Assembly (NCBI RefSeq): GCF_023650515.1
Contig: NZ_CP096016.1
Coordinates: forward strand, 3,350,001-3,414,000
Direction: 5' to 3'
Source of the DNA: Alkalimarinus coralli
Lineage (GTDB): Bacteria > Pseudomonadota > Gammaproteobacteria > Pseudomonadales > Oleiphilaceae
DNA length: 64,000 bases
The notes beneath the pieces are model-generated. The model worked only from the letters and a program-made list of their open reading frames with translations. It searched no databases and was not told where the DNA came from. The position numbers and the translations under genes were made by a program. Positions 1 through 64,000 of this stretch are shown here, in pieces (the stretch's first letter is position 1; each line of letters starts with the position of its first letter).

Positions 1-597
1 GATAACTACTTTTGGCTAACACACCTTCCCGAAAGGTACTCGGATATTAAAGGGATACCGAAAACAGAAGCCAATAAAACATTGCTCCAGCTAATCAAAC
101 AGGAAGAAGGAACCTTAAACTGGTACTGCCTGGACTTCTGGACTGAAAAACTCGGCGTTGACATCACTCAACTAAAGCAGGAAATTCAACACCTGATTGC
201 CTTCAGACCGCACGTCAAAACATTCCTGCAAGAACTTCAGGATACCCGACACAGAGTAGTTCTGGTTACCAACGCGCACAACAAAGGCTTAAACCTCAAG
301 CTTAGCATCACCGGACTCGACCACTACGTTGATGCAATTATCTGCTCACACGACCTTAAGCTTCCTAAAGAAAACCCTCAATTTTGGCAAAAACTTCAAA
401 CGGTAGAGCCATTTGATAAAGAGCGCACCCTGCTCATAGACGACAGCCTGGCTGTGCTTAAGTCAGCCAAAACTTACGGCATTCAACATATTTACTCAAT
501 CGTCCAACCCGACAGTCAGAAGCCACCCAGAGAGAATGATGAATTCCCCGCCATTGAGCGATTTGATCACCACCTGACGCAAAACATAAACCGTTAG
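1..597 (+). CDS. yrfG: GMP/IMP nucleotidase YrfG (HAD family), 5' end cut by the window edge
   Basis: HAD-superfamily phosphatase that dephosphorylates purine nucleoside monophosphates in E. coli. The reading frame is open from base 1; the first visible residues (DNYFW) match the YrfG region that follows the N-terminal DxDGT nucleophile motif, so about 25 residues including the catalytic Asp lie outside the window. An internal TTG at 82 is therefore not the true start. Visible motifs are TLNWYCLDFW, motif II VLVTNAH, the motif III lysine (LPKENPQFW) and motif IV LLIDDS. The order yrfG-hslR-hslO-pckA is the E. coli order, which supports the assignment. Function comes from the family; the sequence shows only domain and synteny. 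Confidence 0.88.
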   Translation, partial: DNYFWLTHLPERYSDIKGIPKTEANKTLLQLIKQEEGTLNWYCLDFWTEKLGVDITQLKQEIQHLIAFRPHVKTFLQELQDTRHRVVLVTNAHNKGLNLKLSITGLDHYVDAIICSHDLKLPKENPQFWQKLQTVEPFDKERTLLIDDSLAVLKSAKTYGIQHIYSIVQPDSQKPPRENDEFPAIERFDHHLTQNINR

Positions 598-765
598 CCC
601 GGCAGCACCACAAGATGCATTTTAAACATTCCCATCGTTTCATAACCACCGTTAAGAGAGACAGGAAAACCAATGCACTTCGATTATTGCTATCTAATAC
701 TGCTACAATAGACCTATAGTGAGTTCAACAAAGCAGATCAAGGTTAATTAACTACACATTTTAAG

Positions 766-1185
766 ATGGCTAAAACCGAAGACTCAGAAAAAGTAAGATT
801 AGATAAGTGGCTATGGGCTGCGCGTTTTTATAAAACCAGAGCAATAGCCAAAGAGGCTATAGAGGGTGGAAAGGTTCACTATAATGGTGCTCGCACTAAA
901 CCTGGCAAAGTAATGGAACTCAACGCCCACCTCAATATAAGGCAAGGTTTTGTAGAGAAAGAGGTCGTTGTACTTGCGATTAGTGATAAACGCCGGGGAG
1001 CCCCCGAAGCCGTGCTGCTCTACAATGAAACTGACGAAAGTATAATCAAGCGAGAGAAAGCTGCAGCAGAGCGCAAAAACATGCAAGCAGGGCAGCTTCC
1101 TCCCGCCAGACGCCCAAACAAGAAGCAGCGCCGTCAAATACACCGGTTTGAAAACATCAACCGAGCCGACGAAAACAATACTTAG
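766..1185 (+). CDS. hslR: Heat shock protein 15 (Hsp15), S4-domain RNA-binding protein
   Basis: Binds free 50S subunits carrying nascent peptidyl-tRNA and helps recycle stalled ribosomes after heat shock. The 139-residue protein opens with an S4 RNA-binding domain (about residues 9-70; VRLDKWLWAARFYKTR, GGKVHYNG) and ends in a Lys/Arg-rich tail (PPARRPNKKQRRQIHRF), as in E. coli HslR. The ATG at 766 places the S4 motif at the usual distance from the N-terminus. It lies between yrfG and hslO on the same strand, 74 bp before hslO, so the two heat-shock genes are probably co-transcribed. A TACAAT box at 704-709 could be a -10 element, but no good -35 accompanies it. Confidence 0.93.
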   Translation: MAKTEDSEKVRLDKWLWAARFYKTRAIAKEAIEGGKVHYNGARTKPGKVMELNAHLNIRQGFVEKEVVVLAISDKRRGAPEAVLLYNETDESIIKREKAAAERKNMQAGQLPPARRPNKKQRRQIHRFENINRADENNT

Positions 1186-1259
1186 CCAGCTATCTGTTGA
1201 TTCAAAGACCCTGCATTTATATCTAAAAATATATTTATCTCAGAAATAGGCCCACCAAT

Positions 1260-2117
1260 ATGAAACACAGCGACACCTTTCAGCGCTTTTTATTTGATAA
1301 TCATCAGATACGTGGCGAGTTAGTTAGACTCAACACTAGCTTTGAGGACGTTAAACAACGCAAGGATTACCCTAAACCTCTCCAAGCGTTACTTGGTGAA
1401 GCTCTGGTGGCATCAGTTTTAATGAGCGGCACATTGAAATTTGAGGGGATTCTCTCTGTTCAGGCTAGAGGCAATGGGCCTGTCAAACTGTTAATGGCAG
1501 AGTGCACCCACGATAAAAAAATTAGAGCTATATCGCAATGGGAAGGAGAAGTGCCCGAAGAAAAACTATCGGAGCAGCTAGGGGCAGCACAGCTTGCAAT
1601 CACCATTGACCCCACTCAGGGCAAGCGCTATCAGGGCGTTGTCCCATTGGAAAGTGAAAAATTGGCAGACTGCCTCATTCACTACTTTGAACAGTCAGAA
1701 CAGCTGAGCACTCATATTCTCCTGTTTTGTGACAACGAACAGGCATCCGGGCTTTTTTTGCAGCAACTTCCCGCGAAAAACAATGAAGAAAAAGACTCTG
1801 ATGCATGGAACAGACTAACTCAACTGGCAAGCACACTAACATCAGAGGAAATTCATTCGCTTGATGGTGAAGCACTGCTTAATCGCCTCTACCACGAAGA
1901 AGAAGTGACGATTTACCCGGAAGAACCTGTCAACTTTGAGTGCAGCTGCAGCAAACAACGCACGAGCAGTGCAATCGTATCTCTCGGTCAGGAAGAAGTT
2001 TACAGCATTTTGGCAGAGCAAAAGGCCATCGAAATCAACTGCCAGTTCTGCAACGAGCACTATCGATACGAAAAAGCCGAAATAGATCAACTGTTTGGCA
2101 ACAAGCATTTCCACTAG
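1260..2117 (+). CDS. hslO: Redox-regulated chaperone Hsp33
   Basis: Cytoplasmic holdase chaperone activated by oxidation: a C-terminal zinc site holds four cysteines that form disulfides under peroxide or bleach stress, which unfolds the linker and exposes the client site. The 285-residue length is normal. The four zinc cysteines are visible as CSC near residue 223 and CQFC near residue 257. The N-terminal folding domain carries the typical GEALVASVLMSGTLKFEGILSVQ segment, split here only by description (GEALVASVLMSGTLKF). It follows hslR closely, as in enterobacteria and pseudomonads. No promoter of its own is obvious in the 74-bp gap. Confidence 0.95.
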   Translation: MKHSDTFQRFLFDNHQIRGELVRLNTSFEDVKQRKDYPKPLQALLGEALVASVLMSGTLKFEGILSVQARGNGPVKLLMAECTHDKKIRAISQWEGEVPEEKLSEQLGAAQLAITIDPTQGKRYQGVVPLESEKLADCLIHYFEQSEQLSTHILLFCDNEQASGLFLQQLPAKNNEEKDSDAWNRLTQLASTLTSEEIHSLDGEALLNRLYHEEEVTIYPEEPVNFECSCSKQRTSSAIVSLGQEEVYSILAEQKAIEINCQFCNEHYRYEKAEIDQLFGNKHFH

Positions 2118-2294
2118 CGTATTTAGCTCTGGGTGAGTCGTGTGGCGAGCCTCGGAGCGATAGATTTATTGCTTAGTTTGAAGCACTTACCGACCGATGA
2201 CGACAGAATTATCACTAAAAGCGTCATTCAAAATCACAAATAGTCGTTTTTTATTCTGCATTTTGGCATAATGGCGCCCCAGAATTTTTTAGGT

Positions 2295-2332
2295 CACGGA
2301 TGTAACGCCCATATAAGGCGCCTAACATCGTG
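2295..2332 (+). other. Imperfect inverted repeat in the pckA leader
   Basis: CACGGATGTAACGCC at 2295-2309 pairs imperfectly with GGCGCCTAACATCGTG at 2317-2332 around an AT-rich loop. It lies 30 bp before the pckA start and about 20 bp after a CATAAT box (2267-2272) that could be a -10. It could be a 5'-UTR hairpin or a protein-binding site; I cannot tell which. The rest of the 2118-2361 gap shows nothing else clear. Confidence 0.35.
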
Positions 2333-2361
2333 ATAAACACCAGCTGAAGGGTGAGGTACAA

Positions 2362-3897
2362 GTGAGTAACACTTATATTGATCTAAGCTCCGCTCAACTT
2401 GTTGAGCAAGCGCTTGAACGTAAGGAAGGCCAATTGGCCGATAACGGCTCTCTGGTTATTAATACCGGAAAGAGAACAGGTCGCTCGCCACTAGATCGTT
2501 TTATCGTAGAGGAGCCTAGCACCTCTGACGCAATCCATTGGGGACCAATAAACCGCCCTTTCAATGCCGATAAGTTCGACGCCCTTTGGGATCGTGTTGA
2601 AGCCTATCTTGCAGAAAGAGACAGCTTTGTCTCTCATCTACATGTTGGCGCTGATCCAGACCACTATCTTGCAGTAAAAGTATCTACTGAAACTGCATGG
2701 CAAAACCTGTTTGGTCGCAACTTGTTTATCCGCCCATCTGAATATAACCCTGCGGATAAGCAGGAGTGGCAAATATTGAATGTTGCCAGTTTTACCTGTG
2801 ACCCGGAAAGAGACGGCACCAATAGCGATGGCGCAGTGATGATTAACTTTGCTCAACGCAAGGTTTTACTTGCGGGCATGAGCTACGCAGGTGAAATGAA
2901 AAAGGCCATGTTCTCAGTACAGAACTTCCTTCTTCCTGAAAAAGACGTTCTTCCAATGCATTGCTCAGCAAACGTTGGTGATGACGGTGAAACCTGCTTG
3001 TTCTTTGGTTTATCAGGTACAGGTAAAACAACGTTATCTGCTGATCCTGAGCGTTTCCTAATCGGTGATGATGAGCATGGTTGGGGTAAGGGCGTTGTTT
3101 TCAATATTGAAGGCGGTTGTTACGCCAAAACGATCGACTTGTCACAGAAAAATGAGCCCATCATTTGGGATGCGATCAAGTTTGGCGCAATCGTCGAGAA
3201 CGTCAAGATCTCTGAAGATAAGCGTATCCCTGACTATCATGACACTAGCCTGACTGAAAATGGTCGTTGTGCGTACCCTCTAGAACACGTTGAAAAGCGT
3301 GTTGCTGAAAATCTGGCAGGCGAGCCAAAGTCAATTGTCTTTTTAACCTGTGACATGACAGGCGTTCTTCCTCCTGTTTCAGTTCTGTCAAAAGAAGCCG
3401 CAGCCTACCACTTCCTAAGTGGTTATACGGCACTGGTCGGCTCAACAGAAATGGGCTCAGACTCTAAGCTCAAATCTACATTCTCAACCTGTTTTGGCGC
3501 GCCATTCTTTCCGCGTCCCGCAGGCGAGTATGCTGAATTGTTAATGAAGCGAATGGAAGAGTTCGGCAGCCGTGTATATCTGGTTAACACTGGCTGGACG
3601 GGCGGCTCACACGGTGTTGGCACACGCTTTAGCATTCCAACAACCCGTGCCATTATCAGCGCAATCCAGAATGGCGATATCAGTGACACAGAAACAGAGC
3701 ACCTTGATAACCTGAATCTTGACGTACCTAAGCAAGTTCCAGGTGTTGATTCAGAACTGCTGAACCCTAGAAACACCTGGAGTGACAGCGCTGCTTACGA
3801 TGCAAAAGAGCAGGACTTGATCAAGCAGTTTGTTGACAACTTCAAGAAGTTTGATGTTTCTGACGCGATCATTAACGCAGGCCCAAAACTAGGCTAA
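2362..3897 (+). CDS. pckA: Phosphoenolpyruvate carboxykinase (ATP)
   Basis: Catalyses oxaloacetate + ATP to PEP + CO2 + ADP, the committing step of gluconeogenesis from organic acids. The 511-residue protein has the ATP-type PEPCK signatures: the kinase-1a loop [11 protein letters not shown], the kinase-2/metal motif LIGDDEHGW just after it, the substrate-binding [10 protein letters not shown] near residue 40, and NTGWTGG in the C-terminal half. The start is GTG with GGGTGAGGT 6-13 bases upstream. It ends the conserved yrfG-hslR-hslO-pckA block and is closed by a strong terminator, but the 244-bp gap before it suggests its own promoter. Confidence 0.97.
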
Positions 3898-3909
3898 GCG
3901 ATTAACTTT

Positions 3910-3935
3910 GTAGCCCCGGCAATAAGCGGCGCTAC
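3910..3935. repeat. GTAG-headed hairpin after pckA (possible REP-like unit)
   Basis: GTAGCCCCGGC and GCGGCGCTAC form an imperfect hairpin with GTAGC/GCTAC as its base. It begins with the same GTAGCC as the REP units at 4009-4088 but lacks their GGAATCA tail, so membership in that family is uncertain. Confidence 0.35.
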
Positions 3936-3940
3936 ACAAT

Positions 3941-3976
3941 AAAAAGCCCCGATTGAGTAATCAATCGGGGCTTTTT
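3941..3976. terminator. Bidirectional rho-independent terminator between pckA and the TRAP cluster
   Basis: A perfect 16-bp stem (AAAAAGCCCCGATTGA at 3941-3956, its complement at 3961-3976) encloses a GTAA loop. A-tract and T-tract on the two sides make it a functional-looking terminator for the convergent genes on both strands. Confidence 0.93.
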
Positions 3977-4008
3977 ATTATCTAGCCATGCACTCAACTC
4001 TATTTTCC

Positions 4009-4088
4009 GTAGCCGTGACAGCCTCGCAGCGGAATCTAGGAAACACTCCCCCCCTGATTACAGTCGTACCTCCTTCCATCAAGGCTAC
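4009..4088. repeat. REP pair (BIME copy A), tail to tail
   Basis: Type-1 REP on the plus strand (4009-4040, begins GTAGCCGTGA, ends CGGAATCTAGG) and type-2 REP on the minus strand (4053-4088; read on minus it begins GTAGCCTTGATGGAAGG and ends TAATCAGG). The two GTAG heads face outward. It lies between the 3' ends of convergent genes, the usual place for REP sequences. Related copies occur at 50.0/51.7, 58.6/60.3 and 61.0 kb. The type-1 unit here carries ACAGCCTCGCAGCGG where other copies have a GATGCAGCGAAGCGG-like segment. Confidence 0.8.
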
Positions 4089-4100
4089 AAGTGCAAAAAA

Positions 4101-5138
4101 TTACTCCGTTTTTTCAACACACTCTGCATTGGATGGTGCTTGCGAACAACGTACTTTTCGCATTAGTGTAAGCATCTTAGGGCTATAAACACCCTCATCC
4201 CTCAAACCAATACGAACATTTCTAAACATCTCACCGTAGCTCGCGACTTCAGTCGCCTTAGGCGAAACCCATAAATCATTATTAATAGTGGCTTCTGCAT
4301 CAGCGATCATCTGAAAAGCTTCATCATACTTAGATGCGGCATATGATCTAAAGTTCTGACCAAAACCTTCTGGGAATTTCTCTGAATCGATAACCACCTG
4401 AAATGTTAGCTGTGCGACTTTATAACTAAACACCCCCCCTGTCTCTCCAATGCCTTTGTGCAGCTCCAGTGGCTCATAGGCAACGGCAGGTGCATAGGCT
4501 ATATCCACACTGCCGTTGTTAAATTTACCGGCAAAATTAGCAGTACTTGAGCCAACTATCGAAGCACCTACGTGACGCACCATGTGCATAGCCGCAGAGT
4601 CATAGTCAAACGTCGCTATCTTTTTACCCTGCAACTCACCGACTGTATCAATCGTTCGGTCTCGGGCAAAAAGGTAGACCGCGCCAGCAGGGAGTATGCC
4701 TGCGATCTCGTACTTGCCATTTTTAAGCAGCTTGGCAGCCTTAGGTTGGCTCAAGGTCTCAAGAATCATCCGCATTTCTTTCTTACTTTGGATTGCTCCC
4801 AGCGCACCAATAGAGCCTGAGAACGTATTGAACTCTCGAACCCGAACATCGGTAATCAGCACCGAGTCACATTGCCCTGCCTTAAAGTCTTCTGCCGCAA
4901 TTTTTTCATCGGTATAAGGCCTTAACTCCAGGTCTACCCCCCACTTTAAAGCCGCCGGCTTGGAGGACTTCATAAGGTTATAGAGTGGACCATTCGCACC
5001 CACTGCATCCCATACACAGAATGAACGCTTTATCATTTCTGCTTGAACCGGGGCTGATGAGATCATAGCGCTTGCAGCTAAAGCAAGCGCAGATTTGACT
5101 GGAACCATAGATTTAAGTCTGTTTTTTGTTATTTTCAT
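4101..5138 (-). CDS. Putative TRAP-associated periplasmic solute-binding protein (paralogue 2)
   Basis: 345 residues with a Sec signal peptide (hydrophobic stretch about 14-32, predicted cleavage after PVQA) followed by a mature N-terminus starting EMIKRSFCVWDAVG. It is close kin to the protein at 7598-8617 over its whole length, sharing the KAGQCDSVL, ASIVGSSTANFAGKFNNG and C-terminal RKVRC...EC patterns. I recall this family as 'putative solute-binding protein' (DUF6091-like) next to TRAP permeases. Expected role: deliver an unknown substrate to the permease at 5370-7439. A terminator separates it from the permease gene, so it probably has its own promoter in 5139-5310. Substrate unknown. 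Confidence 0.72.
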   Translation of the reverse strand: MKITKNRLKSMVPVKSALALAASAMISSAPVQAEMIKRSFCVWDAVGANGPLYNLMKSSKPAALKWGVDLELRPYTDEKIAAEDFKAGQCDSVLITDVRVREFNTFSGSIGALGAIQSKKEMRMILETLSQPKAAKLLKNGKYEIAGILPAGAVYLFARDRTIDTVGELQGKKIATFDYDSAAMHMVRHVGASIVGSSTANFAGKFNNGSVDIAYAPAVAYEPLELHKGIGETGGVFSYKVAQLTFQVVIDSEKFPEGFGQNFRSYAASKYDEAFQMIADAEATINNDLWVSPKATEVASYGEMFRNVRIGLRDEGVYSPKMLTLMRKVRCSQAPSNAECVEKTE

Positions 5139-5310
5139 GTGAACTCCATTGAGTTTTTATTGTTATACGCAGCTGCGTTATCCCCTGCTATAAAAGCGCT
5201 CCCTAGCTAACGAATACTCCCAAAAATTGTTGTTCAATTCTGTGAACACTTACTTGATTACGAAATGTAACAATAGAGCATTTCGCAATAAAAGTCCGCT
5301 TTGCGAGCAT

Positions 5311-5340
5311 AAAAAAAGGGTAAGCACTGCTTACCCTTTT
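5311..5340 (-). terminator. Terminator after the TRAP permease gene
   Basis: Stem AAAAGGGTAAGC (5314-5325) with GCTTACCCTTTT (5329-5340); on the minus strand the hairpin is followed by a run of seven T. It lies 30 bp beyond the permease stop codon and before the paralogous binding-protein gene. Confidence 0.85.
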
Positions 5341-5369
5341 CTAATCCCGCTTCATCTACAAAGCAACAA

Positions 5370-7439
5370 TCAATACCCTATAGCCAAAGGGACATACGCA
5401 ACCAATACCAGCGCTATTCCCATTACAATGAGAGGCATAATAATGCGTTCATGCTTCTGATAGAAGGTATCCCCCTCCTGCGTCGCCAGCTCAACCTCTT
5501 CTTGCCCCACCACCTGTCGTGTTAACAAGTGGTTCAATGCAACTGGCGGACTCAAGTAACCCAACTCAAATGCAACCAGTGTCACCATCCAGAAATGAAC
5601 CGGGTCAATGCCACTCTGATAAGCAATGGTCGCGATGGTTGCACTAACCAATATCACCGCACCAAAGGCGTCCATAATCATGCCAAGAATTACCAATACC
5701 ACGACTAACAGCGTCATCGCAGCCCAGGCACTATCAAATGCGTGCGGGAACGATTCCATCATACCTGAGCGTTCAATAACCCCACCAATACTAACAGAGC
5801 AACCTATCAGAAGAAGCAACGCCCCAATCTCAGAAGTGGTCTCATTCGTAGCTGAACGGATGCTTTTTTCCAAGCCTTGGTGATTTATCTCTCCAGTAAC
5901 ATTTTGCTTACCCCCCTTCAGAGTTATGTGCTCATAGAGCAAAATACCCAGAAGAAGAACAGGCAGCACTCGCGGTGCAGAAAACTCGTCCATTTTCACT
6001 TCAAGTGCAAAACGGTAAAAAAGAATAATACCCGCAACCACTAGGATATAAGGCACAAGGTGCTTGAACTCTTTAACCATGGCAGGAAACGCTTCGCCCA
6101 CAGGAGCAATCTCAAGCTTGCTTTGGCGATTGACCGTCATAGCTACCAGTAAAAATAGGCCTGCAGTTAACAAGAAAACCCAGATCCCCCAGCTGAATAA
6201 CTGGTCAGTGGTGACCTCCCGGTTCAAATAAGCGATGACCACAACAAGAAGACAAGGCCTTAGTACAACCCCCAAACTTCCCGACATTGCTGTAGCAGCC
6301 AGAGCTAGCTGTCGTCTGGCACCGGCATTTCTCAACTCATGATAGATAACGGCACCCGCCGCTATAACGAATATTCCCGACGCCCCGGTATATGCAGTAG
6401 GCACTGCAGCAGCGATAACGGCAACCACTGCAAGTAACTCAGGCGGCATTTTCCAAGGTTTAAATACATTGAATACCAATGATGCCAGGCGCGTCTCCTT
6501 AAGCATCATACCGACCCATACATACAACCCAACATTCAAAAACATGTCAGATAGATCCATCATCTTATCCAGGTAGATGCCGATGCCCGCGACGTGTCCC
6601 GCAAGGGCAAAGTAGGTACCTGAAATCAAACACATCGTTGTATAAAGAGGTACAGACAGTAAAGCGTGGGTCAGGTTACCACCCGGTTTTATATCGGGCG
6701 GAATTCTGAATAGCTTAACCGCACTAATGATGGTTAACAGACCAAAGCCTGCAATCCATAAGTCATGAAGTATCTCTTTCGGAAGCTCGACTTCCGCTCC
6801 GCCAGCATGAGAGAGCGCCCTGAATGATAACGTTGAAACAAACAACATACCATTTGCAATAAACTGCAAAGAGAAGGAGACAGTATGATCAAGCTGGGTC
6901 TGCATTGCTCGCATCGCGATATGATGACGCGTCATGGTCGCAGTGGCGGCGCACAACAATACAAGAAAAGCCAAAATAAACCGCTGAGAGGTTAACCCAA
7001 ATGCAACCAGATCCGAAATAAATAACTCGACCGACCTAAATGCCTTAACCCCAGGAGTAATTCGATCTTTTAATTCCTCAAAGTTAGCATGCTTTGCTGC
7101 ACAGTCAGCTTTGGCATTTTCCAGAGAGCTACGCAATATAGCCGGATCAATAGGATCATCTTCAAAAAGATCCATATCATCATCTTCAGGCTTGTTCTTT
7201 TCTGCAAGCAGTTGCTCTTGTACTCGTTGCTCAACATCAAAATTTGCATCGCAGGCTGGTAACTGAGGGTCAACGCGAAGCTTGTAATAGCCGCCCCATA
7301 TTTGCTCGCCCATTTTAAGCATTTGATTATGAATATCACTGCCAGTACTAAATATGACTACGGCAAGCAATAAAATACAGGCAGGAAAGGACGACACCCA
7401 CTCCCTGGCAGAACGTTTAGCAACTCCACGATTTTCCAT
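5370..7439 (-). CDS. TRAP transporter large permease, fused DctQ-DctM type
   Basis: 689-residue membrane protein. After TM1 (about residues 18-36) there is a long hydrophilic, acidic segment (about 37-150) with EDDDMDLFEDD, then many membrane helices to the C-terminus. The second half has DctM features: GASGIFVIAAGAVIYHELR, MIMDAFGAVILVSATI and ELGYLSPPVALNHLL, the last a typical TRAP large-subunit signature. The length and the N-terminal extra helices indicate fusion of the small (DctQ) and large (DctM) subunits. TRAP permeases use ion gradients with a periplasmic binding protein; two candidate binding proteins flank this gene. The large polar insert in the Q part is unusual. Substrate not deducible. 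Confidence 0.85.
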   Translation of the reverse strand: MENRGVAKRSAREWVSSFPACILLLAVVIFSTGSDIHNQMLKMGEQIWGGYYKLRVDPQLPACDANFDVEQRVQEQLLAEKNKPEDDDMDLFEDDPIDPAILRSSLENAKADCAAKHANFEELKDRITPGVKAFRSVELFISDLVAFGLTSQRFILAFLVLLCAATATMTRHHIAMRAMQTQLDHTVSFSLQFIANGMLFVSTLSFRALSHAGGAEVELPKEILHDLWIAGFGLLTIISAVKLFRIPPDIKPGGNLTHALLSVPLYTTMCLISGTYFALAGHVAGIGIYLDKMMDLSDMFLNVGLYVWVGMMLKETRLASLVFNVFKPWKMPPELLAVVAVIAAAVPTAYTGASGIFVIAAGAVIYHELRNAGARRQLALAATAMSGSLGVVLRPCLLVVVIAYLNREVTTDQLFSWGIWVFLLTAGLFLLVAMTVNRQSKLEIAPVGEAFPAMVKEFKHLVPYILVVAGIILFYRFALEVKMDEFSAPRVLPVLLLGILLYEHITLKGGKQNVTGEINHQGLEKSIRSATNETTSEIGALLLLIGCSVSIGGVIERSGMMESFPHAFDSAWAAMTLLVVVLVILGMIMDAFGAVILVSATIATIAYQSGIDPVHFWMVTLVAFELGYLSPPVALNHLLTRQVVGQEEVELATQEGDTFYQKHERIIMPLIVMGIALVLVAYVPLAIGY

Positions 7440-7510
7440 GGATACACAGCCCCCAAAGCTTGTTATATATTTTCTTCTTTTGTTATCTAGTCTTAAAAAA
7501 CATTACGCAC

Positions 7511-7546
7511 TTAAAAAATAAGAGCCGCCCCGCAAGGCGACTCTTA
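7511..7546 (-). terminator. Terminator after the first solute-binding-protein gene
   Basis: TAAGAGCCGCC (7519-7529) pairs with GGCGACTCTTA (7536-7546) with one mismatch; on the minus strand the hairpin is followed by TTTTTTAA. It lies between the binding-protein gene and the permease and would make the binding protein more abundant than the permease. Confidence 0.8.
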
Positions 7547-7597
7547 CCATACATGCCTTTTTATCGCATGTTTGCTTTTAAGAACTCAACGAACCAA

Positions 7598-8617
7598 TTA
7601 CTCTCTTTTTTCTGCACACTCAGAGTTTGTAGGGTTCTTCTTACAACGAACCTTTCTCATTAAACGAAGAGCTTTGGCGTCATATACACCCTCATCACGC
7701 AGAGCAATACGAACTTCCTGGAGCATTTTTGAATACCCTTCCAGGTTTTCCTGGCTTGGTCGCATCCAGTACTCTTTCTTAATTTCAGCTTCCGCATCCG
7801 CTACCAGCTTGTATGCTTCCTCATAGCGAGTAGCAGTGTAGTCTCTTACTTTTTGTCCGTAACCTTCTGGGAAACGGTCTATACGAGCAATAATCTGGAA
7901 GTTCATCTGTGCCAGAGAGAAGTCAAATATCCCGCCGTTCTCACCTAAGCCTTTGTATAGCTCTAAAGGTGTATAGGCAACAGCTGGCGCATAAGCGACA
8001 TCAACACTGCCGTTGTTAAACTTACCGGCAAAGTTAGCCGTACTTGCACCAACAACCGAAGCACCCACGTGGCGAACCATGGTCATTGAAGCTTGATCAT
8101 AGTCGAGAGTTGCAACTTTTTTACCTTGTAGTTCTTCTACCGTGTCGATGTTACGATCCCTGATATACAGGTAAATCGCGCCAGCAGGTAAAATACCCGC
8201 TACTTCGTATTCACCACTCTTCATTAATTTAGCCGCTTTAGGCTGGGTAAGCGTCTGAAGGATCATCTTCATCTCTTCATTACCAGGAATTCCACCCATC
8301 GCCTCTAGCGAACCAGTAAACTTATTGAACTCTCGCGCACGAGTTCCAGTCAACAAAACCGAATCACACTGGCCTGCTTTAAAATCTTCAGCAGCAATTT
8401 TTTCATCAGTGTATGCCTTCAGCTCAAGATCGATGCCCCACTTCATTGCACTTGGCTTAGCTGACTTCATAACATTAAAAAGTGGCCCATTAGCGCCTAC
8501 TGGATCCCACACACAAAATGATCTCTTCATCATGTCTGCCTGAGCGACGCCACTCACTGCACTTGCTGATACTGCTGCGGCCACTGATAGCGCCTTAATG
8601 TTTTTTAATAACTTCAC
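7598..8617 (-). CDS. Putative TRAP-associated periplasmic solute-binding protein (paralogue 1)
   Basis: 339 residues. The signal peptide ends at VAQA with mature protein starting DMMKRSFCVWDPVG. Collinear with the paralogue at 4101-5138, with a conserved pair of C-terminal cysteines (RKVRCKK...EC) that could form a disulfide. It sits 70 bp after the lipoprotein gene (8687-9733) and before the TRAP permease. Expected to be exported to the periplasm and to bind the transported solute. The fold cannot be read from the sequence with certainty, but FAGKFNNGSVDVAYAPAVAY looks like the substrate-lobe region of a periplasmic binding protein. Confidence 0.74.
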   Translation of the reverse strand: MKLLKNIKALSVAAAVSASAVSGVAQADMMKRSFCVWDPVGANGPLFNVMKSAKPSAMKWGIDLELKAYTDEKIAAEDFKAGQCDSVLLTGTRAREFNKFTGSLEAMGGIPGNEEMKMILQTLTQPKAAKLMKSGEYEVAGILPAGAIYLYIRDRNIDTVEELQGKKVATLDYDQASMTMVRHVGASVVGASTANFAGKFNNGSVDVAYAPAVAYTPLELYKGLGENGGIFDFSLAQMNFQIIARIDRFPEGYGQKVRDYTATRYEEAYKLVADAEAEIKKEYWMRPSQENLEGYSKMLQEVRIALRDEGVYDAKALRLMRKVRCKKNPTNSECAEKRE

Positions 8618-8686
8618 TGTTCTGCCCTTATGTCGGTTATTTAAATAGGTAAAGTGGGTTGTTGAATGTCATCTGATTAGTCATTC

Positions 8687-9733
8687 TTATAACAGATCAT
8701 CCAGTTCCATTACTTCTACGTTAGACTCTTTTTTATCATCCCAAAAAGTGCCTAACCCACCCACAGGTGTTCTGTGACCGGTGTTCTCTGTCCAAAGTCT
8801 GTCGGATAAAGCCTGCAACTGTAACGTTGCAGTCGTATCGATCAGTGCATACTCAGGGTTAGCCGGGTGCTTTTTAACCTGATCAGCATGACGACGAATA
8901 ATATCTTTAACGAGCTCGTCCTTGCCGTTGGTGAATGCTGCCATGGCATACATTACATTAGGTAGCCTTACACGAGCGTCTTCACCTTTGGCCTGTGCTG
9001 TTTCCAAGCGTTCCCAGGCATTTTCACCTTGAGGAAGCGCCCCTGGCAGCATAGCCCAAACAGCCGCCTTCATCGCCATCGGAACTCCCCACCACAAGTC
9101 ATCATCAATGCAGCTGGTTCCACGCTCGACCTTTGATGCGATGTTCTTTGGTACGCCAATACCTGTGGTCGACTGAATTTCATTGTTAAGAGCCTGCAAC
9201 CCTGACAGCATACCTGCCATCCAGATAAATTGGTCGAATTCATCATCAAGGTCTGGGCACTCGCCACCGGGCTCACCGTAATAGTTGACCAAATGGTTGT
9301 AGGCCGAGAACTGTCTCTTCGCCGCATTAACCAGGTGCCGTTTCTGAGTAATCAAGGCATCTTCTGCCTCATCCGGGCGTAAGTCTCGCATTGCTCTCAG
9401 ATAGCGCAGTTCGTTATCCCATGCTCGTTGCTCTTCACATGCCCCAGCAGATAGCCCCATCATGACACCCAGTTGATCCGGGTTTGATGTCACTCGACCA
9501 AACGCCATAAGCAGTGGCGACAGCGCTTCACTCATTGCACAACTAACGGCCAAATCTTCGGTGCCCAGCATATAAGGAACGGTGTGTTCCTTTGCCAAGT
9601 TCTGCATGACATCACCTGCGGGCGCGTAAACCACCTTGTCTTTAAAGGTTTGACACCCCACAAGCTGCAAGGAAACCACCGACAGCAGTATGCTTTTCTT
9701 AAGTAGACCTTTTATTACCCCGAAGTTTTTCAC
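8687..9733 (-). CDS. Lipoprotein of the TRAP cluster, TatT-like candidate
   Basis: 348 residues from a GTG start at 9733, preceded by AGGAG six bases upstream; a TTG at 9751 is in frame but has no ribosome-binding site. The N-terminus has a basic part, a hydrophobic stretch and the lipobox LVGC, so it should be a lipoprotein. The body is mostly helical-looking and has several cysteines. Position and size fit the TRAP-associated T component (TatT, a TPR-like periplasmic lipoprotein that partners the binding protein), but I have no motif proof. It is the first gene of the minus-strand TRAP cluster, so its promoter should lie in the 9734-10159 gap. Confidence 0.6.
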   Translation of the reverse strand: MKNFGVIKGLLKKSILLSVVSLQLVGCQTFKDKVVYAPAGDVMQNLAKEHTVPYMLGTEDLAVSCAMSEALSPLLMAFGRVTSNPDQLGVMMGLSAGACEEQRAWDNELRYLRAMRDLRPDEAEDALITQKRHLVNAAKRQFSAYNHLVNYYGEPGGECPDLDDEFDQFIWMAGMLSGLQALNNEIQSTTGIGVPKNIASKVERGTSCIDDDLWWGVPMAMKAAVWAMLPGALPQGENAWERLETAQAKGEDARVRLPNVMYAMAAFTNGKDELVKDIIRRHADQVKKHPANPEYALIDTTATLQLQALSDRLWTENTGHRTPVGGLGTFWDDKKESNVEVMELDDLL

Positions 9734-10159
9734 CTGTATCTCCTGTCGCAATTTCTGCTTTCTATTGCGTTATTGTTATCAGCTATTTGTTTTGACTGTG
9801 CATATTTGAGGTAGCAGATTATGGACTAGATACAAACAGAATTGTGAGATCGACTACACAAAGCAGAAAAAAACCAGGAACAAACGTCCTACTTATGGCT
9901 TTAATCCCTTGTTTCACCGCCACTTAGGTCGCTTAATAACCCAATAACGACATAAAGTTAGCATTACCCTCAATATTTACCTCGAAAATAGCCAAAGCAC
10001 TTTGACAGCCGCTGTAAACTCGCTATAAATATAGTGAGACTGTTTTCTGAAGTGTTGAAAGCGGACACCAAATCAACCCCCCTACATCTTACATAACGGT
10101 TTTCATTTGAGTTTTTAATTGGTTCAAATGCACGACATTAATTAAATCAGGAGAGTTTT
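9734..10159. other. Divergent intergenic region between the TRAP cluster and HU
   Basis: Holds the HU promoter (10002-10029) and presumably the TRAP-cluster promoter on the minus strand, for which no clear -35/-10 pair is visible. No ORF, repeat or RNA gene was recognised in the remainder. Confidence 0.6.
10002..10029 (+). promoter_or_regulatory. Sigma-70 promoter of the HU gene
   Basis: TTGACA at 10002-10007 and TATAAA at 10024-10029 with a 16-bp spacer. It predicts an untranslated leader of about 125 bases before the HU start, which has AGGAG seven bases upstream. Confidence 0.78.
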
Positions 10160-10435
10160 ATGCGCAAACCAGAATTGGCTGCTGCTATAGCTGACAAAGC
10201 AGAACTAACTAAGGACAAGGCCAACGAAGTTATCACCGTAATTACCGACGAAATAACCAACGCACTATCCCGCAACGAAGCTGTAACATTAATTGGTTTT
10301 GGCACATTCAGCCAAAGAGAAAGAAGTGCAAGAACGGGAAAAAACCCTCAAACAGGCGCGACTATTCAAATCCCTGCCAGCAAATCAGTAGGGTTTAAGC
10401 CAGGCAAATCTCTTAAAGATTCCGTAAACAAGTAA
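10160..10435 (+). CDS. HU family DNA-binding protein
   Basis: 91-residue histone-like protein that bends DNA and compacts the nucleoid as a dimer. The sequence starts MRKPELAAAIADKAELTK and has the core GFGTFSQRERSARTGKNPQTG and the C-terminal FKPGKSLKDSVN typical of HU. It has its own strong promoter and a 16-bp terminator, so it is monocistronic. It could be HU-alpha or HU-beta; I do not choose between them. Confidence 0.95.
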   Translation: MRKPELAAAIADKAELTKDKANEVITVITDEITNALSRNEAVTLIGFGTFSQRERSARTGKNPQTGATIQIPASKSVGFKPGKSLKDSVNK

Positions 10436-10448
10436 CAGCCGTCTCTTA

Positions 10449-10484
10449 AATAATAAAAAGGAGGCTTACCTCCTTTTTATTATT
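10449..10484. terminator. Bidirectional terminator between HU and the HhH-protein gene
   Basis: Perfect 16-bp stem (AATAATAAAAAGGAGG at 10449-10464, complement at 10469-10484) with a CTTA loop; A/T tracts on both sides serve the convergent genes. Confidence 0.92.
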
Positions 10485-10512
10485 GCACGATCTCGGTAGT
10501 AGATCGCTTGTG

Positions 10513-10947
10513 CTACCCGGTTGTGATGCTCGCTTTAATTCCATCAAACATATCTAAAGATATGCCTTGCACCCGCTTAATATCTTCAATATTACTGTAG
10601 GGCCGACCATCAATAATACGCTGGGCGAGCGCCTTTCCAATACGCGGCAGCTGGGTCATTTCTTTCAAATTAGCGGTATTTATGTTCACCGTGTCAGAAG
10701 AGGCCTGCTTATCAACCGCCCCAGTACCTGCGCTACTGGCCGACACCGGGGCGTTAGTCTTTTTTACGACACTCGCTCCAGCAGAAGAGGATTCCAACTT
10801 TTCAGACAGCTCCTCCAGTTTCTTTTCCAGTGATACCAATTCATACTGAATGGCTGTCTGCTTATCCAGCGCATCCCCTGTATTTTTACAGATATTCCAA
10901 AGCAGCCAGACCGCTGCGCCCATCAATAGAAACGTCAGAAAAAACAT
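10513..10947 (-). CDS. Membrane-anchored helix-hairpin-helix protein, ComEA-like
   Basis: 144 residues: an N-terminal membrane helix (about 2-18), a short coiled coil rich in E/K/L (about 30-52), a Ser/Ala-rich linker, and a C-terminal pair of helix-hairpin-helix motifs (VNINTANLKEMTQLPRIG, then VQGISLDMFD). The HhH domain resembles ComEA, which binds DNA non-specifically. The anchor and coiled coil suggest an inner-membrane protein whose HhH domain may face the periplasm. Role in DNA uptake is inference only; it stands alone, convergent with HU. Confidence 0.72.
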   Translation of the reverse strand: MFFLTFLLMGAAVWLLWNICKNTGDALDKQTAIQYELVSLEKKLEELSEKLESSSAGASVVKKTNAPVSASSAGTGAVDKQASSDTVNINTANLKEMTQLPRIGKALAQRIIDGRPYSNIEDIKRVQGISLDMFDGIKASITTG

Positions 10948-11029
10948 TATTCACCTCTTACAATAAAAAACCGGATATCAACAGCTCACATTAAACATAG
11001 ATCAAATATGGGCAGGTGCAAACCATGCT

Positions 11030-11677
11030 TTACATTAGCTTGGGGTGAAGCATCTCTTGAACAATAGGAGTTAGGCCACTAAAGAAAAACTCTACCGCAA
11101 TGACCATGACAATAAGCCCCATAATTCTCATCATCACTTTGTTCCCACTGTCACCAAGAAAACGCAGCAAACGGCTTGCCCCCACCAACCCCAAATAATT
11201 AATAATCATCACTGCAGCAATAGCGCCAATAAGGACTAATTTATGCCAAAATGTTTCACCATCATGCATAAAGATGATCACATTGGCGATAGCCCCTGGG
11301 CCACAGAGTATGGGAATAGCAAGCGGAGTAATCGCGATATCGTTACTGTAGCTATCCAGGTCATCGATCTGATCGGTTTTCATTCTGGATAGCTTCGCCT
11401 GTAGCAGTTCATAGCCAAGTAAAAAAAAGATCACACCACCAACAATGCGTAAGCTATTCACCGACACCGCAAAAAAGTCGAAAATAAACTTACCAACTAA
11501 CGCAAAAATAACCAGAATCACAAAAGCCGTTAAAGACGCCTTTAATGCAACCTGCCTGGACTGCTGATGCGTCATATCCGTAGTCATTGGCTGAAATACA
11601 GGCGCTACGCCAAACGGGTTGATCATTGCAAACAAAGAGGTAAAGCAGAGTAATGCAAACTCAGACAACTCATGCAT
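11030..11677 (-). CDS. MarC/UPF0056 family integral membrane protein
   Basis: 215 residues from the ATG at 11677 (a TTG 36 bases upstream is in frame but overlaps pyrC' further). Six hydrophobic segments and the family signature FAMINPFGVAPVF near the N-terminus, plus ITPLAIPILCGPGAIANVI in the middle, identify the MarC family. Function is not established; the family was once linked to multiple antibiotic resistance without support. It overlaps the end of pyrC' by 8 bp and so is translationally coupled to the pyr run. Confidence 0.86.
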   Translation of the reverse strand: MHELSEFALLCFTSLFAMINPFGVAPVFQPMTTDMTHQQSRQVALKASLTAFVILVIFALVGKFIFDFFAVSVNSLRIVGGVIFFLLGYELLQAKLSRMKTDQIDDLDSYSNDIAITPLAIPILCGPGAIANVIIFMHDGETFWHKLVLIGAIAAVMIINYLGLVGASRLLRFLGDSGNKVMMRIMGLIVMVIAVEFFFSGLTPIVQEMLHPKLM

Positions 11678-12941
11678 ACACAACACGACCATCAACGATT
11701 GTTGTTTGAACAAGCCCTTGCAGCTCTGCGCCTATCCAAGGCGTATTCTTCCCGGCTGATTTAATTGAACTTTCTTCTACCAGCCACTTTTTTGCCGGGT
11801 CAAAAATACAAATATCGGCATTTCCACCCACAGATAAAGAACCACCATCTTTAACTAAAATCCCGGCAGGCCCGCTGGAAAGCGAACGAACAAGTATATC
11901 CAGCGGCAGCAACGATTCACGTTCAAGGCTCAATAACAGAGGTAAAACCATCTCCAACGACGAACTGCCTGCCTCGGACTCAGCAAACGGCGCCTGCTTA
12001 GCGGCTGCTTCGTGAGGCTGATGCTGACTGCATACCGCGTCAAGGGTGCCGTCTCGCAATCCTTTGATCAGAGCCTGCCTATCCAGTTCTGAGCGAAACG
12101 GAGGGCGACAATGAAACTGGCTATCAAAACCACTAACAGCCTCATCAGTCAGAACAAGGTGTTGCGCAGAAACATCAGCGGTCACTCGAATACCTCTTCT
12201 CTTGGCATCAGCAACCAGTTCGACAGATCTTGCCGATGTCAGTTGCGACAAATGTAGATGAGCCCCGGTTTCTTCTGAAAGCAACACTAACTGAGATACC
12301 GCTACTGTTTCAGCCAGCACCGGAATACCTGACAACCCCAAGCGAGTCGCCACAGCCCCTTCATGTACACAACCATCCGAAGCGAGTGACGCATCCTCGG
12401 GCCGTACAAAAACACTCACATCATGGGTCTTGGCATATTCACAGCACCTTTTCATCACGCTTAAGCTCACCACTGGGTGTCCGCTGTTTCCAACCCCTAC
12501 ACACCCTGCCTGTTTCAGTGAGTAAACCTCACTTAACTGCTGCCCCTTTAAGCCTTTAGTCAAAGCGCCAACCGGATAAACTTTCGCAAAACCCGCTCTG
12601 CCCGCCAAGTCAAGAATCAGGTTAGTGACTGCCTCGGAGTCATTCACCGGCGAGCTGTCAGGCGGACAACAAACCGCAGTAAAGCCACCCTTAACCGCGG
12701 CAAACGTTTCGGATGCAACCGTCCCCTTGTACTCGTAGCCGGGCTCGCGCATGTGCGCGCACAGATCAATAAAACCAGGAGAGACGATACAGCCTGAAGC
12801 ATCGATTACTTGATCTGCCTGGAACCCCTCGGGGACAGTGCCAACAGCAGCGATCTTGCCATCAGATACATACACTGACGCCTCAGCATCCATCTCATTA
12901 GCTGGGTCAATCACACGACCAGACTTTATTTCAATATTCAT
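11670..12941 (-). CDS. pyrC': Dihydroorotase-like protein PyrC' (predicted non-catalytic)
   Basis: 423 residues of the amidohydrolase fold (dihydroorotase type I). The usual metal motif HxHxREPG reads CAHMREPG here, so the first zinc histidine is lost, and the usual TDHAPH, which supplies the catalytic Asp, reads SQHQPH. In Pseudomonas the pyrB-linked PyrC' is likewise inactive and is needed to assemble the aspartate transcarbamoylase dodecamer; I infer the same role here, with the true dihydroorotase elsewhere. It follows pyrB on the same strand across a 135-bp gap and overlaps marC by 8 bp. Confidence 0.88.
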   Translation of the reverse strand: MNIEIKSGRVIDPANEMDAEASVYVSDGKIAAVGTVPEGFQADQVIDASGCIVSPGFIDLCAHMREPGYEYKGTVASETFAAVKGGFTAVCCPPDSSPVNDSEAVTNLILDLAGRAGFAKVYPVGALTKGLKGQQLSEVYSLKQAGCVGVGNSGHPVVSLSVMKRCCEYAKTHDVSVFVRPEDASLASDGCVHEGAVATRLGLSGIPVLAETVAVSQLVLLSEETGAHLHLSQLTSARSVELVADAKRRGIRVTADVSAQHLVLTDEAVSGFDSQFHCRPPFRSELDRQALIKGLRDGTLDAVCSQHQPHEAAAKQAPFAESEAGSSSLEMVLPLLLSLERESLLPLDILVRSLSSGPAGILVKDGGSLSVGGNADICIFDPAKKWLVEESSIKSAGKNTPWIGAELQGLVQTTIVDGRVVYA

Positions 12942-12998
12942 TTACCCACCAACACATACCTAATACGGTACTCAAAGAATTAAGCGCACATAAACTGC

Positions 12999-13011
12999 GA
13001 GACCTTTGCAC
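12999..13011. repeat. 13-bp match to the MITE end, between pyrB and pyrC'
   Basis: GAGACCTTTGCAC is identical to the first 13 bases of the MITE at 47582-47721. No matching second end or target duplication is visible nearby, so this is either a decayed relic or chance. The rest of the 12942-13076 gap shows nothing else. Confidence 0.3.
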
Positions 13012-13076
13012 CACGACCGCACTGATAAATACAGCACGAAAACAGCCCCCACTTTCAGCATCTCTCACGACACCGT

Positions 13077-14069
13077 TTACGAAGACGTAGAGATGGCTGC
13101 CGTCTGCCCACTCATCGCCATAGACATGACGGCCATTCTGACAGCGATACCATTGGTCACCTGATTAAGAATGACTGATTGAGGGCCATCCGCTACCGCC
13201 GATTCAATCTCCACACCTCGATTAATTGGCCCCGGATGCATCACAATAGCGTCAGGTTTGGCGTACTTTAGCTTCTCAGTCGTCAGGCCATACAACTCAT
13301 AAAACTCATGCTCACTTGGCAGCAATGCTCCTTCCATTCTTTCCTTTTGAAGGCGCAGCATAATAATGACATCAACATCATCCAGCCCGTCCTTCATCGA
13401 GTTAAATACCGAAGCACCGAGGCTTTCTATATCGACAGGTAGAAGCGTATTCGGCGCGATCACCCTCACTTCATCAACCCCCAGGGTATTTAATGCTCTA
13501 ATCTGAGATCGAGCCACCCGCGAATGAAGAATATCTCCAACGATGGCGACCTTTAGTCCCTCAAAGTGCCCTTTATGCTGACGAATAGTCAACATATCCA
13601 GCATGGCCTGAGTCGGATGTGCATGACGCCCATCACCCGCATTTATAATTGAAACTTTCGGCGTAACCGACTCGGCAATAAAGTGTGGAGCACCGCTCTG
13701 GGAGTGCCGCACGACAAACATGTCACTTGCCATTGCCTCCAGATTTTGCAAGGTGTCAGAAAGAGACTCCCCTTTTGAGGTCGCAGAGGTACTAATGTTC
13801 AGGTTCAATACATCTGCCGATAATCGCTTCGCAGCCAGCTCAAAGGTGCTTCTGGTTCGAGTGCTCGCTTCGAAAAACAGGTTTACAACGGTTTTACCTC
13901 TAAGCAGTGGCACTTTTTTTATTGATCGCTCTCCGACCTCTATAAATGAATCAGCAGTATCAAGAATCTCGGTTAGTATTTCACGATTCAGGCCATCCAA
14001 GGTGAGAAAATGCCTAAGCCGCCCCTGCTCGTTTAATTGAAGACGGTTAGGCTCTGTAGGTTGCGTCAT
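13077..14069 (-). CDS. pyrB: Aspartate carbamoyltransferase catalytic subunit
   Basis: Joins carbamoyl phosphate and aspartate, the first committed step of pyrimidine synthesis. The 330-residue protein has the carbamoyl-phosphate motif [13 protein letters not shown] (STRTR), [18 protein letters not shown] and [11 protein letters not shown]. The extended N-terminus and the linked inactive PyrC' are those of the large class A enzyme of pseudomonads, made of PyrB and PyrC' without a PyrI regulatory chain. The ATG start is clear. The pyrR gene precedes it by 78 bp. Confidence 0.96.
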
Positions 14070-14086
14070 AGCGTATAATCCAGTCC

Positions 14087-14130
14087 AGAATCAATTTGCA
14101 CTCAAGCCAAAATCAGTTTGCGCTCAAGCT
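14087..14130. repeat. 22-bp imperfect direct repeat between pyrR and pyrB
   Basis: Two units, 14087-14108 and 14109-14130, differ at four positions or so (core AATCA.TTTGC.CTCAAGC) and a third begins with AAAATAGG. It fills most of the gap between the two genes. Simple duplication or a tandem protein/RNA-binding site; no evidence for either. Confidence 0.6.
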
Positions 14131-14147
14131 AAAATAGGTTAATCGGG

Positions 14148-14651
14148 CTATTTCTCCGTCACTTCCAGAGCCAGCCCTTCAGGCCCTTTCAGCTTAATCT
14201 GCTGATTATCTTTAAGTGCCATTTTTTGCCCTACAATATCAGGCTGAATAGGTAGTTCCCGGCCATCCAAGTCGATCAGTGCAACCAGCGTTATGCTGGC
14301 CGGGCGACCATAATCGAATAGCTCATTCATCGCCGCTCTAATGGTTCTGCCTGACATAACAACATCGTCAACCAACACAATGTCGCGACCTTCGGTCTCA
14401 AACGGCAAGCTTGACGGCTTAACAGTGGGGTTCAAACCAATACGAGTAAAGTCATCACGATAAAATGAGATGTCCAACTCACCACAAGGCTCTTTAATAT
14501 TGAGCTTTTTGTGGATATAACTAGCTAACCAAACCCCTCCAGTGCGAATGCCAATCACGCAGGGCGAGTCTATTTTTTTTGTCGTGAGGTGCTCTTTCAA
14601 GTCATCGCACATTTCGACCAATAAGCTCTCAACATCAAGTAATGCCGTCAT
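14148..14651 (-). CDS. pyrR: PyrR, pyrimidine regulator / uracil phosphoribosyltransferase
   Basis: 167-residue type I phosphoribosyltransferase. The PRPP-binding loop is VLVDDVVMSGRTIRAA; the N-terminal GIRTGGVWLA is also typical of PyrR. In Firmicutes PyrR attenuates the pyr operon by binding its mRNA; in Pseudomonas the protein is linked to pyrB control. It lies upstream of pyrB on the same strand, as in P. aeruginosa. Which of the two activities dominates here cannot be read from the sequence. Confidence 0.93.
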   Translation of the reverse strand: MTALLDVESLLVEMCDDLKEHLTTKKIDSPCVIGIRTGGVWLASYIHKKLNIKEPCGELDISFYRDDFTRIGLNPTVKPSSLPFETEGRDIVLVDDVVMSGRTIRAAMNELFDYGRPASITLVALIDLDGRELPIQPDIVGQKMALKDNQQIKLKGPEGLALEVTEK

Positions 14652-14745
14652 ATGTTTATCCCGAAATTAATCAAGTCGATCTGACAATAGCCATTTTCTA
14701 CATTTATCGGCGACACGCCAACACTATTTTGCCTGCAATCTTGCG

Positions 14746-15177
14746 TTACTCGTTTTCCTGAGCCGCGAACCAGCTTTGCAGTATTAAAACGGCCGCAATG
14801 CCATCCACTGAGTTTCGACCAAAATCGCGGTCACCACCCTGTTCAATGACATATCCCTTTGCCTCATGACTGGACAAGCGCTCATCCATCATAAAATAAG
14901 GTTTGTTAAATCGTCCTTGCAGACGTTTACCAAACTTGGTTGCTCGACGGGACATTTCACTCTCGCTGCCATCCATATTGAGCGGCAGCCCCACCACAAA
15001 CCCGTCCGGGCTCCACTCTGCCACCAGTTTTTCAATATCAGACCAATCAGGTATGCCATCACGGGCAGTAATGGGAGGTAAAGGGGATGCACTACCTAGC
15101 AGGCGTCGCCCAACGGCCACACCAATTCTACGCGTACCAAAATCGAAACCAAGACACGTCTTTAACTCTGTAGACAA
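14746..15177 (-). CDS. ruvX: Putative pre-16S rRNA nuclease / Holliday junction resolvase YqgF (RuvX)
   Basis: RNase H-fold protein involved in 5' maturation of 16S rRNA. Shows the YqgF signatures LGFDFGTRRIGVAVG, DGFVVGLPLNMDGS and MMDERLSS, and the C-terminal FGRNSVDGIAAVLIL with the conserved Asp. I start at TTG 15177 (143 residues), which has AGGA nine bases upstream and matches the E. coli protein length; an upstream TTG at 15219 would add 14 residues that the family lacks. It follows algH closely, a linkage conserved widely in gammaproteobacteria. Confidence 0.93.
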   Translation of the reverse strand: MSTELKTCLGFDFGTRRIGVAVGRRLLGSASPLPPITARDGIPDWSDIEKLVAEWSPDGFVVGLPLNMDGSESEMSRRATKFGKRLQGRFNKPYFMMDERLSSHEAKGYVIEQGGDRDFGRNSVDGIAAVLILQSWFAAQENE

Positions 15178-15228
15178 CGAACTATTTCCTAAAATGATTA
15201 AACAAGAAGGCTCAGACAACGGAGAGGT

Positions 15229-15786
15229 TCAGGCATGCCCAGCCTGATCGCTTAACTGACTCGGGTCAAAGCCCAAAAGAGAAATTGCAGTATCAAACTT
15301 TTTATGAGCAGGAGCCCGGAACAAAATCCCCTCATCTGACGGGCAGGTTAACCAGCAGTTTTCAGCAATTTCCTGCTCCAGCTGCCCAGCCCCCCATCCT
15401 GCATAGCCCAGCGCAACAAGGTTTTCTGTCGGGCCTTGTTCGACTGCCAGCGCCTCAAGAATATCTCGAGAGGTGGTTAAACAGATTCCATCCGATATTT
15501 TTAGCGAAGACTGCCACTCACCTTCAGGAGAGTGCAAAACAAACCCTCTTTCCATTTGCACTGGGCCACCGCCGTATATGGGGCGACTGATATCCTCTCC
15601 CCCCAAATCCAGCTGGGCCAGAATTTCACCAAGCTTCATATCCAGAGGGCGATTGATCACAATCCCCATCGCACCGTGCTCATTGTGATCACAAATATAG
15701 GTCACCGTACCCTCGAAGTTTGGGTCTTTCATTCTCGGCATTGCAATCAAAAAGTGATCGCGCAGTGAAGTCATTTGTTCGCTCAT
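15229..15786 (-). CDS. algH: YqgE/AlgH family protein
   Basis: 185 residues with the UPF0301 pattern: FLIAMPRMKDPNFEGTVTYIC at the N-terminus (quoted in part), GAMGIVINRP and YGGPVQMERGFVLH in the middle, and YAGWGAGQLEQEI near the C-terminus. P. aeruginosa AlgH was described as affecting alginate expression, but its biochemical role is not settled. It lies between tonB and ruvX, as at the P. aeruginosa pil-chp locus. Confidence 0.94.
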   Translation of the reverse strand: MSEQMTSLRDHFLIAMPRMKDPNFEGTVTYICDHNEHGAMGIVINRPLDMKLGEILAQLDLGGEDISRPIYGGGPVQMERGFVLHSPEGEWQSSLKISDGICLTTSRDILEALAVEQGPTENLVALGYAGWGAGQLEQEIAENCWLTCPSDEGILFRAPAHKKFDTAISLLGFDPSQLSDQAGHA

Positions 15787-15881
15787 GCTATAAGTATCTG
15801 TCCAGTATCAGGGTTTAGCAACAAATTTACGCTTATTTCTACTCATCAGCGTTAACTATCTTATCGATTAGGGTCTGGCTT

Positions 15882-16745
15882 TCAGCTCCCCCCCTCTTTA
15901 AATTGCAACGTCCGAATGAGCTCGACCTCATCCCGCTCCTGCCGAACTTCGTCAGGAAAAGGAGGAAACGGGGCGGCCATACGCACTATTTTCAACGCTT
16001 TATCATCCAGAACATTATTGCCTGAGGAGTGCAGTACCGACACATCTCTCAATGAGCCGTCCGAGCGTATCGCAATAAGTAGTCTAGGGCGGCCATACAG
16101 CTTTGAACGCGCTTCATCTGGAAAGTTTAGTGTTCCGATTCGTTCAATTTTGTTTGTCACCAGTGAAATGTACTGCGCATCAACCACCTTCATGGCAGAG
16201 GCCGCGTTAAAGCGAGTCACCTTGGGTCGTTTAGAATATTCCCTTTGCTGACGCTGCAGCTCTGCTTCCAGGCTCGCTATTTCCAGACTTCTGGCCAGAA
16301 GCGACTTTCTGGGCTTCTTAACCGGGTCAGGCTTGGGTGTTTTTTTATTTTCAACGGTCGGCGACTTCTTTTTCGCTCGAGACTCGGTAGCAACCAGCGT
16401 CTTATTCTTTTTAACCGGTTCAGGCCTGCTTGCCGCCTGCTGCTGAATCTTCTCTGTCTGCCGAACAACTGTATCCCGCTGCTTAGCCACAACGGGCGTG
16501 CTAAGCTTGGAGACCTCTTCAATGGTACCACTCCCCTGCTGGTTCGCTTGCGCCAGGAAGTCGGCTTTTTCAGGCTTTTCGCCATCGTCATACTGAGCTA
16601 ACGTAATCTCCATCGTATGCGGGGCAGGTTTAGGGTCTTCCAGGCCAAACGTCACACCCAGCACAAGAATTGCGTGGAGCGCCAAGGCCAAAAAAACCGT
16701 AAAGCTCAATCTGTCTGCCGCTCCAGCGGTCACCACTGCTGACAT
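15882..16745 (-). CDS. tonB: TonB-family energy transducer (TonB3-like by position)
   Basis: 287 residues: an N-terminal membrane anchor (about 14-36), a long Lys/Pro/Glu-rich periplasmic linker (KKNKTLVATESRAKKKSP and similar) and a C-terminal TonB domain (RSKLYGRPRLLIAIRSDGSL, LKIVRMAAPFPPFPDE). In P. aeruginosa the gene at this exact position (between gshB and algH) is tonB3, which is required for twitching motility and pilus assembly. I infer, but cannot show, a link to the Pil-Chp genes on the other side of gshB. Confidence 0.88.
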   Translation of the reverse strand: MSAVVTAGAADRLSFTVFLALALHAILVLGVTFGLEDPKPAPHTMEITLAQYDDGEKPEKADFLAQANQQGSGTIEEVSKLSTPVVAKQRDTVVRQTEKIQQQAASRPEPVKKNKTLVATESRAKKKSPTVENKKTPKPDPVKKPRKSLLARSLEIASLEAELQRQQREYSKRPKVTRFNAASAMKVVDAQYISLVTNKIERIGTLNFPDEARSKLYGRPRLLIAIRSDGSLRDVSVLHSSGNNVLDDKALKIVRMAAPFPPFPDEVRQERDEVELIRTLQFKEGGS

Positions 16746-16861
16746 AGCCTATCGTTGTCCATTAGTAAACTGAGCGTTTGGCTCATGCGTAGCGCTGAAC
16801 TAAACAGCGATTATTAAGGTGCAAAGTAGTCTGAACGCACACCCGTGCTTTGTCCAGCGTG

Positions 16862-17821
16862 TTAGTCATTGCGCGCTTTTAGCTTTTGTTCAATTTTATC
16901 CATTAACTGGCCGCCGATATCCAGACCAAAATCCCGGTCTAGTTCTCGGATGCAGGTCGGACTGGTTACATTAATCTCAGTGAGATAGTCACCAATAACA
17001 TCGATCCCGACAAAAAGCAGCCCCTTCTCTTTTAACACAGGCCCAACCTGTTCACATATCCAACGATCCCTATCACTCAAAGGCTTTCCTTCTCCTCTCC
17101 CGCCTGCGGCCAAATTTCCTCTATTCTCGCCTTGTGCAGGTATTCTAGCCAGCGCATAAGGTACAGGCTCGCCATCGATCAGCAATATACGCTTATCGCC
17201 TTCAGCGATCTCCGGGATAAAAACCTGGGCCATTGCCTGCTGAGTCTCGTGCTGCGTCAACGTCTCCAAGATCACACCTATATTGGCGTCCCCTTCTTTC
17301 ACTCTAAATATATTCGCCCCGCCCATACCATCGAGTGGTTTGAAAATAACATCCTTGTGCTTGAGAAAGAACGCCTTAAGGCGAGCCTTATCTCTCGACA
17401 CAAGCACGTCGGGGCAACATTGCGGAAACTGGGTTGCAAACAACTTCTCATTGCAGTCGCGTAGACCTTGCTGACTGTTAACCAGTAAAACGCCATCTTC
17501 CTCTGCCCGGCTCAATATCAAGGTAGAGTATAAAAACTCACTATCAAATGGAGGATCTTTTCTCATCAGGATCGTATCAAGATCGCTCAGTTTACTGTCA
17601 GCCCTTTCAGAAAGCTCGAACCAGTCTTGAGGGTCTTCTTTAACACTCAGTCTTCTCAGCGAAGCCTTGGCCACCCCCTGTTCAAGATATAAATCCTTAA
17701 GCTCCATGTAGTAGAGCTCCCACCCTTTTTTTTGTGCAGCAAGCAACATCGCAAAAGAACTATCCTTAACGATGTTAATATCACTGATGGGATCCATCAC
17801 TATTCCGAGCTTTATCGTCAT
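16862..17821 (-). CDS. gshB: Glutathione synthetase
   Basis: ATP-grasp ligase that adds glycine to gamma-glutamylcysteine. The 319-residue length and the motifs GIVMDPISDINIVKDSSFAM (N-terminal domain), KPLDGMGGANIFRV (ATP-binding loop), EIAEGDKRILLIDGEP and the terminal EINVTSPTCIRELD are those of GshB. It is the first gene of the minus-strand run down to marC, divergent from pilG. The partner gshA is at 48309-49916 in this window. Confidence 0.97.
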   Translation of the reverse strand: MTIKLGIVMDPISDINIVKDSSFAMLLAAQKKGWELYYMELKDLYLEQGVAKASLRRLSVKEDPQDWFELSERADSKLSDLDTILMRKDPPFDSEFLYSTLILSRAEEDGVLLVNSQQGLRDCNEKLFATQFPQCCPDVLVSRDKARLKAFFLKHKDVIFKPLDGMGGANIFRVKEGDANIGVILETLTQHETQQAMAQVFIPEIAEGDKRILLIDGEPVPYALARIPAQGENRGNLAAGGRGEGKPLSDRDRWICEQVGPVLKEKGLLFVGIDVIGDYLTEINVTSPTCIRELDRDFGLDIGGQLMDKIEQKLKARND

Positions 17822-18152
17822 AAAATACCTATTACGCTACAAAGTTGTATTTTTTGTACTAACCTTAAGTGAATATTGAAACTGAAAGAGTTCGCGTTAA
17901 GCCGCAGACTTTATCAAAGTACTGAATGGGGAGCCACTTATCATTCCGTAAACATTTGTGACAATTTATATACAAACTATTTCTTTCTAAAGATTCTTAA
18001 ATAAACTATAAATAATAAATGTTTATAGAATGCTTTAGAATTCTATGTTAAAAATGCACGTTAACATATTGGCTGTCACAGACTTTACTAGGCCGCCTCA
18101 TGGCCACAAAATAATACATAACGACCTTCTAAACGCTTAGGGCAGTTGGACA
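17822..18152. other. Divergent intergenic region between gshB and pilG
   Basis: AT-rich, without an ORF. It must hold promoters for the gshB run and the pil-chp run. TATAAA at 18008-18013 could be a -10 for pilG, without a good -35. ATAGAA (18025-18030) and TTCTAT (18041-18046) form a short inverted repeat with a 10-bp loop. No known operator recognised. Confidence 0.45.
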
Positions 18153-18539
18153 ATGGAAGACAATTTTGAGAACCTGAAAATCATGGTGATTGATGACAGT
18201 AAGACTATTCGTCGTACTGCGGAGACACTATTAAAGAAGGTTGGATGCACAGTAATTACCGCCACAGATGGCTTTGATGCCCTCGCAAAAATTGCGGACA
18301 CACACCCTGACATTATTTTCGTAGATATTATGATGCCTAGGTTAGATGGCTACCAGACCTGTGCTCTAATTAAGAACAACAGCGCCTTTAAAGCAACCCC
18401 TGTCATTATGCTTTCCAGTAAAGACGGGTTATTTGACAAAGCTAAAGGACGAATAGTCGGCTCGGATCAATATTTAACCAAGCCTTTTAGCAAAGACGAA
18501 CTGCTAGGTACTATAAGGACGTATATACCAGCCAGCTAG
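18153..18539 (+). CDS. pilG: Twitching motility response regulator PilG
   Basis: Single-domain CheY-like receiver of the Pil-Chp system; in P. aeruginosa PilG promotes pilus extension. 128 residues with the acidic pair in MVIDDSK, phospho-acceptor Asp in FVDIMMPRLDG, the conserved Ser in MLSSKDG and the Lys in LTKPFSKDEL. First gene of the plus-strand pilGHIJK-chpABC cluster, divergent from gshB, as in pseudomonads. Confidence 0.95.
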   Translation: MEDNFENLKIMVIDDSKTIRRTAETLLKKVGCTVITATDGFDALAKIADTHPDIIFVDIMMPRLDGYQTCALIKNNSAFKATPVIMLSSKDGLFDKAKGRIVGSDQYLTKPFSKDELLGTIRTYIPAS

Positions 18540-18654
18540 TTTTTGACTGCAACATGGTTGCAAGCAGAAACTAAAGAATTGACACATTTTTTGAGTATAC
18601 CTCAGTTACTCGAAGTTTTTTTATCTGTAGCCAGGAGATTCATCCGGGGGAATT

Positions 18655-19017
18655 ATGGCTCGCATTTTAATCGTTGATGACTCACCAACCGAAGTCAGAA
18701 AAATCTCAACTATTCTAGAAAAGCACCAGCACGAAATTATTACAGCAGACAACGGGGCTGACGGTGTAGCGACAGCCCGTGCAGAAAAGCCAGATTTGGT
18801 ACTGATGGACGTTGTTATGCCAGGCTTGAACGGTTTTCAGGCAACCAGGCAGCTAACACGAGCAGCTGAGACCGCAGAGATTCCTGTCGTCATTGTGACT
18901 ACCAAAGACCAGGAAACAGACCGTGTTTGGGGTACAAGACAAGGTGCTAAAGGCTATCTTGTTAAGCCAGTTAACGAGGACGACTTGATTAGCACCATTA
19001 ATCAACTTCTCTCATAA
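18655..19017 (+). CDS. pilH: Twitching motility response regulator PilH
   Basis: Second CheY-like receiver; in P. aeruginosa it opposes PilG, favouring pilus retraction or acting as a phosphate sink. 120 residues with ILIVDDSPTE, phospho-acceptor Asp in LMDVVMPGLNG, the Thr in IVTTKDQ and the Lys in YLVKPVNEDDL. 115 bp separate it from pilG; this gap has a TTGACA (18579-18584) but no well-placed -10. Confidence 0.95.
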   Translation: MARILIVDDSPTEVRKISTILEKHQHEIITADNGADGVATARAEKPDLVLMDVVMPGLNGFQATRQLTRAAETAEIPVVIVTTKDQETDRVWGTRQGAKGYLVKPVNEDDLISTINQLLS

Positions 19018-19037
19018 TTGATCGAGTACTACTAACC

Positions 19038-19583
19038 ATGTCTGCAAAGATAGCCCCTTTTGCCGCTCTCTCAGATATCGCTTCGAGAAGTAAATCGTTC
19101 GCAGAAGGTCTTCCTGCACAGGAAGAAGCGGTCGAACTCTGGAGCGGCATCGGTTTTACCCTGGCGGGGGAGCACTTTGTTGCCCCGATGGGGGAAGTCA
19201 CTGAAATCCTGCATATCCCTCGATACACTCAGATCCCCGGCGTTAAAAGCTGGATGCAAGGTCTTGCAAATGTCCGTGGACGTCTTTTGCCCATAATGGA
19301 TCTGGGGCAGTTTTTTGAATTATCAAAAACCTCAGTTTCCAGCAGAGACAGACGCGTACTTGTTGTTGAGCACGGAGAAGTGCTGAGCGGCCTGATCGTT
19401 GATAGCGTGTTAGGGATGCAGTACTTCGCAGTTGATGGATTTAAAGACACGGTTGAAAACGTCAACAGGTCAATGGCGCCTTTTATCAACGGTGCATATA
19501 TAAAGAATGACGAAGTTTGGAAAGTATTTAGTGCGTCTACATTCACAGAAGACCCCAAATTTCTCAGCGTTTCTCAGTGGTAG
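19038..19583 (+). CDS. pilI: CheW-like adaptor PilI
   Basis: Couples the receptor PilJ to the histidine kinase ChpA. The 181-residue protein has a CheW domain from about residue 36 (GFTLAGEHFVAPMGEVTEIL, VRGRLLPIMDLGQFF, VLVVEHGEVLSGLIVDSVLG). A helical N-terminal extension of about 35 residues precedes it. Follows pilH by 20 bp and precedes pilJ. Confidence 0.94.
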   Translation: MSAKIAPFAALSDIASRSKSFAEGLPAQEEAVELWSGIGFTLAGEHFVAPMGEVTEILHIPRYTQIPGVKSWMQGLANVRGRLLPIMDLGQFFELSKTSVSSRDRRVLVVEHGEVLSGLIVDSVLGMQYFAVDGFKDTVENVNRSMAPFINGAYIKNDEVWKVFSASTFTEDPKFLSVSQW

Positions 19584-19716
19584 TGGTCAATTTAAAGCGC
19601 TTGGCACTTTAAGATGTATTGATGACAACTAGAAATTTAAATGCGGTAACGGTGCGTTGAAAACCACCCACACTCGAAAACAACAACTTAGAACATAAGA
19701 GGCCGGGAGCCAGAAA

Positions 19717-21762
19717 ATGAAAAGTAAATCTGGAAAGTTTAATTCAGGCCAGGGCAACAACTCGCTCCTACTTGGATTGGGTGGAGTGTTGGTCGTCCTG
19801 CTGCTCTTTCTTGCATATGTATCCTTCATAATCGTAAGAGACAGTAACCACGATAAGGAATATGCAGGACACGCGAGTGATCTTCGAGTGTTATCGCAGG
19901 AGATTGCGAAAAACGCCTCTGAAGCATCTGATGGTAAGGCTGAGGCATTTGATCAGCTTAAACGATCAAGAGATGACTTCGAACGTAAGCTGAACCTCAT
20001 TATTCAAGGTAACCAGGAAACAAACCTTCCACCAAGCGAACTTGCATCTGAAACAGGTGTGGTAAAACGCTGGAACGAAGTAAAGAACAACACAGACCAA
20101 ATCCTTGCAAACCAGGATACGGTACTATCTCTGCACCTGGTTGCAGAAACCCTGAACGAAACCATTCCTCAACTGCAGGTTGAGTATGATGACGTCGTAC
20201 AAATTCTTCTGGAAGGTGAAGCACCGGCAGACCAGATTGCTGTTGCTCAGCGCCAGTCACTACTTGCAGAACGTATCGTTCGTAGTGTTAACAACGTACT
20301 TTCAGGCGATGAAGACGCTGTAATTGCGGCTGACCGTTTTGGCCGCGACGCCAAGCTATTCGGCCGCGTACTGAACGGCATGGTTGAAGGCAACAATGTA
20401 ATGGGCATCAGTCAGGTCAGTGATGAAGATGCTATTTATGGCCTCGAAGCGATTGCCGAGATGTTTGAGTTTGTTAACGAAAACGTTGATGCAATATTGG
20501 AAACATCACCTGAGCTATTCAAAGTTCGTAAAGCAGCAAACAACATTTTCGAAGATTCTCAGGCGCTACTTAAAGAAACTACATCACTATCAACCCAGTT
20601 TCAGACTCAGGCTGAATCACGAGCATTAAGCCCGACCCTCGCATACCTTATTCTGGGTGTAGTCATTATCGTCATCGTTTTGATTGGTTTGTCACTCTTC
20701 CGTGAGAGTCAGGCGCGCCTACAAACCACTACCGAACAGAACGAACAGAACCAGAACGCAATTTTGCGACTACTTGATGAACTTGCCGATCTGGCTGATG
20801 GTGACTTGACAACAGAAGCAACCGTAACCGAAGACTTCACCGGTGCGATCGCTGACTCTATCAACTTCGCAATCGACCAGATGCGCGGCCTTGTTAAGGC
20901 AATTCGTGATACCGCAGTACAGGTTGCTGCTGCGGCACAGGAAACACAGGCTACAGCAATGCATCTGGCTGATGCATCTGAGCACCAGGCTCAGGAAATT
21001 GCAGGCGCCTCTGCCGCTGTAAACGAAATGGCGGTATCTATCGACCAGGTATCTTCAAATGCTGGCGAGTCATCTGCGGTTGCGGAAAGATCGGTTGCCA
21101 TCGCGAAGAAAGGTGCCGAAGTTGTACAAAACACTATTCGAGGCATGGACACCATCCGTGAGCAGATCCAGGAAACATCCAAACGTATTAAACGTCTGGG
21201 TGAGTCTTCTCAGGAAATCGGGGACATCGTATCGCTGATCAACGACATTGCCGACCAAACCAACATTCTATCTTTGAACGCTGCAATACAGGCATCGATG
21301 GCTGGTGATGCGGGTCGAGGCTTCGCGGTTGTTGCCGACGAAGTACAGCGACTGGCAGAACGTTCTTCTGCAGCAACAAAGCAGATTGAAGCGCTGGTTA
21401 AAACCATCCAAACCGATACCAACGAAGCGGTTATATCGATGGAACACACAACCGCAGAAGTGGTTCGAGGCGCTAGACTGGCACAAGATGCGGGTGTAGC
21501 ACTGGAGGAGATCGAAAACGTATCGATGAACCTTGCAGACTTGATCCAGAATATATCTAACGCGGCTCGTCAACAGTCATCATCTGCTGGCCATATATCC
21601 AACACGATGAACGTTATCCAGGAGATTACCTCACAGACTTCCGCGGGTACTAACGCAACAGCGAAGTCGATCGGTAACCTGGCTGAAATGGCAAACCAAC
21701 TTCGAAGCTCTGTTGCTGGCTTTAATCTACCTGAAGAAGGTGAGTCTGAGACCGCAGCATAA
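19717..21762 (+). CDS. pilJ: Methyl-accepting chemotaxis protein PilJ
   Basis: Inner-membrane receptor of the Pil-Chp pathway. 681 residues: TM1 about 17-39, a helical periplasmic region of about 265 residues with PilJ-type repeats, TM2 about 307-328, a HAMP-like linker, then a cytoplasmic signalling hairpin whose tip (about 510-535) reads DIADQTNILSLNAAIQASMAG. The usual [11 protein letters not shown] is changed to LNAAIQASMAG, as in other PilJ proteins. No C-terminal CheR/CheB-tethering pentapeptide is present. Confidence 0.95.
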   Translation: MKSKSGKFNSGQGNNSLLLGLGGVLVVLLLFLAYVSFIIVRDSNHDKEYAGHASDLRVLSQEIAKNASEASDGKAEAFDQLKRSRDDFERKLNLIIQGNQETNLPPSELASETGVVKRWNEVKNNTDQILANQDTVLSLHLVAETLNETIPQLQVEYDDVVQILLEGEAPADQIAVAQRQSLLAERIVRSVNNVLSGDEDAVIAADRFGRDAKLFGRVLNGMVEGNNVMGISQVSDEDAIYGLEAIAEMFEFVNENVDAILETSPELFKVRKAANNIFEDSQALLKETTSLSTQFQTQAESRALSPTLAYLILGVVIIVIVLIGLSLFRESQARLQTTTEQNEQNQNAILRLLDELADLADGDLTTEATVTEDFTGAIADSINFAIDQMRGLVKAIRDTAVQVAAAAQETQATAMHLADASEHQAQEIAGASAAVNEMAVSIDQVSSNAGESSAVAERSVAIAKKGAEVVQNTIRGMDTIREQIQETSKRIKRLGESSQEIGDIVSLINDIADQTNILSLNAAIQASMAGDAGRGFAVVADEVQRLAERSSAATKQIEALVKTIQTDTNEAVISMEHTTAEVVRGARLAQDAGVALEEIENVSMNLADLIQNISNAARQQSSSAGHISNTMNVIQEITSQTSAGTNATAKSIGNLAEMANQLRSSVAGFNLPEEGESETAA

Positions 21763-21790
21763 AGTAGTTGGTGAGGTTTAACCCCCTGTT

Positions 21791-22690
21791 GTGAATATGA
21801 TGGCTAACTACAATAACAAGGCTCAACCGACTGGCTGGGCCTTGAAACCATTACCAGAAATGGATAATGACCAGTTTCGAAAGTGGCAAGAGCTGCTTGA
21901 AAGCCGGACAGGCATGAGCCTGCCATTAGGCCGCAAGGTCTTCTTGCAGACCAGCCTGGGTACTCGGATGCGTGAAATTGGGTGTAGTGACTATCAGGAA
22001 TATTTTGAAAAGGTTATTAGTGGTCCAGGCGGCATTATTGAATGGACCACACTGGTTGATCGGCTTACCGTCCAAGAGACTCGTTTCTACAGAGATATAG
22101 ATGCCTGTAACTTGGTAACCGATTATGTGCTTACCCGCCCAGTCGATAACCTAAAAAAATCAACGCTGGAAGTCTGGAGTGTTGGTTGCTCAACAGGAGA
22201 AGAACCTTATACCTTAGCCATGCTACTGAGTGAAAGTATGTATATGCTAGGGCTGAAGCACTATTACGGTGTTACCGGTACAGATATCAGTAAACCAGCC
22301 TTAGAAAAAGCGCGAGCCGGGATATATACCGAGCGTAAACTGGTGACAGTTGAAGATACGCAACGGGAAAAATATTTCAACAAACACGACAATGGCCAGT
22401 ACGAAGTCATACCGGCGATTAAAGATCGAGTTTGTTTTGCCAGAGTAAACATTTTAGATCTCGGCAACGCACCCATGCATGGAATGAACGTCATCTTTTG
22501 CCAAAATGTGTTGATCTATTTTCGTCGTTGGCGGCGCAAAGAGATATTAAGCAGATTGGTGGAAAGACTAGTACCGGGTGGATTACTGGTGCTAGGCCAA
22601 GGGGAAATGGTTGATTGGCATCACCCCGATTTAGATAGGGTTCCAAGCGATAACACTCTTGCGTTCATCCGACGCCCAGAAAAGAATTAG
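21791..22690 (+). CDS. pilK: CheR-type methyltransferase PilK
   Basis: SAM-dependent methyltransferase expected to methylate glutamates of PilJ. 299 residues with the CheR N-terminal helical domain, the SAM-binding motif WSVGCSTGEEPYTLAMLL, TGTDISKPALEKARAGIY, and VIFCQNVLIYF near the C-terminal third. The start is GTG at 21791 or the ATG at 21797; neither has a strong ribosome-binding site. Ends 16 bp before chpA. Confidence 0.93.
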   Translation: MNMMANYNNKAQPTGWALKPLPEMDNDQFRKWQELLESRTGMSLPLGRKVFLQTSLGTRMREIGCSDYQEYFEKVISGPGGIIEWTTLVDRLTVQETRFYRDIDACNLVTDYVLTRPVDNLKKSTLEVWSVGCSTGEEPYTLAMLLSESMYMLGLKHYYGVTGTDISKPALEKARAGIYTERKLVTVEDTQREKYFNKHDNGQYEVIPAIKDRVCFARVNILDLGNAPMHGMNVIFCQNVLIYFRRWRRKEILSRLVERLVPGGLLVLGQGEMVDWHHPDLDRVPSDNTLAFIRRPEKN

Positions 22691-22706
22691 AAATACTGGA
22701 GAAGTT

Positions 22707-25700
22707 ATGGGTAATAGCCATGACTATGTAGCACTCGACTGGGTTCGAGGCGAAATAGATGAAACACTAAATCAGGCCAGGCAGGCATTGGAAGCCTATG
22801 TGGACAATACGGAAGACACCTCCCGTATGCGTTTCTGCCTGAACTATATCCATCAGGTGCATGGCACATTGCAGATGGTCGAGTTCTATGGCGCGGCATT
22901 GCTTGCAGAGGAGATGGAAAAGCTCGCTCAGGCATTGCTCAATAATGCGGTTCCAAGCCTTCGCGAAGCCGTAGAAGTACTCATGCAGGCCGTACTACAG
23001 CTGCCCAACTACCTGGAGCACCTGCACGCAGGCCGAAAAGATCTGCCTCTAGTCATACTCCCTATTCTTAACGATTTAAGAGCATCGAGAGGAGAGCCAC
23101 TCCTTTCAGATACCTCACTGTTTACTCCTGACCTGTCAGCAGCAAGAATCCCACCCCCTCCAGGCGCAGCCCAACGCTTACAGGACGAAAAAATTGTCGC
23201 CAGCCTGCGCAAATTACGCCAGATGTTTCAGTTTTCCCTGGCAGGCGTTATTCGCGGTAATGAAGTCAAAGCCAACACCGCCTATATGGTCAAGGTATTA
23301 ACGCGGGTAGAACGACTCTGCCAAAATACCTCGCTAGGCCAGCTTTGGTCAGTGGCAATAGCCTTTATAGATGTGTTTGACGACAACTCACTAGAGCTGA
23401 CCTCTGCAACCAAAACACTACTCCGGGATTTAGATCACCAGATCAAGCGCCTTATTGATGAGAGCGTTGACGTATTGCTTCAGCCCATCCCGGAAGACCT
23501 GCTAAAACACCTTCTTTACTACATCGCCAAATCCGATACGGACACGGAAAGAGTCAACAGTATTCGCCAGCAATTTCATCTTGATCAGTCTTTGCCAAAA
23601 GATGAAGAAGTTGATGAAGAAAGACAGCGCATGCAGGGGCCAGACAAAGAAGCCATTGAATCAGTTGTTTCAGCGCTAAATGAAGAGCTGGCCAGAATTA
23701 AAGATCAACTCGATCTTTTTGTCCGAGGTGAATTCAGGGACAACGCGGATCTTGAAGAGCTATTACCAGGACTTAAGCAGGTAGCCAACACAATGGCGGT
23801 GCTGGGGCTTGGAATTCCTAGAAAAGTCATTCTGGAGCAGGTTGAGGTAATAGAGACGCTTGTTGAAGAGCGCGGTGAAGCTGAAGATAGTACCCTAATG
23901 GATATTGCAGGCGCGTTGCTCTATGTTGAAGCAACATTGACGGGGATGACCGAGGAGCATGCGCCATCACTATCAGAAAAGATCGAATCTGATATTCCTG
24001 CGGAACAAATAGGCAGCGCCCATGATGCGGTTCTCAGAGAAGCACGAAACGGGCTGGAGCAGGCTAAAACCTGTATCGTTAATTTTATCGCCTCACAGTG
24101 GGATCATAGTGAAATCGAAGGCGTTCCTGCGATTCTGGATGGACTTCGCGGCGGCTTGCAGATTATCCCGCTGACTAAAGCATCAGAGTTAATAAACTCC
24201 TGTAATCAATACATCCAGCAAGCACTGCTTTCAAAGAAACAGGTTCCCGATTGGAAGCAGTTAGACACCCTTGCAGATGCGATCACCAGCATTGAATACT
24301 ATATTGAACGCCTGACGGAAGGCGCTCAAGACAACGAGCTGATTCTCCAGGTAGCGGAAGAGAGTGTCGCTGAACTGGGCTTCCCGGCGGGCGAAACACC
24401 GACCTATCAAGAGGCCGACGACGCTGCAGAGGCTCCCGCAGAAGCGACTCAGTCTGATCTGTCCCCCGATGCGCCAGTCAAAGAGTCCGATACCGAACTG
24501 ATTGACGATGAAATTATAGAGATTTTCATCGAAGAAGCCGAAGAAGTACTGGGCACGATTTCTGAGTTTTATCCTAAATTCGTCAAGGATAACGAAGATA
24601 AAGGCGCGCTGGTCGAACTAAGAAGAGCGTTCCATACATTAAAAGGTAGTGGGCGCCTGGTTGGCGCAACCACTCTTGGTGAGCTTGCCTGGGCTGTAGA
24701 GAACATGTTGAATCGTATTCTCGATAATACGATCAGCACGTCAAAAGAGCTATTTCCTCTTTTAGACGAGGTCATTAATCACTTACCGCAGCTCGTCAAT
24801 GACTTTAAAGAGAAGCAGTCTTCTGCTGACGTCACTCATTTGATCGACCAAGCCAATCAACTGGCAGGCGTCCCCAGACCAGGCGCGGTTAAAGCTGAGT
24901 CTACTGAAGAAGATGCAATAGAAGAGCATCAAGCGTCTATTGTCGCGGATGCGGAAGTAGATGCGGAAGTAGATGCGGAAGTAGATGCAGAGCACGTTGA
25001 GCCAACAGAAGAGGTCACCGCTGAAGATGACGCGATAGACGCTGATATACAAGTTGAGCAGCCTGAAGAGCCCCCGGTAGACGTCTCCCCTGCTCCTTCA
25101 ACAAGCCCCGAACCAGCACCGATTGCCGCTAGCAGCTCAGATGAAGACGACTTAATCGACGATGAAATCATTGAAATTTTCATCGAAGAAGCAGAGGAAG
25201 TTCTAGAAACTATCGCTGAGTACTTGCCGACATACCTCAGCCAATACGAGAACAAAGAAGCCCTTACTGAGTTAAGAAGAGCATTCCACACCCTCAAAGG
25301 CAGTGGAAGAATGGTCAGCGCAACAACCGTTGGCGAGCTTGCCTGGGCTGCCGAAAACATGATGAACCGCATTATTGACGGTTCTATTGAGATGAGCCAG
25401 GATGCAGCCGCAGTATTAACCAATGCCACAGCGTTGCTGCCTGACTTGGTTGAAGATTTTAAAAACCACAACGCGCCACGACATAATGTCACTCCGATCA
25501 TTGAGCAAGCTGAAGCCCTTGCCCAAGGCGAACAGGCTGGCAGCACTGAGTCCGGCCCGGTAGCAGAAACTGACAGTAGTACTGAGATCGATACAGACAG
25601 CGGTGTCGACCCGGTTCTACTCGATATATTCAGGAGTGAAACAGATACACACCTTGATACTATCAATGAGTTTGTAGACAAAGCGGAGTCAGAAGGGGAA

Positions 25701-28700
25701 CTGCCCTTCACCGATGCGATATCTCGGGCGCTTCATACCTTAAAAGGCAGTGCAAATACCGCTGGAATAGGCCCAATAGCCAACATTATTGTTCCGGTAG
25801 AGAAGTTTGTAAAAGAAGCCAGAGCACAGAATATTCCAGCTAATCCTGCTGTTTCCGGGATGCTTCGTCAGGCAGCAGGCTACGTACGCCAAGGGATAGA
25901 GCAGCTATATAACGACCCTCAGCACCACCTTGAAGGTACGGAAGAGTTCCTCTCTCATTTGAATGAACTCAGCGAGCTAACCTTCGCAGACGTAAGCGAC
26001 AAAGAGCAAACACAAAGCATCACAACTGATCCTCAGTTGATTAATATTTTTCTTACCGAAGGCATCGATATACTTCTTGATGCGGAGTCAATTCTTGACA
26101 ATTGGCGTAGTAATCCAGTTCCAGGTGAAGAACTTGAAAAACTGGTCGGTGAGCTTAAAACGCTTAGTCAGGGCGCACAAGTTGCCGGACTGGAAGATAT
26201 ATCGGAGTTTGCGGATCTACTGGAACAGGCCTACGAGGTTATTGAGTCCGGCGATGTTGTAGCAAATGAAAACTTCCTGGAGACCATTGCTCTTGGCCAT
26301 GAAGCACTATTGAGCCTAATGGATCAGGTTGCAGCTGGCTTGGCAACACAGCCCAACAATAAGTTAATTGCGCAGATCAAAGAGCTAATTCAGCACATGG
26401 AAGCTGACAAAGCCGCTGCGGTAGAGGCTCAAGCGCAAGCAGAAGCAGAGAAATCTGTCGCAGAAGAGGCCGAAGCCCAGGCTGCGGAAGAGTTAGCGCA
26501 ACAGGAGCAAGACGCACTAAAAGAGCTGGATGAAGAGCTGGAAGAGGAAATTCCAACACTTTCAGGTTTTGAGTCTGAAGAAGAGATACCAACACTGGAG
26601 ACAGATGAAGAAGCAGAAACCGCGCTTCCACAACTCTCAGACGACGTCAGTGCCTCTCTGTTAGACCCGGAACTGGTTGAGATATTTCTCGAAGAAGCCA
26701 ACGATATCATCAATAACACTGGTGAGCTGTTGCAGCAGTGGTCAGAAGATCAATCCAACCCTGACTTACTTGTGGAGCTTCAGCGTGAGCTACACACCTT
26801 GAAAGGTGGAGCACGCCTGGCTGACATATCGTCAATTGGCGACCTATCTCATGAGTTGGAGACACTTTTTGAAGGTTTGACCGAGAACAGACTCAGCGCC
26901 GATGATAGCTTAGTGTCGCTGCTATTCAGCTGCCATGACCGCCTGGCGTCTATCATTGATGATGTAGCCTCCGGCAACAGCGGAGCCCCGGCAACCGATC
27001 TTATTTCACAGATCCAGCAGGTAATCTCAACATCGACCGAAAGCGCCATTGAGGAGCCTGAAGAAATAGAAGTCACACTACCTGAAGAAGCCTCCTCTAC
27101 CGAAAGTCTGTCTCAAGATGAACAGACCGAAGTACAGCAAGACGATATCACTGAGGCCGTTGAAGGCGAGTCACAAGCACCGATCGATCTAGACCCAGAG
27201 CTAATTGAGATATTCCTGGAGGAAGCCAGTGACATTATTGATAACTCCGGCTCACTGATACACCAGTGGCAAGAAGATCCCTCACAGCATCAGGTCGTTA
27301 ACGAGCTTCAACGAGAGTTGCACACCCTCAAGGGTGGTGCTCGTATGGCTGAAATATCGGCAATAGGTGATTTAGCACACGAACTTGAAAGTTTGTTCGA
27401 ACGCATCGTAGACGGGCAGGTTAGTACCGATAGCCATATCATTGAACTATCTCTTAAGGTACATGACCGTCTTGCTGAAATGGTTGAAGATATAGAAGCA
27501 GGCCGAGCCTGTCGCCCTGCCCCCGACCTTATCAGCCAGATAACAGCATGCATCAATGGCACAGCAGCACCGTCGATTGAAGAGCCCATTGAAGAAGTCC
27601 CTGTTCTGTCTATAGATGAACCTGAGCTATCCACTGAAGAACCCGAACTATCCATTGAGGAACCTGAACCCTCCATTGAAGAGCCCGAACAATCAGCTGA
27701 TGAAGAGAGCGAGGAAGCATTACCCGAGCCTGAACTTCAAGAGCTGGATCAAGTTGATTCAGAGGATCTAACCGAAGAAACGGCTGAGCAGTTTATTGAT
27801 GCCGTCCATGAAGAGGTCGATGAAGAAATCGATTTCAGCGATGTGCCAACGCTTGAATTGAGCGAAGATGAGGAGATCGAGTCACTGGAAGAGATTCCAA
27901 CTGATGACGAGCTACTAGGTTCAATAGACGAGATATCGCTTGAAACGGATAACCTGATCGAGCCTGCTGATGAACTGCCAGAGCTAACGAATGAGCTGCC
28001 AGAACTGACAGATGAGCTGCCTGAATTAACGATTGAAGCTGAAAGTGACGCAGATGAAATTGAAGCTATTGACCTGCCCGGACAGGACACGACAGCGACC
28101 GATATCATCAAACCAGAAGAGCAGGATGCAACACCGATTCTGGCTGAAACACTTGACCCTGAGTTAGTTGAAATTTTCCTCGAAGAGGCAAACGAAATAA
28201 TCGACAATACGGGTGAGCTTCTTCAGACCTGGCTCGAAGACATTGACGATACAAGCAATGTAAAAGAGCTTCAGCGCGAGCTTCACACTTTGAAAGGTGG
28301 GGCTCGAATGGCAGAAATTGCACCTTTGGGTGATTTGGCTCACGAGCTGGAGACACTATTCGAAGGGATCGTTGAAAACGGTTTGGTGGTAGACAACTCT
28401 ATCTCTGACCTCATGCTGGCCTGTCACGATAAGTTAGCCACAATGGTTGACCAGATAGGCAGCGGTTCAGCTATTTATCCCGCCAATGATCTTATTGCAT
28501 CGGTCATTGCATTAACTAGCGGCGAAGCGCCGGATACTGCGGTTGGCATACCTCCTGAAACCGCATCTGACGTTGAAACTGAGGTGCCGGATACTGATAT
28601 TGAGGCTGCTCAGGAAGAGGCAGAAGAGGCCAGCTCGGAACTTGCAGAAGAAACACCAGAGGTTGCAGAACAGGCGGCTGAAGAGCGCGGTTTAGAGGAC

Positions 28701-31700
28701 ATTGCTCCTGAAGACACTGCTCCTGATGAGACTGCTGAAGAGGTTGCCCCAGAAAACTTAGCACCAGAAGAAACAGCATCAGAGGCCGAGCAGGAATCAG
28801 ACCAAGCGCAGCCAGCTGCTGAGCAAAGCGAAGCTGTTGAGGCAGAAGATCATGAAACCGAAGCTGTCAGCATTGACAGCGAGCAGGACTTCGCTGACGA
28901 CTTGCTGTCTATCTTCCTCGATGAAGCCCGCGAAATTTGCGATGCAATCATCGACAATCTGGATCACTGGACGAACGCGCCCGACAGTCTGAATGGCGTC
29001 ATTGATCTTCAGCGCGAACTGCATACCTTGAAAGGGGGAGCCCGCCTTGCTGACATCGATAATATCGGCGACCTGGCAGACGCACTTTACGATAAACTTG
29101 AAGAAGCGCTAAACCAGAATGCAACAAGCAACCCGGAACTGATTCGTATCACCACGCGCAGTTCCCAGCAATTGCTTGCCATGCTTAACGAGCTTGAAAG
29201 TGCCGGTGAGTCGTCCCCAGCCAGTGAGTTAATTGAAGCAATAAATGCCATAACAATTGAAGCTGACAAGGATCTTACTGCAACAGAAGATAGTTCAGCT
29301 GAAAGTGGCGATAACGCGGCAGATGCCGAGATACTTGAGATTTTCCTTGAAGAAGCGAACGAGATATTAGAGTCGCTCGAAACTCAACTATCCGACTGGT
29401 CAACGGATTCTCAAAATGATGACTTTAACCGCGAAATCCAGCGACTACTGCACACCCTTAAAGGGGGCGCCAGACTTGCGGGCCTTCAAGAGCTTGGCAA
29501 TGTCAGCCACGACCTTGAAAGCAAACTCATTGAAGCAATAGAGAACGGCCAAGGCTTAAGCGATGAGCTTCGAGAGACCGTCAATCAATACCAGGATCAA
29601 TTGAGTTCTTTGGTCGCTGAGGTTAATAACCAGTTCATCGCGCTATCAACCGGAGAAGCATCCGCGCCACAGAGCGAGCCACAGGCTAAACCTGAAGTGC
29701 CAGCTGAAGGCACCAGCGATAAAGCTGAGGCGTCTCCTTCCGTTGATATCTCTGAGCCTCCTGCTGAACCGACGCAAGATACTGCAACCAGCACAGAAAC
29801 AACGGAAACGGCAGAGCCTGTACAGGCTCAGCCAGACCGAGTCACTACAGTGGCCAAGAAACCTGCCAGCCAGGCCCAACAGGCAGCGAAAGCGAGACCG
29901 GCACAGCAAGAAACCGTCAGAGTATCAGCCTCTCTGATCGACGACCTCGTAAACCTCGCAGGTGAAACCAGTATTACCCGGGGCCGACTGGAACAGCAGA
30001 TCAGTGACTTCAGTTTCAACCTTGACGAAATGGTATCCACTATTGAGCGTCTTCGTGAACAGCTCAGAAGAATGGATATGGAGACAGAAGCCCAGGTTCT
30101 TTTCCGTACAGAAAAAGAAGGCGTTGGGCCTGACTATGCTGATTTTGACCCATTAGAGATGGATCGTTATTCATCGATTCAGCAACTATCAAGAGCACTC
30201 ACAGAAAGTACCTTCGACTTGCTTGATCTGCGCGAAACACTTGCAGATAAAGCCAGGGACGCAGAAACACTGCTACTACAGCAGTCGAGAATACATACAG
30301 AGCTGCAAGAAGGTCTGATGAAGACCCGCATGATTCCATTCTCGTCAATGGTGCCAAGACTGAGGAGAATCGTAAGGCAAATCAGTGGTGAGTTAGGCAA
30401 AAAAGCTGAGTTTGATGTCCAGAATGCAGAGGGCGAAATGGATCGTACCGTTCTGGAAAGAATGGTCGCACCACTTGAGCACATGCTTAGAAACGCACTG
30501 GATCACGGCATCGAGTCGATTGAAAAGCGTAAAGCAGCGGGTAAACCTGAAGCCGGTAACATTAGTCTGTCACTTAATCGTGAAGGTGGCGATATTGTCC
30601 TGCGAATGAAGGATGATGGCGGTGGTATAAAAGTCGCGGCGATTCGTGAAAAAGCGATCGCGCAAGGCTTAATGAAGAAAGATATTGCGCTATCAGACCA
30701 TGATGTCTTGCAGTTCATCATGAAAGCCGGATTCAGTACAGCAGAACAGGTTACACAAATCTCTGGCCGCGGTGTCGGAATGGATGTTGTAGCCAGTGAG
30801 ATCAAAATGCTGGGCGGCAACATCAGCATCGACTCAAAAGAGGGTGTCGGCACGACATTTACCGTCAGGCTTCCATTCACTGTTTCGGTTAACCGGGCAT
30901 TGATGGTTAATACCGGTGAAGATTTCTACGCCATACCGCTTAATACCATTGAAGGTATTGTACGAGTTAGCCCATACGAACTTGAAGAGTATTATAAGCC
31001 GGATGCGCCCCTGTATGAGTACGCAGGACAGCAATACCGTCTACAGTATCTAGGTAACGTTTTACACAGCGATCACAAGCCTAAATTGCAGGGTCAACCA
31101 CTTCCACTACCGGTCATTCTGGTACGTGGAACCGACCAGCCTATTGCATTGCAAGTAGATAGTTTAATGGGTAGCCGTGAAATCGTTGTTAAGAGCCTTG
31201 GGGCTCAATTCAGCAAAGTTCCAGGCGTATCAGGTGCAACCATACTCGGTGATGGTAGTGTTGTGGTAATCCTTGATCTGCCTGCACTGATTCGGGCCGA
31301 TGATGGTCGAGCCCTCACCAGTACGGGTAAGGAGGTTGAGGCACCTGCACCAATTGAACAACGACCGACATTGGTTATGGTGGTTGATGATTCGGTGACG
31401 GTCAGAAAGGTGACTACCCGCCTGCTGGAACGAAACGGCATGGACGTTATTACAGCAAAAGATGGTGTTGATGCGATAGCCCAGCTACAGGATCACAAGC
31501 CTGATGTCATGTTGCTCGACATCGAGATGCCTCGAATGGACGGGTTTGAGGTGGCGAGCCTGGTTCGCCACGACGAGAACCTTAAGGATGTGCCGATATG
31601 CATGATCACCTCTCGTACCGGTCAGAAGCACCGTGAACGAGCGATGTCTATCGGTGTGAATGAGTACCTTGGTAAACCATTCCAGGAGAAAGAACTGCTT

Positions 31701-31733
31701 AACACCATTGAGAAGCTGACAGATCTGTCATGA
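22707..31733 (+). CDS. chpA: Hybrid chemosensory histidine kinase ChpA with nine Hpt-like modules
   Basis: CheA-type kinase of the Pil-Chp system, 3008 residues. ATG at 22707 has GGAG eight bases upstream; an in-frame ATG at 22659 inside pilK is less likely. Order: FimL-like N-terminal region; Hpt modules with phospho-His at about residues 643, 861, 1010, 1363, 1539, 1860, 2106 and 2249; a degenerate module with LKTLSQGA in place of HTLKG (about 1151); acidic linkers with short repeats; dimerisation region (about 2400); ATPase (N-box EHMLRNALDHG about 2591); CheW-like domain; C-terminal receiver with Asp 2938. P. aeruginosa ChpA (about 2470 residues) has eight phosphotransfer modules, so this one is expanded. 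Overlaps chpB by ATGA. Confidence 0.96.
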   Translation: MGNSHDYVALDWVRGEIDETLNQARQALEAYVDNTEDTSRMRFCLNYIHQVHGTLQMVEFYGAALLAEEMEKLAQALLNNAVPSLREAVEVLMQAVLQLPNYLEHLHAGRKDLPLVILPILNDLRASRGEPLLSDTSLFTPDLSAARIPPPPGAAQRLQDEKIVASLRKLRQMFQFSLAGVIRGNEVKANTAYMVKVLTRVERLCQNTSLGQLWSVAIAFIDVFDDNSLELTSATKTLLRDLDHQIKRLIDESVDVLLQPIPEDLLKHLLYYIAKSDTDTERVNSIRQQFHLDQSLPKDEEVDEERQRMQGPDKEAIESVVSALNEELARIKDQLDLFVRGEFRDNADLEELLPGLKQVANTMAVLGLGIPRKVILEQVEVIETLVEERGEAEDSTLMDIAGALLYVEATLTGMTEEHAPSLSEKIESDIPAEQIGSAHDAVLREARNGLEQAKTCIVNFIASQWDHSEIEGVPAILDGLRGGLQIIPLTKASELINSCNQYIQQALLSKKQVPDWKQLDTLADAITSIEYYIERLTEGAQDNELILQVAEESVAELGFPAGETPTYQEADDAAEAPAEATQSDLSPDAPVKESDTELIDDEIIEIFIEEAEEVLGTISEFYPKFVKDNEDKGALVELRRAFHTLKGSGRLVGATTLGELAWAVENMLNRILDNTISTSKELFPLLDEVINHLPQLVNDFKEKQSSADVTHLIDQANQLAGVPRPGAVKAESTEEDAIEEHQASIVADAEVDAEVDAEVDAEHVEPTEEVTAEDDAIDADIQVEQPEEPPVDVSPAPSTSPEPAPIAASSSDEDDLIDDEIIEIFIEEAEEVLETIAEYLPTYLSQYENKEALTELRRAFHTLKGSGRMVSATTVGELAWAAENMMNRIIDGSIEMSQDAAAVLTNATALLPDLVEDFKNHNAPRHNVTPIIEQAEALAQGEQAGSTESGPVAETDSSTEIDTDSGVDPVLLDIFRSETDTHLDTINEFVDKAESEGELPFTDAISRALHTLKGSANTAGIGPIANIIVPVEKFVKEARAQNIPANPAVSGMLRQAAGYVRQGIEQLYNDPQHHLEGTEEFLSHLNELSELTFADVSDKEQTQSITTDPQLINIFLTEGIDILLDAESILDNWRSNPVPGEELEKLVGELKTLSQGAQVAGLEDISEFADLLEQAYEVIESGDVVANENFLETIALGHEALLSLMDQVAAGLATQPNNKLIAQIKELIQHMEADKAAAVEAQAQAEAEKSVAEEAEAQAAEELAQQEQDALKELDEELEEEIPTLSGFESEEEIPTLETDEEAETALPQLSDDVSASLLDPELVEIFLEEANDIINNTGELLQQWSEDQSNPDLLVELQRELHTLKGGARLADISSIGDLSHELETLFEGLTENRLSADDSLVSLLFSCHDRLASIIDDVASGNSGAPATDLISQIQQVISTSTESAIEEPEEIEVTLPEEASSTESLSQDEQTEVQQDDITEAVEGESQAPIDLDPELIEIFLEEASDIIDNSGSLIHQWQEDPSQHQVVNELQRELHTLKGGARMAEISAIGDLAHELESLFERIVDGQVSTDSHIIELSLKVHDRLAEMVEDIEAGRACRPAPDLISQITACINGTAAPSIEEPIEEVPVLSIDEPELSTEEPELSIEEPEPSIEEPEQSADEESEEALPEPELQELDQVDSEDLTEETAEQFIDAVHEEVDEEIDFSDVPTLELSEDEEIESLEEIPTDDELLGSIDEISLETDNLIEPADELPELTNELPELTDELPELTIEAESDADEIEAIDLPGQDTTATDIIKPEEQDATPILAETLDPELVEIFLEEANEIIDNTGELLQTWLEDIDDTSNVKELQRELHTLKGGARMAEIAPLGDLAHELETLFEGIVENGLVVDNSISDLMLACHDKLATMVDQIGSGSAIYPANDLIASVIALTSGEAPDTAVGIPPETASDVETEVPDTDIEAAQEEAEEASSELAEETPEVAEQAAEERGLEDIAPEDTAPDETAEEVAPENLAPEETASEAEQESDQAQPAAEQSEAVEAEDHETEAVSIDSEQDFADDLLSIFLDEAREICDAIIDNLDHWTNAPDSLNGVIDLQRELHTLKGGARLADIDNIGDLADALYDKLEEALNQNATSNPELIRITTRSSQQLLAMLNELESAGESSPASELIEAINAITIEADKDLTATEDSSAESGDNAADAEILEIFLEEANEILESLETQLSDWSTDSQNDDFNREIQRLLHTLKGGARLAGLQELGNVSHDLESKLIEAIENGQGLSDELRETVNQYQDQLSSLVAEVNNQFIALSTGEASAPQSEPQAKPEVPAEGTSDKAEASPSVDISEPPAEPTQDTATSTETTETAEPVQAQPDRVTTVAKKPASQAQQAAKARPAQQETVRVSASLIDDLVNLAGETSITRGRLEQQISDFSFNLDEMVSTIERLREQLRRMDMETEAQVLFRTEKEGVGPDYADFDPLEMDRYSSIQQLSRALTESTFDLLDLRETLADKARDAETLLLQQSRIHTELQEGLMKTRMIPFSSMVPRLRRIVRQISGELGKKAEFDVQNAEGEMDRTVLERMVAPLEHMLRNALDHGIESIEKRKAAGKPEAGNISLSLNREGGDIVLRMKDDGGGIKVAAIREKAIAQGLMKKDIALSDHDVLQFIMKAGFSTAEQVTQISGRGVGMDVVASEIKMLGGNISIDSKEGVGTTFTVRLPFTVSVNRALMVNTGEDFYAIPLNTIEGIVRVSPYELEEYYKPDAPLYEYAGQQYRLQYLGNVLHSDHKPKLQGQPLPLPVILVRGTDQPIALQVDSLMGSREIVVKSLGAQFSKVPGVSGATILGDGSVVVILDLPALIRADDGRALTSTGKEVEAPAPIEQRPTLVMVVDDSVTVRKVTTRLLERNGMDVITAKDGVDAIAQLQDHKPDVMLLDIEMPRMDGFEVASLVRHDENLKDVPICMITSRTGQKHRERAMSIGVNEYLGKPFQEKELLNTIEKLTDLS
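24948..24983 (+). repeat. 12-bp tandem repeat inside chpA
   Basis: Three perfect units of GATGCGGAAGTA, with a partial fourth, encode (DAEV)n in the acidic linker between the first and second Hpt modules. Similar longer, less perfect repeats in other linkers encode EEPEL/S units (27610-27690) and ELPELT units (27965-28030). Confidence 0.95.
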
Positions 31734-32806
31734 GCGGCAATGAGCGACCTAGAATAGGGATCCTTTCTGATAGCCCGCTGCAACGTCACATGCTCCAACA
31801 CGCGATTTCAAGTTATGGACTTGAAATCGCCATCAGCTGTGACCCTGTTCGTTTTGAAAATGCGCAAGCGCCCGAGCTTGATAATATTGGCTGTTGGATT
31901 CTTGAGCTGGAAAACGAAGACGAATTTCCTGACTTAATCGACTCTTTGCTCGACTCTACCGAAGCGGCCGTTTTATTTGGTTTGGGCAAAGCCCCTGAAC
32001 GCCAGAGCGATGAATATCCACGCTGGGAGAGACGCCTGTTCTCTAAGCTCAGAGATGAGATAGGCTCCCTTGAGCTGCTCGACTCTGAAGACACGTTAGA
32101 CAAACTGGGGGGCGATACAAGTGAGCACAAAGGCCCACTCCCGCTCCCCAGTATACTCTCCAATACACTGCAATCTGGTGCTTTGGAGGCAAGCCCGGTC
32201 GAGCGGATCTGGATACTGGCTGCTTCACTCGGGGGGCCTGCTGCAGTAAAAGAGTTTCTCGATCAGCTACCCGCAGGGCTGCCGGTCTCTTTTATTTACG
32301 CTCAGCATATCGACGCAAATTTCTCATCCGTCCTGTCTAAGGTGTTAGCCAGACACTCCAGCTTCGAACTTAAGCAGGCTCAGGAGGGCGACAGCCTTAA
32401 AAATGGCCAGGTGCTGATGGTTCCGGTTGACCGGGAAATGGTGCTCGATGAGCAAGGAAAGATTCAATTTAAAGACAACGCCTGGCCTGGCCCTTATGGC
32501 CCATCCATCGACCAGGTGATGCTTAACATTGCTAACCACTATGGAGCCAACTGTAATGTCATGGTGTTTAGTGGTATGGGAAATGACGGTGCTATTGCTG
32601 CCCCGCTTCTTAAGGCCTACGGTTGTAATATTTGGGTGCAAAGCTCTGATAGCTGTGCCAACAGCTCGATGCCGGACTCTGTAGAAGCAACCGGATGTAG
32701 CTCGTTTATTGGCAGCCCAACCCAGCTAGCGGGTCATCTGATCAAAACAATAGAACAAGAAACCATTCTGTCAGGCGTTGGCGCTAATGCCAGCCAGGGA
32801 CACTGA
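31730..32806 (+). CDS. chpB: CheB-type methylesterase ChpB
   Basis: Removes methyl groups from PilJ. 358 residues; the N-terminal third resembles a receiver but lacks the usual Asp cluster (ILSDSPLQRHM, then WILELENEDEF), so phosphorylation control is doubtful. The C-terminal esterase keeps the triad: Ser in ASLGGPAAV, His in YAQHIDANF and Asp in SGMGNDGA. The ATG overlaps the chpA stop (ATGA), indicating translational coupling. Confidence 0.92.
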   Translation: MSGNERPRIGILSDSPLQRHMLQHAISSYGLEIAISCDPVRFENAQAPELDNIGCWILELENEDEFPDLIDSLLDSTEAAVLFGLGKAPERQSDEYPRWERRLFSKLRDEIGSLELLDSEDTLDKLGGDTSEHKGPLPLPSILSNTLQSGALEASPVERIWILAASLGGPAAVKEFLDQLPAGLPVSFIYAQHIDANFSSVLSKVLARHSSFELKQAQEGDSLKNGQVLMVPVDREMVLDEQGKIQFKDNAWPGPYGPSIDQVMLNIANHYGANCNVMVFSGMGNDGAIAAPLLKAYGCNIWVQSSDSCANSSMPDSVEATGCSSFIGSPTQLAGHLIKTIEQETILSGVGANASQGH

Positions 32807-32832
32807 AAAATTTTAAGCTGAGGAGCTGAAAA

Positions 32833-33300
32833 GTGGAAGAATCCATAAGTATTTTATCCAGCCTATACCTGCCTGTGGCAGGAGGGAGTTTAGTGCTCCC
32901 TAACGTTTCAGTTGCAGAGATTGTAGATTATCAGACGCCGGAAACCATACCTGATGCGCCCGAGTGGTTTCTCGGCACTATTAGATGGAGAGGGGTAACG
33001 CTGCCAGTCGTCTCTTATGAGCAACTCAACAACACACCGTTACCTGATAGCCTCAATAACACTCGAATTGCCGTTATTAATACCATTGGAAAGGATCACG
33101 CCAGCCTGCCGTTTTTTGCTATTGTGACTCAAGGTATCCCCCGCCAAACCAAAATAGATCAGGATAATATCAAAGAGATAGAGGATGAGAAGGAATTAGG
33201 CCCAGCCGACCTGATGAAAGTCTCAATAATGGGCGACGAAGCAGTTATCCCCAATGTCGAGTACGTTGAAAATATGATTGTTCAGCATCGGCCCGCATAA
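32833..33300 (+). CDS. chpC: CheW-like protein ChpC
   Basis: Second CheW-type adaptor of the system, 155 residues, thought to connect further inputs to ChpA. Starts with GTG and has GAGGAG about 8 bases upstream. Core CheW pattern: LPVAGGSLVLPNVSVAEIV, WFLGTIRWRGVTLPVVSYE. Last gene of the cluster here; chpD and chpE of P. aeruginosa are absent, and a hairpin follows. Confidence 0.9.
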   Translation: MEESISILSSLYLPVAGGSLVLPNVSVAEIVDYQTPETIPDAPEWFLGTIRWRGVTLPVVSYEQLNNTPLPDSLNNTRIAVINTIGKDHASLPFFAIVTQGIPRQTKIDQDNIKEIEDEKELGPADLMKVSIMGDEAVIPNVEYVENMIVQHRPA

Positions 33301-33311
33301 TAATCATTCGC

Positions 33312-33333
33312 AGAGGGAGGTTTACCTCCCTCT
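33312..33333 (+). terminator. Hairpin after chpC, possible terminator
   Basis: Perfect 9-bp stem AGAGGGAGG/CCTCCCTCT with a TTTA loop, 12 bp after the chpC stop. There is no T-tract after it, so it may be a weak terminator or a transcript-stabilising hairpin. A second small hairpin (ACCTGC/GCAGGT, 33350-33365) follows. Confidence 0.5.
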
Positions 33334-33386
33334 CAAACAATCTCCTCTTACCTGCTTCCGCAGGTCTTGGCATAAATAAAAGCCCC

Positions 33387-34733
33387 TTACCGTTCACCTT
33401 TAAGCTGCTTGCTGGCGGTTTTTAAACTCTTTTTCATCCTGATCAAACCAAACATCACAAAACCAACGGCCACAGGCACAAACAGCCCTGTTACCAAACT
33501 GCTGTTGCTGATAATTCCCATTGTCTTGGCGCTTTCAGCAACATATTTAAATAGCCCTACCAGATAATAACTTATTGCAGCCACCGAAAGCCCCTCAACG
33601 GCCTGCTGCATTCTCAGCTGCAGCTTGCTTCGACGATCCATCGATTGAAGCAGATCCTGATTTTGCTCTTCAATCGTCAGGTTAACTCTGGTGCGCAGTA
33701 GCTCGCTTGCACGATCGATGCGCCCCGACAGATCATCAAGGTCTTCCCTAACCGTTTCACACGTTCGATAGGCGGGCGTTAAGCGGCGTCCCAAAAACTC
33801 ATTAAAGGTTTGCAGGCCACATACTTCCTGCTCTCGTAGTTCTTCCAGCCGACTCATCGCCAGGCGGTAGTATGCCTCGGTCGCAGAAAAGCGGTAGTTG
33901 GTGTCCGAAATAATCTGCTCAATTTTAGCGGAGAGCGTCGTAAGCTCGCCTAACAGGCGGCGCTCGTCATCAAGGCTTTCAATATCTGTAATCTGTTGGA
34001 TAATCGTGGCTAATTGCTGATCCATCTCACGCACGTTCGGGGCTATCTGCCGTGCAATCGGAAATGATAGCAGTGCCACCATGCGATAGGTTTCAAGTTC
34101 CAGTATTCGCCTCACAAGTCGCCCTGTCTGGCATGGGTTCAGACCGTTGTTATAGACTAAAAAACGGCCCATATTGTCACTGTGAATACGGTAAGCAGTC
34201 CAGATTTGTGCGCGTTTGTCGTTCGCATAACAGCTCAGCAACCGGTGGCCTTCAAAGTGAACCCGCTGAGCATCGACGGTGGGAGGCTGCTCTGGCATCT
34301 GTTCAATTTCTACATGCAACCCGCTGATCACCTTGCCGGGTATTTCACTAAGCCATTCATCAGGCAGCAGCGAAAGCGCTGTGCGCTGAAAAACCCCGGA
34401 TTCAAGTTTGTGAAGAAAGGTGTAGGTCGAAAACTCGGTATGGCGTTCCCACCTGAACTCAAAGCCACCAAAGTCCTGATAGTAGCAGCTCGCCTCCGGG
34501 GCCGGTGGGTTAACACTATAGCGCGTACATAAAGCGCAGATATGCTGAAACTCTTTCAGCCGGTTGTCCGCTCGCTCATCGTCGCCACCCGCATTCAGTA
34601 CCGCTAACTGCGAAATTCGAGACTGAGAGTCAATAACCGGAAAAGGCCGAGTATGAAGCTCATTAAAAAGCTCATCCCTTTGATCATGAAAATCAAAAAT
34701 CATTGATGCAATCTTAGGAGCTTGCTCTGTCAT
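33387..34733 (-). CDS. DUF3422 family membrane protein
   Basis: 448 residues from ATG 34733; an in-frame upstream start at 34763 would add ten residues with no family support. N-terminal FNELHTRPFPVI matches the family opening; the middle is soluble and helical with a coiled-coil-like region (about 240-360), followed by two membrane helices near the C-terminus (AAISYYLVGLFKYVAES and LVTGLFVPVAVGFVMFGLI). Function unknown. It is divergent from znuC; in other genomes DUF3422 genes often stand alone, so a zinc link is only a possibility. Confidence 0.85.
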   Translation of the reverse strand: MTEQAPKIASMIFDFHDQRDELFNELHTRPFPVIDSQSRISQLAVLNAGGDDERADNRLKEFQHICALCTRYSVNPPAPEASCYYQDFGGFEFRWERHTEFSTYTFLHKLESGVFQRTALSLLPDEWLSEIPGKVISGLHVEIEQMPEQPPTVDAQRVHFEGHRLLSCYANDKRAQIWTAYRIHSDNMGRFLVYNNGLNPCQTGRLVRRILELETYRMVALLSFPIARQIAPNVREMDQQLATIIQQITDIESLDDERRLLGELTTLSAKIEQIISDTNYRFSATEAYYRLAMSRLEELREQEVCGLQTFNEFLGRRLTPAYRTCETVREDLDDLSGRIDRASELLRTRVNLTIEEQNQDLLQSMDRRSKLQLRMQQAVEGLSVAAISYYLVGLFKYVAESAKTMGIISNSSLVTGLFVPVAVGFVMFGLIRMKKSLKTASKQLKGER

Positions 34734-34874
34734 AACTAAACACCTACAGCCGAAAAGGCGCACACTCTAACACATTTTGAAATATCTCAACAAAACCGGA
34801 TTATATCAGCCACCACATTATCAATGTTTAAGATCGATCAAGTTAAGGATTAAGTTAATGAAACCAAGTTTGAT

Positions 34875-34890
34875 GTTATAATCGTTCCCC
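34875..34890 (+). promoter_or_regulatory. Putative -10 box overlapping a partial Zur-like site before znuC
   Basis: GTTATAAT at 34875-34882 contains a perfect -10 hexamer (TATAAT, 34877-34882) and resembles the left half of the gammaproteobacterial Zur box (GTTATA). The right half is not conserved, and no -35 is clear. Promoter moderately likely; Zur control speculative. Confidence 0.4.
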
Positions 34891-34955
34891 ATTACATTCA
34901 GCTGACAAAAACACCCCATATTCAGAGTGAGCGACAACACTAGACAAGGCCCCCG

Positions 34956-35759
34956 ATGACACTACTGGTAGAAGCTCAACAGATCTCGGTTCGCTATAAT
35001 GAACACACTGCTGTCAGCGATGTCTCGCTCAGTATTAATAAGGGCGAGATCGTCACGCTGATAGGCCCAAACGGAGCGGGTAAAACCACGTTGGTGCGCG
35101 CTATTCTGGGGCTCACGCCAGTCTCGTCTGGTCAGCTAACCAAGAAGCCCTCTCTATCCATCGGTTACATGCCTCAAAAGTTACAGATTGATTCAACCCT
35201 ACCGGTGACGGTTAACCGCTTTCTGGCGCTCGCCAGTCGCCGCGCTAACGGTATTGCAGAGGCACTCAGACTGGTGGGCGTTGAACACCTCGGTAAAAAG
35301 CCCATCCAGGCCATTTCCGGTGGCGAACTACAGCGCGTGTTGCTTGCCAGGGCCATTCTACGCAAGCCCGAACTGCTGGTACTTGACGAGCCAGCACAGG
35401 GTGTTGATATTACCGGGCAAACGGAGCTGTACGCACTGATAAAACAAATACGGGATCAGCTAGATTGTGGTGTCTTGATGATCTCTCATGACCTTCACCT
35501 TGTCATGGCGGCAACAGACAATGTCATTTGCCTCAATCAGCATGTCTGCTGCTCGGGCCATCCTGAAACCGTCTCCAATGACCCGGCTTATCAAGAGCTG
35601 TTTGGCGATACCGGGGCGACGCAAATTGCGGTGTATCACCATCACCACAATCACGAGCATACGATCAATGGAGAAGTCGTCGCGTGCCAGCACTCAGCGC
35701 CGTCCTCTCCAGCGCCTTCTAACACGACGCATTCCAACACGACTAGAGAGCATTCCTAA
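34956..35759 (+). CDS. znuC: Zinc ABC transporter ATP-binding protein ZnuC
   Basis: Energises high-affinity zinc import. 267 residues with Walker [11 protein letters not shown], signature [16 protein letters not shown], Walker [13 protein letters not shown] and switch His in MISHDLH. The C-terminus has the His-rich stretch YHHHHNHEH, common in ZnuC and probably metal-binding. It is followed by znuB after 11 bp. Neither znuA (binding protein) nor zur is in this window, unlike the common znuA-zur-znuC-znuB arrangement. Confidence 0.92.
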
Positions 35760-35770
35760 CCGAGACCTTT

Positions 35771-36559
35771 ATGCCAGACTTTATGATTTACGCACTTATG
35801 GGCGGTTTAGGGGTCGCCGCAATATCCGGCCCACTCGGCTGCTTTGTCGTCTGGCGCAGGATGGCTTACTTTGGCGACACCCTGGCCCACTCGGCATTGA
35901 TGGGTATTGCACTGGGCCTGCTGCTTGATATTAATATGAATATCGCCATTACCATGGTCTGTATTTTTATCGCGACGGCGCTGGTGGTTCTTCTGAAACA
36001 ACGGCAGCTTGCATCAGATACCTTACTGGGTATTCTCGCGCACTCCAGCTTGTCGATAGGGCTGGTGGTCGTGAGTTTTATTGAAGAAGTCAGGATCGAC
36101 TTAACCGGATATCTGTTTGGTGACCTGCTAGCTATTTCACCCGCTGATCTGGCCTGGATATATGGCGGAGCCATCGTGGTGGGGCTACTGTTAGCCATAA
36201 TTTGGAAATCGCTATTGATGATGACCATACATGAAGAGTTAGCCAAGGTTGAAGGGTTGCCCGTTGACTGGCTTAGGTTGATTCTAATGCTACTGTTTTC
36301 GATAGTCATCGCGGTGGCGATGAAAATTGTCGGCGTGCTGCTCATTACCGCCATGTTAATAATCCCTGCGGCAACGGCGCGAAGAGTCAGTAATACGCCT
36401 GAATCGATGGCAATCAACGCCAGCTTATTAGGCATGTTGTCGGTCATACTTGGCCTGACGCTCTCGTATTTTTCAGATACTCCCGCTGGTCCCTCGGTGG
36501 TTGTCAGTGCGTTTGCGCTGTTTACTCTTATTTACCTGGCAAAACCACAAAAAAGCTAG
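35771..36559 (+). CDS. znuB: Zinc ABC transporter permease ZnuB
   Basis: Membrane component of the zinc importer, 262 residues with about eight hydrophobic segments. Family signatures: GPLGCFVVWRRMAYFGDTLA, split here for length, near residues 20-40, LGILAHSSLSIGLV, and GVLLITAMLIIPAATAR. Eleven bases after znuC, so the two are co-transcribed. A hairpin follows the stop. Confidence 0.92.
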   Translation: MPDFMIYALMGGLGVAAISGPLGCFVVWRRMAYFGDTLAHSALMGIALGLLLDINMNIAITMVCIFIATALVVLLKQRQLASDTLLGILAHSSLSIGLVVVSFIEEVRIDLTGYLFGDLLAISPADLAWIYGGAIVVGLLLAIIWKSLLMMTIHEELAKVEGLPVDWLRLILMLLFSIVIAVAMKIVGVLLITAMLIIPAATARRVSNTPESMAINASLLGMLSVILGLTLSYFSDTPAGPSVVVSAFALFTLIYLAKPQKS

Positions 36560-36564
36560 CTTTA

Positions 36565-36589
36565 TGTTGAGCTTCAACGACGCTCAACA
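36565..36589 (+). terminator. Hairpin after znuB, possible terminator
   Basis: TGTTGAGC and GCTCAACA form an 8-bp stem with a 9-base loop, 6 bp beyond the znuB stop; there is no T-tract, so termination activity is uncertain. Confidence 0.4.
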
Positions 36590-36722
36590 ACCTGACGATT
36601 AAATCCTGCACAATTTAATACCATACTGCTATGCTTTCAGTGGTGTGGAATAAATTTCAACCTGGCTGTAAATCATCAGGAATTGCAGTAGCAAGGAATT
36701 TGAGCAAGCAGGAAGTTAAGCA

Positions 36723-38204
36723 ATGGATAAAGCCTATACGCAAGGTACAGAACTGCATAAGCCCCTAAGTTATTTCGCTCCCCGCTTTTTTGTTTTAGCG
36801 GTAGGCGTTCTCCTCTCTATCGGGTGCTTTTTTTATCTGTCTGATATTGACCGTCAAAAAGCATATGATCAAATAAGCAGCCAAAACAAACAACGCGCAC
36901 TGGCAATCGCCTCGAATGCCAATGACAGGCTTGTTGTGCTGCGTTCTCTGCGAGGCTATATCGAGGCGCAGGAAACACTCTCCAGTGACAAGTTCACTCG
37001 GCAAGCCACGCTTTTTCTTGACCATTACCCTGATATTTTAGCCATTGAGTGGGCTCCTCGAATTCCAGATGCGTTACGTTCTGATTTTGAGTCTTCTATG
37101 CAGGCATCAGGTGCTCACGATTACCAGATACGCCAGTACAACTCAGCCAACCAAATCACCCCCAGTAAAGCAAGAAAGAGCTACCTCCCTGTCCAGTTTG
37201 TCGTACCGGAGTCAGAGCGTAACGCCTCTCTCGGGCTCGACCTTACCAGTGTTAAGCACTGGGAGGATCTGCTGGAAAAAGCAAAAACGCAAAGCGCCCC
37301 TATTGCCACTTCGGTTACAACCATCATGCAGGGGGGACATAAGCAAAAGAGTATCCGTATTTTTTACCCAGTGTATGACGATGAAAAGTTGGTAAAAGGC
37401 TTTCTAACCATGGTTATAAAACTGGATCCATTTATTCGGCACACACTTCAAGGTTATGGCCTAAGCTCAATCAGCACCGAACTGTACGATCTAAACCAGC
37501 AGTCAAAAAATCCTATTTACACGTGGTTTGGAGAGCAAACTAATCTATCCCATGTTAAATCGGATACCATTCAACCTCGCGAAACCATTCCTTTTGCTGA
37601 CCGAAAGTGGCTGGTCATGAGCGTCCCTACTCACCGCTTTCTCAAAAGTCAGCGTTCCAACGCACCCCGGAACCTGTTACTCGGAGGCTTACTATTGACC
37701 GCACTGGCTTATATTAGCCTGCACTGGAGTTACCGCGTCAGATTAAGGCTCACAAGCAAGCTCGCCGCGCTTGAAGAGCAACAAGACATAGAAAGTCGGG
37801 CACTGCAAAATAAGATCATCGAGAAAGGGGTTCTGTCACGAGCACTGGAAGACAGTGAGAAGCGCTGCAGGGATGTCATATCCCTCTCCAGAGACTATAC
37901 CTGGGAAACGGATAACCGCAACGAGTACACGTTTGTTTCGCCTCAGGCAGCTAAAATAAAAGGGCTCCCTCCCAAGCAGTTAGCCGGGAAGAACTTTTTT
38001 GAATGTCTGATAGCAGAAGACCAAGACAAGGCAAAAGAAGCATTTCGGCTCTCGCAGAAGAACCAATCAAATATTGAGATTGAGCTAAGATTTATCGGGT
38101 CATCAGGGGAGACAACCAGAGAAATAATCAGGGCGGTACCACTCGCCGACCCGTTAGGAAGGTGGGATGGTTTTCGCGGCATGGGGCATTTATTGGATCA
38201 ATAG
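36723..38204 (+). CDS. CHASE-PAS membrane sensor without an output domain
   Basis: 493 residues: TM1 (about 22-41), a periplasmic CHASE domain (about 65-270; DHYPDILAIEWAPRIP, FYPVYDDEKLVKGFL), TM2 (about 316-336), a short coiled coil, and a PAS domain (about 380-490) that ends in the usual WDGFRGMG close of a PAC motif, followed directly by LLDQ and the stop. CHASE-PAS proteins normally continue into GGDEF, EAL or kinase domains; none is here. Its 3' end overlaps the convergent acyltransferase gene by 15 bp. It may signal through a partner, or be the remnant of a longer protein. Confidence 0.82.
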   Translation: MDKAYTQGTELHKPLSYFAPRFFVLAVGVLLSIGCFFYLSDIDRQKAYDQISSQNKQRALAIASNANDRLVVLRSLRGYIEAQETLSSDKFTRQATLFLDHYPDILAIEWAPRIPDALRSDFESSMQASGAHDYQIRQYNSANQITPSKARKSYLPVQFVVPESERNASLGLDLTSVKHWEDLLEKAKTQSAPIATSVTTIMQGGHKQKSIRIFYPVYDDEKLVKGFLTMVIKLDPFIRHTLQGYGLSSISTELYDLNQQSKNPIYTWFGEQTNLSHVKSDTIQPRETIPFADRKWLVMSVPTHRFLKSQRSNAPRNLLLGGLLLTALAYISLHWSYRVRLRLTSKLAALEEQQDIESRALQNKIIEKGVLSRALEDSEKRCRDVISLSRDYTWETDNRNEYTFVSPQAAKIKGLPPKQLAGKNFFECLIAEDQDKAKEAFRLSQKNQSNIEIELRFIGSSGETTREIIRAVPLADPLGRWDGFRGMGHLLDQ

Positions 38205-38915
38205 TGCTTTTTTATCCAGTTGGTCAATCTTCTCTTTCATTTTGTGCCAACATTCATCCATCAAGCGGTCAGTGTCTTTAAAGGTCATACCTGCAGTGCT
38301 AACAGGTTCAAGAATTTCAATTTCAACCGTTCCACTGATCCACTTATTAAAGTCCAACTGGCCGGCATAACGACTAACACAAATAGGAACGATGGGGGCT
38401 CCCGCCTCTATTGCCATACGGAATGCACCTTTCTTGAATGGAAGAAGGTTATTCCCATGATTGCGGGTACCTTCCGGGAAAACCCAAATTGACCGGTTCC
38501 CTTTGGTCAGGGCTTCTGTTGTTGCATTCAGGGTTGCTTTTGAGTTTTTGCTGCTGCTTCGATCGATAAGAACATTCCCTGCCAACCAGTACAGCAGACC
38601 AAACCCCGGAATATATAACAAACTTTTCTTACCAACCGAGACCGTTCTTTCAGGCACTGCCGCACCACAGATATAGAGATCCAGATTATCTTGATGGTTG
38701 GCGATTACAACAGACGGGGGCATGTGCGCTATATTTTCAAGGCCGCTAATATTTAGCTTAATCCCCAATATCCGCGTGCCACCCCATGAATAAATTCGGC
38801 CAAATACCCGAGTGTTGTCTGGATTAAACGGCCTGAAAATTAACAGAAAATTTCCAATAATGGCGACGACGACAAAATATAATAAAGCTAAAGGAACTCG
38901 AATAAGGGACAGCAT
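38190..38915 (-). CDS. 1-acyl-sn-glycerol-3-phosphate acyltransferase (PlsC family)
   Basis: Acylates lysophosphatidate at the second position in phospholipid synthesis. 241 residues from ATG 38915 (a GTG at 38924 is possible). N-terminal hydrophobic anchor, then the catalytic NHQDNLD (NHx4D) near residue 73 and the glycerophosphate-binding FPEGTRNHG. Genomes usually have several PlsC homologues, so I give no symbol. It overlaps the CHASE-PAS gene tail to tail. Confidence 0.88.
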   Translation of the reverse strand: MLSLIRVPLALLYFVVVAIIGNFLLIFRPFNPDNTRVFGRIYSWGGTRILGIKLNISGLENIAHMPPSVVIANHQDNLDLYICGAAVPERTVSVGKKSLLYIPGFGLLYWLAGNVLIDRSSSKNSKATLNATTEALTKGNRSIWVFPEGTRNHGNNLLPFKKGAFRMAIEAGAPIVPICVSRYAGQLDFNKWISGTVEIEILEPVSTAGMTFKDTDRLMDECWHKMKEKIDQLDKKALLIQ

Positions 38916-39024
38916 TAACAGCACTCAAATGACTACAATCGGCTCAGCGTACACGTGTACGGGGTAACATTCAATAGCGAGTTGCTCAGTGGAAACCTGT
39001 CGTGTCGTCGTACAACTTGTTTTG

Positions 39025-40062
39025 CTATTTATGTTGACTATCCCTGTATGCCGAGGGTGAGAGACCGCTCCAGCTTTTGAAGGCATGATTAAATGAACTC
39101 TGCTCCTGATAACCCACCAGAAAGGCAATTTCACTCATCGAAATAGATGACTCGGTCAGATAGAACTCTGCAAGCTGTTTTCTAACCTCATCCAATATCT
39201 GCTTGTAACCACAACCGCTTTCCTTCAACTTTCGCTGAAGGGTTCGGACGCTCATATTCAGTTGGTTTGAAACGTCTTCAATGCGATAGGTTTGCCTGCG
39301 CAACGCTTCAGGCAATATGGTCTTTAGTTTCCAGACCAAATCTTGCTGGCTTTCTCGAGAATTAAGCAGTGTATCCGCATAAGCGGTAAGCGCGCTAAAC
39401 GATGCAGTATCACCATTTAAAACAGGCCAATCGGCAACGTCACTTTTAACCAAAATAGAGTTGTTGGGTTGATTATAGAGAATATCTGTATCGAAAAATG
39501 ACCGATACAAAAACAGGTTCTTTGGCTCAGAGGCCGTAAAGCAGATCTGCTTAATCGGGATATGCTGGTTAATGAGCCAGGGAGCAAATGTTCGTATGCC
39601 TGCAAAGACGCTCACCACCAGATGAAAACTAATTTCGTCTTTAGAGTCTGGGAGATAGAGTGGGTTCGGAGTCCAGACGTACCGACTTTCATTCGCGCCG
39701 ATATCCAGACAAGAGGTTCCCAAATCATGATTCAGACTCTCATATCTGACCACTTGCTCCAACACCTGCCTAAGGTTCTGGCAACTTAATAACGTCATTC
39801 CTAACACCGGGTACGAACCCGGCGTAATCGACCGCCCAACCTGCAAACCAAAATCATCGCGCTGTCTCGCCCCAAGCCTCATGAGCGTCAAGTATTGTCC
39901 TACTGAAATGGCAGAGGTATGAGCCGTTGATTTTAGCGTGCGATCTATTTTCGCCTGCGGCACACCTTCCCGCTCGGCTACGCGCGCCAGTGTTTGCCAA
40001 TAAGAAAGAGCGACTTCACCGTGAAATGGCGTGGCTGTCGTCGAGTAACAAGTTGCTGTCAT
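39025..40062 (-). CDS. AraC family transcriptional regulator (OruR/ArgR type with arabinose-binding-like domain)
   Basis: 345 residues from ATG 40062; an upstream TTG at 40077 is less likely. The N-terminal region (about 15-205; SVGQYLTLMRLGARQRDDFGLQ... in two parts) is the effector domain seen in AraC regulators of the OruR group. Two helix-turn-helix motifs lie in the C-terminus (YRIEDVSNQLNMSVRTLQRKL and MSEIAFLVGYQEQSSFNHAF). It is divergent from the fatty-acid hydroxylase gene at 40251 and is a natural candidate to regulate it. Confidence 0.9.
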   Translation of the reverse strand: MTATCYSTTATPFHGEVALSYWQTLARVAEREGVPQAKIDRTLKSTAHTSAISVGQYLTLMRLGARQRDDFGLQVGRSITPGSYPVLGMTLLSCQNLRQVLEQVVRYESLNHDLGTSCLDIGANESRYVWTPNPLYLPDSKDEISFHLVVSVFAGIRTFAPWLINQHIPIKQICFTASEPKNLFLYRSFFDTDILYNQPNNSILVKSDVADWPVLNGDTASFSALTAYADTLLNSRESQQDLVWKLKTILPEALRRQTYRIEDVSNQLNMSVRTLQRKLKESGCGYKQILDEVRKQLAEFYLTESSISMSEIAFLVGYQEQSSFNHAFKSWSGLSPSAYRDSQHK

Positions 40063-40138
40063 AGTTTCACAAGCCAAATTATCTGCGCTGTATTATCTTT
40101 TGAGCATACACCAATATTTTTGAACAACACAATTTTGG

Positions 40139-40228
40139 CTTCACGGCAGCCGGGTTCACAACATTTGGGTTCACAACAGCCGGGTTCACAACAACGGCGT
40201 TCACAACAACTGGGCTTACAACAACGAG
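40139..40228. repeat. 15-bp tandem repeat, six units, upstream of the hydroxylase gene
   Basis: Units of about GTTCACAACA.C.GG: the second to fifth start with perfect GTTCACAACA, the first and last are degenerate. The array lies in the divergent promoter region, 22 bp before the GTG start at 40251 and 77 bp from the AraC regulator. It could be an array of regulator-binding sites or a slippage product. Translation of one frame gives GSQQP-like pentapeptides, but no start or RBS supports coding. Confidence 0.88.
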
Positions 40229-40250
40229 TAACGGTTTTACAGGAGGAAAT

Positions 40251-41072
40251 GTGGAGAGTTTTTTTGATGATTGGCTGGCCTTATATCAAGACCCTATGTT
40301 TCTCATGCTGCCCATTGCAACACTGGCTCTGAGTGTTGGTTCATTTTTGTTATTTGCCTTACCCTGGACGTTATTAGCCTGGCTTGACCCTGAGTGGGCA
40401 AAACCCTATAAGATTCAGCAGAAGCCATTTCAGGTAAGTAAGTACTTCCTTCCAAACATTGCCCGGATAATTATCAATTCGACAATGATGCTGATACTTC
40501 TAGTGCTGACCTGGCCACTATTACGCTTAAGCGGAATCCACCATGGCGATATCCCACCCTGGTATGTATGGGTCATTCAAATTGTTTTTTTCCTGCTGTT
40601 AGATGACTTTCTTTTTTACTGGATGCATCGTTATATGCATGAAAACAAGTGGGTGCTGAGGCACATCCATTCTGTGCACCACCGAATCAAGAATACCTGC
40701 GCACTGGATGGCAATTACTTTCACTGGGTTGAGTTTGTGCTGATTGGCTCTCTCGCGATGCTCGGCCCAATTATCCTGGGCAGTCATCTTTACGTGATCT
40801 ATTGCTGGATTGTTATTCGAAACCTTGAGGCGGCAGATGGCCATGCCGGTTATGACTTCCCCTGGAACCCGTTGCGTTTTTTACCGCTATACGACGGGCC
40901 GGTGTATCACGACTTTCATCACTCGCGCTTCAAAGGGAATTATGCAGGAGCCCTGCATTACGTTGATCGATATTTTGGCACCTACATTAAAGAGTATCTG
41001 GAATATAAAAAGAGCCATGTATACCCCAACTCACCGACAAGCGGCCAAGAGGCTGGCCGCTTGTCAAAGTAA
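40251..41072 (+). CDS. Sterol desaturase / fatty acid hydroxylase superfamily protein
   Basis: 273-residue membrane di-iron enzyme. Starts with GTG preceded by AGGAGG four bases upstream. Four or more hydrophobic segments and the eight-histidine pattern: HRYMH (about 123-127), HSVHH (136-140) and HDFHH (221-225). It presumably oxidises a lipid, but the substrate cannot be deduced. It stands opposite the AraC regulator and its 3' end forms an 11-bp hairpin. Confidence 0.88.
   Translation: MESFFDDWLALYQDPMFLMLPIATLALSVGSFLLFALPWTLLAWLDPEWAKPYKIQQKPFQVSKYFLPNIARIIINSTMMLILLVLTWPLLRLSGIHHGDIPPWYVWVIQIVFFLLLDDFLFYWMHRYMHENKWVLRHIHSVHHRIKNTCALDGNYFHWVEFVLIGSLAMLGPIILGSHLYVIYCWIVIRNLEAADGHAGYDFPWNPLRFLPLYDGPVYHDFHHSRFKGNYAGALHYVDRYFGTYIKEYLEYKKSHVYPNSPTSGQEAGRLSK
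41036..41065. other. Long hairpin in the last codons of the hydroxylase gene
   Basis: GACAAGCGGCC (41036-41046) and GGCCGCTTGTC (41055-41065) form a perfect 11-bp stem with an 8-base loop. It overlaps the 3' end of the coding sequence and has no T-tract. Could act as a transcript-stabilising or terminating structure. Confidence 0.55.
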
Positions 41073-41108
41073 AACTGTCGACTTGTGTGCAATTAACACA
41101 TCGCTGCT

Positions 41109-41207
41109 GGTCAATGTGCTCTAGTGGTCAATGTGCTCTAGTGGTCAATGTGCTCTAGTGGTCAATGTGCTCTAGTGGTCAATGTACTCTATTGGTCAAT
41201 GTACTTT
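41109..41207. repeat. 17-bp tandem repeat, six units
   Basis: Unit GGTCAATGTGCTCTAGT: four perfect copies (41109-41176), one with two changes (41177-41193) and a partial last copy (41194-41207). The last two units lie at or inside the 3' end of the minus-strand lipoprotein gene, whose TAG stop (41189-41191) is formed from repeat sequence. No spacers, so not a CRISPR. Confidence 0.95.
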
Positions 41208-42391
41208 GATAAAAAGAACTGAAACCCGCCACTATTGTTCGCACTGTAGCCTACATAAATATCGTTTCCGTCAAGAGCAATGGCCCCTGTAGTGATTTGT
41301 GTTGTTGGGCTTACTGTCGCCTCGGCAATGAAGTTGCCGTTTGCGTCATATTTCTCATTACTTCCGCCCCCGACAACATAAACGGCACCGTCACTTCCAA
41401 TGGTAAAATCCTTTACGATGCCGCTGGACGTTGCCTGCCACTGTTGCTGACCACTGCTGCTCAGCTTAACCAGGCGACGCCCCTTATCGTTTGAGACCGC
41501 CAACATGATGTCACCACGCCAATCTGCCTTAACAAGCGCATGTCCGGGTAGGCCATAACTCTGCTGCGGTGGTAAATAGGTTTTGTCCCAACTGGCAGTG
41601 CCGTTAGCGGTAATTCCGGCAATACGTACCGCGTTGGTTGACGTGGTATGCGCAATAGTCAACGAGCCATCGTGGTTAACCGCTACAGACGCCTGATGAC
41701 TCAACCCTTCTGGCTGCGCCACACTCCACTGACGAACACCTTCTGCACTGTATTTTGTCGCAGCAGCATAACCGACGACAAAAATATTACCCAAGTCATC
41801 AACTTCCACATCCCATGCTTTGGCCTCTGGGTGAGGGATATTCAGCAAGCGAGCACCATCAATATCAAATACCTGAGTCGCGTGTCCCGTCACATAGACT
41901 TTGCCATTCACAACCTCTACGTCTCTCGCATCCTCTTTGTCGCTTATAGACTGCACCCATAGTACTTCACCAAACCGGTCGACTTTCAGCAAGAAAGAGC
42001 CATAACGTTGCACCTCATTCTCTACGATATACTGCACGCCTGTTAAATAGGCATTGCCATCACTGTCCAACGCCATGTCTGTCGTTTTGTCATCACTACG
42101 ATAAGCACCCTGAGCAAAATCATACTCTGTTGCCCAAATAAGGTTGCCAGCTGAATCATGTTTAACCAGCAATACGTTTTGCTGACGGTTACTACCGGTT
42201 TGAATTGTCTCACCCGCGCTGAGCAGATCACCGAATGCATCGACAGCAACATTAGAAAGCCACTCTAGACGGGTCTCGTCATTTTTGGCATGCGTGTAAA
42301 AAAGCGTCCACTCCGGGCTCAAGGCAGCTTTACACGCAACAAGCGTAACAACAGAAAAAAGGACAATAAAACGGAACAACTTTGACGTCAT
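41189..42391 (-). CDS. Beta-propeller lipoprotein with SBBP-like repeats
   Basis: 400 residues. Signal peptide with lipobox LVAC at residue 20, so a lipoprotein. The rest consists of repeats of about 45 residues of the pattern D..GN.Y..G....G....D..G...W (VDAFGDLLSAGE, DSDGNAYLTGV, DDLGNIFVVGY, GSDGAVYVVGG), as in bacterial beta-propellers. Function unknown. The last codons and the stop are part of a 17-bp tandem repeat. Confidence 0.8.
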   Translation of the reverse strand: MTSKLFRFIVLFSVVTLVACKAALSPEWTLFYTHAKNDETRLEWLSNVAVDAFGDLLSAGETIQTGSNRQQNVLLVKHDSAGNLIWATEYDFAQGAYRSDDKTTDMALDSDGNAYLTGVQYIVENEVQRYGSFLLKVDRFGEVLWVQSISDKEDARDVEVVNGKVYVTGHATQVFDIDGARLLNIPHPEAKAWDVEVDDLGNIFVVGYAAATKYSAEGVRQWSVAQPEGLSHQASVAVNHDGSLTIAHTTSTNAVRIAGITANGTASWDKTYLPPQQSYGLPGHALVKADWRGDIMLAVSNDKGRRLVKLSSSGQQQWQATSSGIVKDFTIGSDGAVYVVGGGSNEKYDANGNFIAEATVSPTTQITTGAIALDGNDIYVGYSANNSGGFQFFLSKYIDQ

Positions 42392-42547
42392 AACAATACA
42401 ACTCCATGTTTAGGGGGATAACGACAACATCATATAGCCGCACATAAATTGTCTGCACAAAGCCATTGCAAGACATTTATATGCACGATAGTGCCATTAA
42501 TGGAGAATTTAGCGATTTAATTTAGAATATACACCCTAATTTGAATA

Positions 42548-43141
42548 TCAGGGTTTGAGGGCCAGCCATGCCGCATCAGAAAACACGTCAATATATTCAC
42601 GAATATCCCGGTTTGCTCGCCCTGAAAGCCATCTACGAGCATAATCCTGTGCAGGCCCGACGATAATTGAGCTATAGCACTCTGAAGGCAAGCGCTTTAC
42701 GGTTCCTTCTGAAACAAGCGGACTAAACCACTCTCTCAGCATTCCCCAGTGTTCACGGTTATCCTGCTTGATGGCTTCATCCTTATCAATTTGGGCAACT
42801 TGTGAGCGAGAATAAAACACAAACCGCGCCCATTCCGGGTTATCTGCAATCCAGTTGATGAACGTGGCCACAATGCTCTTAACCCCTTCTTCTGCCGACT
42901 GAGTTTCAGCCAGTACTTCACGCAGCCTGGCATAATGATCTCTCATGCCTTCGGTATAAAGCGCCACGGCAATTTGCTCTTTATTGCCAAAGTGATGATA
43001 CAAACTACCCACGCTGGCACCTGAGCGCTCTTTAATCATTTCAATGGTTGCACCGGATATACCGTGCTCACAAAAACAGGCCAGCGCCGCCATCAGAATC
43101 TCTCTTCGGCGCCCTTCACTTCGGCCTTGTAGTTTTTTCAT
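42548..43141 (-). CDS. TetR family transcriptional regulator
   Basis: 197 residues. N-terminal TetR DNA-binding domain (about 10-55) with ILMAALACFCEHGISGATIE and GASVGSLYHHFGNKEQIAVA (the recognition helix SVGSLYHHFGNK). The C-terminal ligand domain is variable. No obviously divergent partner gene; it is between the lipoprotein and MocR genes, all on the minus strand. Target unknown. Confidence 0.92.
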   Translation of the reverse strand: MKKLQGRSEGRRREILMAALACFCEHGISGATIEMIKERSGASVGSLYHHFGNKEQIAVALYTEGMRDHYARLREVLAETQSAEEGVKSIVATFINWIADNPEWARFVFYSRSQVAQIDKDEAIKQDNREHWGMLREWFSPLVSEGTVKRLPSECYSSIIVGPAQDYARRWLSGRANRDIREYIDVFSDAAWLALKP

Positions 43142-43224
43142 ATTCTGCCTTGTGGCGGTTTCATCACTGCGCCGTTCTAGAAAGTTATTCTACTCATAGT
43201 AAACGCTCAGCCGATTAATGCCAA

Positions 43225-43244
43225 ACCACCGCTCTTTCGGTGGT
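43225..43244 (-). terminator. Hairpin after the MocR gene, possible terminator
   Basis: ACCACCG/CGGTGGT 7-bp stem with a 6-base loop, 37 bp beyond the MocR stop on the minus strand, followed there by TTTGG. Weak T-tract. Confidence 0.4.
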
Positions 43245-43280
43245 CTTACAAACGGTTTTATCAGCGCAGAAAAGGCAAAA

Positions 43281-44672
43281 CTAAAACACCGATAAGGTGG
43301 GCTCTGGGCCTGCTTTGAGCATCTTCACCAGGATATCCAACCCCTGGCTCAGTTGTGCAATATCTATCGCACTGCTTATCGCTATGCGCACGGCATGAGG
43401 CGCTTCAAACCTGCCCACGGCGAATGTGCCCGCGCCCTTAAGCAACACACCTCGATGCTCAGCTTCCTTTACAAACTGGCTGGCACGCCATGGCTCTGGC
43501 AACTTAAGCCATACATGAAATCCAAACGGGGCAATAGCAACATCAAAACCGGCCAGTTTATCCTTTGCCACTAGCTGGCGCCTTCGAACCTCCTCTCTTT
43601 GATGCACAATTTGTTGCTCTGCCCGTCCGCTCCGAATCCACTCACAGGCGATCTCGGCGACCAGAGGACTAACCATCCAGCTACTGGCTCGCACAGACGC
43701 GGCAATACGGTCAAGCACACACCCAGGTGGCACAATAGCACCTATTCTGAGCCCCGCTGCCAGTGACTTTGATAAACTACCAATATAGATAACCTGCTCA
43801 GGCGCCATGGCCACCATTGGTAACGGCGCATTTTCGGCGAGCGGGCCATTCACATCATCTTCAAGAATTAGCACCTCGTACTGCCGACAAATACGGATAA
43901 TCTCTGCTCTACGTTGTGCTGACATAATAGCGGTGGTAGGGTTCTGAAGTGTGGGTGTACAGTACAAAAGCTTAGGGCGGTATCGCTGGCAGGCCGCTTC
44001 AAGCGCTTCAGGAATAATACCTTCCTGATCAAGGGCAAGACCCTGAGCATCTACTTTTAATTGATGAGTAATAGCCGTTAAACCTGGATAGGTTAACCCT
44101 TCGGTTAGCATCACATCGCCGGGGCGCGTGAGGGCCATAAGCGTTACCAATATGCCATGCTGAGCCCCATGGGTAATCACTACGTTGTCAGCATGAACAT
44201 CCCACTGCGGTCTCGACAACCACTCCGCCAGCACGACCCGATGCTCCAGCAAGCCAACCTCCGGCTGGTAGCAGAGGAGCTTATTCAGGTCAGCAGGCCG
44301 CTTGGCAACATTCTGCATCGCCACTGCCAAGTCGTTGGCTTTATCCAGCCTGACCGGCAAGTTCAGGCTCAAATCAATTATCGAGTCATGCTGCTCGGGA
44401 ATGTGCAACATGCCTGGCTCACCTTCAGGTTTTATAAATGTGCCACGGCCCACTACCGCGTATACATACCCTCTTTCTTCAGCTTCTGTATAACCACGAG
44501 TCACTGTGCCGACTGTCACACCAAGCGCCTCAGCAAGAGAACGGTGAGTCGGCAAACGCATTTCTGCCTTAAGCTCGCCATGTTCAACGGCTAAGCCAAT
44601 CGCTGTTGCCAAAGCCTTATAACGAGGGCCTTGAATATTACTTAAATCAGGAATCCACTCACTCAAATCCAT
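43281..44672 (-). CDS. MocR-type PLP-dependent transcriptional regulator (GntR HTH + aminotransferase-like domain)
   Basis: 463 residues from ATG 44672. N-terminal winged HTH of the GntR family (about 14-80; LPTHRSLAEALGVTVGTVTR) followed by an aminotransferase fold-I domain (about 115-455). The PLP lysine is in GSLSKSLAAGLR, residue 302; VLILEDDVNGPLAE has the cofactor-binding Asp. MocR regulators often control a divergent transporter: here a LysE exporter starts 189 bp away, with four half-sites of an ATTGTATC motif between them. Likely ligand an amino acid or a PLP adduct; unknown. Confidence 0.92.
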   Translation of the reverse strand: MDLSEWIPDLSNIQGPRYKALATAIGLAVEHGELKAEMRLPTHRSLAEALGVTVGTVTRGYTEAEERGYVYAVVGRGTFIKPEGEPGMLHIPEQHDSIIDLSLNLPVRLDKANDLAVAMQNVAKRPADLNKLLCYQPEVGLLEHRVVLAEWLSRPQWDVHADNVVITHGAQHGILVTLMALTRPGDVMLTEGLTYPGLTAITHQLKVDAQGLALDQEGIIPEALEAACQRYRPKLLYCTPTLQNPTTAIMSAQRRAEIIRICRQYEVLILEDDVNGPLAENAPLPMVAMAPEQVIYIGSLSKSLAAGLRIGAIVPPGCVLDRIAASVRASSWMVSPLVAEIACEWIRSGRAEQQIVHQREEVRRRQLVAKDKLAGFDVAIAPFGFHVWLKLPEPWRASQFVKEAEHRGVLLKGAGTFAVGRFEAPHAVRIAISSAIDIAQLSQGLDILVKMLKAGPEPTLSVF

Positions 44673-44778
44673 CAACCTATGCTCAAAAGATTAATCACGG
44701 TACAGCAATACCAGCTGCCGCCACATTGTCACCATAACAATATTCTAATTGACACCCACAAACAACATCAACTATAAC

Positions 44779-44843
44779 ATTGTATCTATTTTAAATTAAA
44801 CAAACAGACAAATTGTATCGATACAATTAGATGTTGATACAAT
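44779..44843. promoter_or_regulatory. Predicted MocR operator array between mocR and lysE genes
   Basis: Four half-sites of ATTGTATC: at 44779-44786, 44812-44819, then its complement GATACAAT at 44820-44827 and 44836-44843. The middle two form a perfect 18-bp palindrome, AATTGTATCGATACAATT (44811-44828). Its position just before lysE and near the mocR start is that expected for MocR sites, which often contain such direct and inverted half-sites. Confidence 0.72.
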
Positions 44844-44860
44844 GAGAAGAGGACAAGAAC

Positions 44861-45466
44861 ATGGAAGATGAGCTACCTTATCTACTGGCATTGGCACTAT
44901 TCGCACTATCAACAGCGGGGACACCCGGGCCGAACAACTTAATGCTAACCGCATCTGGCGCAACGTACGGTTTCGTTCGGTCGATCCCTCACATGCTTGG
45001 CATCCTGATTGGATTTGCCATACTGCTATCCGCTGTCGCAGCCGGACTAGGGTCAATTTTCCAAATGTGGCCACTCACTCATACACTGCTTAAAGTAATT
45101 GGGACAATTTATCTTTTCTATCTAGCCTGGAAGATCGCAAACGCGAACGCATCACCTGATGATAACCATGAAAGCAGTCAACCGCTCTCAACATGGCAGG
45201 CGGCAGGCTTTCAATTTGTAAACCCTAAAGCCTGGATTATGTGTATTACAGCGATCTCAAGCTTTACCAAAGGTGGCGATCAGTATGTTATTTCTGCTCT
45301 CTTGATCATCGCAGCCTATAGCCTAGTCATGGTCAATACGCTGCCCATCTGGACACTCTTTGGCAAACTGATAGGACAAAAACTAAAAACCCAACGAGCG
45401 AGGGTTCGTTTCAATTATATGATGGGCGGCCTAACAGCCTCATCGGTATTAATGATTATCTTTTAG
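44861..45466 (+). CDS. LysE family amino-acid exporter
   Basis: 201-residue inner-membrane protein with six hydrophobic segments. LysE/RhtB signature near the N-terminus: GTPGPNNLMLTASGATYGF; in the middle QFVNPKAWIMCI. Exports an amino acid or related small molecule; substrate unknown. Divergent from the MocR regulator, with a palindromic operator between them, so probably induced by its substrate through it. Confidence 0.9.
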   Translation: MEDELPYLLALALFALSTAGTPGPNNLMLTASGATYGFVRSIPHMLGILIGFAILLSAVAAGLGSIFQMWPLTHTLLKVIGTIYLFYLAWKIANANASPDDNHESSQPLSTWQAAGFQFVNPKAWIMCITAISSFTKGGDQYVISALLIIAAYSLVMVNTLPIWTLFGKLIGQKLKTQRARVRFNYMMGGLTASSVLMIIF

Positions 45467-45823
45467 CGCTTGAGGGTCATCTGGCAGAACGTGTCGATTG
45501 TGACGTGCTGCGACTAACTGCAACTAACTTCAACTAACTTAAACTAACTACGACACGCATTCGAGTTATCAGCCGACCTTCTCTATGTATTGTAGGCGGC
45601 GTATGTATGGTGGGCGGCGTTGAGGCGTCACCACCAAACGTTTTTTTATGTTTTTTCAGGCTTTTTTAAAATCCCCGTCTAAACTTCAATAATAACCTGA
45701 AGCGTCTGGTTATCAGCCATGCACCTGACAGAGCGTAAGCATAAACACCTTTCCAATAAGTCTGTCACATGCAGGCGCCATATCAAGCGTGCAAACAGAC
45801 ATTAGGCTACTGCGGACTTGTGA
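45467..45823. other. Intergenic region with short tandem repeats
   Basis: No gene. Contains the 10-bp repeat within inverted CGTGTCG/CGACACG (45490-45557), two copies of GGCGGCGT 22 bp apart (45592 onward), and a GGTGG...CCACC element followed by TTTTTTT (45609-45647) that could be a weak terminator for lysE. Confidence 0.5.
45490..45557. repeat. 10-bp tandem repeat framed by a 7-bp inverted repeat
   Basis: Four units of roughly CAACTAACTT at 45511-45550, enclosed by CGTGTCG (45490-45496) and CGACACG (45551-45557). The whole could fold with the tandem repeat in the loop. Confidence 0.75.
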
Positions 45824-46060
45824 ATGATATCCAGCGTTTGGCTCAAGACCGCTTGCTCGCGGCCGATAAGAAAAAGAGCATTAAAAGTTGCAATTATAGT
45901 GGGTAGCATTCTCGTTGGAATCAATCATGGTGATGCATTGATACAAGGGGACGCGGGTGCCTCACAGATGATAAAAATGTTACTGACTTACTTTGTCCCC
46001 TACGCGGTTTCTACCTATGCTGCCGTAGGCGCGACGCTCGAAAATACAAATAATGAATAA
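45824..46060 (+). CDS. NrtS-like small membrane protein (putative nitrate/nitrite transporter)
   Basis: 78 residues with two membrane helices: [20 protein letters not shown] and [20 protein letters not shown]. The INxGD and VPYxVSTY motifs fit the NrtS family, reported as a small nitrate/nitrite transporter. ATG start at 45824 lacks a good ribosome-binding site. It is 11 bp before a soluble chemoreceptor gene on the same strand; whether this pairing has meaning is unknown. Confidence 0.72.
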
Positions 46061-46071
46061 CAGGTATCATT

Positions 46072-46974
46072 ATGTTTGGATTTGGTAATAACTCACTCAA
46101 AGAAAACGAAGTTGCAGTTGATAAAAGCGAATTGAGTGAATTAGAACGTAAAGCATCAATTCTTGACCAGTTACTAGCCGACAACCCGCTGCACTCTGCA
46201 AAAAATGTGGTTGATAATGCGCAGAGAGAACATGCCTCTTCTGGCCGAAGACTCAATGAAATAGAGGAAAGCCACCAAGGCCTGGAGTCTTTCGTTGACC
46301 AGATACACCATATTCAAAACAGTGCCCAGGAATCAGAGGTGTCCGCTAAGCATACCGTAGACATGACGGGTCAGTGCTACAACGATATGAGCCAACTATC
46401 GAACAACATTGAAGCATCTGCCAGAGATATTACAGAGTTCACGACACTGCTCGAAAGTCTCGACGAAAGTAACAAAACAATCAGTAAGTTACTTGAGTCG
46501 ATTAAGGCAATTGCCGACCAGACAAACCTGCTTGCGCTCAATGCAGCGATTGAAGCCGCACGCGCCGGTGAACATGGACGAGGGTTTGCTGTTGTTGCGG
46601 ATGAAGTTCGCCAGCTTGCCAATACGTCAAATGAGTCAGCGGAAGAGATTCAGCGGGAAATCACCAAGATTACCGAGATCTCAAACTCTGTCATCAGCAA
46701 GCAACAGGAAGTCGCGGAGGTCATCAATAGCAGTGTCACCATAGCCAATGAAACAATGAATAATTTATCTGGTTTAAAAGATTCCGCCCATAGTAGCGCA
46801 GAGTCGGTTCAAGCCGTTCTGCAAAGTATATCTCACCAGATGCAGGAAGCAGAAACCATTCGCAGCCGGGTACAGCAGCTCGTTGAAGATACTCAAGAGG
46901 CTATTTCAGGCTCAGAAGAGAACGTCAGCCTGGGACAACAGATTGTCAATCAGCTATCATCATTAAGCCATTAA
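46072..46974 (+). CDS. Soluble methyl-accepting chemotaxis protein
   Basis: 300 residues without any membrane segment. The signalling domain has the hairpin tip [23 protein letters not shown] (quoted here as a 20-residue motif in two parts: [23 protein letters not shown]) followed by [15 protein letters not shown]. The N-terminal 60 residues are helical and not a recognised sensor domain. No CheR pentapeptide. It is downstream of the NrtS-like gene and 20 bp before the FliL-like gene. Short length means the cytoplasmic domain is of a reduced class. Confidence 0.88.
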
Positions 46975-46993
46975 TTAGCAACAGGACGGACCA

Positions 46994-47446
46994 TTGATAG
47001 AGCAACATGCACCATCCAAAAATACAGTCACACACCGTTTTGGCTTTCTGCTGGCCGCGCTATTCATTATCTGCTCAACGATCAGCGGCCACAGCCAGGC
47101 AGAAGAAGACGAGAACAAGGTTAATGTTCAGTACGTTGATCTAAAACCTTCGTTTGTCGCTAATTTCGGCGGACCAGCACCAAAGCTTAAATTTGTTAAA
47201 GCAGACATTTCAGTAAGAACAAATACCGTGGCGGCTGCCGGTCTGGTTGAACAGCACATGCCACTGATCAGAAATGAAATTGTACTGCTTTTAAGTGCGC
47301 AGGCAGAAGCCGATATCAGCACCATGGAAGGACAGGAAAAACTAAGGCTAGAGGCGCTGGAGAGGGTGAAGAAAGTTCTGGAAGAAGAAACGGGCTCACC
47401 AACAGCAGAGGATCTGCTATTTACCAACTTTGTGTTGCAGCGTTAA
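46994..47446 (+). CDS. FliL-like protein outside a flagellar operon
   Basis: 150 residues from TTG 46994, with AGGACGG about 7 bases upstream. N-terminal hydrophobic segment (about 16-34) ends in SGHSQA, which looks more like a cleavable signal peptide than a FliL anchor. The rest has the FliL pattern VNVQYVDLKPSFVANF, MPLIRNEIVLLLSAQ and EDLLFTNFVLQR. FliL proteins support stator function at the flagellar motor. It is not with other flagellar genes here, but follows a soluble chemoreceptor, so a motility role is plausible. Confidence 0.78.
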   Translation: MIEQHAPSKNTVTHRFGFLLAALFIICSTISGHSQAEEDENKVNVQYVDLKPSFVANFGGPAPKLKFVKADISVRTNTVAAAGLVEQHMPLIRNEIVLLLSAQAEADISTMEGQEKLRLEALERVKKVLEEETGSPTAEDLLFTNFVLQR

Positions 47447-47581
47447 GTTTGTAACGTAGTGTTTTTCAGAATTAGCCATTGGGCAAGCCAAAACAAACAG
47501 AAAGACGCCATAACAGTCTAACAATGCAGGTCGGGGTTCAATCAGGTAGACACCCTCAAGAGCCCGACCGACAATTTTATA

Positions 47582-47721
47582 GAGACCTTTGCACGATGTT
47601 ACGAGCGCAGCACAGACAAGGCAAAAAATGACGAAAAAGCGTAGTTTATGGGTAATAAATGAGCATTTTGAGCCATTTTTTAACGCCGTATTTGCAAGCA
47701 CAGTAGTCGTGCGAACGTCTC
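47582..47721. mobile_element. 140-bp MITE with 15-bp ends and a 5-bp target duplication
   Basis: Left end GAGACCTTTGCACGA and right end (complement) GAGACGTTCGCACGA match at 13 of 15 positions. The 5-bp TTATA flanks it on both sides (47577-47581 and 47722-47726), a clean target-site duplication. It has no ORF. It lies between the FliL-like and RMF-like genes. I do not know which transposase family moves it. Other bases between 47447 and 47738 show nothing else. Confidence 0.82.
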
Positions 47722-47738
47722 TTATAAATGGATATTAA

Positions 47739-47939
47739 TTATGCAATCCTATGAACAGGTTCTTTAAGTTTGCATGAGTCATATCCATCTTCCCAGCCCG
47801 CTTCCCATGCTGCAGCAATGACTTCTCCGTTGTACGGACACTTCTGACGGTTCATCCCCATCAATCCGGCCATATAACCTTGCTGGTATGCTTTATTGAG
47901 AGACTCGAGGTCCCACCCTAATGAAAAGTCTTTGGCCAT
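47739..47939 (-). CDS. Ribosome modulation factor-like protein (Rmf/CrpP fold)
   Basis: 66 residues from ATG 47939, which has AAGGAG eight bases upstream. The core AYQQGYMAGLMGMNRQKCPY followed by WEAGWEDGYDS follows the RMF pattern (AHQRGYxAGxxGxxxxxCPY...WxxGWxE). RMF makes 70S ribosomes pair into inactive 100S dimers in stationary phase; this divergent homologue could do that or a related job. The promoter should lie in 47940-48308. Confidence 0.75.
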   Translation of the reverse strand: MAKDFSLGWDLESLNKAYQQGYMAGLMGMNRQKCPYNGEVIAAAWEAGWEDGYDSCKLKEPVHRIA

Positions 47940-48308
47940 GAGGCCGCTCCTTTCTTTTTCCACTCATATCCAGAGAGGTCAAGATATTGTTCAACAAAAC
48001 ATCATCGTTCAACAAATTCGTGCCGAGTTGCCATGCGGCTAACAGCAACGCTGTCTATATGGTTCGGCCCTATAGACAACAAACTATCCCTCACTGAGTA
48101 CTATGTGGTAGCCCTACCCTATCGCGGAATATTATCCACAGTTTATTATTATGATTTTACAATAGCGCAACACAGTGAAACATGAAGCGAATTTTTAGAT
48201 CATTTTGTTACGTTTTGTATGCGGGAAACCCCTAATACGACACTAAAGTTAACACAGCTTACATAACGCAACAATAAAGTAGGTTGTTTTTTGTGCGGCA
48301 GATAACGT
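47940..48308. other. Intergenic region before the RMF-like gene
   Basis: No gene. On the minus strand, TTGTTGAAC occurs twice (plus-strand GTTCAACAA at 47989-47997 and 48007-48015), 18 bp apart, just upstream of the RMF-like gene; possible regulatory site. The rest shows nothing I can name. Confidence 0.4.
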
Positions 48309-49916
48309 TTAAGATAGATACTGCGTCATATACTCAGAGAATTCACTTAAATCAGCCTCTTTAAGTTGCTGTTCTTTAAGGAAAGATTCTTTAGCCATTA
48401 ACGCATACTTTTCATCAATAGATGGCTGATGCCCCTGTGATTGAGACACCAGTTGGTGCTTGAGAGATAGCTCCCCGACAAATTCCAGCCAAGAGAGCGA
48501 TTCAGACGCCATTACAGACAAGATGTTGGCGGATGGCGTTAAGTCAGGCTGAATTAACTTTTGCCGCTGCTCCTCAATGGCTGCGATATAACTTTTACCA
48601 TTAGCCTGGCCTTGTTGGCCCAGTGAACCTGCGTCAGCCGCCATCGCATTAACGTCATCAAATATCTTTGCGACCTGCTCAATGCCGTCCAGCAGGCTTA
48701 AGCCCAATTCATTTAAAGGCGCATCACCCGCAGGCGTCTTTAACTTAAGACCGGGCTCTCGACCACGGTTAACAACGGTCTCAAAGTTCCAGTCTAACGC
48801 TTGGCACTCTGCGTCTGAAACAAGCGGGCTATCAGCGATCAGGCAATGAATCAGAAAGGCATCCAGAAAACGAACTTGCTGGGCACTAATACCTAGAGGA
48901 AGAAACGGGTTCAGGTCAAGACAACGAACCTCAATATACTCAACGCCCCGCTGTTGCAGCGCAGAAATTGGTTTTTCGCCAGACTCAGCATTTCGCTTAG
49001 GCCTTATCGAGCTATAGTACTCATTTTCAATTTGAAGGATGTTGGTATTTAACTGGATATATTCGCCATCTTTTTTAACCCCCATCACTTCATAAGCCGG
49101 GTAAGGCTTATGTATCGCTTCCTGTAAGGTGTTGGTGAAGTTGCTTAGGTTATTAAAGCAGATCGCCAGCGAAGACTGGGCGTTGCTATGGTACCCCAGG
49201 TCCCCCATACGCAATGAGGTCGCATAAGGTAAATACCACGTGCCTTTTTCATCAAATGGCTGAAGCGGGTGTCTCATGCCTGCCAGGAAACTCTGGTCAA
49301 GCGCGGGAGACGCACCAAACAGATACATCAGCAACCACGAGTGACGTCGAAAGTTTCTGATAAGAGAGAAGTATTGTTCTGACTTAAAATCCTGCAAAGG
49401 CTGCTTATCGCCCAGTACCACCTGCCACTCTTTCCAGAATGCATCAGGCAGTGAAAAGTTGTAGTGCAGCCCGGCAATGCTTTGCATAATCCGGCCATAG
49501 CGAACATCCAGACCTTTACGGTAGATATGTTTTAGCTTACCCAGGTTTGAGTCGCCATATTCTGCAATGCGAATGCTTTCGTTGCCTTCAATCTTGCAGG
49601 GCATACTGCCAGACCAAAGTACTTCGTCACCCAGGTTGCTCTGTACGAAGCTGTGCACATCGCCCAGGTCTTTCAATAGCCCGTCAACACTTTGCGACAC
49701 AGGCGTAATCAGCTCCATCAACGCTTCAGAGTAGTCTGTGGTGATTTGCGGGTGGGTCAGCGTATGCCCTAATACGTCTGGATGACTGGTCTGAGAGATA
49801 AAGTGACTTGAGTCGACCCGAAGCCCTTCTTTTTCAATTCCTCGTGAAATATTTAACAATTCACGGCGTGCCGCTTCGGAAAGCAGTTCCAGTCGAGCGT
49901 CCAGAGCATTTGTCAT
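48309..49916 (-). CDS. gshA: Glutamate-cysteine ligase (class I)
   Basis: Joins glutamate and cysteine with ATP, first step of glutathione synthesis; partner of gshB at 16862-17821. 535 residues from ATG 49916 (a TTG six bases upstream is possible). Signatures: ISRGIEKEGLRVD near the N-terminus, TDYSEALMELITP, LPYATSLRMGDLGYHSNAQ (class I active-site region), and YIEVRCLDLNPF. The IS1182-like element lies 97 bp upstream of the start and may affect its promoter. Confidence 0.96.
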   Translation of the reverse strand: MTNALDARLELLSEAARRELLNISRGIEKEGLRVDSSHFISQTSHPDVLGHTLTHPQITTDYSEALMELITPVSQSVDGLLKDLGDVHSFVQSNLGDEVLWSGSMPCKIEGNESIRIAEYGDSNLGKLKHIYRKGLDVRYGRIMQSIAGLHYNFSLPDAFWKEWQVVLGDKQPLQDFKSEQYFSLIRNFRRHSWLLMYLFGASPALDQSFLAGMRHPLQPFDEKGTWYLPYATSLRMGDLGYHSNAQSSLAICFNNLSNFTNTLQEAIHKPYPAYEVMGVKKDGEYIQLNTNILQIENEYYSSIRPKRNAESGEKPISALQQRGVEYIEVRCLDLNPFLPLGISAQQVRFLDAFLIHCLIADSPLVSDAECQALDWNFETVVNRGREPGLKLKTPAGDAPLNELGLSLLDGIEQVAKIFDDVNAMAADAGSLGQQGQANGKSYIAAIEEQRQKLIQPDLTPSANILSVMASESLSWLEFVGELSLKHQLVSQSQGHQPSIDEKYALMAKESFLKEQQLKEADLSEFSEYMTQYLS

Positions 49917-49993
49917 GAGCAACCTATTGGCCTAAGTTTAAATGTGAAACTAAATGGGGGCGTTTTTTTAAAACACAAGGCGACACCCTATTC

Positions 49994-50013
49994 GTAGCCG
50001 TGATGAAGCGAAG
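49994..50013. repeat. REP pair copy B, type-1 half cut by the IS
   Basis: GTAGCCGTGATGAAGCGAAG; the last five bases (CGAAG) are duplicated beyond the IS at 51719-51723. Together with 51719-51784 this rebuilds a type-1/type-2 REP pair with GTAG heads outward, as in copy A at 4009-4088. Confidence 0.85.
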
Positions 50014-51718
50014 AGGCTGTGAAAGTATTAACAAGCAAGAGATTCTTTGACTTCAAAACGAACTCGAAGCGAATCTGGCGTCATTACAACGGCCTTTATA
50101 ATTATTGTCTGTAGAAACAGGTAATACTTATAGGCCTTTAAATATAGCTCTGGGCTCCTTCTATTAAGGCGAAACAGAGCTTTATTTTTTATCTCCTCAA
50201 GGAGCCTGTCGAACCCCAACACATTAAGTGCACGTGTGAGATTATAACATAACGCCATTAAACTAAACTCAGCCGCTACCTTCTCTTGGCCTCTTAGCAG
50301 GAAGTGGCTCCAACCTGCTCTAGATTTCATCGTGCCAAATGGGTGCTCAACGAGTGTACTTCGCTCGCGCATTTTTCCTTTGCTTACCTTCATTCGTTCT
50401 TGATGAGCTGTGAGCAGGTCTGCATTCTCACTTCGCCACACGACTCGGCAAGGTATTTTCTCCCCAAGACAGCTTGCTTTTTGGGGGCAGCTTTTACAGA
50501 CTGTTTCTGATGCACTGAAGCGATGAAATACTTGTCCGTTCTGTGTGCGGGGCGACCCTCGTTGGTTTAATGACTCTCCTGCAGGGCACACATAATGATT
50601 TTTCCTCGCATCATATATGAACTGGTCTTTTGTGTACCTTCCCTTTTTCCCTTTACCCCCCGTTTTAGGCTTGGGAACATAAGGTGTTATCTTATCTTTT
50701 ACACACTTAGCAATATGCGCCCCGCTGTAATAGCCCGCATCAGCAAGCACTTCTAACTCATCTGAATTCAGTATTTTCTTTGCTTTTAGCGACATTGGGT
50801 GCAATTGTTTAAGGTCGTTTGGCTCCGTTGTGACTTCTTCGCAAACGATCAAGTGATGCTTGTTATCTACTGCTATCTGTACGCTGTAGCCGGATACCTT
50901 TTGAGTTCCTTTGTTCAGTAAACGGGCATCTTTGTCTGTACTGCTCTCTTGTGTTTTTTTAGATTTTTCTAACCTTTTTAATTCGCTCTCTTTATCTTGT
51001 TTTTCTTTTTTCCAGTCTTCGAGTTGCTGAAGCACTTTTTCCAGTTCAATATCACTGGGCTTGTTTTCTTCTTCCTTTTCCTGCGCATCTTGCTGATCTA
51101 GCTCGTTCTGCCATTGCTCGATATGCGCCTCTAGCTTTTTGAGCTTCTTCTTGAGACCTGTGGTGGTCGTAAAGCTCTTGCGGCTCGCGCTTCCTTTAAA
51201 GAAACTGCCGTCAATAGCAATGCACTGGCCTCCAAACAACGAAAGTTTCTTGCAGAATAAAATAAACTCTTTATGAGTCTCCCGAATCGCACGCCGGTTT
51301 TGGCTGCGAAAATTAGCGATCGTCTTATAGCTTGGCTTAAGCCCTTGAACTAACCACATCACCTCTATATTACGGTGGCACTCTTGTTCCAACCGACGAC
51401 TCGACTTAATGCGGTTTAGATATCCGTAGAGGTAAAGCTTGAGTAACGCACCGGGAGGGTAGGCAGGCTGCCCGCTATTAACCTTGTTTTCTAAGGTATG
51501 TTGATAGCCGAGCTTTCCTAAGTCTAAACATTCAACATAGGCATCAAGGGCTCTGATGGGATGCCTCTCATGCACGTAGTCATCCATATGGCTCGGAAAC
51601 AAATCCCCTTGATCGCGGGAGTGTGTTTTCTTGTATTGTCTTCCCATTTTCTTATATCTTCGAAGTCGTTAGGCGACGATATTATACAGCGGGGAGCCTA
51701 TGGATACTTTCACAGCCT
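50014..51718 (-). mobile_element. IS1182-like insertion sequence, copy 1
   Basis: 1705 bp with perfect 15-bp ends (AGGCTGTGAAAGTAT) and a 5-bp target duplication CGAAG (50009-50013 and 51719-51723). One transposase gene fills it. Same length and, as far as I can compare, same sequence as copy 2 at 58587-60291. It interrupts a REP unit in the gap between tex and gshA. Confidence 0.93.
50028..51647 (-). CDS. IS1182-like transposase (copy 1)
   Basis: 539 residues. DUF772-type N-terminal domain (GALLKLYLYGYLNRIKSSRRLE) and a DDE domain with Asp146 (AIDGSFF), Asp303 (LADAGYYSG) and Glu434 (VEHPFGTMK), interrupted by a Lys/Glu-rich coiled coil (about 165-235) and by a Cys cluster (CPAGESL, CKSCPQKASC, about 353-394). 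Intact reading frame, identical to copy 2. The stop codon touches the right-hand terminal repeat. Confidence 0.93.
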   Translation of the reverse strand: MGRQYKKTHSRDQGDLFPSHMDDYVHERHPIRALDAYVECLDLGKLGYQHTLENKVNSGQPAYPPGALLKLYLYGYLNRIKSSRRLEQECHRNIEVMWLVQGLKPSYKTIANFRSQNRRAIRETHKEFILFCKKLSLFGGQCIAIDGSFFKGSASRKSFTTTTGLKKKLKKLEAHIEQWQNELDQQDAQEKEEENKPSDIELEKVLQQLEDWKKEKQDKESELKRLEKSKKTQESSTDKDARLLNKGTQKVSGYSVQIAVDNKHHLIVCEEVTTEPNDLKQLHPMSLKAKKILNSDELEVLADAGYYSGAHIAKCVKDKITPYVPKPKTGGKGKKGRYTKDQFIYDARKNHYVCPAGESLNQRGSPRTQNGQVFHRFSASETVCKSCPQKASCLGEKIPCRVVWRSENADLLTAHQERMKVSKGKMRERSTLVEHPFGTMKSRAGWSHFLLRGQEKVAAEFSLMALCYNLTRALNVLGFDRLLEEIKNKALFRLNRRSPELYLKAYKYYLFLQTIIIKAVVMTPDSLRVRFEVKESLAC

Positions 51719-51784
51719 CGAAGCGGAATCAAGGGGGAAGTGGTTTTCCTTGATTCCAGTCGTGCCTCCTTTCATCACGGCTAC
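51719..51784. repeat. REP pair copy B, remaining half beyond the IS
   Basis: Starts with the duplicated CGAAG, then CGGAATCAAGGG completing the type-1 unit, a spacer, and a type-2 unit on the minus strand (51750-51784; reads GTAGCCGTGATGAAAGGAGG and ends GGAATCAAGG). Ends 17 bp before the tex stop codon. Confidence 0.85.
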
Positions 51785-51800
51785 AGTATTTGCGCCTATA

Positions 51801-54194
51801 TTATTTCTTGTTCTTTTTTGCCGACTTCATGGCCAACGCTAGCGCGCCTGCCATCGCCCCCTGAGGGCTGCTTTCCCTGTTCTGACTACTTCCCCTGTTC
51901 TGACTACTTCCCCTGTTCTGACTACGTCCACGATTCTGCGGGTTACGGTGCCCCTTTCCGGGCTCAGCGCTTCTCGTTTCAGCGCCGCGTCCACCAGACT
52001 CTTTCCTGGCCTCTACACCCGGTTCATCAGTCAAACGCATAGACAGCCCAATGCGATTACGCGGTACGTCTACTTCCATCACTTTAACTTTTACAATATC
52101 TCCCGCTTTAACCACTTCACGAGGGTCTTTAACAAATGTATTCGATAGCGCAGAGATATGAACTAAACCGTCTTGATGAACACCGATATCAACAAAGGCA
52201 CCAAAGTTAGTTACGTTGGTGACCGCCCCTTCCAGTGTCATCCCCGGCTTGAGGTCGGTAATTTTCTCAATGCCCTCCTGAAAGGCGGCAAAACGAAATT
52301 CAGGCCTTGGGTCTCGTCCGGGTTTATCTAATTCGGCAATAATATCCTTAACTGTTGGGGTGCCGAATTTTTCACTAACATAGTCTTGCGCATTCACCCC
52401 TTTCAAAAAGGCTGAGTCGCCGATAATCGCTTCCACCTTGCGGTTATTTTTCTCGGCAATTTGTTTAACCACATCATAGGCTTCCGGGTGCACAGCAGAT
52501 GCATCCAGTGGGTTCTTACCATTCATCACCCTTAAAAAGCCGGCTGCCTGCTCAAATGTTTTTTCGCCTAATCTTGGTACTTTTTTCAATTCACGTCGGC
52601 CAGCAAAGGCACCATTGAGATTACGGTATTCAACAATATTGTTGGCGATAACCTGATTCAAACCCGATACCCGCGTTAACAGCGGCGCGGAGGCTGTATT
52701 CAGATCGACTCCAACGGCGTTTACACAGTCCTCTACCACCGCATCCAGACTGCGGGCCATCTGGGTCTGACTCACATCATGCTGATATTGACCCACACCG
52801 ATAGACTTGGGTTCAATTTTAACCAGTTCAGCCAGCGGATCCTGCAAGCGACGTGCAATCGATACCGCCCCCCGAATTGTTACATCCAGATCAGGAAATT
52901 CTTTAGCGGCGTATTCAGAAGCAGAATAGACCGAAGCGCCCGCTTCACTCACCGTAATACGCGTCAGCTTCAGTTCAGGGTGTTTCGCCATCAGCTCTGC
53001 TGCTAGTTTATCCGTTTCACGAGATGCTGTGCCGTTACCGATGCTAATAAGCTGAACACGATGTTTTAAACAAAGCGCAGCCAGTATATCAAGCGACTGC
53101 TGCCACTTGTTCTGTGGCGCATGAGGATATATCGCGCAGTGGTCTAACACCTTGCCTGTGGCATCAACGACGGCAACTTTAACCCCTGTTCTTAACCCAG
53201 GGTCCAGGCCCAGTGTTGCTTTTGGCCCCGCCGGAGCAGCAAGTAATAAATCTTTCAAGTTGCTGGCAAATACGTTGATGGCATCGTCTTCTGCTTGCTC
53301 GCGTATCTGCCCCATCAGTTCGGTTTCAAGGTGCGTGCTGAGCTTGATACGCCAGGTCCATCGAACCACTTCCTGCAACCATTTATCAGCAGGGCGATCT
53401 TTATTCTCTATAGCCCAGTGCTCTGCCACCATTGACTCACAGGGGTGGGCGACCTTTCTATCTCCATCAGTATCGCCTACCTCAATACTGTAGTTTAAGA
53501 TGCCTTCATTCCGCCCTCTAAAAATAGCGAGCGCACGGTGAGAGGGTATTTTTTTCAACGCTTCCCGGTGTTCAAAATAATCTCGGAACTTCGCTCCTTC
53601 CTGCTCTTTCCCTTCTGCAACCGTGACCTGTATCTCGCCCTCCTGCCAAAGGAAGGTTCTCAGCCTGCCCAGCAAAGCAGCATCTTCACTAAAGCGCTCC
53701 ATCAATATAAATTTAGCGCCATCTAACGCAGCCTTGGTGTCTGCCACACCTGCGTCGGCATTAATAAATGCTTCCGCCTCTTTTTCAGGGTTCAGTTCAG
53801 GGTTGTCCAGCAAACTATCGGCCAAAGGCTCTAGCCCTGCCTCCCGAGCAATTTGGCCTTTAGTACGCCGTTTCGGCTTGTAGGGGAGGTAAAGGTCTTC
53901 CAGTATGGTTTTAGTCTCAGCGGCTAAAATATCCTGCTCAAGGGCGGGGGTCAGTTTTTCTTGCTCACGGATGCTGGCCAGAATACTCTCTCTTCGGCTT
54001 TCCAGCTCTCTCAAGTAGCGCAAACGATCTTCTATTTGACGCATCTGCGTATCATCTAGCGAGCCGGTCACTTCTTTTCGGTAACGAGAGATAAACGGCA
54101 CGGTCGCACCTTCATCAAGCAACCCCACAGCAGCCGTCACTTGCTGCACTTTTACGCCGATTTCGTCAGCAATACGTTGAGATATTTTATCCAT
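51801..54194 (-). CDS. tex: Transcription accessory protein Tex
   Basis: 797-residue RNA-binding protein of the Tex family. N-terminal helical HTH region, YqgF/RNase H-like domain (about 330-440), helix-hairpin-helix region (about 500-560) and a C-terminal S1 domain (about 650-720; [27 protein letters not shown]). The tail after the S1 domain has the repeat SQNRGS encoded by an 18-bp tandem repeat, longer than in most Tex proteins. Located between gshA/IS and the GGDEF/EAL gene. Confidence 0.95.
51875..51928 (-). repeat. 18-bp tandem repeat in the 3' end of tex
   Basis: Three units of CCCTGTTCTGACTACTTC (plus strand; the third with one change) encode the repeated SQNRGS tail of Tex. Likely slippage-prone, giving a tail of variable length. 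Confidence 0.93.
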
Positions 54195-54414
54195 TAGAGA
54201 ACCTTGTAACGAAGCGAGTTTTCAATATAGCTGTACTAATCTAACAGAGCGTAAACCCAAAGAGAGTAAGCCCATAGAGGGCAGGCATTATAACGCTGAA
54301 CAATATTGAAAAAGTAGCCCTGATCAATCAGCGGCAGAAAAAAGAGCCTATAGCTAACAATCGGGTGCTTGAGATACAGGGGAAAGTTAACAAGAAAGCG
54401 GTATGGAGAGGAGA

Positions 54415-56196
54415 TTAACCTCGGCTATTTATCACCTCTAAAGCCCGTGTCGCTTCGAGGTATGATAAAAATGCATCGAAGTTAACCGCCTTGCTGAACA
54501 GATAACCCTGAGCTTCATCGCAGTTCTGATTGCGCAAAAAAGCCAGCTGATCTTCACTTTCTACCCCTTCCGCTACGACGTTAATTTGCAGGTTATGAGC
54601 CAGGCTAATAATGGCCTTCACAATAATCTCATCGTCAACATTGCTGGTAACATTCTCGATAAATGACTTATCAATTTTAATGGTCGAGACCGGCAGTTTC
54701 TGAATGTTGGCAAATGATGAATAGCCGGTTCCGAAGTCATCCAGTGAAAAACTAACCCCTAACTGCGCCAACTGTTTCAGGCAACGCTGAGTATAGTCCT
54801 GGTCATACATCATTGCAGATTCGGTTAGCTCAAACTCCAGATTACCGGTGTTGATATTGGCGTTATAGATAATACGAAATACCGTTTCACTTAGTTTTTT
54901 ATCATAGAACTGACGGAAGGATAAATTCACCGCACACACTAACTCGCCATACCCCAACATCTGTAACTTGGCCAGGTCACGACAGGCTTGCTCCACGACC
55001 CAGTAGCCCATAGGCACGATCATTCCGCTACGTTCGGCGGCCGGTATAAAGTCATCAGGCATCAACAACCCTCGGGTCGGGTGTTGCCAGCGAATAAGGC
55101 TCTCGTAGCCAATCACTTGGTCATTGGCAATACTGACCCTTGGCTGATAGAACAATCTGAGTTCGCCATTCCTGATGGCGGTACGAAACTCCGCTTCCAG
55201 CTCTAATTCACGCTCAACGGCGACACTCATCTTCTGGCGATAATAATCAAAACTACTACCCTGCTGGCGTTTTGCATCCTGCATCGCCCGGTTAGCATTT
55301 TTAAGAATACTCTCAGAGTCCGGCCCTGCCTCCGGGAATGATGCAACGCCAGCACTCAGCGTAACCACCAGCTGGTGATGCTCAATATCAAACGGCGCTT
55401 CAAACTGCGCCAGTAGTTTGGCCGTCACATGGTTCACATCCAGTGCGTTATCCATATTTTCCAGAATGATGGCGAACTCGTCGCCCCCTATCCGCGCCAG
55501 GCTGTCACTCTTGCGGAGCCCTTGCCTTAACCTTGATGCCACACGTTTGATCAGCTGATCTCCGACCCGATAGCCAAAACGGTCATTCACCCGGCTAAAA
55601 TCATCAACATTGAACAGTACCAGCCCCAATACCTCCTCGTGGCGGTCAGCCCTCAAAACAGATTGGTGGAGGCGGTCAAGAAAAACCCGGCGGTTAACGA
55701 CACCGGTTAAGGTATCAATGTGGCTTTTAGTATCTTGCTGCTTTTCAACCGCACGCCGGAGTGTGACATTTCTAATCGCGCGTTCGAGCAGGCTATGAGT
55801 TAGCGTCGACTTGCAGATATAGTCGGCACCACCGGACTGAAAAATTATTTTAGCAAAAGACTCTTCCGGCTCTGCACTCAGACAGATAACAGGCGTTTGG
55901 TCGCTATCAAAAGAGAGGAAACCTAAAAAGACCAACGGGTCTTCATCACGAAAACCACAATCCCAGAGAATCAGGTCAAACTGACTACCGCTAACCAAAT
56001 CATGTCGACGAGATAAATCAGAACACCAGGTAAGCGAGCAGTCAAAACCGGACATCTGCTGAACAAGGTGTTGTAGCCAGAGGTAATCCTTATGCTCACC
56101 CGTAAGCAGCAGCACACTAAGCTCTACTGGCTGACTAACAACTGAGCGATTGACGAGTGGCAACATTGCATCACGACCTGATACGGCTTCTGACAT
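54415..56196 (-). CDS. Receiver-GGDEF-EAL signalling protein
   Basis: 593 residues from ATG 56196 (GGAGAAAAGG just upstream; an in-frame start at 56262 is less likely). N-terminal receiver-like domain (about 25-145) with an Asp in LILWDCGF and Lys in YICKSTL. GGDEF domain with intact GGDEF (ARIGGDEFAIIL), so cyclase activity is plausible. EAL domain with ESL in place of EAL (GYESLIRWQHP) and intact DDFGTGYSS and AEGVES, so phosphodiesterase activity is plausible. It makes or breaks cyclic di-GMP. It lies between tex and rep. Confidence 0.9.
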   Translation of the reverse strand: MSEAVSGRDAMLPLVNRSVVSQPVELSVLLLTGEHKDYLWLQHLVQQMSGFDCSLTWCSDLSRRHDLVSGSQFDLILWDCGFRDEDPLVFLGFLSFDSDQTPVICLSAEPEESFAKIIFQSGGADYICKSTLTHSLLERAIRNVTLRRAVEKQQDTKSHIDTLTGVVNRRVFLDRLHQSVLRADRHEEVLGLVLFNVDDFSRVNDRFGYRVGDQLIKRVASRLRQGLRKSDSLARIGGDEFAIILENMDNALDVNHVTAKLLAQFEAPFDIEHHQLVVTLSAGVASFPEAGPDSESILKNANRAMQDAKRQQGSSFDYYRQKMSVAVERELELEAEFRTAIRNGELRLFYQPRVSIANDQVIGYESLIRWQHPTRGLLMPDDFIPAAERSGMIVPMGYWVVEQACRDLAKLQMLGYGELVCAVNLSFRQFYDKKLSETVFRIIYNANINTGNLEFELTESAMMYDQDYTQRCLKQLAQLGVSFSLDDFGTGYSSFANIQKLPVSTIKIDKSFIENVTSNVDDEIIVKAIISLAHNLQINVVAEGVESEDQLAFLRNQNCDEAQGYLFSKAVNFDAFLSYLEATRALEVINSRG

Positions 56197-56527
56197 CCTT
56201 TTCTCCTGGCACTCTCCTGCCATAATCCTCAGCTCTATCCTATAAAGCTCTCTGGTAACCACTCACTTGTTACCGGCTCAATCGGTATTTATCTCTTGTT
56301 ATTAGAGGTCTACGAACAATAATATACGCTAACCCACCACTTCATATGATGCCTGGATCACGCTTCTAATATATTTTAAGGTAGCTCAATACATCAAACT
56401 CGCAAGGCAAGCGCTTTCGATTTAATAAAAGCCTGGGTGTAATTAATCTCTTCAGTCGATCACTTCTCTGTTAAAATAGCTCGCGCTTAACCCCTCTTCG
56501 TATCTATTGATTTAAAGGTTCAATTCC
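56197..56527. other. Divergent intergenic region between the GGDEF/EAL gene and rep
   Basis: No gene. TAAAAT at 56472-56477 may be the rep -10, without a good -35. Otherwise nothing distinctive. Confidence 0.4.
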
Positions 56528-58543
56528 GTGTCACGACTCAACCCCAGACAACGCGAGGCCGTACATTATGTTAGTGGCCCTCTTTTGGTTCTTGCCGGTG
56601 CTGGCAGTGGTAAAACCAGCGTAATCACCAGCAAAATAGTCTATCTGGTTGAGCAATGTGGCATCAAAGCCAGAAATATTGCAGCCCTGACATTTACCAA
56701 TAAAGCAGCTCGTGAGATGAAAGAGCGTGTCGGCAAACTGCTGAAAGGGAAGGACGCTAAAGGCCTCACGGTATCGACGTTTCATAACCTCGGCCTGAAC
56801 ATCATTCGGCAAGAACATAAAGTGCTGGGGTATAAATCCGGCTTTACCATTTTTGATTCCGAAGATGCCAAGGCACTGATTCGTGACCTGATGATGAAGG
56901 ACTTTTCCGATACCGGAGAAGAGGTCGCTGACGTGCAGATGGCCATTTCGAACTGGAAAAACGACATGTTATGCCCAGACCGGGCCCTTAGCCGTGCGAA
57001 AGACGAGCGCGAACAGATGATGGCTCAGGTCTACAAACTCTATAACCGATACCTGAAGGCCTATAACGCGGTTGATTTTGACGACCTTATTTTGTTGCCC
57101 GTAACACTGTTTCAAAATAACCCTGAAATCCTCGATAAATGGCAGAATAAACTTCGCTATCTATTGGTCGATGAATATCAAGATACCAACATCACTCAAT
57201 ATGAGCTGGTCAAGATGCTGGTTGGGGTCAGAGCCACATTTACCGTAGTTGGGGATGATGATCAGTCAATCTATTCATGGCGTGGGGCTCGCCCCGAAAA
57301 TCTGGTGAAGCTAAAAGAGGATTTCCCCAATCTCAACCTCATCAAACTTGAGCAAAACTACCGCTCTACTCGGCTCATCCTGAATGCGGCCAACCAGGTT
57401 ATCGCCAACAACCCTCACGTATTTGAAAAGGCACTCTGGAGCGATTTTGCGGTCGGTGACCAGATACGCATTATCGAGTGCCGAAATGAAGATGCAGAAG
57501 CTGAGCGCATAGCCGGAGAAATCCTTAACTTTAAACTCAAGAATAAAGTCGACTTTAAAGACTTTGCGATCCTATACCGCGGCAATCACCAATCACGGTT
57601 GCTGGAGATAAAGCTGCAGGCGTTTCAGATTCCCTACCAGTTGTCGGGCGGTACCTCTTTTTTCGCTCGAAACGAAATTAAAGATGCCATGGCCTATCTG
57701 CGATTATTGATAAACCCGGAAGACGATGCCGCCTTTTTGCGCATTATCAACGTGCCACGCAGAGAGATAGGCCCCAGCACGGTCGAAAAACTCGGTAATT
57801 ATGCCACCGAACGAGACTGCGGTCTGTATCAGGCCGTTGATGAAATTGGTCTGGAACAGCACCTGACGGGCAAAGGGCTAGAAAGGGTCAGGCGGTTCAC
57901 TCACTGGCTTCGCAACACCACCCGACGCTGCAGCCAGGAAGACCCGGTAACCGTGATCAAACAGATGTTTACCGATATTGAGTATGAAGAGTGGTTGCAT
58001 GAAAACAGCGCCTCACCCACTCAGGCTGAGCGCAGAATGGCAAACGTCTGGTACCTGATCGATTCGCTGCAAAAAATGCTCGATAAAGACAAAGGCACGG
58101 CCGATGAAATTGGCATTGATGAAGCCGTCACCAAACTTGTTCTAAGAGATATGCTAGAACAGCAACAAGAGGAAGAGGAGACCGATAAAGTCCACTTAAT
58201 GACCCTGCACGCATCAAAGGGGCTCGAATTCCCCCATGTGTTCATCATGGGGCTGGAAGAAGAGATACTGCCTCACCGTGCCAGCATTGAAGAAAATAAT
58301 ATCGAAGAAGAGCGCCGCCTGATGTACGTCGGAATTACCCGCGCCAAGAAAACCCTCGCACTGACTTATGCTGGAACCCGCAAGCAATATGGCGAAAAAA
58401 TTGAGACCATCCCCAGCCGTTTTCTTGATGAGCTGCCGGAGGATGATGTGGTATGGGAAGGTGGCGGCAAAAACGACAAAGCCGTTAATCAGGAAAAGGG
58501 TAAAGCCACGCTCGCCAGTTTGAAGGATTTGATGGGGGAATAA
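56528..58543 (+). CDS. rep: ATP-dependent DNA helicase Rep
   Basis: UvrD/Rep-family superfamily 1 helicase that unwinds 3'-5' and clears proteins ahead of forks. 671 residues, GTG start at 56528. Walker A LAGAGSGKT (about 22-30), DEYQDTN (motif II), DDDQSIYSWRGA (motif III), QNYRST (motif IV), LMTLHASKGLEFPHV (motif V) and RRLMYVGITRAK (motif VI). Length and N-terminus MSRLNPRQREAVHYV match Rep rather than UvrD. IS copy 2 inserts 43 bp after its stop. Confidence 0.95.
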   Translation: MSRLNPRQREAVHYVSGPLLVLAGAGSGKTSVITSKIVYLVEQCGIKARNIAALTFTNKAAREMKERVGKLLKGKDAKGLTVSTFHNLGLNIIRQEHKVLGYKSGFTIFDSEDAKALIRDLMMKDFSDTGEEVADVQMAISNWKNDMLCPDRALSRAKDEREQMMAQVYKLYNRYLKAYNAVDFDDLILLPVTLFQNNPEILDKWQNKLRYLLVDEYQDTNITQYELVKMLVGVRATFTVVGDDDQSIYSWRGARPENLVKLKEDFPNLNLIKLEQNYRSTRLILNAANQVIANNPHVFEKALWSDFAVGDQIRIIECRNEDAEAERIAGEILNFKLKNKVDFKDFAILYRGNHQSRLLEIKLQAFQIPYQLSGGTSFFARNEIKDAMAYLRLLINPEDDAAFLRIINVPRREIGPSTVEKLGNYATERDCGLYQAVDEIGLEQHLTGKGLERVRRFTHWLRNTTRRCSQEDPVTVIKQMFTDIEYEEWLHENSASPTQAERRMANVWYLIDSLQKMLDKDKGTADEIGIDEAVTKLVLRDMLEQQQEEEETDKVHLMTLHASKGLEFPHVFIMGLEEEILPHRASIEENNIEEERRLMYVGITRAKKTLALTYAGTRKQYGEKIETIPSRFLDELPEDDVVWEGGGKNDKAVNQEKGKATLASLKDLMGE

Positions 58544-58569
58544 CCTACTTGATAACCCACATCAACCCT

Positions 58570-58586
58570 CCCTTGATTCCGCTTCG
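58570..58586. repeat. REP pair copy C, left part before the IS
   Basis: CCCTTGATTCCGCTTCG, the tail of a type-1 REP on the minus strand, cut by IS copy 2; its last five bases (CTTCG, 58582-58586) are the target duplication. Confidence 0.85.
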
Positions 58587-60291
58587 AGGCTGTGAAAGTA
58601 TCCATAGGCTCCCCGCTGTATAATATCGTCGCCTAACGACTTCGAAGATATAAGAAAATGGGAAGACAATACAAGAAAACACACTCCCGCGATCAAGGGG
58701 ATTTGTTTCCGAGCCATATGGATGACTACGTGCATGAGAGGCATCCCATCAGAGCCCTTGATGCCTATGTTGAATGTTTAGACTTAGGAAAGCTCGGCTA
58801 TCAACATACCTTAGAAAACAAGGTTAATAGCGGGCAGCCTGCCTACCCTCCCGGTGCGTTACTCAAGCTTTACCTCTACGGATATCTAAACCGCATTAAG
58901 TCGAGTCGTCGGTTGGAACAAGAGTGCCACCGTAATATAGAGGTGATGTGGTTAGTTCAAGGGCTTAAGCCAAGCTATAAGACGATCGCTAATTTTCGCA
59001 GCCAAAACCGGCGTGCGATTCGGGAGACTCATAAAGAGTTTATTTTATTCTGCAAGAAACTTTCGTTGTTTGGAGGCCAGTGCATTGCTATTGACGGCAG
59101 TTTCTTTAAAGGAAGCGCGAGCCGCAAGAGCTTTACGACCACCACAGGTCTCAAGAAGAAGCTCAAAAAGCTAGAGGCGCATATCGAGCAATGGCAGAAC
59201 GAGCTAGATCAGCAAGATGCGCAGGAAAAGGAAGAAGAAAACAAGCCCAGTGATATTGAACTGGAAAAAGTGCTTCAGCAACTCGAAGACTGGAAAAAAG
59301 AAAAACAAGATAAAGAGAGCGAATTAAAAAGGTTAGAAAAATCTAAAAAAACACAAGAGAGCAGTACAGACAAAGATGCCCGTTTACTGAACAAAGGAAC
59401 TCAAAAGGTATCCGGCTACAGCGTACAGATAGCAGTAGATAACAAGCATCACTTGATCGTTTGCGAAGAAGTCACAACGGAGCCAAACGACCTTAAACAA
59501 TTGCACCCAATGTCGCTAAAAGCAAAGAAAATACTGAATTCAGATGAGTTAGAAGTGCTTGCTGATGCGGGCTATTACAGCGGGGCGCATATTGCTAAGT
59601 GTGTAAAAGATAAGATAACACCTTATGTTCCCAAGCCTAAAACGGGGGGTAAAGGGAAAAAGGGAAGGTACACAAAAGACCAGTTCATATATGATGCGAG
59701 GAAAAATCATTATGTGTGCCCTGCAGGAGAGTCATTAAACCAACGAGGGTCGCCCCGCACACAGAACGGACAAGTATTTCATCGCTTCAGTGCATCAGAA
59801 ACAGTCTGTAAAAGCTGCCCCCAAAAAGCAAGCTGTCTTGGGGAGAAAATACCTTGCCGAGTCGTGTGGCGAAGTGAGAATGCAGACCTGCTCACAGCTC
59901 ATCAAGAACGAATGAAGGTAAGCAAAGGAAAAATGCGCGAGCGAAGTACACTCGTTGAGCACCCATTTGGCACGATGAAATCTAGAGCAGGTTGGAGCCA
60001 CTTCCTGCTAAGAGGCCAAGAGAAGGTAGCGGCTGAGTTTAGTTTAATGGCGTTATGTTATAATCTCACACGTGCACTTAATGTGTTGGGGTTCGACAGG
60101 CTCCTTGAGGAGATAAAAAATAAAGCTCTGTTTCGCCTTAATAGAAGGAGCCCAGAGCTATATTTAAAGGCCTATAAGTATTACCTGTTTCTACAGACAA
60201 TAATTATAAAGGCCGTTGTAATGACGCCAGATTCGCTTCGAGTTCGTTTTGAAGTCAAAGAATCTCTTGCTTGTTAATACTTTCACAGCCT
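58587..60291 (+). mobile_element. IS1182-like insertion sequence, copy 2
   Basis: 1705 bp, perfect 15-bp inverted ends, and a duplicated target CTTCG (58582-58586 and 60292-60296). Opposite orientation to copy 1. The 61032-61123 REP shows the same site without the insertion (GATTCCGCTTCGCTGCATCA), which fixes the IS ends. Confidence 0.94.
58658..60277 (+). CDS. IS1182-like transposase (copy 2)
   Basis: 539 residues, identical to copy 1 (Asp146, Asp303, Glu434). Seventy-one bp separate the IS end from its start in both copies. Both reading frames are intact, so the element is probably recent and may still be active. Confidence 0.93.
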   Translation: MGRQYKKTHSRDQGDLFPSHMDDYVHERHPIRALDAYVECLDLGKLGYQHTLENKVNSGQPAYPPGALLKLYLYGYLNRIKSSRRLEQECHRNIEVMWLVQGLKPSYKTIANFRSQNRRAIRETHKEFILFCKKLSLFGGQCIAIDGSFFKGSASRKSFTTTTGLKKKLKKLEAHIEQWQNELDQQDAQEKEEENKPSDIELEKVLQQLEDWKKEKQDKESELKRLEKSKKTQESSTDKDARLLNKGTQKVSGYSVQIAVDNKHHLIVCEEVTTEPNDLKQLHPMSLKAKKILNSDELEVLADAGYYSGAHIAKCVKDKITPYVPKPKTGGKGKKGRYTKDQFIYDARKNHYVCPAGESLNQRGSPRTQNGQVFHRFSASETVCKSCPQKASCLGEKIPCRVVWRSENADLLTAHQERMKVSKGKMRERSTLVEHPFGTMKSRAGWSHFLLRGQEKVAAEFSLMALCYNLTRALNVLGFDRLLEEIKNKALFRLNRRSPELYLKAYKYYLFLQTIIIKAVVMTPDSLRVRFEVKESLAC

Positions 60292-60371
60292 CTTCGCTGC
60301 ATCACGGCTACAGAATAGTGCGGAATGTGCACTTGTAGCCTTGATGCAAGGAGGCACGACTGGAATCAGGG
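60292..60371. repeat. REP pair copy C, right part, ending at the RAYT gene
   Basis: After the duplicated CTTCG, CTGCATCACGGCTAC (60297-60311) completes the type-1 unit on the minus strand. After a 23-bp spacer, a type-2 unit on the plus strand runs 60335-60371 (starts GTAGCCTTGATGCAAGGAGG, ends GGAATCAGGG), one base before the RAYT stop codon. CCTTGATGCAAGG in it is a perfect hairpin (5-bp stem). The sequence is identical to the copy at 61032-61123. Confidence 0.88.
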
Positions 60372-60372
60372 A

Positions 60373-60903
60373 TTACTCTCCGAAATCAAAGTCGGCTTCA
60401 GGGGTTATTACTGATCCCCATTCGGGTTCTAGAACACCTTTTTTTACAAAAGAATGGAATGATGACCATGGCCAATTTGTTGGGTTTTCAACATAACCGT
60501 GTTTCACAGGGTTGTAATGGATATAGTCTATATGCCGATTGTAGTCTTCTTGGCTTTTTATCGTATGCTCCCAATACCGCCTTTGCCAGACATCAAAACC
60601 TCCGTGTTTATTTGCATTAAGGGGAACGCCTGATTTACGAATATTTCGAGTGAAACTCGATTTGATAAAGCGCCAGCGGGAAGGATAATCGATGTCACCT
60701 TCAGGCAAGCCCCAAATTGTATGCAGGTGATCAGGCAAAATCACGATGGCATCAATAGTGAAAAACTGCTTATTTCGACACAGTCGAAAAGCATTTCGGA
60801 GTTCATCAATATAATCTGTTAAGTATGTTGTTTTTCTGTTCTTTAACGTAACAGTGAAAAAATATGTTCCGCCAGCTACAAAATTTCTTCGGTAGGCAAC
60901 CAT
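60373..60903 (-). CDS. REP-associated tyrosine transposase (RAYT, Y1_Tnp)
   Basis: 176-residue single-domain HUH nuclease of the IS200/IS605-related RAYT family. It shows the metal motif ILPDHLHTIW (HLH) and the downstream helix YNRHIDYIHYNPVKHG, where the catalytic Tyr lies. RAYT proteins bind and nick GTAG-headed REP hairpins and are thought to spread them. Here the gene lies between two identical REP pairs (60292-60371 and 61032-61123), with a truncated copy (60973-61024) upstream of it. ATG start at 60903. This arrangement is a strong candidate for a live or recently live REP system. Confidence 0.92.
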   Translation of the reverse strand: MVAYRRNFVAGGTYFFTVTLKNRKTTYLTDYIDELRNAFRLCRNKQFFTIDAIVILPDHLHTIWGLPEGDIDYPSRWRFIKSSFTRNIRKSGVPLNANKHGGFDVWQRRYWEHTIKSQEDYNRHIDYIHYNPVKHGYVENPTNWPWSSFHSFVKKGVLEPEWGSVITPEADFDFGE

Positions 60904-60972
60904 CTTCCTTGATACTTCCTTTTAATATGTTATTCCTGATCAAAACAGCCCTTTGTTTTGACAATTGTATCT

Positions 60973-61024
60973 CCTTGATTCCGCTTCGCTACAGAATAGT
61001 GCGAGACATGCACCCGTAACCTTG
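60973..61024. repeat. Truncated REP copy E upstream of RAYT
   Basis: CCTTGATTCCGCTTCGCT then ACAGAATAGTGCG: same order as copy D, but an 11-bp piece (GCATCACGGCT) is missing between repeated GCT. The spacer and the start of the type-2 unit (GTAACCTTG) follow but are degenerate. A decayed REP pair. Confidence 0.75.
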
Positions 61025-61031
61025 CCCCCCT

Positions 61032-61123
61032 CCCTTGATTCCGCTTCGCTGCATCACGGCTACAGAATAGTGCGGAATGTGCACTTGTAGCCTTGATGCA
61101 AGGAGGCACGACTGGAATCAGGG
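61032..61123. repeat. Intact REP pair (BIME copy D), empty IS site
   Basis: Type-1 REP on the minus strand (61032-61063) and type-2 REP on the plus strand (61087-61123) with GTAG heads facing inward, spacer of 23 bp. CCCTTGATTCC and GGAATCAGGG at the outer ends, and GGCTAC and GTAGCC at the inner ends, are inverted repeats. It matches copy C base for base where I compared, and shows the uninterrupted IS target CTTCG. Confidence 0.9.
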
Positions 61124-61138
61124 AATCATAGACAGAAC

Positions 61139-62797
61139 TTACGCCCTTTGCGTCTCGGCCTTCAGCTTCGGGCTCTCTTCCGGTTTGTAAATATCCTTGA
61201 TCAGCCCCATCACTTTATAGCTCTCTTTCAAACCCACCATTGCGCAGGTACTCATAACGCCACCCATGAGCGCACCACCGACCCCGGCAGTCACAACATC
61301 GGCGCCGGTAAGATAAAGGTTCTTAACAGGCGTTATCGGGTGTAACCAGTCCTGCTGAAAGCGGTCAACCGTATGATTGATACCATAAATTTCGCCCTCT
61401 TTATTCCATTGGAACCACTGGGTCGATAACGGTGTTGAAAGTTCTACATAGTCGATGGCGTCACGCAGTTGTGGCATGTGCTTATACAGCGTCTCAAGCA
61501 GCGAGTTTTGAATCTCTTCTTTTAACTCATCATACCCTTCACCACGCTTGTTCCACGTTGTCCCTTGCCACTGCTGAAACCACTTATGATTGGTGGGTGC
61601 GACAATTTCAACCGTTGACTTACCCGGGAAACGATCATTCCAGGCAGGGTCTTTGGCAGATGGGAACGAAATATAGGTCAGTGGAAAATCATCTGTACCG
61701 TCTGAGGCCAAGAAACGTGAAACATTCTCATCATGATTCACATCAGGGTAGATCCAGAAGTTAGTCTTCGGGATATTCAGCTCCTCGGCTGTCCCCTTAA
61801 ACCCGGCATAGATACAGACGTGAGAAGCCGACAGCTCAACCTTATTCAACTGCTTAAGCAAGCCGTTTTTCTTGGCGACTTTTTCAGGTAACAAGTCCTG
61901 ATAGGTTGGGTAAATTCCCGCATTGCTGACAATCTGATCCGCAAATATTTCGTGTCCGCCTTTCTTTAAACGAACGCCGTAAGCCCGGTTGTTTTTAACC
62001 AGGATTTCATCCACACCAGCATAGGTAAAGACATTGCCGCCCGCCTGCTTAATTACCGGAATAATCGTCTCGGAGATACGGGATGAGCCACCCACAGGGT
62101 AATTGCCTCCAGCAATATAGTGCTTGGCCACCATCGCATGCATCATAAATGACGAATCTTTTGGCGTTAGGCCGTAATCGCCCCACTGAGCCGTCAGCAC
62201 ACCGATAAGCTCTTCATTCTTAGTCAGGCCTTCCAGCACCTCGCGAGTACTTTTAAAGAAATAGTCAGGCAGCATATAGTGGCGTGCTTTGTTGTAAACA
62301 ACCGCAGCCAATTTAGGCAATGCCTGCCCTGCAAAGTAGCGAGGCACCAATTTGCTAACATTGCCCAATAGCTCAACATACTGATCAATCGCATCGGCTT
62401 CAGCAGGAAAATACTCCTTCATCTGCTGTTTAAACGGCTCCTTGCCGGCAAGGTAATCATAGGTTTTGTCGCCAATGATAATGCGGTCATAGAGCTGATC
62501 CATATACGCCCATTCCAGCTGGCTATCTGAGATCACATCAAACACGCGGCGAAGCATCGAGTACGGTTTGTGAACCTCACCGACATAGTGAACGCCCACA
62601 TCCCACTCATAGCCATTGCGCTCATAGGTATGACTGTAACCACCCGCAGTGTAGTGCTGCTCCAGCACACACACTTTTTTGCCTAGTTTGGACAGCAGAG
62701 CGGCATTGCACAAACCACCAGGGCCTGACCCAATAACAATCACATCATAATGAGTGTCTGCTCTATCCTTACGAAAACGAGTTCCTGTACGTTTCAC
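61139..62797 (-). CDS. FAD-dependent oxidoreductase, RetSat / carotenoid isomerase-like
   Basis: 552 residues with an N-terminal FAD Rossmann motif VIVIGSGPGGLCNAALLSKLG (shown in shortened form: IGSGPGGLCNAALL) and YTAGGYSHTYERNGYEWDVG, typical of the phytoene-desaturase / all-trans-retinol 13,14-reductase (RetSat) family. A C-terminal GADVVTAGVGGALMGGVMST closes the FAD domain. Substrate unknown; likely a polyunsaturated or isoprenoid compound. Divergent from the PadR regulator, with two operator-like palindromes between. Confidence 0.85.
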   Translation of the reverse strand: MKRTGTRFRKDRADTHYDVIVIGSGPGGLCNAALLSKLGKKVCVLEQHYTAGGYSHTYERNGYEWDVGVHYVGEVHKPYSMLRRVFDVISDSQLEWAYMDQLYDRIIIGDKTYDYLAGKEPFKQQMKEYFPAEADAIDQYVELLGNVSKLVPRYFAGQALPKLAAVVYNKARHYMLPDYFFKSTREVLEGLTKNEELIGVLTAQWGDYGLTPKDSSFMMHAMVAKHYIAGGNYPVGGSSRISETIIPVIKQAGGNVFTYAGVDEILVKNNRAYGVRLKKGGHEIFADQIVSNAGIYPTYQDLLPEKVAKKNGLLKQLNKVELSASHVCIYAGFKGTAEELNIPKTNFWIYPDVNHDENVSRFLASDGTDDFPLTYISFPSAKDPAWNDRFPGKSTVEIVAPTNHKWFQQWQGTTWNKRGEGYDELKEEIQNSLLETLYKHMPQLRDAIDYVELSTPLSTQWFQWNKEGEIYGINHTVDRFQQDWLHPITPVKNLYLTGADVVTAGVGGALMGGVMSTCAMVGLKESYKVMGLIKDIYKPEESPKLKAETQRA

Positions 62798-62874
62798 TGT
62801 TCACCTCTGCCGTTATTGTTATGGTGCTGACGATGATCTAATGCTCTAAGGCGACGTGTTCGCTCAATCACCTT

Positions 62875-62930
62875 TATGCAACTTTTTGCATATTAGTAGA
62901 TCCACCAATTAATATGCAACTTTTTTCATA
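62875..62930. promoter_or_regulatory. Two PadR-type operator palindromes
   Basis: TATGCAACTTTTTGCATA (62875-62892) and TATGCAACTTTTTTCATA (62913-62930) are near-identical imperfect palindromes, 38 bp apart start to start. They lie in the divergent promoter region between the oxidoreductase and padR genes; the second overlaps TATAAT at 62929-62934, a possible padR -10. This fits repression and autoregulation by the PadR protein. Confidence 0.72.
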
Positions 62931-62977
62931 TAATTTGTTATTATCAGCCTCACTACTATTAGAAGCAGCGGCCGTAT

Positions 62978-63535
62978 ATGTCATTGAAACACGCCATTTT
63001 AGTCTTGCTCGAAACTGAGCCCAGTAGCGGTTATGACCTTGTTAAGCATTTTAAAAGAAGCTTGGGGTATTTTTGGAATGCCAAACATCAACAAGTCTAC
63101 CAGCAGCTTAAAAAATTAACTGAAGATCAGTGGGTGACCTTTCAAGCCCACTCTCAAAGTAATAAGCCCGACAAAAAGGTGTATGAAATAACAGCGTTGG
63201 GAAAGAAAGAGCTAAGTGACTGGATCAGCCAGCCAGTTAAACCAAACAGGCTAAATGACGCCTTACTGGTTAAACTCTATGGCGGGCACCTGGCAACACC
63301 AGAGAACCTGCAAGCGGAGCTGGATAACCACACTGAACTGCATCAAAGCACACTGGAAAACCTGGAACAGATTGAACAACTTTACCTGTCGTTGGATGAC
63401 GATAAAAAAGCACACTATCTATTACCTTATATGACGCTGCGACGGGGTATTCTGGGAGAGAGGGCTTGGCTTGAGTGGGCCAAAGAGGTCAAAACTACAC
63501 TGCAAAAAACAGCAGACACAAAAAAAGCCGATTGA
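62978..63535 (+). CDS. PadR family transcriptional regulator
   Basis: 185 residues: N-terminal winged HTH of the PadR family (LKHAILVLLETEPSSGYDL, YFWNAKHQQVYQQLKKLTEDQWV) and C-terminal helical dimerisation domain (Vir_act_alpha_C). Divergent from the RetSat-like oxidoreductase at 61139-62797 with a pair of palindromes in between. Its TGA stop is the loop of the terminator that follows. Confidence 0.93.
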   Translation: MSLKHAILVLLETEPSSGYDLVKHFKRSLGYFWNAKHQQVYQQLKKLTEDQWVTFQAHSQSNKPDKKVYEITALGKKELSDWISQPVKPNRLNDALLVKLYGGHLATPENLQAELDNHTELHQSTLENLEQIEQLYLSLDDDKKAHYLLPYMTLRRGILGERAWLEWAKEVKTTLQKTADTKKAD

Positions 63536-63547
63536 ATCGGCTTTTTT
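63521..63547. terminator. Bidirectional terminator between padR and the cytochrome gene
   Basis: Perfect 12-bp stem AAAAAAGCCGAT/ATCGGCTTTTTT with a TGA loop, which is the padR stop codon. Serves both convergent genes. Confidence 0.9.
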
Positions 63548-63563
63548 CATCAGGGCTTTGAGC

Positions 63564-63992
63564 TTATTTGCTGTTGTTAACCATGTGCTCAACCGCTGCT
63601 TTTATCTCGTCATCAGAGCATGACGCACAGGTTCCACGAGCAGGCATTGCTCGGATACCGTTGATCGCGTTCGCCAACAATGTATCCATGCCTTGCTCAA
63701 CACGAGGTGCCCACTGCTCTGCGTTGCCCATCATCGGCGCGCCTGCTGCGCCAGTACCGTGACATGCAAAACACGATGAGTTATAAACATCTTCTCCTGA
63801 GCGAGCACCACCAGCAGCGGCTTCAGCAGGTGCAGCGGCCGCAGCAGAACCACAGTCCTGACCTTCAACACAGACCTCTCCGATGGGCTTAATACGATCA
63901 CGAATCGCATCTTCGTCTGTTGCCGCCTGAACTGAACCGGCTAATACGGCACCCAATCCAAACACTGCTAACGCTCTCATCACTTTATTCAC
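63564..63992 (-). CDS. Cytochrome c5 family protein
   Basis: 142-residue periplasmic c-type cytochrome: signal peptide (about 5-23, cleaved after VQA), an Ala-rich linker, and a haem site CFACH (about residues 74-78). The axial Met is in AMPARGTCASCSD, which also has the C5-type cysteine pair. Starts with GTG at 63992, near the window edge, or the ATG at 63980. Two further cysteines near the mature N-terminus (VCVEGQDC) are not usual in all C5 proteins. Confidence 0.9.
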   Translation of the reverse strand: MNKVMRALAVFGLGAVLAGSVQAATDEDAIRDRIKPIGEVCVEGQDCGSAAAAAPAEAAAGGARSGEDVYNSSCFACHGTGAAGAPMMGNAEQWAPRVEQGMDTLLANAINGIRAMPARGTCASCSDDEIKAAVEHMVNNSK

Positions 63993-64000
63993 ACTTCACC

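What the first reader, a model, noticed from the sequence alone, without database searches (positions are those of the whole stretch)
60292..61123. RAYT gene framed by two identical REP pairs
Seen in sequence: the 176-residue HUH tyrosine transposase gene is bracketed by REP pairs that are identical in unit order, spacer and sequence (60292-60371 with its IS-split left part at 58570, and 61032-61123), plus a truncated third. Each REP starts with GTAG and carries a small hairpin (CCTTGATGCAAGG). Established: RAYT proteins act on GTAG-headed REPs. Inference: the gene and its flanking REPs may have moved as a unit, or the REPs were copied around their own transposase. The REP tail (GGAATCAGGG) and the two-subtype arrangement look like a lineage-specific REP class.
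Basis: partly seen in the sequence, partly recalled or inferred. Interest (0 to 1): 0.78.

Follow-up and report, generated by a model that had tools for sequence, protein, structure and literature searches.

The report
REP transposase between identical REP pairs
A long-resident single-copy enzyme gene sits between two identical copies of the small DNA hairpins it is thought to act on, and the same hairpins are the landing sites of a jumping gene that seems to aim at hairpin tips.

Summary
The RAYT (TnpA-REP) gene lies between two REP doublets, in direct orientation, identical over 97 of 97 bases. About 100 such REPs of two core types were found in the genome; the class is confined to the genus among 58 genomes searched. 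"Moved as a unit" is not supported: in a congener RAYT has the same neighbours and its two doublets are also identical to each other (96 of 96) but differ from ours, so flanking doublets evolve in concert. Two congeners keep the neighbours but lack RAYT; one retains exactly one doublet, as expected of deletion between direct repeats. The less expected finding is the IS that splits the left REP: an IS1182-family element with 12 identical copies, 12 of 12 at the same point of a type-1 REP; in congener G003, 27 of 27 related IS ends found at contig ends sit there too. Two relatives elsewhere with the same ends sit at tips of hairpins of unrelated sequence, the target duplication being loop plus closing pair. 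The RAYT part is a known kind; hairpin-tip targeting of REPs by an IS1182 element looks like a new variant.

The parts
60373..60903 (-). RAYT / TnpA-REP gene, 176 aa; by the alignment to 4er8: HUH = H59-L60-H61, catalytic Tyr = Y127, N131
   Evidence: 79.5% aa identity and dN/dS about 0.08 against the G001 ortholog (dS 1.4, near saturation)
58571..58586 (-). outer part of the left type-1 REP, ending in the target duplication CTTCG (58582-58586)
58587..60291 (+). IS1182-family insertion sequence, 1705 bp, 15-bp terminal inverted repeats AGGCTGTGAAAGTAT; transposase ORF 58658-60277
   Evidence: NF033551 397 bits; 12 copies at 100% plus one decayed copy; ends and duplication
60292..60311 (-). second CTTCG duplication (60292-60296) and inner part of the left type-1 REP with its GTAG head
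60335..60371 (+). left type-2 REP, GTAGCCTTGAT...ATCAGGG; ends one base from the RAYT stop codon
60973..61024 (.). truncated third REP doublet upstream of RAYT
   Evidence: read; weak match (E=7e-4)
61033..61063 (-). right type-1 REP
61087..61123 (+). right type-2 REP
56528..58543 (+). left conserved neighbour, Rep DNA helicase
   Evidence: TIGR01074 above cut-off; same neighbour in G001, G002, G004
61139..62797 (-). right conserved neighbour, FAD-dependent phytoene-desaturase-like protein
   Evidence: 89-94% identical in 4 of 4 congeners
50014..51718 (-). second identical IS copy in the window, also inside a type-1 REP (duplication CTTCG), next to a type-2 REP at 51748-51784

Best explanation
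This is a resident, vertically inherited REPtron of the E. coli (group 2) type. One RAYT gene nicks and rejoins single-stranded GTAG REP hairpins and has seeded about 100 REPs, many of them as inverted doublets of one type-1 and one type-2 unit (inferred from the known E. coli enzyme; not tested here). The gene lies between two doublets in direct orientation. These are repeatedly made identical within a genome, most simply by gene conversion or unequal crossing-over between about 95-bp direct repeats; RAYT-driven copying is the alternative (inferred). The same repeats let the gene drop out and leave one doublet, as seen in G002 (the product is shown, the mechanism inferred). Independently, an IS1182-family element uses type-1 REPs as its landing site and cuts at the hairpin tip, duplicating the loop plus its closing base pair (insertion point shown; recognition of shape rather than sequence inferred).
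For: RAYT identity. REP census: 100 hits, control 0. Opposite-strand neighbours within 110 bp pair unlike cores in 50 of 54 (G000), 24 of 24 (G001) and 13 of 14 (G002), and unlike stems in 52 of 54, 23 of 24 and 11 of 14; with arrays collapsed, unlike cores in 17 of 21, 9 of 9, 11 of 12 clusters and mixed stems in 19 of 21, 8 of 9, 9 of 12. Doublets identical 97/97 in G000 and 96/96 in G001, but 85/96 between the two genomes with all differences in the spacer. Synteny, and the single doublet without RAYT in G002. FAD-gene tree ((G000,G004),(G001,(G002,G003))), splits 0.99, puts the two RAYT carriers on opposite sides, so at least two losses. IS: 12 of 12 full copies; in G003 27 of 27 IS ends at contig ends, found with IS letters alone. 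Duplications C-GAA-G, C-GCA-G, C-GTA-G or complements; both orientations (7 and 5). Same-ended relatives: G345 in GTTCCCACG[CTCCTG]CGTGGGAA and G296 in GGG[CCATG]CCC.
Against: REPs in RAYT-less congeners show no clear decay: type-1 mean mismatch 1.28, 1.36, 1.71 against 1.48 and 1.39 in the carriers; type-2 higher in G002 and G003 (2.10, 2.53) but not in G004 (1.55) against 1.54 and 1.55. The doublet rule fails in G004 (cores 5 of 14, stems 4 of 14) and for stems in G003 (4 of 9). Type-2 REPs do not fold well on their GTAG strand alone (-4.2 and -2.1 against -3.6 and -3.5 kcal/mol for the complements), so the strand preference seen for type-1 is not general. The hairpin-tip rule rests on three element lineages and three target sequences. 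One IS-like end in G004 is not in a REP. REP is sequence-conserved, so sequence recognition explains the IS data inside this genus equally well.
Confidence: 0.72

Rival explanations
1. The RAYT and its two doublets form a mobile unit that inserted between the Rep helicase and FAD genes, like a composite transposon, and the doublets are the unit's ends.
For: Two identical direct doublets around the gene; of the four congeners, two (G002, G004) have a readable site without the gene.
Against: Single copy; same site in two species on opposite sides of the gene tree; G001 doublets differ from G000 doublets, so the ends are not fossils of one insertion; REPs of this class also fill the RAYT-less congeners. 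[quoted passage not shown]
Confidence: 0.1
2. RAYT itself re-copies REPs next to its gene, and that copying, not homologous recombination, keeps the two doublets identical.
For: PMC3686654 (passages read) proposes preferential action of RAYT on REPs flanking its gene; the flanking doublets are identical in both carriers.
Against: The identical tract runs through both REPs and the spacer, which ordinary gene conversion also gives. In a survey of RAYT relatives only 20 of 81 with both flanks have long direct repeats (at least 40 bp at 85%), and of these only G001 reaches 100% over more than 80 bp.
Confidence: 0.25
3. The IS recognises the type-1 REP base sequence, not hairpin shape; its insertion at the tip only reflects the symmetry of the target.
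For: Within the genus the targets share the REP sequence. Type-2 REPs, which lack GCGAAGC, were hit in none of the junctions read.
Against: Relatives with the same inverted repeats (45-46% transposase identity) sit at the tips of two unrelated hairpins, with duplications of loop plus closing pair: 5 bp for 3-nt loops, 6 bp for the 4-nt loop. Their transposases may simply have other sequence preferences.
Confidence: 0.4

Closest known systems
E. coli REPtron, TnpA-REP (PDB 4er8), group 2 RAYT
   Same: Homologous protein over nearly full length (E=5e-43); GTAG-headed REPs with an interrupted stem; several REP kinds combined in inverted doublets; single copy; gene loss in relatives, as reported for E. 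coli strains.
   Different: Flanked by two identical direct doublets; the REP class is genus-specific; stem versions and core types are exchanged between the two arms.
REP-specific insertion sequences of Tobes & Pareja 2006 (PMC1525189, passages read), above all ISRm22 and ISPsy8
   Same: All copies in REPs at one fixed point; the paper places ISPsy8 and ISRm22 at the symmetry axis of the REP; ISRm22 gives 6-bp repeats.
   Different: The families it names are IS3, IS110, IS4, IS256 and IS5; the term IS1182 does not occur in it (listing). I did not test whether ISRm22 would now be classed with IS1182.
IS1272 (IS1182 family), structure-dependent transposition (PMC5678879)
   Same: Same family name as our element by NF033551 and the paper; palindromic targets; its model pathway c predicts duplication of the loop.
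   Different: IS1272 replaces the whole stem-loop; here the stem halves remain and only loop plus closing pair is duplicated.
REPINs and BIMEs
   Same: Inverted REP doublets and tandem arrays (periods about 114, 119 and 140 bp).
   Different: Mostly unlike cores and unlike stems in the doublets of three of five genomes.

Membership tests
REPtron with a group 2 RAYT | HUH Y1 transposase of the REP-associated kind | tested here: met
   NF047646 above cut-off; alignment with 4er8 keeps HUH, Tyr and Asn
REPtron with a group 2 RAYT | gene flanked by REPs that are abundant in the genome | tested here: met
REPtron with a group 2 RAYT | single copy, no sign of moving as a unit | tested here: met
REPtron with a group 2 RAYT | two flanking REPs in inverted orientation (Nunvar 2010 abstract) | tested here: met
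   Each doublet contains both orientations, so inverted REPs flank the gene; the doublets as wholes are direct
REPtron with a group 2 RAYT | cleavage of single-stranded REP by the purified protein | not testable with these tools
   needs bench work
Mobile unit with REP doublets as ends | several sites, or an empty site without REPs, in relatives | tested here: not met
   one site only in G000 and the one orthologous site in G001; empty sites keep one doublet (G002) or one REP remnant (G004)
IS1182 family | transposase above the family cut-off | tested here: met
   NF033551 397 bits, cut-off 270
IS1182 family | terminal inverted repeats and target duplication | tested here: met
   15-bp repeats, 5-bp duplication in 12 of 12 copies
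REP-specific IS (type 1 association) | 100% of copies in REPs at one fixed point | tested here: met
   12 of 12 full copies in G000; 27 of 27 IS ends at the 66 contig ends of G003
Structure-directed insertion | hairpins of different sequence used, duplication length following loop length | tested here: inconclusive
   3 element lineages, 3 target sequences agree; no experiment

The most novel reading that the evidence does not exclude
A lineage of IS1182-type elements with ends AGGCTGTGAAAGTAT reads extruded DNA hairpins, not base sequence: it cuts both strands at the tip so that the target duplication equals the loop plus its closing pair, and its duplication length therefore tracks loop size. 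REPs spread by RAYT then act as a large supply of harmless intergenic landing pads, which would tie the fate of the IS to the RAYT.
Probability: 0.4. Interest if true: 0.66.

Novelty: new variant of a known kind. Interest (0 to 1): 0.46.

Why it matters
The genus is a compact natural experiment: the same RAYT site with two identical doublets (two species), with one doublet and no gene (one species), and with a single REP remnant (one species). This makes the open question of how flanking REPs stay alike, and how RAYT genes are lost, directly testable. The IS gives a simple, falsifiable rule (duplication = loop + closing pair) for structure-directed insertion by a DDE transposase, which the IS1272 paper put forward only as one branch of a model.

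Tried and rejected
Small hairpin CCTTGATGCAAGG as the general REP core: rejected, although it is the predicted fold of the window's own type-2 REP. The rival count for the long stem (512 of 553 cells) is inflated, because the search patterns fix five of its seven pairs; of the two free pairs one is a T-A in 78 of 79 type-2 and 61 of 65 type-1 sequences (standard pairs), the other is the T..G / G..A position. Movement as a unit: not supported. REP decay after RAYT loss: no clear signal. Direct doublets as a general rule of RAYT genes: rejected; of 81 surveyed RAYT relatives with both flanks, 20 have direct repeats of at least 40 bp and 85%, 50 have inverted ones of at least 25 bp and 85%, 3 have none; 9 more of the 90 loci were dropped for short flanks, and 80 of the 90 are the best of 574 hits. 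Hairpin-tip insertion as a rule for all IS1182 relatives: not borne out. One search took 28 loci: three gave no inverted repeat, one (L221) a spurious one, three are the AGGCTGTGAAAGTAT elements, and of the other 21 the chosen duplication is 4 bp in 16; their targets range from no dyad to one clear palindrome (L231, nine pairs around the duplication) and one short tip-like stem (L229, four pairs), so palindrome preference is wider than my three cases. mis-set the register of the window's own IS (L042); one search gives the right one. One search assumed a wrong locus orientation and was replaced. One search used a pattern that contains target letters (CNNCG, one mismatch allowed) and so favours REP junctions; one search repeats the test on all 66 contig ends of G003 (fetched) with IS letters only: 27 ends, 27 in type-1 halves. 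One further G003 end lies inside a contig (C13) and is also in a type-1 half. Labels HEADHALF/TAILHALF are too lax; I classified those junctions by reading. The G000 pair counts left out five variants listed; one search adds them. The listing for G000 is itself cut, so the pair set is not complete. Literature on IS1182 together with REPs. Two papers hold both terms; in PMC10433421 they are unrelated passages, PMC7911792 was not opened. Of the longer listings I opened only a few. Eight papers were read in passages or named sections, none whole.

Full report
What is there. The window is bases 3350001-3414000 of a 4.83-Mb one-contig genome, G000. The RAYT ORF at 60373-60903 (-) is a REP-associated tyrosine transposase by NCBIfam (186.9 bits, cut-off 80) and aligns with E. 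coli TnpA-REP 4er8 at E=5e-43; HUH and Tyr are kept. It is single copy: the next match in its own genome has 30% identity. REP doublets lie on both sides in the same orientation. The left one is split by an IS with a CTTCG duplication; counted with one CTTCG it equals the right one in 97 of 97 bases. A truncated third doublet lies upstream of RAYT.

The REP class. Two patterns with up to 3 mismatches find 40 type-1 and 60 type-2 REPs, and none with the reversed patterns. A looser pattern gives 92, 47, 43, 48 and 55 hits in G000-G004 (same genus). Outside the genus 44 of 53 genomes have none and 9 have 1 or 2. The eight non-genus relatives with a RAYT match have 0 or 1 of these REPs, so their RAYTs presumably go with other REPs.

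Doublet architecture. The outer stem is CCxTGAT/ATCAxGG; five of its seven pairs are fixed by my search patterns, so its conservation is partly imposed. The free third position is T..G or G..A in nearly all copies and rarely Watson-Crick. Opposite-strand REPs within 110 bp combine unlike cores and unlike stems: cores 50/54, 24/24, 13/14 and stems 52/54, 23/24, 11/14 in G000, G001 and G002. Collapsed to clusters these are cores 17/21, 9/9, 11/12 and stems 19/21, 8/9, 9/12. Cores and stems are exchanged between doublets (type-1 with G..A plus type-2 with T..G, or the reverse). A doublet of like stems would be a more perfect long palindrome, so the rule may limit long cruciforms; that is inference. 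It does not hold in G004 (5/14, 4/14), and in G003 only for cores (8/9; stems 4/9). DNA folding favours the GTAG strand of type-1 (-4.1 against -1.1 kcal/mol), shows no consistent preference for type-2, and folds the whole window doublet into one long hairpin (-25.3).

History of the locus. The Rep helicase and FAD genes flank the site in G000, G001, G002 and G004; in G003 the contig ends at an IS end inside a type-1 REP beside the FAD gene. G001 has RAYT (80% identity, 79.5%) between two doublets identical in 96 of 96 bases; between G000 and G001 the doublets match in only 85 of 96 columns, all differences in the spacer. Hence concerted evolution. G002 has exactly one doublet in the same orientation and no RAYT; G004 has one type-1 REP remnant and no RAYT. 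No RAYT match was found anywhere in G002, G003 or G004 at E up to 1e-10. The FAD tree is ((G000,G004),(G001,(G002,G003))) with support 0.99, so, if it is the species tree, RAYT was ancestral at this site and lost at least twice. Purifying selection on RAYT is indicated by dN/dS about 0.08, rough because dS is high. Against the decay model, REPs in RAYT-less genomes are not clearly more degraded.

The IS. The element that splits the left REP is of the IS1182 family (NF033551): 1705 bp, 12 full copies at 100% and a decayed thirteenth. All 12 lie at the same point of a type-1 REP, with duplications CTTCG, CTGCG, CTACG or complements, in both orientations; the right end of the decayed copy is also in a type-1 REP (L174). 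None is in a type-2 REP. IS ends were then sought in five genomes with a pattern that includes target letters and therefore favours REP junctions. It gave 28 in G003 (13 read, 15, all in type-1 halves), 3 in G002 (two are the ends of a 168-bp element without a transposase gene, L207, in a REP; the third is beside a degenerate REP-like half), 1 in G004 not in a REP, none in G001. To remove that bias I took all 66 contig ends of G003 and searched them with the IS letters alone: 27 have an IS end, and 27 of 27 run into a type-1 half. In the folded type-1 REP the duplicated CGAAG is the loop GAA plus its closing C-G.

Shape or sequence. Of 390 genomes of the order, 8 including G000 have a transposase relative at E up to 1e-100. 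Two of the other seven carry the same ends AGGCTGTGAAAGTAT. One (G345) lies in GTTCCCACG[CTCCTG]CGTGGGAA, the other (G296) in GGG[CCATG]CCC: unrelated hairpins, cut at the tip, duplication equal to loop plus closing pair, 6 bp for a 4-nt loop and 5 bp for a 3-nt loop. Of 21 relatives with other ends for which a plausible inverted repeat was found, 16 have 4-bp duplications; most targets are imperfect dyads or none, with one clear palindrome (L231) and one short tip-like stem (L229). The three tip cases fit pathway c (loop duplication) of the IS1272 model (PMC5678879, Discussion part 1 read).

Known or new. RAYTs flanked by inverted REPs, joint evolution of flanking REPs, RAYT loss, and immobility of REPtrons are in print (PMC2817692, PMC3686654, PMC6006769, PMC3733652; passages, plus one section of the last). 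ISs that insert at the symmetry axis of REPs are in print for ISPsy8 and ISRm22 (PMC1525189, passages). I did not see, in the listings, a paper on an IS1182 element specific for REPs or on the loop-plus-closing-pair rule; those listings are capped and most entries were not opened. Verdict: a new variant of known kinds, of moderate interest; the IS is the better half.

Noticed in passing
G002:C1, L207:586-753: A 168-bp element without a transposase gene but with IS-like ends sits in a type-1 REP (duplication CTGCG): a MITE-like derivative that shares the REP target.
   Followed up: partly
G003, contig ends: 27 of 66 contig ends run into this IS family inside a type-1 REP, so REP-targeted IS copies account for many of the breaks in that assembly; the left end differs from the window's IS.
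   Followed up: yes
G000:C1:3124251-3125639: Decayed thirteenth IS copy in two pieces (99% and 93% identity), unlike the 12 identical copies: an older insertion with its right end in a type-1 REP.
   Followed up: partly
G000:C1:267534-267964, 353258-353588, 1805676-1806272, 4242951-4243670; G001:C1:68919-69742: Tandem arrays of REP doublets with fixed periods (about 114, 119, 140 and 148 bp) and near-identical units.
   Followed up: no
G001:C1:913901-914431: A second, divergent RAYT (39% identity) in the congener; its own REPs were not examined.
   Followed up: no
G000:C1:205856-206233: Distant match to the RAYT protein (30% identity, E=3.7e-6), possibly another Y1 transposase.
   Followed up: no
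G004:C69:36366-38003: The FAD gene next to the RAYT-less site has one in-frame TAG near its C-terminus in the translated match.
   Followed up: no
L222-L232 (IS1182 elements on plasmids): Several relatives with other ends have 4-bp duplications centred on imperfect dyads such as CCGCTTCT[GGCC]GATAGCAG, and L231 lies in a nine-pair palindrome: a looser palindrome preference in the family.
   Followed up: partly
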